This document shows positions 1-22,777 of a stretch of 22,777 nucleotides of DNA, one piece after another. A program made the position numbers and the translations under genes. The DNA comes from a virus, in IMG/VR virus record IMGVR_UViG_3300037070_001047, positions 1 to 22,777 of that record; one strand, written 5' to 3'. The stretch's first letter is position 1. Each line of letters starts with the position of its first letter. Under the pieces are notes generated by a model, which was given only the letters and a program-made list of their open reading frames with translations, was not told where the DNA came from and did no database searches.

Positions 1-1
1 G

Positions 2-145
2 CAATGGTTTCCTGACGACGTGTCCGAACTTACCGCCGCGGAACTGGCCGTCTATCGTTGCGCCCGCGAGGAAATGGCCGCTGAACTAAGCAAGAAGATG
101 GGGATCAAGATCTCGGTCGTCGACACCAGGGAGCTGGGCACATGA
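2..145 (+). CDS. C-terminal end of an unidentified protein (partial)
   Basis: The window opens inside this gene; 47 residues are readable before TGA at 143-145. The visible tail is a charged, probably helical segment (TAAELAVYRCAREEMAAEL) followed by a short strand-like end (KISVVDTRELGT). The stop overlaps the next start as ATGA at 142-145, so translation of the two is probably coupled. I do not recognise the family. In P22-like gene orders the terminase genes lie on this side of the portal, but nothing seen here identifies this as terminase. Confidence 0.6.
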   Translation, partial: QWFPDDVSELTAAELAVYRCAREEMAAELSKKMGIKISVVDTRELGT

Positions 146-333
146 CTGAAACCTGGGATGAATATGTCATTCGTCGCCGCAAGGAAGGTTGGCGCTGGGG
201 CTGGTTGGACAACGACCAGATCAAGACCGATCCGGCGATGCTGCCGCCGATCGGCGAGCCGTTCGCGCGGGATCACGAACCCATCGAACAACCGAAGGAG
301 ACGCCGCATGTCGACGCAACCCCTGAGCCGTGA
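142..333 (+). CDS. Small hypothetical protein, 63 aa
   Basis: This short soluble protein is rich in Trp and charged residues near the N-terminus (WDEYVIRRRKEGWRWGWL) and Pro/Glu-rich at the C-terminus. The start overlaps the previous stop by four bases (ATGA), and a good ribosome site, AGGGAG, lies at about 128-133. It overlaps the next gene, which starts at 308 in another frame, by 26 bases. No signal peptide or membrane segment is visible. The family is not recognised. Tight packing and GC-rich third positions support a real gene; the function is unknown. Confidence 0.6.
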   Translation: MTETWDEYVIRRRKEGWRWGWLDNDQIKTDPAMLPPIGEPFARDHEPIEQPKETPHVDATPEP

Positions 334-538
334 AGCCGATCCTGTGCCGCAGGACGCCCTGATCCTGCGCGGCCGGCAGATCGAGGAGCTTGTCCTGCGG
401 CATATCGAGCATGTCCGGGGATTGGGCGCCGATGCGCGATTGTGCGCTATGGCGAAAACCCAGATTGAGTTAGGGTGGATGTGCCTCAATCGCGCGATGT
501 TGCCGCCAGAGCGGGTCACAGGCGAACTTGATCTGTGA
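308..538 (+). CDS. Acb2/Tad1-hairpin-like protein, candidate anti-CBASS cyclic nucleotide sponge
   Basis: This 76-residue protein is predicted to be mostly two helices: residues about 18-37 (ALILRGRQIEELVLRHIEHV) and about 42-65. The second carries RLCAMAKTQIELGWMCLNRA, which fits the pattern I know for the Acb2/Tad1 hairpin family (R-x-x-A-x-[AG]-[KR]-T-x-[IL]-E-x-G-[FW]-M-x-[LV]-N-R-A). Known Acb2 proteins of phages are of similar length and sequester cyclic di- and trinucleotide signals made by CBASS, blocking abortive defence. The start at 308 is chosen because AAGGAG lies at 295-300 with a 7-base spacer. A longer reading from 158 overlaps the previous gene almost fully. The gene sits 12 bases before the portal gene. 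The family call rests on motif memory; ligand binding is inferred. Confidence 0.68.
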   Translation: MSTQPLSREADPVPQDALILRGRQIEELVLRHIEHVRGLGADARLCAMAKTQIELGWMCLNRAMLPPERVTGELDL

Positions 539-550
539 GGGGACTGAGCG

Positions 551-2701
551 ATGAGTGTTGTGCAGCTCGACGAGGCGCGGCGTCGCCTTCCCGATAAGGC
601 CGCCCTCTCGAAAACCCAGCCTTACGACAAGGATCTGCACGCCCGGCTCGTCGACATGTTCGAGACCAGCGAGGACAGTAGTCGTAAAATGCGCCAGAAA
701 GCGGAAAGAGATCTTGACTATTATGACGGAAAGCAGCTTACTGAGAAAGAATATAAGGATTTGATGAAAAGAGGTCAACAGCCCCATGTTGACAACAAGA
801 TTAAGCCTAAAATCCGCTATCTGGAAGGCCTCGAGCAGCAGCAGCGCACCGATCCGCGGGCTCTGCCGCGCACGCCGAAGCACGAGGAGGACGCCAACAG
901 CGTCACGGACTGCCTTCGCTACGTCACCGAGAGCAACAACTGGAACCAGACCCGCTCGCGCGTCTGGAAGGACATCCTGATCTGGGGCTGGTCGGGCTAC
1001 GAGGTCGTGTTTGAGCCGTCGTCGACCCAGCCCAACGGCCAGGTCATCATCCGGCGCTGCCAGGCGGATCGGATGTTCTTCGATCCTTACTCGGAAGCCG
1101 AGGACTTTGACGACGCCCGCTATCTCGGCCTGTGCGTCTGGGGCGACCGCGACGAGTTCATCGCCCGCTATGGGCCGGAGGCGGGCAAGGTTTTCGACGA
1201 GACCATCCCGATCGGCCAGGTCGGCGGCAGCTTTGATGACAAGCCGAAAAACCAGACCTGGGTCGGCTACGACAATAAGCGCTATCGCGTCCGCATCGTG
1301 CAGATGTACTACCGCACCGCCGAGAATGAATGGCATTTTTGTGAATTCACCAAGGGCGGCTTTCTGGCGGCTGGCGTTTCACCCTGGCTCGACGACAACG
1401 GCATACCCGAGCATCCCTATGCGTGGGGCTCGGCGAACGTCGATCGCGACAACAACCGCTATGGCGAGGTCCGGAACCTGATCGACACGCAGGACGCGAT
1501 CAACAAGCGGCAGTCGAAATTCCTGCACGTGATGAGCGTTAGGCAGACCTTTGGCAACGAGATGGCGATGGGGTCGATGACGACCCGCGAATTGCGCGAG
1601 CAGGCGGCCCGTCCCGACGGTCATTTCGCTCTTGGCAGCAATGTCGAGTGGGGCAAACACTTCGGCACCGTTCCGACGACCGACATGGCGGAGGGCATGC
1701 TGCAATTGCACCAGATCGCCGTCGCCGAAATGACGGTGCAGGGGCCGAACGCGGCGATGCAGGGCAAGGACCCGCGCCTGCAATCGGGAAGGGCCATCCT
1801 GGCGCAGCAGCAGGGCGGCGCGCTCGAAGGCCAGCCGGTGTTCGACATGTTGAGGCACATGGACAACCAGGCTTACAAGAAAATGTGGCGGCGCATCCGC
1901 CAGTGCTGGACCGCGCCCGATTACATCCGGGTCACGGACGACGAGCGGAACGTCCGGTGGGTCGGCATCAACATGCCGAAGATGGCGCCCATGGCCGGGC
2001 CTGATGGGCAGCCCATCGTTGACCCGCAGACCGGCCAGCCCGCCATGGCGCCGCAGATGGACCCGCAGACGGGCCAGCCCGCGATGCAGAACCAACTGAG
2101 CCAACTCGAGGTCGACATCGTCATGGACGACGCGCCGCATGTCGGCACGCTGCAGCAGGAAGAGTTCGCGCTGCTGGTCGAGGCCGCGAAGGTCGTGCCG
2201 ATCCCGCCGGAATTGATTATCAAGGCGAGCCAGTTGCGATCGAAGAACGAACTCTTGAAGGGTATCGAGGAGGCCAAGAAAAATCCGCCGCCCAATCCCG
2301 AAATTGAGAAGGCCAAGGCCAAAATGGCGGCAGATACGGCAACCGCGGCCCAGCAGGCCAAGCAGCGCGCCGACGAGGCGGCCCAGAGCGCCATGCTCAA
2401 GCAGCAGGAAGCGCAACAGAACGCCGAACTGAAGCAGCAGGAAATGATGCTGCAGGCCGAGGCCAGCCAGCGCGCGATCGACGCCAAATTGGCGCAGGAA
2501 GCCGCCACGGCCGAAGCCAAGCGCCAGCAGGCGGCGATGGATCACGCGCAAAAGATGGCGCAGCAGGCGGCCGAGCATCAGCAGCAGATGCAGATCGAGC
2601 GCGAGAAAGCCGAGACCGCGAAGCAGATTGCTGAGATGACGGCGCGAGCCAAGGCCGACGCGATGAAAAACCAGCCACAGCAGGGCGGTTTTGAAGGATA
2701 G
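551..2701 (+). CDS. Portal protein, P22 type
   Basis: This 716-residue protein would form the dodecameric ring at the packaging vertex through which DNA enters and leaves the head. The N-terminal half resembles P22-type portals: an acidic/basic helical start, PHVDNKIKPKIRYLEG near residue 78, then a core with SGYEVVFEPSS, DRMFFDPYSEAEDFDDARYL and a helix region around INKRQSKFLHVMS. Residues about 491-512 hold two copies of a DPQTGQPAM repeat. Residues about 580-705 are a long Ala/Gln/Glu/Lys-rich coiled-coil tail, corresponding in position to the extended C-terminal barrel of P22-like portals. The start has GAGGGGA just upstream. Bases 721-780 are much less GC-rich than their surroundings. 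The scaffold and coat genes follow, which supports the call. Confidence 0.85.
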   Translation: MSVVQLDEARRRLPDKAALSKTQPYDKDLHARLVDMFETSEDSSRKMRQKAERDLDYYDGKQLTEKEYKDLMKRGQQPHVDNKIKPKIRYLEGLEQQQRTDPRALPRTPKHEEDANSVTDCLRYVTESNNWNQTRSRVWKDILIWGWSGYEVVFEPSSTQPNGQVIIRRCQADRMFFDPYSEAEDFDDARYLGLCVWGDRDEFIARYGPEAGKVFDETIPIGQVGGSFDDKPKNQTWVGYDNKRYRVRIVQMYYRTAENEWHFCEFTKGGFLAAGVSPWLDDNGIPEHPYAWGSANVDRDNNRYGEVRNLIDTQDAINKRQSKFLHVMSVRQTFGNEMAMGSMTTRELREQAARPDGHFALGSNVEWGKHFGTVPTTDMAEGMLQLHQIAVAEMTVQGPNAAMQGKDPRLQSGRAILAQQQGGALEGQPVFDMLRHMDNQAYKKMWRRIRQCWTAPDYIRVTDDERNVRWVGINMPKMAPMAGPDGQPIVDPQTGQPAMAPQMDPQTGQPAMQNQLSQLEVDIVMDDAPHVGTLQQEEFALLVEAAKVVPIPPELIIKASQLRSKNELLKGIEEAKKNPPPNPEIEKAKAKMAADTATAAQQAKQRADEAAQSAMLKQQEAQQNAELKQQEMMLQAEASQRAIDAKLAQEAATAEAKRQQAAMDHAQKMAQQAAEHQQQMQIEREKAETAKQIAEMTARAKADAMKNQPQQGGFEG
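2021..2086 (+). repeat. Two near-identical 27-base repeats inside the portal gene
   Basis: Copies at 2021-2047 and 2060-2086 begin GACCCGCAGAC and encode DPQTGQPAM twice, separated by APQM. The two copies differ at two third-codon positions. The encoded Pro/Gln/Gly-rich stretch is probably a flexible loop. This is an in-frame coding repeat, not a CRISPR or attachment site. Confidence 0.8.
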
Positions 2702-2909
2702 TCGTCGCAGCCCCCTTTAATTTTTGAGCATTTTCGCATAGACACCCGCGCGACAGATCTCGCGAGTGTGTCCTGATAAAGGACGCCGCCTTTCGATCCG
2801 TCTTTCGCTATCGCCGCCGGAGAATACGGGCGTTGCGCGCCGCGCATAAACGGCGATCCGCCGCCGGGATTCCCAACGGGCGAACGTAAGCGACCGACGA
2901 GACAGGGCA
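2702..2909. other. Non-coding gap between portal and scaffold genes
   Basis: At 208 bases this is the longest stretch in the window without a supported gene. It opens with an AT-richer segment (2717-2740). An imperfect hairpin lies at 2741-2772: outer stem GACAC/GTGTC, inner stem CGCG/CGCG, asymmetric internal loop, 10-base apical loop. A short perfect hairpin lies at 2851-2863 (CGGCG-ATC-CGCCG). Neither is followed by a T run, so a classic intrinsic terminator is not shown. A late promoter or an RNA control element for the capsid genes is plausible, but I see no convincing -35/-10 pair. Confidence 0.4.
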
Positions 2910-3737
2910 GTGAGCGATACGCCACTCGATCAGATCATGCAGGACAGGGAAGGCGACGAGCCGGCCAGCGCGCCGGACGGAGCAGTCCCGTCGTCTCAAC
3001 CCCGAGATCCGCACGGAAGGTTCGCGTCAACCCAGGAACAGCCTGGCCCGACGCCGCAGCCTTCCGGCACAGATGCGGGACAAGCCGAGCCAGCCCCACC
3101 GCCGGGATACGTCCCGATACAGGCGATGGATGCGCGGCTCGCGCGGCAGGAAGAACGGTTTACTGAACTTCAGCGGCAGAACCAGGCGCTGCTTGCAGCA
3201 ATGCAGGGATTGCGACCGCCGCCGCCGAAACAGGAACCGCCACCCCCGCCGCCCGACTTCTTCGACAACCCCGACGCCGCGTTTGAGTACCGTATCAAAC
3301 AGGTGCTGGAGCCGCTCCACGCGCAACGGCAAGCTGAGCGCGAGGCGGACTCCGTAGATCGGGCGATCGAGAAGTTCGGCGTTGAGACAGTGCAACAAGC
3401 CTATACGGCGCTCGCCGAGCGTGTGCAGCAGGTCGGGCCGCAAGACCCATCCTATGCTCGCATCATGCAGGCGCGTCACCCGTACGGCGAACTGGTCAAA
3501 TGGCATCGCGAACAAACGGCCCTGACCAGGTATGGCGCGGACCCTCAAGCTTACATCGAGCAAGAGGTGCAACGACGCATTGCCGAGATGCAGGGCCAGC
3601 AGCCGCAACAGGCGGCGCGCCCATCATCTCCCCAGTCCTATCCGTCAAACATGACGCAAGGCCGGCCCTCTGCAGGGCCGCGCAACACTCCGGGAATGAA
3701 CGGGCCGCTGCCTTTATCGCAGATCATGGGCCGCTGA
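2910..3737 (+). CDS. Capsid scaffolding protein (putative)
   Basis: This 275-residue, Pro/Gln/Glu-rich protein lies between portal and coat genes, where P22-like phages encode the scaffold that directs procapsid assembly and then leaves. The first 70 residues are low-complexity and disordered (DPHGRFAS is a motif I associate with phage scaffolds). Residues about 75-100 form a coiled coil (RLARQEERFTELQRQNQALL), followed by a poly-Pro linker. A helical domain spans about 115-240 and a basic tail ends in LPLSQIMGR. The N-terminus has a similar LDQIM, so both ends carry an LxQIM motif. The start is GTG at 2910: the frame is closed upstream by TAA at 2847 and no ATG lies between. The Shine-Dalgarno site is weak. 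Confidence 0.72.
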   Translation: MSDTPLDQIMQDREGDEPASAPDGAVPSSQPRDPHGRFASTQEQPGPTPQPSGTDAGQAEPAPPPGYVPIQAMDARLARQEERFTELQRQNQALLAAMQGLRPPPPKQEPPPPPPDFFDNPDAAFEYRIKQVLEPLHAQRQAEREADSVDRAIEKFGVETVQQAYTALAERVQQVGPQDPSYARIMQARHPYGELVKWHREQTALTRYGADPQAYIEQEVQRRIAEMQGQQPQQAARPSSPQSYPSNMTQGRPSAGPRNTPGMNGPLPLSQIMGR

Positions 3738-3773
3738 GAGACGCGACCATGAAGCTGCGGTGGAGCCGTAGCG

Positions 3774-4868
3774 ATGGCCGAGACCAGAGCGCAGACCGAA
3801 CTAACCCCCGAAATCTGGGACAACGAATTCAGCAAAGAGTTCTTCCAGCGAAATCCCTTCTCCCAATACTCGGGAACAGGCACCAACAACCCGATCGTGA
3901 TGAAGGAAGACTACGCCTCAAGGCGTGGCAACGGCATCTCGTTCGAATTTATTACGAATTTCAAGCGCGGCGTCATCCTCAACCGGCAGCCCCTGCGCGG
4001 CCATGAGGACAAGCTTGGCGAGTTCGGCGACAAGGTCTACTGGAACCTTCGCAAGAAGGGCGTCTCGATCCACGAGTACGACCAGGACCATGCCGCGATT
4101 GATCTTCGCGGGGCCGCCCGCGCCACGCTGAAGACCTGGGCCGACGAGGATGTCAAGTGGGAGGTGATCGACCGCCTCGGCGATGTCGGCTCCAACGGTG
4201 ATGCTCCGTTTGCAACCGCATCGGCGACGCAGAAGAACGCCTGGCTGACGAACAACCCGGATCGCGTCCTGTTTGGCGCCGTGAGGGGAAACCTCGTCTC
4301 CGGCAACTTCGCCTCGTCGGCCCTCAACATCGACGCCACAGCCGACAAACTGACGAAGGACAGCCTGTCGCTGCTGAAGCGCATGGCCCTCACGGCCAGT
4401 CCGCGCATCACGCCGATCGAGGTGGAAAGCAACAACCGGCGCATGTTCGTCGCCGTCGCTCACCCGTTCGTCTTCCGCGACTTCAAGAAGGATACCGAGC
4501 AGGTACGGTCGGCGGTCTCCGTCGTCGAGCGGAATGAAAGCATCTTCCTCGGCGGCGATCTGATCTACGACAACGTGGTCCTGCATGAGGTCGACGACCT
4601 GCCTATCTACACCGGCATTGGCGCAGGCGGATCGGTCGACGTATCGCCGGTCTATCTGCTCGGCCAGGAAGCCCTCGGCTGGGCGATCAAGCAACGCTAT
4701 CGCACCCGCGAACAGGAAGACGACTACGGCCAGATCGAAGGCATCGGAATGCTCGGGAAATGGGGCTTGAAGAAACTCTGCTATGGCCTTAGCGACGTTG
4801 CAGAAACTGGCGTTACGGGCAAGCAGCGCGGTGTAGCGACGGGCTTCTTCGCTGCGCCCGGCGATTGA
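3774..4868 (+). CDS. Major capsid protein, N4-gp56/DUF4043-like
   Basis: This 364-residue protein is the expected main shell subunit. The N-terminal part (SKEFFQRNPFSQYSGTG, then FITNFKRGVILNRQPLRGHEDKLGE split over residues about 60-82) and the central NRRMFVAVAHPFVFRDFKKD near residue 223 are features I associate with the N4-gp56 / DUF4043 phage capsid family, which adopts an HK97-like fold. Length is typical of the family. It follows the scaffold by 36 bases, with GGAG at about 3762-3765 as ribosome site. The C-terminal stretch (YGQIEGIGMLGKWGLKKLCY) also fits the family. No signal peptide or membrane segment is seen. High confidence on role, somewhat less on exact family name. Confidence 0.85.
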   Translation: MAETRAQTELTPEIWDNEFSKEFFQRNPFSQYSGTGTNNPIVMKEDYASRRGNGISFEFITNFKRGVILNRQPLRGHEDKLGEFGDKVYWNLRKKGVSIHEYDQDHAAIDLRGAARATLKTWADEDVKWEVIDRLGDVGSNGDAPFATASATQKNAWLTNNPDRVLFGAVRGNLVSGNFASSALNIDATADKLTKDSLSLLKRMALTASPRITPIEVESNNRRMFVAVAHPFVFRDFKKDTEQVRSAVSVVERNESIFLGGDLIYDNVVLHEVDDLPIYTGIGAGGSVDVSPVYLLGQEALGWAIKQRYRTREQEDDYGQIEGIGMLGKWGLKKLCYGLSDVAETGVTGKQRGVATGFFAAPGD

Positions 4869-4906
4869 TCCCGCCCTGATCGCACTCAAACACATGGAGG
4901 CCCGAG

Positions 4907-5335
4907 ATGGGCGATTTTTTCAGTAACCCCGTCAGACACCCCGAAGATGTCGGGGTTGGTAATGTACGACGCACGCTCGACGTGTCGGAAATGCCCAGCG
5001 GAACCGCGGTGCCGATCGGCGCGCTCGAGGCGGGCTGCATCCCGCTGCGATCGGCCTGCTACATCGCAACGCTGTTCAACGGCACAACGCCGACGATCAC
5101 GTTGGGAACCGCGGGAACCGTGGCCGGGCTCATGGCTTCGGCCGACGTTGCGCCAGCAACGGCCGGCTACAAGGTGGCTCCCGCGACGGGCGCCATGATG
5201 GGCGTTCCGCTGGCGGCTGACACGGTCATCAGCGCCGTGCTGACGCAGACCAACACCACGGCGGGCAAGATCACGTTCATCGTGGAATTCGTCAACAAGC
5301 GCGAAAGCATGGTCCGACCGTTCCCGAACAACTGA
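4907..5335 (+). CDS. Putative capsid decoration/stabilisation protein
   Basis: This 142-residue protein sits 38 bases after the coat gene, with a strong GGAGG at about 4896-4900. Its middle is rich in Thr, Ala, Gly and small hydrophobics (TITLGTAGTVAGLM, AADTVISAVLTQTNTTAGKI), consistent with a beta-rich fold. Such small proteins directly after the coat gene often decorate or cement the shell. I do not recognise a specific family, so the role rests on position and composition. The first coding bases hold two mutually exclusive 7-bp hairpins (4925-4957), which might influence translation of this presumably abundant product. Confidence 0.5.
   Translation: MGDFFSNPVRHPEDVGVGNVRRTLDVSEMPSGTAVPIGALEAGCIPLRSACYIATLFNGTTPTITLGTAGTVAGLMASADVAPATAGYKVAPATGAMMGVPLAADTVISAVLTQTNTTAGKITFIVEFVNKRESMVRPFPNN
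4925..4957 (+). other. Two mutually exclusive hairpins at the start of the putative decoration gene
   Basis: ACCCCGA (4938-4944) can pair with TCGGGGT (4950-4956) around a 5-base loop. Alternatively AACCCCG (4925-4931) can pair with CGGGGTT (4951-4957). Both use the same 3' arm, so only one can form. The arms start 18 bases after the start codon. A role is not shown; chance in GC-rich coding DNA is possible. Confidence 0.35.
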
Positions 5336-5348
5336 CGTTGCAAGCCGT

Positions 5349-5705
5349 ATGACAAAGAGCCGGGCGAAAAAACGCAAGGTCGCCTTCGTCAAGAAGAAGA
5401 CGAAGAAGGCGATGAAGGCGGCAAAGCGCCCGGCTGCACGGAAAGCAAAACGTCAGGAGAAGACAATGGCTAAATTCAAGGGAACGGTGCTGGTCGACAC
5501 CGACGCCGGATCAATCAGTGCTCTCGGGGAGAGCGGCGAGCCAATCGACACCCGCCTGCCGGAGGCGCCGCAACTGTCCAGCATTGAATCGCAGCGCAAG
5601 CGGCAGTTGATTGAGCAGATTGTGGCGCAGGACAACCCACGACCGGATGATGATGAGAACCCGACGCCGGAAGCAGACGCTGCGTCCAAGTCCAGGAAGA
5701 AATAG
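5349..5705 (+). CDS. Small charged head-region protein with basic N-terminal extension
   Basis: From 5349 the product is 118 residues. Residues 1-39 are almost all Lys, Arg and Ala (for example VKKKTKKAMKAAKRPAAR). An in-frame ATG at 5466 has a better ribosome site (CAGGAG at 5454-5459) and would give 79 residues. The part from 5466 is paralogous to the next gene: IDTRLPEAPQLSSIESQRKR here against IDTRLPETPQLSSVEHQKKR there, aligning from the two Met residues. So 5466 may be the main start, with the basic part either an alternative longer form or a nucleic-acid-binding leader. The C-terminus is acidic, then SRKK. Function unknown; a minor head protein is likely by position. Confidence 0.6.
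   Translation: MTKSRAKKRKVAFVKKKTKKAMKAAKRPAARKAKRQEKTMAKFKGTVLVDTDAGSISALGESGEPIDTRLPEAPQLSSIESQRKRQLIEQIVAQDNPRPDDDENPTPEADAASKSRKK
5454..5468 (+). promoter_or_regulatory. Internal ribosome binding site and ATG within the basic small-protein gene
   Basis: CAGGAG at 5454-5459, a 6-base spacer and ATG at 5466 form a better start than the one at 5349. The downstream paralogue uses the same arrangement, with CAGGAGG before ATG at 5725. This favours 5466 as the main start of the 79-residue product. Confidence 0.55.
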
Positions 5706-5724
5706 ATCCACAGGAGGCCAGCGC

Positions 5725-6066
5725 ATGGCTGTCATCGAGAAGAAGGCGAAGATCGATACCCAGTCCGGGCAGATTCTGGCCGTGGACGGCGCGGATATCG
5801 ATACGCGCCTGCCAGAGACGCCCCAACTGAGCAGCGTCGAGCACCAGAAGAAGAGAAAACTGGTCGAGCAACTGGCGGCATATGAGCCCCCGCCCCCGCC
5901 GCCGGAGGCTGATGCGGCGATGGCCGACTATGGGACCAAGGCGCAGGCCGCGAACCCCGCGCCCGGCGCGGGTCCGCGCGAGGAGACGGAGGCGGAGCGC
6001 CGCAAGCGCGAGGCCGACGAGGAAGAGGAAGAGGACGACGAGCCGGCCAAGAAAAAGAAGAAGTGA
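5725..6066 (+). CDS. Small acidic head-region protein, paralogue of its upstream neighbour
   Basis: The product has 113 residues starting at ATG 5725, chosen because CAGGAGG lies at 5711-5717 and because the N-terminus then aligns with the paralogue upstream. The shared core is ADIDTRLPETPQLSSVEHQK, followed by a helix (KLVEQLAAYE). After a poly-Pro stretch the C-terminal part is a long charged low-complexity tail, acidic and then five lysines (EEEEEDDEPAKKKKK). The family is not recognised. Two adjacent paralogues between the capsid and connector genes suggest a duplicated minor head or assembly factor. Confidence 0.6.
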   Translation: MAVIEKKAKIDTQSGQILAVDGADIDTRLPETPQLSSVEHQKKRKLVEQLAAYEPPPPPPEADAAMADYGTKAQAANPAPGAGPREETEAERRKREADEEEEEDDEPAKKKKK

Positions 6067-6353
6067 CGGTCATGGCCGAAAGCTTCACCTATTATCCCGG
6101 CGAAGGCGATCCCGACGTGGTCGAGTTTCGCGGCATGACCTTCAAGAAGGGCGAGGCGGTCAAGGTCGAAGACCCGGCCGCAATCGCCAAGCTGAAGAAC
6201 AACCTGACATTCATGAAGCCATCGGATCGCCCGGCTGCGAAGGGCGCAGTTGTTGATCCCGTGGTTCAGGAGCGGGCGGTTCGCCTGCAGGAAGACCTCG
6301 AGGACGCGAAGAACGACGCCGATAAAGACAAGCCCGCCAAGGCGAAGAAATAA
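6063..6353 (+). CDS. Small head/connector-region protein
   Basis: The product is 96 residues from GTG at 6063 (overlapping the previous stop as GTGA) or 93 from ATG at 6072 in the same frame. The N-terminal half (FTYYPGEGDPDVVEFRGMTF, then a KKGEAVKVED turn and KNNLTFMKP) looks like a small beta-rich domain that I associate with small proteins beside the head-tail connector genes of phages. The C-terminal third is a charged helix ending KPAKAKK. The precise function is unknown. The gene lies 3 bases before the gp4-like adaptor gene, in the same operon. Confidence 0.6.
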   Translation: MTVMAESFTYYPGEGDPDVVEFRGMTFKKGEAVKVEDPAAIAKLKNNLTFMKPSDRPAAKGAVVDPVVQERAVRLQEDLEDAKNDADKDKPAKAKK

Positions 6354-6356
6354 GCC

Positions 6357-6722
6357 ATGGCGACGCGCACGCGGCAGGACCTCATCTTCCGAACGCTCAA
6401 GTTGCTCGGCGCCATGGGCGTCGGGCAGCAGCCGAGCGACGAGGACCGCGCCGCCGTCGAGGACCAGATCGATACGACCCTCGACATGCTGATCGCGAAG
6501 CAGATCTGTGACTTCCCGAGCCGCCAGGAGTTCCACAGCGCCATCATTCAACCGTTGTCGCTGCGGCTGGCGGCGGTGGTCGGACCTGACCTCGCGGTGG
6601 GCGCCATCGTCGGCTACGGCACAGCGTCCTTTCCGGAAATAGCGGCGCTCGCCGAGCAGGAGCTTCGCTACATCAACGCCGAAGACCAGACCGACGAACC
6701 CATCCGCTTCACGGACTACTGA
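6357..6722 (+). CDS. Head-tail adaptor, P22 gp4-like (tail accessory factor)
   Basis: This 121-residue, mainly helical protein opens with TRTRQDLIFRTLKLLGAMGV, followed by a Gln/Pro turn and a helix with DRAAVEDQIDTTLDMLIAKQ. This layout is typical of gp4-like adaptors, which bind the portal ring and begin tail assembly. The C-terminal part (ALAEQELRYINAEDQTDEP) also fits. The next gene encodes the gp10-like stabilisation protein, exactly the P22 order. The stop overlaps the next start by one base (TGATG). In P22, gp4 also has a muralytic activity; I see nothing that shows this here. Confidence 0.68.
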   Translation: MATRTRQDLIFRTLKLLGAMGVGQQPSDEDRAAVEDQIDTTLDMLIAKQICDFPSRQEFHSAIIQPLSLRLAAVVGPDLAVGAIVGYGTASFPEIAALAEQELRYINAEDQTDEPIRFTDY

Positions 6723-8152
6723 TGGCCGAGATTCTCTTCCCGATGACAACGACGCCGGGCGAGCATCGGCAGCACGGGCGCGGGCGGCTGATCAACATGT
6801 TCGCGGAGCCGATCGTCACCGACGACCGGCCGGCGCAGGCCAACAAGACCGTCTGGCGCCGGGTGGCGGGAACGACGCTCTGGGGAACGACGGCTGCGGC
6901 GCTGCCGGCGCCCTATCGCAACATGATTTACGCCGGAGGCCGCCTGCATGTCGCGCATGGCGACACGGTGCGCAATTTCGGCGTCAACGGATCAGGCATG
7001 GCGACCGTGACGGGAACGCTGCCAGGCTCGCCCGTGAAGGCGATCTGGGCGAAGAACAACAAGACCACGCCCGACATCATCACGGTGGTTCCCGGCGAGG
7101 GCGCGTTCCAGGTCACGAATACGACGGTGACGAGCTACGCGCCCGTGGCGCTGCCGGTCCCGAACAGCGTCTGCTTTCTCAGCGGGTTTTTCATCTTCAG
7201 CATCGCCGATGGGCGCATGTTCTCGACCGACGTCAATGCGCTCACCGTCAACTCCCTGAATTATGCGATGGCGGAGACAAGACCCGATACGCTGCTGCGC
7301 GTGGTCCCCGTCGGCAACGGCCAATTGCTGGCCTGCGGCGACAGTTCAATGGAGGTCTGGGGTCCGCCGATCAACCCGTCGGCGTTCCCGTTCTCGTATG
7401 TCAGCGCGATGCCCTACGGCCTCATCGGGCGCAATGCGATCGCGGGGACCGAGGACGGCTGGACGAAGGGAATATTTTTTGTCGCCGCCGACTATGGCGT
7501 CTATTCGCTCAACAATTTCCAGCCGCTGAAGGTCAGCCCGCCGGATCTCGACCGGCTGATCAAGCAGACCATGATCAAGGACGAGATTGAGGTCGGCGTG
7601 TTCGGGCACAGCGGCCGCGGCATCGTCAGCGTGCAGACGTCGCGCTGGTGCTGGCATTTTGACACCAACACGCTCAAATGGCACGAGCGCGAGAGCCATT
7701 TGCAGAACTACTGGCGGCATCTCAAGCCCGAATACGCCTGGAACGCCTGGATTGCGGGCGACCGCAAGACGACCGACCTGTTCGTGATCGACAGCGACAT
7801 CGAGAGCGAGGCCGGCGATCCGCTGACGGCGCAGATGATCGGCCTCGTCGACGTCTTCCCGGCGAAGACCCGCATCGCCCGCATCGACCTCGACGTGACG
7901 CACGGCGTTGGCATTACGACCGGAACCGTTCCGATCCAGACCGACCCGGTGATGCATATCGCCTATTCGGTCGACGGCGGCGTCAACTATTCCGACCCGA
8001 CGCTCCGGCGCTTTGGCCAGATGGGGCAGCCCGTCGGCGTGGCGACGGTGCGCAACTGCGGCATCGTCAGGGCGAAGCAATTCAAGGTGAAGGTGACGGT
8101 TTCTGACCCGGTCTTCTTCGCGGTGATGGGCGGCAACGTGGAGGCGGCGTGA
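6722..8152 (+). CDS. Packaged DNA stabilisation protein, P22 gp10-like hub
   Basis: This 476-residue protein lies directly after the adaptor with a one-base overlap. The N-terminus (GRGRLINMFAEPI) and repeated beta-strand blocks such as YRNMIYAGGRLHVAHGDTV, KGIFFVAADYGVYSLNNF and GRGIVSVQTSRWCWHFDTNT are typical of gp10-like proteins. These form a hexameric, beta-propeller-like hub closing the portal channel and binding tail appendages. Its size matches the P22 protein. The repeated G-x-hydrophobic blade pattern runs over residues about 50-330, and the last third is a separate beta domain. No membrane or signal segment is seen. Function is inferred from order and sequence style. Confidence 0.75.
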   Translation: MAEILFPMTTTPGEHRQHGRGRLINMFAEPIVTDDRPAQANKTVWRRVAGTTLWGTTAAALPAPYRNMIYAGGRLHVAHGDTVRNFGVNGSGMATVTGTLPGSPVKAIWAKNNKTTPDIITVVPGEGAFQVTNTTVTSYAPVALPVPNSVCFLSGFFIFSIADGRMFSTDVNALTVNSLNYAMAETRPDTLLRVVPVGNGQLLACGDSSMEVWGPPINPSAFPFSYVSAMPYGLIGRNAIAGTEDGWTKGIFFVAADYGVYSLNNFQPLKVSPPDLDRLIKQTMIKDEIEVGVFGHSGRGIVSVQTSRWCWHFDTNTLKWHERESHLQNYWRHLKPEYAWNAWIAGDRKTTDLFVIDSDIESEAGDPLTAQMIGLVDVFPAKTRIARIDLDVTHGVGITTGTVPIQTDPVMHIAYSVDGGVNYSDPTLRRFGQMGQPVGVATVRNCGIVRAKQFKVKVTVSDPVFFAVMGGNVEAA

Positions 8153-8373
8153 TGGCGATCAGGCTGCCGCCCCTGCCCGACATGGCCGAGCGCCTCGTGC
8201 TCGAGGGCGGCCGGATCAACCCGGTCTGGTACCAGTATCTGCGCGGGCTCGAGAAGCGCCTGCAGGAAGCCGGCATCACGACCTTTCTCGAAAACTTTCA
8301 TTCCAGCCAGTTGCAGGACGGCGCCACCTTGCGGTGGGATAGCGGCACGCAACGCTGGGAAATTTCGCTCTAA
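8152..8373 (+). CDS. Small tail-associated protein, 73 aa
   Basis: The start is ATG 8152, one base overlapping the previous stop; a GTG just before it (8149) is in the same frame. The N-terminal half has INPVWYQYLRGLEKRLQEAG, a helix often seen in small proteins beside fibre and hub genes. The C-terminal half has LQDGATLRWDSGTQRWEISL, a strand-turn-strand found at the ends of fibre proteins. Position after the hub is where P22 encodes its tail needle, but this protein is far shorter, so I do not call it a needle. It is probably a small trimeric tail component. Confidence 0.6.
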   Translation: MAIRLPPLPDMAERLVLEGGRINPVWYQYLRGLEKRLQEAGITTFLENFHSSQLQDGATLRWDSGTQRWEISL

Positions 8374-8393
8374 AAATAGGTTAGGAGGCGCCA

Positions 8394-9173
8394 GTGGGGT
8401 TGTTTGATGCGCTTTCAGGGAAGCCCGCAGCCCGCGCGACGCGCGGCAACGAGAAGCAGCTCTGGAACAACCTGACCGAGGGCTTTGGCCTCTTCGACAT
8501 CGGTCGCGAGGCGGGCCTCGGCCACCTCCAGCAGGGCATGGACCAGGGGCAGCAGTATCTTGGCCAGGCGGGCGCCGCATTCCAGCCGCTGTCGGCGATC
8601 GGCCAGAAATATGGCGGCGCAACCGACATGTACCTTAATGCGATGGGCGTGAACGGCCCCGCGGGACAGGCCACGGCGCGCAACGCCTTTCAGACCGGCC
8701 CCGGCTATCAGTTCGCGATGGGGCAGGGTCTCGAGGCGCTCAACCGCAAGCGCTCGGCGGGCAACATGTACAATTCTGGCAACGCCGACCAGGACGTCAT
8801 CAACTACGGCCAGGGCATGGCCAACCAGGAATGGGGCAACTGGCTCAAGAATTTCCAGAACTTCATCAATCCCGAACTGCAGGCGACGGGAGAAGCATCG
8901 CGGGGACAGGCGGCGGCGCTCGGCCAGCAGGCCAACCTCGCCAATACCGGCGAAACCAACATCGCGAACCTCTGGCAGCAGGACGCCGCCAACCGCGTCA
9001 ACCTCAACAACATGACGACGCAGGGACTGACCCAGAATGCGACGCAGGGGGCGAACGCCCAGATGCAGGCGAGCGGCAACGCACTGGGCCTGATTGGCGG
9101 CGGCTTGTCGGCCCTGACCGGCGCGGCCGGCAAGGCGGGCGGCTTCGGCAACCTCTTCAAGGGGCTGTTCTGA
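8394..9173 (+). CDS. Putative DNA ejection (internal virion) protein
   Basis: The start is GTG 8394 with a strong AGGAGG at about 8383-8388. The 259-residue product is rich in Gly, Gln, Asn and Ala. It contains FQTGPGYQFAMGQGLEALNR around residue 100 and NMYNSGNADQDVINYGQGMA around residue 125. I associate this block with small phage ejection-type or tail-tip proteins in P22-like gene orders. The C-terminus is a glycine-zipper-like hydrophobic segment (ALGLIGGGLSALTGAAGKAG) that could insert into a membrane, as expected for a protein injected ahead of DNA. Two larger proteins of presumed similar role follow directly. The role is inferred from position and composition. Confidence 0.62.
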   Translation: MGLFDALSGKPAARATRGNEKQLWNNLTEGFGLFDIGREAGLGHLQQGMDQGQQYLGQAGAAFQPLSAIGQKYGGATDMYLNAMGVNGPAGQATARNAFQTGPGYQFAMGQGLEALNRKRSAGNMYNSGNADQDVINYGQGMANQEWGNWLKNFQNFINPELQATGEASRGQAAALGQQANLANTGETNIANLWQQDAANRVNLNNMTTQGLTQNATQGANAQMQASGNALGLIGGGLSALTGAAGKAGGFGNLFKGLF

Positions 9174-9174
9174 G

Positions 9175-11673
9175 ATGCCCGACATTCATCCGATCAACCT
9201 GAACCCCGGCCAGTTACGGGTTCCGAGCGTTGATTTTTCATGGCTGGCGAACCTGCCGCAGACGTTCCAGCAGGGCCAGGCGAACCAGCTGAAGATCGAC
9301 GAGGCGAACCGCAAGCAGGGCGCGCTCGCCGAGCTGTCAAAACTTAACCCGAACGATCCGAACTTTGCCCAGCAGGCTGCGGCCCTCGCCTTCAAGCTCG
9401 GCGATTTCGGTGCAGGCGCGTCGCTGCTCGAACATGGCCTGAAGCGTCAGGGCGTGGAGAGTTACAGGTCGGGCGGCAGCATTCTTGGCGGCGTCAATGC
9501 GCCCGCAGCGACGCCTGCAGCCCCGGCCGTTGCTCCGGCACAGGCCCCCGCACAACAAGCGCCAGCGCAGCCGCCAGTCACCACGAACCTGCCTCTTTTC
9601 GGCCGCCCGCAATCCCTTCAGGGAACGACGGCGCCGGGTGGAACGGTGGCGCCGGCTATACCTGCATCAGTCTCGCAGGCGTCTGCCACAGGCGGTGATC
9701 CAGTGACTTTTGCTCGCTCACAGCTTGGGCGCGGCGAAATTCCAGACCGGGCGGCGCTACAGGACTACCTGAAAACGGGCGGCGCGAACCTCGATCCGGC
9801 GACACTGGCGTGGTGCGCCGCTTTTGTGAATGCCTCACTCGGTCATGCCGGGATCAAGGGCACCGGATCGAATATGGCGCGGTCGTTTTTGAATTTTGGC
9901 TCGCCGACCACAGCGCCAAAGCCGGGCGACATCGCGGTATTTCAGAGGGGCGGTCCCAACGCAGCGACAGGCCATGTCGGATTTTATCAGGGTCGGGACG
10001 CTAACGGGAATATCCTCGTCCTTGGTGGCAATCAGGGCAATCAGGTGAGCGTGGCGCCTTATCCGGCTGCTTCGTTGCTTGGATATCGTAGTGTCGGAAT
10101 GCCGGGCGAGACGGGCACGGCTGGTCCAGTTGGAACCACATCTCCCGGCACGGTCGCAGCCTCAGTTCAGGGCCGCGGACCATCCAGTTACGGCCAGGGC
10201 GGGGCTGCTGTCGCGTCGGCAATGCCTCAGACGCCGATGGCGCGCACGCAGGTTGCCGCGCTCGATCCCAGCTATACGCCGCAGACGAGCATGACGGACG
10301 CGGGTCCGCAGCTTCCTGCAGGCGTGAGCCCCGCCGCTTCGGCGGCACAGGGAGCGGCGGGGCCGCCAATGCAGCTTCCCAATCCGACGCCGCTCGTGCC
10401 GCCGAACATCTCTTTGGCGGCACTTGGGCGCCCTCCCGAGGGCGGCGTCGGAACCATCGGCCCGATGGGCGCTGCGGCAGCGGATGCAATGCCTCCCCAA
10501 GGCGTTCAGGTGGCTCAGGCTGCGCAAGGCGCACCGGGGGCATACCAACTGCCGTGGAATTTCACGCAGCCACAGGGCGCTCCTGCGCTGCCTGTGCGGC
10601 CTCCGGTCCAACAGGCTCCGGTCCAACGCCCGGCGGTAGCGCCACAAACGCCACCCGTGGCGCGGGGCGCGGTCAGCGGATCGCCGCTTGAGCACGTTCC
10701 GGTCGAGCGCCTGGTGCGGGCGGCAACGCACCCCTATGCGCCAGAGGGCGAGAAACAACTCGCCCTGCAGGAATTGAAACGGCGATCGGATGTTCAGGCC
10801 GACGCGAACAAGACATCTACGGACTACAACGATTATCTGGCAGAGTTGCGGGCCGGAACGTTCAAGGGCACCCGCCTCGAATACGAGCAGGCGAAGAAAG
10901 CGGACGTTACCCTCAAGCGCCTCTATCAGGGTGTTGTCGAGGATCGCGCAAGGCGCGGCCTTCCTCCGGAGCCGGAAGGCGGGTTCGAGCAGTTTGTGAA
11001 GGACAATAAAGCTGGCACGAACCTCACCATCGATCAAAGGCAGCAGGACGCCGAGCAGAAGGGCAAGCAGGAGCGCTTCAACACGCGCGTCGAGCATGCG
11101 ATGGCCGCTGGCGCCAGCGGCTTCGAATTGCAGCGCAGCATCGGCGCCCTGCGCGAACTGGGCGTTAAGACCGGCGCGAAGGCGGCGATCACCGGCTGGC
11201 TGGCCGAACGCGGCGTCAAGCTCGAAGGCGCCGGCGAGGCCGAGGCCTTCAATTCGATAATCGACAAGATGACGCCGTCGCAGCGCATTCCCGGCGCCGG
11301 CGCAACGTCGGACTTCGACGCCAAGATGATGAAGTCGGGGCTGCCGAGCCTGATCCGATCTGGCCTGGGCCACGAGATCATCATGAACACCTATGAAAAA
11401 CTCGGGAAGAACTATGAGGCGCGCGGCGACCTCGCCAACAGCTACGACGCTGGCGACATCGACAAGGCGACGTTCATGAAGGAACTGAACAAGCTCGGCA
11501 AAGAGGCCTACCAGATCGGCGTCGACGCGGTTCGCGACGCCAGGGCTGCGGAGGCCAAGCGCAGCGAGCCTGGAGGTGGCGCCAGACTGTCCGAGCCGCC
11601 GCCGGGCACCGATCCGGGCGCTTGGGCCGAGATCCTGAAGGCCTATCCCGGCCTTGCCGGCGGCAAGAAGTAG
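9175..11673 (+). CDS. Internal virion protein with CHAP-like peptidoglycan hydrolase domain
   Basis: This 832-residue protein starts one base after the previous stop. Residues 1-100 are helical (SWLANLPQTFQQGQANQLKI). Residues about 175-300 form a CHAP/NlpC-P60-like domain of the TIGR02594 style: LAWCAAFVNASLGHAGIKG with candidate nucleophile Cys214, KPGDIAVF, then GHVGFYQG with His267, and GGNQGNQV with Asn286. Such domains cut peptidoglycan peptides. Residues about 310-515 are a Pro/Ala/Gln-rich linker. Residues about 520-832 are helical (RVEHAMAAGASGFELQRSIG, MNTYEKLGKNYEARGDLANS). The protein probably enters the cell envelope with the DNA and opens the wall locally. The CHAP part is less GC-rich than its flanks, suggesting module exchange. 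Confidence 0.75.
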   Translation: MPDIHPINLNPGQLRVPSVDFSWLANLPQTFQQGQANQLKIDEANRKQGALAELSKLNPNDPNFAQQAAALAFKLGDFGAGASLLEHGLKRQGVESYRSGGSILGGVNAPAATPAAPAVAPAQAPAQQAPAQPPVTTNLPLFGRPQSLQGTTAPGGTVAPAIPASVSQASATGGDPVTFARSQLGRGEIPDRAALQDYLKTGGANLDPATLAWCAAFVNASLGHAGIKGTGSNMARSFLNFGSPTTAPKPGDIAVFQRGGPNAATGHVGFYQGRDANGNILVLGGNQGNQVSVAPYPAASLLGYRSVGMPGETGTAGPVGTTSPGTVAASVQGRGPSSYGQGGAAVASAMPQTPMARTQVAALDPSYTPQTSMTDAGPQLPAGVSPAASAAQGAAGPPMQLPNPTPLVPPNISLAALGRPPEGGVGTIGPMGAAAADAMPPQGVQVAQAAQGAPGAYQLPWNFTQPQGAPALPVRPPVQQAPVQRPAVAPQTPPVARGAVSGSPLEHVPVERLVRAATHPYAPEGEKQLALQELKRRSDVQADANKTSTDYNDYLAELRAGTFKGTRLEYEQAKKADVTLKRLYQGVVEDRARRGLPPEPEGGFEQFVKDNKAGTNLTIDQRQQDAEQKGKQERFNTRVEHAMAAGASGFELQRSIGALRELGVKTGAKAAITGWLAERGVKLEGAGEAEAFNSIIDKMTPSQRIPGAGATSDFDAKMMKSGLPSLIRSGLGHEIIMNTYEKLGKNYEARGDLANSYDAGDIDKATFMKELNKLGKEAYQIGVDAVRDARAAEAKRSEPGGGARLSEPPPGTDPGAWAEILKAYPGLAGGKK

Positions 11674-11680
11674 CCCCGCC

Positions 11681-14476
11681 ATGGCCGATGTCGCCCCCGA
11701 CGACGTCACCGCGCTCAAGCAAGCGCTGGTTGATGCCCACACCAAGGGCGACAAGAACGCGGCGGATGCGTTCGCGGCCAAGCTCGCCCAGATGCAGGCC
11801 GAGCCACGCGCGCCCAAGCCTGAGAAACAATACAAGCCGATGATCTCGGGCAACACGTTTGGCGAGGTCGTCTCAAGCATCGGCGAAACAGCCAAGGATT
11901 GGGGCAAGAGTGCGGTCAGCAGTCTCGCCAAGGGCGTCGTCGGCCTGCCTGGTATGCCGGCCGATATCGGCTCGATCGCGCAGCTTGGAACCGATGCGCT
12001 GAAGTTCGCCGCCAAGGCCAACATCTACGATCTCGAGAAATGGCCCGAACTCTGGAAAGGCACGCGGGAGGAATCGGCGAAAAACGCCATCATCTCGCCC
12101 GGGGCGCTCGAAAGGCACGGCAGCGCCGCCTACCAGAAGGCCAGCGGCATCCCCTTCTATGAGCCGGAGACGCGCATCGGCTCGCTCATCGGCATGGGCG
12201 CCGAATTCACCGGCGGCGGCGGCTTCATCGGGCCGGGCTCGATGAAAGCCCTGCCGATGGCGCGATCGGCCATCCCGGCGATCACCCGCGCGCTTGGTCT
12301 CAGCCACACCGCCGCCCCGGTTCGTCAAGCCGCGGAATTCGGACCGCTGGTGAAGAACGTCATCACGCAGGGCGTCGTCCCTGGCGCGACGTCGGAGGCC
12401 GCGGGCCAGGCGACCGAAGGCCTCAAGATCGGCGGCGTTGATGTCGAGCCTTGGGTGCGCGCCTTGACTGCGGTCGGGACCGGCCTCGCGGGCGGCGCCT
12501 ACACCGGCTCGCTGTCGCGCTCGGAGAAGCAGCTCAAGGAGCACATCGGCACCCTGACGCGCGAGCAACTCAAGCGGGGCGAGGACGCCTTCCGCCAGGC
12601 GGAAGCGATTAGCGTGCCGATCACGCGGGCGCAGGCGCTGCAATACGCCACCGACAACGGCACCGGCCTCGGCGCGCTGCAGGCGAACATCGAGGCCTAT
12701 CCCGGCAACACCATGCTGCCGCGTATGGCGCAGCAGCGGCGGGACGTACAGGCCGCCGGAACGCGCCAGATCGATGCGCTCGGCAGGCCTGCAACCCCCG
12801 GCCAGCTCGACGAGGGTATGGACGCAACTCTGCGCTGGATTCGCGAGAACAGCCCGGCAGGCCAGGAGGCCACGGCGGCGACGGCTGCAGCTCCGACCGT
12901 AGGCGCGGAAGCCGCCGGCAAGATCATCCAGCCGCAGCTCACGCAAGAGGTGCAGGCCCTCAAGAAGGCGCGCGCGGAACAGGCAGCGAAAGACTACGGG
13001 CAGGCCTACGAGACCCTCGCCAATGTCGATGTCACAGGCGTCGAGCGCGCGATCGAGAGGGCGCTCGATGTTCAGAAGGGAAAGCCCGCGGCGGCGCTCG
13101 AAAACGCGCGCGATCTCCTGCGGCGCGAGGGCGCCGAGGCTGGCGCAGTTTCAGGAACAGGCTGGGACCGCTATCTGCCGCAGACCGGCGGTCTCGAAGG
13201 CCGCGTCGAAGCTTTGCATAATTCCCGCATGGCGCTCGATGACATGATCGAGACTGCAACGCGCGCGGGCGAAACCAACACGGCGCGCCTGCTCAGCAAT
13301 GCGCGCCGCGGCCTCGACGACGAACTGATGAAGGTGCCAGGCTTCCGGCAAGCCGACGAAAACTTTCGCGCCGCGAGCGAGAAGATCCGGCCCTATGAAT
13401 CGGGGGCGATCGAACCGATCACAAAGCTCGATCCAGTGACGAAGCAGCCAGTCGCGCATCCTTCGGAGGTAACGCCTGGCCTGACATCGCCGCGCGGGGC
13501 CGACGAGCTTTCCGCACTTGCGCCGCCCGGCTCGCCCGCGCGCAAGGCGCTCGAGGATCACGTCGTCACCCAGGCGCTGCAAGACACCAAGGGCGATCCG
13601 GCAAGGCTGCGTGAACTGCTCAGTGGCAAACGCGCGGAATATTTCCAGCGCTTTCCGGACGCTACGGCGGCGCTTGAGCGCATCGCGACGAGCCGCGAAA
13701 AGCTCGTCACTGAAGGCCTCACCGGCCGCCTCAAGCAGATCTATGAGACTGGCAAGGACCAGAAGGCTGTCACGGCGATCGACGTGCTGTTCCCGCGTGA
13801 GCCGCGCGCCCACAGCCAGCAGGAGGTTGTTGACGCCATCAATACGCTGAAGGGTCGGGATCCCGTAGGGACGCAGCAGCTCATGCGCGCGCACATCGAG
13901 GACACGTGGAACGAGGCCATCCGCTCGACGCAGGGCGGGCCGCGCAATGCGCCTGGCGCGCGGTTCAACGAGATTATCGCCAGCCATCCCGAACAGCGCG
14001 CCAACCTCGTGGCGGCCGTCGCCGCGACGCATGGCGACGAGGTGGCGAAGGGCTTCGACAAGTTTCTCGAGGTCATGGACATGACCGGCCGCCGCCAGGG
14101 CATCGGCAGCCAGACCGGGGGGCGGCAGGAGTTCTATCAGGAGGCGGGCCGGCGCGGGCCGGTCGCTGAAATAGCCGGCGTCGCTGGAGCCGCGCTGACA
14201 GGAAACACGCCCGCGACGGTCATCGCAGGCAGCAAGCTGCAGGGCAAATTCGGTCAGATGATCGACAAGTGGAACAAGGACGCGACGATGAAGAACCTGA
14301 CGCGGCTACTGACCGATCCGGCGGCGGAAGCGCAGTTCAGGGCCATCGCCCAGAGCGGTGGCGTCGGAACGCGAACGCAGGAGGCGCTCACCCGGCTCAT
14401 GCTCCTTACGCCGCGCGCGTTCGAGGAGGTCCGCCGATCCGAAGCGGCGGCGCGCGTAACGGTACAACCGAGGTAG
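11681..14476 (+). CDS. Large putative ejection (internal virion) protein
   Basis: The product is 931 residues from ATG 11681, seven bases after the previous stop; a TTG at 11654 in the same frame is possible but would overlap the upstream gene, and neither has a clear ribosome site. Hydrophobic Gly-rich stretches occur around residues 160-190 (IGSLIGMGAEFTGGGGFIGP), 260-280 (ALTAVGTGLAGGAYTGSL) and near 830 (AEIAGVAGAALTGNTPATVI). The rest is mostly charged helix. This matches the large ejected proteins of podoviruses such as P22 gp16/gp20 or T7 gp16 in size and style. I see no lytic transglycosylase motif. Its last 171 bases are antisense to the minus-strand membrane gene. Confidence 0.65.
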   Translation: MADVAPDDVTALKQALVDAHTKGDKNAADAFAAKLAQMQAEPRAPKPEKQYKPMISGNTFGEVVSSIGETAKDWGKSAVSSLAKGVVGLPGMPADIGSIAQLGTDALKFAAKANIYDLEKWPELWKGTREESAKNAIISPGALERHGSAAYQKASGIPFYEPETRIGSLIGMGAEFTGGGGFIGPGSMKALPMARSAIPAITRALGLSHTAAPVRQAAEFGPLVKNVITQGVVPGATSEAAGQATEGLKIGGVDVEPWVRALTAVGTGLAGGAYTGSLSRSEKQLKEHIGTLTREQLKRGEDAFRQAEAISVPITRAQALQYATDNGTGLGALQANIEAYPGNTMLPRMAQQRRDVQAAGTRQIDALGRPATPGQLDEGMDATLRWIRENSPAGQEATAATAAAPTVGAEAAGKIIQPQLTQEVQALKKARAEQAAKDYGQAYETLANVDVTGVERAIERALDVQKGKPAAALENARDLLRREGAEAGAVSGTGWDRYLPQTGGLEGRVEALHNSRMALDDMIETATRAGETNTARLLSNARRGLDDELMKVPGFRQADENFRAASEKIRPYESGAIEPITKLDPVTKQPVAHPSEVTPGLTSPRGADELSALAPPGSPARKALEDHVVTQALQDTKGDPARLRELLSGKRAEYFQRFPDATAALERIATSREKLVTEGLTGRLKQIYETGKDQKAVTAIDVLFPREPRAHSQQEVVDAINTLKGRDPVGTQQLMRAHIEDTWNEAIRSTQGGPRNAPGARFNEIIASHPEQRANLVAAVAATHGDEVAKGFDKFLEVMDMTGRRQGIGSQTGGRQEFYQEAGRRGPVAEIAGVAGAALTGNTPATVIAGSKLQGKFGQMIDKWNKDATMKNLTRLLTDPAAEAQFRAIAQSGGVGTRTQEALTRLMLLTPRAFEEVRRSEAAARVTVQPR

Positions 14477-14650
14477 GTCGTTGAAGATGAGGTCTCTGCA
14501 ACCCACGATGATGATCGTGAAGAGCCAGGCGAAGAAAACGCTCATGCCGATGCCCAGCGCAGGCGGAAATTCCCCATCAGAGGCGATGAACGCCACGACG
14601 GACCAAAACATGCAGAAGGCGAAGATGGAGAATTGCAGGACATACCACAT
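14306..14650 (-). CDS. Small two-helix membrane protein on the opposite strand
   Basis: This is the only supported minus-strand gene. The 114-residue product has two clear membrane helices, about residues 3-23 (YVLQFSIFAFCMFWSVVAF) and 32-51 (LGIGMSVFFAWLFTIIIVGC). A basic segment follows (DLPRLYRYARRRFG), then a tail that looks like antisense readthrough. Codons in the membrane part end mainly in C or G, as in real genes here, and the plus strand of 14477-14701 has no convincing coding. Residues from about 59 on are antisense to the ejection gene. On the minus strand TTGACG (14686-14681) could be a -35 box, but no good -10 or ribosome site is seen. It may be a moron, exclusion or holin-like protein; function unknown. 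Confidence 0.5.
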   Translation of the reverse strand: MWYVLQFSIFAFCMFWSVVAFIASDGEFPPALGIGMSVFFAWLFTIIIVGCRDLIFNDLPRLYRYARRRFGSADLLERARRKEHEPGERLLRSRSDATALGDGPELRFRRRIGQ

Positions 14651-14701
14651 GCTCGACAGTGATCACGATTGGCGGCAAGCCGTCAATTTGGGAGGGGTAA
14701 T

Positions 14702-15691
14702 ATGACAGGAACATTACCCTCGATCCCGCTGGCGCAGAACGTCGATGAGAACGGCCTGCCGCTCTCGGGATGCCGACTGTTCATCTTCGAAGCCAACACC
14801 TCGACCCCGATCATCGCGTACAAGGATTATCTGCTGTCGGCCGGCATGGAGCATCCGACGCCGATCGTCGCCGACGCGCTCGGCCGCATCCCCATGTTCT
14901 GGATGGCCGACGGCTTCTATCGGGCGCGGCTGGAGGATCGTTACGGATCGGTGATCTACGACGAGCCCTATATGGCCGTGCTCTCGACCGCGACCGGCGT
15001 CGGGGGCGGGGGCGGGGTGGTCGAAAATCCGGCCTTCCTGACCGGCGACTTCATGTGGCAGGCGATGAGCGGCGGCCGAAGCGGCTGGGTGATCGCCAAC
15101 GCGCTGACCATCGGCAATGCGACGTCAGGCGCGGCCCAGCGCGCCAACGCTGATTGCGCGGCACTGTTTACGACGTTGTGGAACCGTTTTGCGCAGGAGC
15201 TGTGTCCGGTGATTGGCGGGCGCGGCGCGAGCCCCGCCGCGGACTGGGACGCCAGCAAGCAGATCGCGACCTACGACATGCGGGCGATGGGCATCCGCGG
15301 CGTCGACGGCATGGGCAACAGCACCACCACGCGCTTCAACTACACGCTGCTGCACAACGGCGTGAGCACGGTGCCGGGCGCCGTGGTCGGGCAAAATGCC
15401 CAAACCATGGTGTGGGAGCAGATGCCCTATCACGGCCATGTCGCCACCGTGACCAATACGATGGAGGTCTCGCCGGCCCAGCATCAGCATGTCTTCACCG
15501 GCGGCACCTATGTCATGGGCGGCGGCAGCGGCGGCAACCAGTACGACTGGTCGGGCACCCCCTTGCTGACCGATCCGGTGACGCTGGCGCTGACCGGCGG
15601 CGTCAGCGTCAGCAACGCCAACGCGGGCGGCGGCCTGCCGCACGACAACGTCCCGCTCGACGTCATCGGAACATGGTTCATCAAACTTTAG
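14702..15691 (+). CDS. Tail fibre/collar-type appendage protein
   Basis: The product is 329 residues from ATG 14702, chosen because GGGAGGGG lies at 14690-14697; a TTG at 14669 in frame is less likely. Residues 1-98 resemble a virion-binding N-terminal domain of tail spikes (GLPLSGCRLFIFEANTSTPI, then ADGFYRARLEDRYGSVIYDE). A Gly-rich linker follows at about 99-104. The rest resembles tail-collar or fibre-tip proteins: two HxH motifs (His244/His246 and His261/His263), a Gly-rich region, and the ending PLDVIGTWFIKL, typical of collar-domain proteins. HxH motifs bind metal ions in some fibre tips such as T4 gp37. It probably attaches to the tail hub and contributes to receptor recognition. Confidence 0.7.
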   Translation: MTGTLPSIPLAQNVDENGLPLSGCRLFIFEANTSTPIIAYKDYLLSAGMEHPTPIVADALGRIPMFWMADGFYRARLEDRYGSVIYDEPYMAVLSTATGVGGGGGVVENPAFLTGDFMWQAMSGGRSGWVIANALTIGNATSGAAQRANADCAALFTTLWNRFAQELCPVIGGRGASPAADWDASKQIATYDMRAMGIRGVDGMGNSTTTRFNYTLLHNGVSTVPGAVVGQNAQTMVWEQMPYHGHVATVTNTMEVSPAQHQHVFTGGTYVMGGGSGGNQYDWSGTPLLTDPVTLALTGGVSVSNANAGGGLPHDNVPLDVIGTWFIKL

Positions 15692-15698
15692 GCGACAA

Positions 15699-16046
15699 AT
15701 GAGCTACGGCGGCACCCTTCCCGAGGCCTCGAACCTCGCAAGCTGGCAACAGCAGATCGAGTTTCTCGACAGCCAGACGAGCGAGAAGATGAGCCTCGTC
15801 GGCGCGCAGGACATCATCATCACGATCGCCGCGCCGAACTGTCGGCCCAGCCTCGAGGGCAGCCTGATCGGCGGCGAGATCGTCATGGCGAGCGACTTCC
15901 TGTCTTGCACGGTGAGCTTTCCGCGCTCGCGCATGCAGTCGCTCTCGCCGCGCACCTACGACATCGGCGCGCGCGTGATCTTTGAATACGACCTCAACGA
16001 GAAGCAATGCATGCTCGGCCACCTGCCGATCGTCGGAGGCCTGTGA
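15699..16046 (+). CDS. Small tail-region protein, 115 aa
   Basis: The gene starts 7 bases after the collar-type fibre and overlaps the next gene by one base (TGATG). The protein has a helical start (LASWQQQIEFLDSQTSEKMS) and then beta-like segments (LVGAQDIIITIAAPN, GSLIGGEIVMASDFLSCTVS, YDIGARVIFEYDLNEKQCML). I recognise no specific family. Its place inside a fibre cluster suggests a connector, chaperone or small fibre component. No signal peptide or membrane helix is visible. Confidence 0.6.
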   Translation: MSYGGTLPEASNLASWQQQIEFLDSQTSEKMSLVGAQDIIITIAAPNCRPSLEGSLIGGEIVMASDFLSCTVSFPRSRMQSLSPRTYDIGARVIFEYDLNEKQCMLGHLPIVGGL

Positions 16047-17587
16047 TGGTGATCAGGACATCCGTCCGGTCCCAGAACCCGCGCCTCGCGCTCTCGGTCG
16101 ACGGCGACCCGGCTCCGATCCGCGCTGCGGTCGTCGAAAAGTCGACGCTTCAGGGTCGCGTCATCCCGCAATTTCCGATCAATGTCGTCGGCGTTGGCGG
16201 CATCGTCATCCACAAGGAAAACGGGATATATACGTTCAGCCTCGGCGACCAGTCGGGCAACGAGTACATCAACGCCGCCGTCATCGTCAGCGACACGCCG
16301 CCCAGCAATGCGGCGCAGGGGACGCTGTGGTGGGAATCGGACACCGGCAGGACATTTCTCTACTACAACGACGGCGATAGCTGGCAGTGGATTCAGCAAA
16401 GCTCCTCGACCGGCGCCACCGGCCCGCAGGGGCAGACCGGCCCGCAGGGCGTCAGCGGCAATCCGGGACCGCCCGGCCCCGCAAGCACGGTGCCGGGGCC
16501 GGCAGGACCACAGGGCGTCAAGGGCGACGCCGGTCCCGCCGGTGGGCAGGTCATGTTCATGGGCGACAGCCCGCCGCCGAGCCCGGTTCATGGCGAAACC
16601 TGGTACGAAACCGACAGCGGCCAGAGTTTCGTTTTTTATGTCGACCCCAGCGGCCCGCCGGGACAATGGGTGCCGAGCAACGTCAACACCGGCGGCGGCG
16701 CGGGCGACGGCGTTTCCCTGCCGCTGACCGGGGCGCCCGGCGTAGTTACCAATACCGGCATCCTCATTCCTTATTATTTGTATCCGAGCCTCCCTTATAC
16801 GAACCCGAATGTTCAAGGGTTGCTGGATATAATGAAATCCAACCGCGACGTGCCGGTGCTGGTGGTTATCAATGCTGGATCACCCGGCGGGCCGGGGACC
16901 GTCAACGATGTGAACTGGGATACGTTCATCGGGATGGTGCACGGCGCGGGCGGGAAAGTTCTCGGATATGTCGACACCAATTACGCCACCGTGGATGAGG
17001 CTTTCGTCAAATCCGAAGTCGACGGCTGGCTCAGCATCTACCCGACAAATCGCATCGATGGGGTCTTTTTCGACCAGATGCCGTATGAGACCGGACCCGG
17101 CGGCGTCGGCACTGATAACGTCGATTATTTCAAACGCCTGACTGACTACTGCCACGATCTGGGTCTCAATCCGGTCGTCGGAAATCCGGGCGGCAATCAA
17201 CAGCCCGCGTGGTTCGAGACTTATACCTCCGACATCATCGTCGTGCATGAGAACTCCACATGGCCCAGCGAAGCCAGCATGCAGGGCAACTTTGTAGGTG
17301 GTCATATTTTTTATCCGCCGTCACGACGGGGCGGCATGGTTTACAATCAATCCACTCTCGACACCGTGGCGCTGGATACTTTGCGCAAATATGTTCAATG
17401 GGTTTATGTAAACAGCGACAATCTCCCTAACCCTTGGGATGCGCTGCCATCGTATCTTGGCGAGTTGTTTGGCGCAGTTAGTCTAAATGAACCGACGGGC
17501 GGCAGTCCGTGGGTCGAGCTGACGCAGGCCGAATATGACGCCTTGAGCCCGCCCGATCCCGACACGCTCTATATTGTGGTCGATTAG
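16046..17587 (+). CDS. Collagen-stalked tail fibre with Spherulin-4 (GH135/GH114-like) glycosidase domain
   Basis: The start is ATG 16046 (CGGAGG at about 16034-16039). The 513-residue product has an N-terminal domain (1-78), a first SDTPP/WWESD module (79-117), collagen-like Gly-x-y repeats (about 121-167) and a second module copy (169-211). A Spherulation-specific family 4 type barrel follows (about 239-475): ILIPYYLYPSLPY, VPVLVVINAGSPGGPG, GKVLGYVDTNYA, DGVFFDQMP, NPVVGNPGG, DIIVVHENS. By analogy with the Asp-Asn-Glu set of GH135 enzymes, Asp343, Asn380 and Glu402 are candidate active-site residues. The end (LTQAEYDALSPPDPDTLYIV) is a common fibre terminus. Known relatives cleave galactosamine-containing polymers; a capsule or exopolysaccharide depolymerase role is inferred. 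The enzyme part is less GC-rich than the stalk. Confidence 0.78.
   Translation: MVIRTSVRSQNPRLALSVDGDPAPIRAAVVEKSTLQGRVIPQFPINVVGVGGIVIHKENGIYTFSLGDQSGNEYINAAVIVSDTPPSNAAQGTLWWESDTGRTFLYYNDGDSWQWIQQSSSTGATGPQGQTGPQGVSGNPGPPGPASTVPGPAGPQGVKGDAGPAGGQVMFMGDSPPPSPVHGETWYETDSGQSFVFYVDPSGPPGQWVPSNVNTGGGAGDGVSLPLTGAPGVVTNTGILIPYYLYPSLPYTNPNVQGLLDIMKSNRDVPVLVVINAGSPGGPGTVNDVNWDTFIGMVHGAGGKVLGYVDTNYATVDEAFVKSEVDGWLSIYPTNRIDGVFFDQMPYETGPGGVGTDNVDYFKRLTDYCHDLGLNPVVGNPGGNQQPAWFETYTSDIIVVHENSTWPSEASMQGNFVGGHIFYPPSRRGGMVYNQSTLDTVALDTLRKYVQWVYVNSDNLPNPWDALPSYLGELFGAVSLNEPTGGSPWVELTQAEYDALSPPDPDTLYIVVD
16280..16396 (+). repeat. Fibre module copy A (SDTPP...LWWESD...QW)
   Basis: This encodes residues about 79-117 of the Spherulin-4 fibre: SDTPPSNAAQGTLWWESD, then GRTFLYYNDGDSWQW. 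Related copies occur at 16550-16678, 19534-19650 and, shortened, 20071-20133. It looks like a small beta domain used as a spacer between fibre parts. Confidence 0.65.
16412..16546 (+). repeat. Collagen-like Gly-x-y repeats
   Basis: About 45 codons read mostly as Gly-x-y triplets (GATGPQGQTGPQGVSGNPG, GPAGPQGVKGDAGPAG). Collagen-like stretches in phage fibres form trimeric stalks, so the Spherulin-4 fibre is probably a trimer. Confidence 0.8.
16550..16678 (+). repeat. Fibre module copy B
   Basis: This is the second copy within the same gene: GDSPPPSPVHGETWYETDSG, then QSFVFYVDPSGPPGQWVPS. It lies between the collagen-like stalk and the enzyme domain. Confidence 0.6.
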
Positions 17588-19201
17588 ATGGCGCTGCTCA
17601 ACACAGCCGACGCGATCTACATCGGCGCAACGCCCGCCGATAAAGTCTATCTCGGTTCAAACCTCGTTTGGGAGCCCGCAGCAGGAGGTCCGTGGACGCC
17701 GCATGAAATCGAGACCGGCATGTATGGCTGGTGGGATGCTTCGATCCCTGAGAGCCTGACCTTCATCGGCGTGAACCTGCTGGAGATCGCCGGGCAGGGG
17801 CCGGGCGGTCTCCACATGGGCCGCGCCGCCAGCTCAGGACCGACAGCCACCACCATCAACGGGCTGGGAGCCTTGGCCATCACCTACGATCAGGGGCTGA
17901 TGACCCCCAGTGCGACGACCTTCAACGACTTCACAATTTTCGCCGTGTGGAACCCCGGCTTCAGCGACGGCGTCACCTACGAGCGCATCGTCGATCATTC
18001 CTACGCGGCGGGCTGGTGGTTCGGGCGAACCGGCGGCACCGCGACATTCGGCGGCGGCATCATGGAGGGGCCGGAGGTCGGATACGGCATCTTCGTGCCG
18101 CTGGCCAACAACGAAGTTCACCAGATTTCCAACGTGCGTGAAGGCGCTGTCCATCGCATCAGCGGCAACGGCGGCTCGGTCACCAACAGCCGGGCCATTC
18201 ACACCAGTGCTACGGCCTCCAATCGCGTCTACATGGGGCAGGACAATCTTGGAACGTCAGACCTGACCGACGGCAAGATCGGCGAGGTCATCATCTGGAG
18301 CCGCGCCATCTCTACCGACGACATGCGGAAGACCGAGGGCTATCTCGCCCACAAGTGGGGTATTCAGGCTAAATTGCCCGCCGACCACCCCTACAAGGCC
18401 GCGCCTCCGATGCTGGGAGGCCCGCCCCCCTTGCCGGTTACGGCGGGCTTGGCCGTCCGGCATGACGCCAGTCAGTTAAGCCTCGCCGATGGAGCCAGCG
18501 TCACGGCGTGGCCGAACCTTGGCTCCGGCAATGCCGCCACTCTTGTTGGCACGCCACTCCCCACTTTCAAAGCGGCGGTCACGCCGACCGGGTTGCCCGC
18601 CGTGCGCTTTACCGGCGACGGTGCGGGGCTGCGCGGCGACAACACGTCGATCTACTCGCCCGGCTTCCCGCTCAAGCATTCGTGGACGATGCTCTATGTG
18701 GCGCGTCGCTGGGGCACGCTCGGCGGCAGATGTTTCACCGCGCCTTATCCCGAAGGCGAGAACGTCCTGATCGGCTATCACACCAGCGGCTATGACTGCA
18801 TGCACCAGCCGATGGGCTGGATCAAAGCGCCGACGGCGTTTCCGGCGACGCCGCCCGATCCGTGGAAGCTGTATGCGGCCACCGATCAGGAGAGCGTCGG
18901 CGTCAAGTTCTACATCAACGGCGTTCAGCAGGGCGGGCTGTTCGTCGTCTCGGCCGCGCTGAATTATTACTACAACCTCAACGGCTATTACCGGACATCC
19001 GGCGGCAATAACTCGACCGCTGGCGAAGGCGGCGATTTCGACGTCTGCGAGTTGCTGATCTACGACCGCGTGCTCTCCGACGCCGAGCGTGCGCAGGTCG
19101 AGGATTATCTCCGCGCCAAGTGGGGCGTCGCGCCGCCCGCCGCTGCTGACTTCGCGCGACCTGCACCCGGCCCCATGCCGCCGCCTCTGGTGATGCCGTG
19201 A
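17588..19201 (+). CDS. Tail protein with two tandem LamG/ConA-like lectin domains
   Basis: The gene follows the glycosidase fibre without a gap. The 537-residue product begins with a short strand motif common in phage tail proteins (DAIYIGATPADKVYLGSNLV). Domain 1 (about 45-260) and domain 2 (about 285-514) both look like LamG/concanavalin-type jellyrolls. Each starts with a GxxxWxDAS or AVRHDAS strand and ends alike: GEVIIWSRAISTDDMRKTEG then YLAHKWGI, and CELLIYDRVLSDAERAQVED then YLRAKWGV. The C-terminus is Pro-rich. Such domains bind carbohydrates, so it may hold the phage on surface polysaccharide beside the neighbouring depolymerase. Its stop overlaps the next start as GTGA. Confidence 0.72.
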   Translation: MALLNTADAIYIGATPADKVYLGSNLVWEPAAGGPWTPHEIETGMYGWWDASIPESLTFIGVNLLEIAGQGPGGLHMGRAASSGPTATTINGLGALAITYDQGLMTPSATTFNDFTIFAVWNPGFSDGVTYERIVDHSYAAGWWFGRTGGTATFGGGIMEGPEVGYGIFVPLANNEVHQISNVREGAVHRISGNGGSVTNSRAIHTSATASNRVYMGQDNLGTSDLTDGKIGEVIIWSRAISTDDMRKTEGYLAHKWGIQAKLPADHPYKAAPPMLGGPPPLPVTAGLAVRHDASQLSLADGASVTAWPNLGSGNAATLVGTPLPTFKAAVTPTGLPAVRFTGDGAGLRGDNTSIYSPGFPLKHSWTMLYVARRWGTLGGRCFTAPYPEGENVLIGYHTSGYDCMHQPMGWIKAPTAFPATPPDPWKLYAATDQESVGVKFYINGVQQGGLFVVSAALNYYYNLNGYYRTSGGNNSTAGEGGDFDVCELLIYDRVLSDAERAQVEDYLRAKWGVAPPAAADFARPAPGPMPPPLVMP

Positions 19202-20136
19202 GTTTCGATTTTCCATCCTCGCCGACAGAAAATCAGGAGTTCACGCCCTCCGGCGGCGTCTCGACCTACATATGGAAAAGCCCGAGATGGGTGGCCAAGC
19301 CGATAGCCGGGCCGCCCGGACCCGCGGGACCCGCTGGGCCGACAGGACCCGCCGGGGCGCCCGGCACAACATCGTGGACGGGCATCACCGACAAGCCGTC
19401 GACATTCGCGCCCGACCCAGAAGCTGTGGATGACCGTGTCGCTGGGCTTCTGACGGCGGGAACCAACATCACGCTCAGCTACAATGACGCAGGCAATGCG
19501 CTGACCATCAATGCGTCGGGCGGCGGCGCATCGGTCACCATCAGTGATACCGCGCCTGGTTCGCCGACCGCCGGCTCGCTCTGGTTCGAGAGCGACAGCG
19601 GCAAGACGTTCATCTACTACACCGACGCCAATAGTAGCCAATGGGTTCAGGTCAGCGGCGCGCAAGGCCCGCAAGGTCCGCCCGGCGAAATCGATCCGGC
19701 CGTGCTGGCGACGAAAGTCGATGTCTCCGGCGACACGATGACCGGCGATCTGATCCTCAACGGCGTTTTGGTTCAGACCAGGGCATCGCCTTGGTTCGTT
19801 CTGAACTCAACGACGACGACCGATCAGGCATGGTTTCATTACACCCGTTCAGGGATTCAGCGCTGGTCGCTGCTCATGCAGGGCGGCGGCGAAACCGATC
19901 CGCAGGGCGGCTCCGACCTCATGCTCTGCCGCTGGACGAATGCAGGCGGCTTTCTTGATGTGCCGCTCGCCTTCACCCGCGCAACCGGGCTGGGAACCGT
20001 TCTTGCCGATCCGACCGCGCCTCTCGGCATTGCGACCAAGCAGTATGTCGACGCCCGCGTTGCGACCAAGATCACCGTCGCATCGTCCGCGCCGGGATCG
20101 CCCGCCGTCAATGACGTCTGGATCGACACGACCTGA
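19198..20136 (+). CDS. Tail fibre with collagen-like stalk
   Basis: The start is GTG 19198, overlapping the previous stop (GTGA). The 312-residue product begins SFDFPSSPTENQEFTPSGG, nearly the same as the fibre at 21695. Collagen-like repeats occupy residues 38-56 (GPPGPAGPAGPTGPAGAPG), with a shorter GPQGPPGE after the SDTAP/WFESD module (residues 113-151). Then VDVSGDTMTGDLILNG and IATKQYVDARV, both widespread fibre motifs, flank a beta-rich part. It ends in a shortened module (ASSAPGSPAVNDVWIDTT) and stops there. It is probably a trimeric fibre without an obvious enzyme domain. The stop overlaps the next start by one base. Confidence 0.72.
   Translation: MSFDFPSSPTENQEFTPSGGVSTYIWKSPRWVAKPIAGPPGPAGPAGPTGPAGAPGTTSWTGITDKPSTFAPDPEAVDDRVAGLLTAGTNITLSYNDAGNALTINASGGGASVTISDTAPGSPTAGSLWFESDSGKTFIYYTDANSSQWVQVSGAQGPQGPPGEIDPAVLATKVDVSGDTMTGDLILNGVLVQTRASPWFVLNSTTTTDQAWFHYTRSGIQRWSLLMQGGGETDPQGGSDLMLCRWTNAGGFLDVPLAFTRATGLGTVLADPTAPLGIATKQYVDARVATKITVASSAPGSPAVNDVWIDTT
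19309..19365 (+). repeat. Collagen-like Gly-x-y repeats
   Basis: Nineteen codons read as Gly-x-y triplets (GPPGPAGPAGPTGPAGAPG), a short trimeric stalk in the second collagen-type fibre. Confidence 0.8.
19534..19650 (+). repeat. Fibre module copy C
   Basis: SDTAPGSPTAGSLWFESDSG, then KTFIYYTDANSSQWVQ, is closely similar to copy A in the Spherulin-4 fibre. It again lies next to collagen-like triplets. Confidence 0.65.
20071..20133 (+). repeat. Shortened fibre module copy D
   Basis: ITVASSAPGSPAVNDVWIDT matches the first half of the module and runs into the stop codon, so the second half is missing. Confidence 0.45.
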
Positions 20137-21449
20137 TGGCTACATGGTATATCTGGTCAGGCGCGACCGGCGCGGGCACAGGGGCTGATTGGGCCAACGC
20201 CTACATCACCTTGCAGGCTGCGGCTGCGGCGAAGGCGGCCGGCGACACCTTCTATGTCGCGCATGATCACAGCCAGACGCTAGGCTCCGCGCTGACCATC
20301 ACGTTTCCCGGCACGGAGGCGCTGCCCAACCGGGTTTACTGCGCCAACCGCGCCGGAACCGTGCCTCCCGTCGCCGCCGATCTGCGGACTACGGCCGTCA
20401 TCGCCACGACCGGCGCGAATGGCATTACGCTCGTCAATAGCGTCGCTGAACTGAATGGCTTTATTTTCCAATGCGGCGACGCAGCCGGTCTCGCGACGTT
20501 GACGACGCAAAACGCGGCTCGCTCGATGCGACTGGTCAATTGCGCTTTGCGATTGACGAATACCGCGGCAGCGTCTCGCATCCAATCGTCGGGTTTGTCT
20601 ACCAGTCTCGTCGTCTGGGAGAATGTCACGGTTCAGTTCGGCAATGCGTCGCAAAGCATCAACGTCGGCGGACGATTTATCTGGCGCAATACGTCAAGCG
20701 CCATTACTGGCGCAACGATCCCGACCGCGCTGATAAGCCAGAACACAGCCGGTTCGCAGACGCTGATTGAAGGCGTCGACCTGAGCGCGCTGACGCCAAG
20801 CAAAACCCTGTTCTCGACGCAGACGGCGCAGAACGTCATCGCCACGGTCAAGGACTGCAAGCTGGGCGCTTCGTTGACGTTCGCGGTCGCCAATACGACC
20901 AACATCAATTCGCCGCAGAACATGCTGGTCCGCTCCGACAGCGCTGATACGACATACCGGCAGGAGCGTTACGCGGCGCAGGGTTCTCTGACGACTGAGA
21001 CGACGATTGTGCGCACTGGCGGCGCCAGCGATGGCGTGACGACGATTGCATGGAAGATCGTCACCTCGACGCTGAATACATGGGAATTTCCTTTCGAGTG
21101 CCCCCCGATCACGATCTGGAACGAGACTATCGGGTCGGCGATCACGGTGACGGTTCAGGGGATCTGGGGCGGCGGCGCGGTTCCCAACAACGATGAAATC
21201 TGGATTGATTGCGAGTATCTCGGAACGTCCGGTTTTCCGCAGGGAGCGAAGGCGACCAGCACTAAAGCGACCGGCCTCTCGACGGCCTCGGCGATCCCGG
21301 CCGGATCGGGAACATGGGGCGGATCGACAACCAAATTCGCGATGAGCGCGACATTCACAGCGCAGGAAAAGGGACCGATCACGGTCTATGTGCGCGCCGC
21401 CAAAACCAGTTCGACCTTCTATGTTGATCCGAAGCCGGTGATCACATGA
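20136..21449 (+). CDS. Beta-rich tail fibre/virion protein
   Basis: The 437-residue product starts with MATWYIWSGATGAGTGADWA and a following AGDTFYVAHDHSQT, a start I associate with phage tail proteins built on a right-handed beta-helix or similar repeats. Residues about 90-260 show repeated short hydrophobic strands with Asn/Thr/Ser turns (LNGFIFQCGDAAG, MRLVNCALRL, LVVWENVTVQFG, FIWRNTSSAI), consistent with a beta-helix. The C-terminal third is a separate beta domain. No catalytic signature is evident. It is coupled to both neighbours (TGATG upstream, ATGA downstream). The role in adsorption is inferred from the cluster. Confidence 0.62.
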   Translation: MATWYIWSGATGAGTGADWANAYITLQAAAAAKAAGDTFYVAHDHSQTLGSALTITFPGTEALPNRVYCANRAGTVPPVAADLRTTAVIATTGANGITLVNSVAELNGFIFQCGDAAGLATLTTQNAARSMRLVNCALRLTNTAAASRIQSSGLSTSLVVWENVTVQFGNASQSINVGGRFIWRNTSSAITGATIPTALISQNTAGSQTLIEGVDLSALTPSKTLFSTQTAQNVIATVKDCKLGASLTFAVANTTNINSPQNMLVRSDSADTTYRQERYAAQGSLTTETTIVRTGGASDGVTTIAWKIVTSTLNTWEFPFECPPITIWNETIGSAITVTVQGIWGGGAVPNNDEIWIDCEYLGTSGFPQGAKATSTKATGLSTASAIPAGSGTWGGSTTKFAMSATFTAQEKGPITVYVRAAKTSSTFYVDPKPVIT

Positions 21450-21682
21450 GCAGGCAGTACGTCATCGGCGGCGCGCTGGGCGCAATTTTTCTCGCCGACG
21501 AGGGTGGCCGGGATTTCATTACGCCGGCCGCGTTCCTAGCAGGCGAGCCGGCGGCGGGCGGCGTCCCAGGCGTCAAGGTCTGGTCCGGCTCCGCATGGGT
21601 CGAAAAGCCGGCCAAGGTCTGGACCGGCTCGGCGTGGACGCAGAAGCCGGTCAAGACATGGAGCGGATCAGCATGGACATGA
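21446..21682 (+). CDS. Small tail protein with WxGSAW repeats
   Basis: This 78-residue protein overlaps the previous stop (ATGA). It begins MSRQYVIGGALGAIFLADEG, and its C-terminal half is two full and one partial 13-residue repeat (KVWSGSAWVEKPA, KVWTGSAWTQKPV, KTWSGSAWT). Translation stops at TGA 21680-21682 inside the third repeat. The TGA is followed by C and the reading frame continues without any stop into the next gene. It may be a complete small fibre component or the front part of a gene split by this TGA. The repeats resemble short beta motifs at the ends of phage tail proteins. Confidence 0.6.
   Translation: MSRQYVIGGALGAIFLADEGGRDFITPAAFLAGEPAAGGVPGVKVWSGSAWVEKPAKVWTGSAWTQKPVKTWSGSAWT
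21575..21679 (+). repeat. Tandem 39-base repeats encoding K-x-W-x-G-S-A-W units
   Basis: Units begin at 21575, 21614 and 21653; the third is cut short by the stop codon. Amino-acid identity is higher than base identity, so the repeat is old or kept by selection on the protein. Confidence 0.75.
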
Positions 21683-21683
21683 C

Positions 21684-21697
21684 AGGAGGCTACCATC
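21684..21697 (+). promoter_or_regulatory. Strong ribosome binding site followed by an ATC start codon
   Basis: AGGAGG at 21684-21689 is followed after 5 bases by ATC at 21695-21697. No ATG, GTG or TTG lies between the upstream in-frame TGA (21680) and GTG 21764. The ATC aligns exactly with the GTG start of the paralogous fibre at 19198, so it is the likely initiation codon or a mutated or misread ATG. Confidence 0.6.
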
Positions 21698-22321
21698 GCC
21701 TTTGATTTCCCCGCGTCTCCCACGGAGAACCAGACGTTCACGCCGCCAGGCGGGCCGCAATACGTGTATCGCGCACCTGCCTGGGAGCTGGTGACGGCCG
21801 CCGGCGGACTGGCGGAAGCGCCCACGGACGGCCAGAGCTTCGGCCGCAAGGGACAGGACGCCTCGTGGCAGGCGATCACCAAGACGATGGTCGGGCTGGC
21901 GAACGTCGACAACACCAGCGACGCCAACAAGCCGGTGTCGACGGCGCAGGCTGCGGCCGATGCGCTGCGGGTGCTGAAGGCTGGCGACACCATGACCGGG
22001 GCGCTCGTCTTGCCGGCCGCCTATCCAACGCTGGGAACGCATGCGTCGAATAAGACCTATGTCGACGACGTGGCCGCGCTGAAGGCGCCGCAGCCATTGG
22101 CAATTGCCGGCATCGGCCAGTTCATCGCGGTCAACGGCGCATCGGGGGCGGGCATCACGCTGCCTGCCGGCGGCACATGGTGGTATGCGTTCCTGAGCTT
22201 CAACATGTCGACTAACGCACTGAACAGCTCGTTCATCTCGAGCATCAACGCGGGCGGATCTCTCATGTACGCAGGTTCGCCGAACGTAATCGCAACCGCG
22301 CTTTGCTGGAGGATTGCGTGA
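21695..22321 (+). CDS. Tail fibre protein, apparently starting at ATC
   Basis: The product is 208 residues if translation begins at ATC 21695. The encoded start, AFDFPASPTENQTFTPPGG, aligns from the first codon with SFDFPSSPTENQEFTPSGG of the fibre at 19198, which shows that the homologous region begins well before the first usual start codon in frame (GTG 21764). Further motifs are VGLANVDNTSDANKPVSTAQ, AGDTMTGALVLPAAYPTLGT and SNKTYVDDVAALKAPQ, all typical of phage tail fibres. The C-terminal domain (TLPAGGTWWYAFLSFN to the ending TALCWRIA) looks like a compact fibre tip. The next gene overlaps by one base. If the ATC were a sequencing error for ATG the call would not change. Confidence 0.68.
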   Translation: MAFDFPASPTENQTFTPPGGPQYVYRAPAWELVTAAGGLAEAPTDGQSFGRKGQDASWQAITKTMVGLANVDNTSDANKPVSTAQAAADALRVLKAGDTMTGALVLPAAYPTLGTHASNKTYVDDVAALKAPQPLAIAGIGQFIAVNGASGAGITLPAGGTWWYAFLSFNMSTNALNSSFISSINAGGSLMYAGSPNVIATALCWRIA

Positions 22322-22515
22322 TGGCGATCAAGTTTCTCTACCAGCAGCGTCCTGACGGCACCTATGTCATCGAGCACAACGGCATGCCTTATCATGTCGT
22401 CGAGAGCGACCCGCTCTATGCGCAATGCGAGGCGGAATACACGACCGACGCCGACTATCCCGACGAGCCGCCGCCGCCTTCGCCGCCGACAGTTTTGGAA
22501 GCTGACGCGCCATGA
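22321..22515 (+). CDS. Small hypothetical protein, 64 aa
   Basis: The start is ATG 22321 (TGATG overlap with the fibre gene); an in-frame TTG further upstream would overlap more. The N-terminal half is strand-like (IKFLYQQRPDGTYVIEHNGM, then PYHVVESDP) and the C-terminus is acidic and Pro-rich (YPDEPPPPSPPTVLEADAP). Its position after a fibre gene suggests a fibre-associated small protein. The family is not recognised. Its stop overlaps the next start (ATGA). Confidence 0.6.
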   Translation: MAIKFLYQQRPDGTYVIEHNGMPYHVVESDPLYAQCEAEYTTDADYPDEPPPPSPPTVLEADAP

Positions 22516-22766
22516 TCGGCGTCACCGTCATTCTCGGCCGCGAGATCCAGCCGCTCGACCGGGTCGAGATGGAAGCTGTCGCAGCCGCCGCGTGGGACTT
22601 CCCGATCGAGGATGTCGTCATCGACATCGATGGCGTCCGTCAGCCGAAGACCCATGTCGAGGTCGGAGACAAAAACCTCAGCCCCAGCGTCGGCATCCTG
22701 ACCGTCGTGAATCGGACGAGAACCACATGGCCCGAGGGCTCAACCATGACGGCGTCCTGGCCGTGA
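22512..22766 (+). CDS. Small hypothetical protein, 84 aa
   Basis: This gene overlaps the previous one by four bases (ATGA). The product looks like a small alpha/beta domain: IGVTVILGREIQPLDRVEME, a helix AVAAAAWDF, then EDVVIDIDGVRQPK and VGILTVVNRTRTTWP. There is no signal peptide or membrane helix. The family is not recognised. It ends at 22766, where an ATG overlaps its stop. Confidence 0.58.
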   Translation: MIGVTVILGREIQPLDRVEMEAVAAAAWDFPIEDVVIDIDGVRQPKTHVEVGDKNLSPSVGILTVVNRTRTTWPEGSTMTASWP

Positions 22767-22777
22767 TGACCGAGGTT
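22766..22777 (+). CDS. Start of a further gene, cut by the window end
   Basis: ATG at 22766 overlaps the previous stop (TGATG), the pattern used by many genes here, and stays open for four codons to the window end. An in-frame ATG at 22727 is an alternative start. Nothing can be said about the product. Confidence 0.3.

Follow-up and report, generated by a model that had tools for sequence, protein, structure and literature searches.

A virion fiber encoded at positions 16046..17587 of the 22,777-base virus-record fragment analyzed here (the window) probably carries an Sph3-type hydrolase barrel that cuts host exopolysaccharide, is spread as a cassette, and sits in a slot for pectate-lyase-type depolymerase domains. 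The sugar-cutting domain concerned, Spherulin4, is best known from mold biofilms. Computational support comes from the domain family, the predicted fold, the conserved catalytic residues, the slot in the tail gene cluster, the exchange between phages, and purifying selection; catalysis, a trimeric state, the substrate, and a role in entry are what we infer from these.

Architecture of the fiber gene

The gene encodes a 513-aa tail fiber or tailspike with a Spherulin4 (GH135-like) domain and was delimited from its open reading frame (ORF) and from PHROGs tail fiber matches, with E values down to 6e-13. Its ATG (16046-16048) overlaps the TGA of the preceding gene (TGATG). All features described here lie on the + strand. 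The N-terminal part (aa 1-76; 16046..16273) is the presumed virion anchor, a role assigned from its position, and its motif GI....NG.YTFSL resembles the N terminus of the tail spike of phage Pam5, with weak similarity (E = 0.13). A region with the fiber motif WWESDTGRTFLYYNDGDSWQWIQ follows (aa 77-122; 16274..16411) and matches the tail fiber families phrog_9729 and phrog_3304.

The adjoining stalk (aa 123-168; 16412..16549) is collagen-like and consists of two runs of Gly-X-Y triplets, eight at aa 123-146 and six at aa 151-168. Several PHROGs tail fiber and collagen-tail families match this part of the protein. The Pfam Collagen profile (PF01391) reached 22.0 bits, under its cutoff of 27.2; the Gly-X-Y stretch is short. 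Beyond the stalk, a diverged second copy of the fiber motif, WYETDSGQSFVFYVDPSGPPGQWVP, was recognized by eye (16553..16690). The Spherulin4 (PF12138) domain occupies aa 239-478 (16760..17479) and is predicted from Pfam, a structural model, and Foldseek to form an Sph3-like (beta/alpha)8 barrel. The protein ends in a Phage_tail_C (PF24243) tail-tip peptide (17519..17581; Pfam E = 6.2e-9).

An earlier note on this DNA had proposed a Spherulin4/GH135-type glycosidase at 16760-17475 within a collagen-stalked phage fiber. That interval nearly coincides with the Pfam domain bounds, all four motifs quoted in the note lie in frame within the ORF, and its numbering of D343, N380, and E402 is right for the ATG at 16046. 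The stalk is borne out by a total of 14 Gly-X-Y triplets and by the PHROGs collagen-tail matches, with the Pfam Collagen score below cutoff. The fiber setting is upheld by the phage genes on either side, by the tail-tip domain at the C terminus, and by the depolymerase/receptor-binding slot that the barrel takes in both syntenic and unrelated phages.

Domain family, fold, and active site

The domain scored 109.9 bits against the Pfam Spherulin4 profile (curated cutoff, 30.2), covering profile positions 2-239 of 239. The E value was 1.8e-31 for the domain by itself and 1.3e-30 when the complete protein was scanned. A chance profile match was considered and rejected, as the score is far over the cutoff. 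Nothing besides Spherulin4 matched the barrel domain in Pfam, and the barrel had no match in NCBIfam or PHROGs. Searching the PDB with phmmer returned only the Aspergillus Sph3 structures (5c5g and 5d6t; E = 1e-9).

An AlphaFold2 model of the domain, built from 34 related sequences, has eight beta/alpha units, a mean pLDDT of 91.6, and a pTM of 0.91. Its best Foldseek matches in the PDB were again both Sph3 structures (5d6t and 5c5g; E = 3e-14; TM score, 0.77), and the runner-up had an E value of 5e-7. Identity to Sph3 over the structural alignment was 22-23%. The galactosaminidase Env-GH191 (9ep5) was a weaker match (E = 6.6e-6; TM score, 0.48-0.51).

D343 (17072..17074) is located at the end of strand 4 and aligns with the catalytic Asp of Sph3, D166. 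N380 (17183..17185) lies directly past strand 5, and E402 (17249..17251), at the end of strand 6, aligns with the general acid/base Glu222. These residues are domain positions 111, 148, and 170 in the model. The 34-sequence alignment shows no variation at D343, at N380, or at the NPG-loop Gly, and E402 is nearly invariant. The conserved Asn position matched by N380 is presumably residue N202 of Sph3. Spacing between the residues is also similar, with 36 (D to N) and 56 (D to E) residues in the Sph3 chain versus 37 and 59 in the fiber. The DNE triad was retained in each phage copy checked, with the exception of the tandem copies of one record (L011), in which Asp replaces Glu.

Sph3 is an endo-alpha-1,4-N-acetylgalactosaminidase, and its D166A variant is inactive (PMC8546845). 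The Asp/Glu pair is common to GH114, GH135, GH166, and GH191, and Glu222 of Sph3 is given in the same source (PMC12054363). For the nucleophile the two papers disagree, as Asp196 is printed in PMC12054363 versus the inactive D166A variant in PMC8546845; the 56 residues to the Glu aligned with Glu222 in the 5c5g chain fit D166. Overall, the family, fold, and residues named in the earlier note stood up: the PF12138 search gave a score far over the cutoff, Sph3 is the top structural match of the predicted barrel, and the proposed catalytic residues align with those of Sph3 and are conserved across almost all relatives.

Phage context and the receptor-binding slot

The window encodes portal, major capsid, and head-closure proteins. 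Among named phages it comes closest to Pam5 and Pan3, both of Pseudanabaena (40-42% for the portal and 34-35% for the capsid protein). Pam5 is a podovirus (PMC9382816), and its gene order is shared with the window up to the tail spike gene. Upstream of the Spherulin4 fiber, the gene at 14702..15691 encodes a tail fiber/collar-type homologue of Pam5_16 (E = 1e-30), which is annotated as a tail fiber; this gene had no close match in IMG/VR. Between the two lies a gene for a 115-aa homologue of Pam5_17, annotated as a receptor-binding protein (15699..16046; pairwise E = 3e-9). The Spherulin4 fiber thus holds the position of the Pam5_18 "tail spike". Pfam gave no match for this Pam5 protein, and comparison of the whole fiber with it gave no significant similarity.

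A prophage in a Pseudomonadota genome (G099) encodes a capsid protein 70-71% identical to that of the window and is syntenic with it as far as the homologue of the 14702-15691 gene, the last syntenic gene. Past this point, the prophage has a gene for a protein of 228 aa, followed by one for a spike of 777 aa. The spike carries a Pect-lyase_RHGA_epim domain as well as a collagen-like stretch that scores under the Pfam cutoff. Similarity between the whole fiber and this spike was confined to the collagen-like stretch. DNA of the same genome matches Azospirillum, Cereibacter, and Rhizobium plasmids, mostly at 60-80% identity, and from these matches an alphaproteobacterial host seems likely for this phage group.

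Directly downstream of the fiber, 17588..19201 encodes a 537-aa virion-type protein in which Pfam recognizes two stretches of Laminin_G_3 (ConA-like lectin) and which matches virion structural PHROGs. It is followed at 19198-20136 (+) by a gene with another short collagen-like stretch and a fiber motif, WFESDSGKTFIYYTDANSSQWVQ, resembling that of the Spherulin4 fiber, and at 20136-21449 (+) by a gene for a 437-aa fiber cluster protein with no PHROGs match and a weak, subthreshold Pfam match. Elsewhere in the window, between the head-closure and tail fiber genes, 9175-11673 (+) encodes a CHAP domain protein of 832 aa that may be a peptidoglycan hydrolase of the virion.

Cassette exchange with a T7-like phage

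The Spherulin4 domain is best read as a cassette that moves between phages. Positions 16744..17503 share 87% DNA identity with part of a fiber gene of IMGVR_UViG_3300037119_002477 (L002/L004), and the edges of this mobile cassette are sharp, with identity dropping to background on both sides. The partner fiber is 1257 aa long, is otherwise unrelated to the window fiber, and combines collagen-like triplets, a Spherulin4 domain over the PF12138 cutoff, and a C-terminal Peptidase_S74 chaperone. From its PHROGs matches, we read the structural gene set of this record as T7-like, and no homologue of the window capsid protein was found in it. Over the shared domain, dN/dS between the two phages is 0.08-0.11, and the protein is therefore under strong constraint.

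The fiber gene just upstream in the same record shares a 149-aa N-terminal part with the 1257-aa fiber (60% identity) and carries a pectate-lyase/EPS-depolymerase-like domain. Taken with the cassette, this pectate-lyase fiber indicates that the Spherulin4 barrel takes the position of the depolymerase domain in two unrelated phages.

Spread of the domain in viruses and cells

About ten other phage records carry Spherulin4, several of them with collagen, and the PF12138 cutoff was passed by all eight further viral ORFs scanned. Collagen flanks the barrel on both sides in L005, and collagen-like triplets precede it in L009 and L010. A tail fiber motif is present in the Spherulin4 protein of L007, and in L013 the Spherulin4 gene is two genes downstream of a tail fiber gene. 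In L006, the gene directly follows genes with matches to phrog_587 (structural) and phrog_11303 (tail fiber), and the domain may thus be in use in yet another type of phage. The tandem barrels noted above belong to a 1193-aa phage protein found in L011 (3153-6731) and L012. In both barrels Asp replaces the catalytic Glu, and these are possibly binding-only copies.

Among named phages, a tblastn search with the domain recovered only Rctr41k, and Rothia phage Spartoi surfaced with a more distant query. Rctr41k_46 carries PF12138 over the cutoff. Spartoi gp21 also carries PF12138, and its gene lies ahead of the lysin gene, after a set of four minor tail genes and another two small ones. A contig of the Chloroflexi metagenome-assembled genome (MAG) CFX4 (L036) encodes what is, by eye, apparently the same Spherulin4 protein as Rctr41k_46 (KX853513), a likeness that suggests a Chloroflexi host or a prophage for Rctr41k. 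Further viral matches in the structural library BFVD were several Siphoviridae proteins that already have the name "Spherulation-specific family 4" and, in addition, a tip attachment J-like fiber protein.

The window capsid protein had no match in seven other Spherulin4 virus records, some of which may be fragments, and the sharing of the domain is thus not explained by a common phage lineage. In the tree, the viral rows require five label changes, two of which are forced by starred branches; from these changes, more than one gain or loss of the domain is probable.

With a single-domain query, no confirmed relative was found in the GTDB contigs; an alignment query yielded 69. In IMG/VR, an alignment query recovered 12 loci, some of them from near-identical phages. 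The domain is uncommon in cells: of the 299 Pseudomonadota genomes sampled, 8 had it, as did none of 14 control genomes. Several cellular copies have an apparent secretion signal at the start, as judged by eye.

Proposed role of the fiber and alternative readings

We propose that the protein is a tail fiber or tailspike, probably trimeric, and that the phage is podovirus-like and a distant relative of Pam5. Its N terminus would join the tail, and the short collagen-like stalk would project outward, bearing the Sph3-type (GH135-like) glycoside hydrolase barrel and then the tail-tip peptide. Upon host contact, the barrel would act as a virion-borne endo-glycosidase, a depolymerase that binds and cuts exopolysaccharide, with Asp343 and Glu402 as the putative catalytic residues and Asn380 assisting. 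Cutting would clear a path to the cell surface and contribute to host specificity. As an exchangeable cassette, the domain would replace the pectate-lyase-type depolymerase domains of related or neighboring fibers.

The target is perhaps an exopolysaccharide with alpha-linked GalNAc or GalN, a putative substrate that, like the galactosamine-containing polysaccharide suggested in the earlier note, is drawn from family membership. Given the 22-23% identity to Sph3 and the TM score of 0.77, substrate preference may have drifted. That the barrel is a fiber glycosidase acting on a polysaccharide unrelated to GalNAc/GalN polymers is a real possibility, to which we give somewhat less than an even chance; it overlaps the main reading and differs in substrate alone. 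The distance of the fiber barrel from Sph3 and the occurrence of viral barrels in at least two separate lineages agree with such a change, as does the small number of characterized members, one or two per endo-galactosaminidase family (PMC12054363). However, the catalytic pair and the fold are common to all four endo-alpha-galactosaminidase families (PMC12054363), and our data hold no pointer to another sugar.

The barrel could also have kept its fold and become a noncutting, lectin-like domain for receptor recognition. Inactive glycoside hydrolases can serve as lectins on their own polymers (PMC8546845), the Asp-for-Glu replacement in the L011 tandem domains indicates that some phage copies may be noncatalytic, and the neighboring downstream gene bears ConA-like lectin domains. 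We nevertheless consider this unlikely for the window fiber, as the three catalytic positions are retained in it and in almost all phage copies, dN/dS is about 0.1, and the slot holds enzyme domains of the pectate-lyase type in related or neighboring fibers.

Very improbable is an auxiliary metabolic gene aiding host sporulation or stress survival, a reading published for three viral spherulation-specific family 4 proteins from the Atacama on the strength of the family's association with spore formation (PMC8269230): here the domain lies within a fiber protein with collagen-like and tail-tip parts among tail genes, many phage copies are fused to fiber parts while several cellular copies look, by eye, secreted and stand-alone, the characterized homologue Sph3 is a polysaccharide hydrolase, and the Atacama proteins are themselves long (mean, 1,265 aa), with genes near viral hallmark genes (PMC8269230). 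A sporulation or extremotolerance gene of the stand-alone host type was rejected, the barrel being fused to fiber parts in a tail cluster. A packaged host gene was likewise considered and rejected.

Novelty and comparison with known systems

In the open-licence literature, PMC8269230 was the only paper found on viral copies, where the three proteins were treated as host survival sporulation genes, and none was found that assigns the domain a fiber role. None of the open-licence papers containing "GH135" and "phage" appears, by title and abstract, to concern phage GH135. Phage proteins already bear the domain name through automatic annotation, and the presence of the domain in phages is therefore not new. 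What appears to be new is the recognition of Spherulin4 as an exchangeable module in the depolymerase slot of phage fibers. The length of the Atacama proteins, together with the present findings, suggests that they are probably tail fibers too, and the family name (spherulation) may have caused viral fibers to be misread as host stress genes. More tentatively, and in our view less likely than not, Sph3-type barrels could be a recurrent, horizontally exchanged class of phage depolymerase domains, acquired more than once, with which environmental phages breach cationic exopolysaccharides of the galactosamine type (GAG- or Pel-like), the Atacama "sporulation" genes included.

Sph3 and the PelA hydrolase have been studied as biofilm disruptors (PMC8546845), and no description of a phage-borne enzyme against galactosamine-rich biofilm polymers was found in the open-licence literature. 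A virion-borne version would broaden the toolbox for biofilm disruption and give a host range handle for uncultured phages.

The closest characterized system is Sph3 itself (GH135; Aspergillus clavatus; 5c5g and 5d6t), which has the same Pfam family, predicted fold, and catalytic Asp/Asn/Glu positions. In contrast to Sph3, which comes from a fungal galactosaminogalactan gene cluster, the barrel described here is a single domain of a phage fiber. The GH191, GH114, and GH166 endo-galactosaminidases have a related barrel with the Asp/Glu pair (PMC12054363), but the GH191 structure 9ep5 reaches a TM score of only 0.48-0.51 with the fiber barrel. Viral "spherulation-specific family 4" proteins (Atacama, BFVD Siphoviridae, Spartoi gp21, and Rctr41k_46) share the Pfam domain or the name; they have been published as sporulation genes or left hypothetical or automatically named, with a fiber depolymerase role unstated in the papers found. 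In its overall plan, the fiber resembles the tailspike depolymerases of the anchor and anchor-branch systems in Klebsiella phages, with their exchangeable domains (PMC6872550). Like these podovirus tailspike and receptor-binding depolymerases, it would combine N-terminal attachment, an exchangeable catalytic domain, a C-terminal part, and a location among the tail genes (PMC6872550), but its putative catalytic domain is a Spherulin4 barrel, where they usually have a beta-helix.
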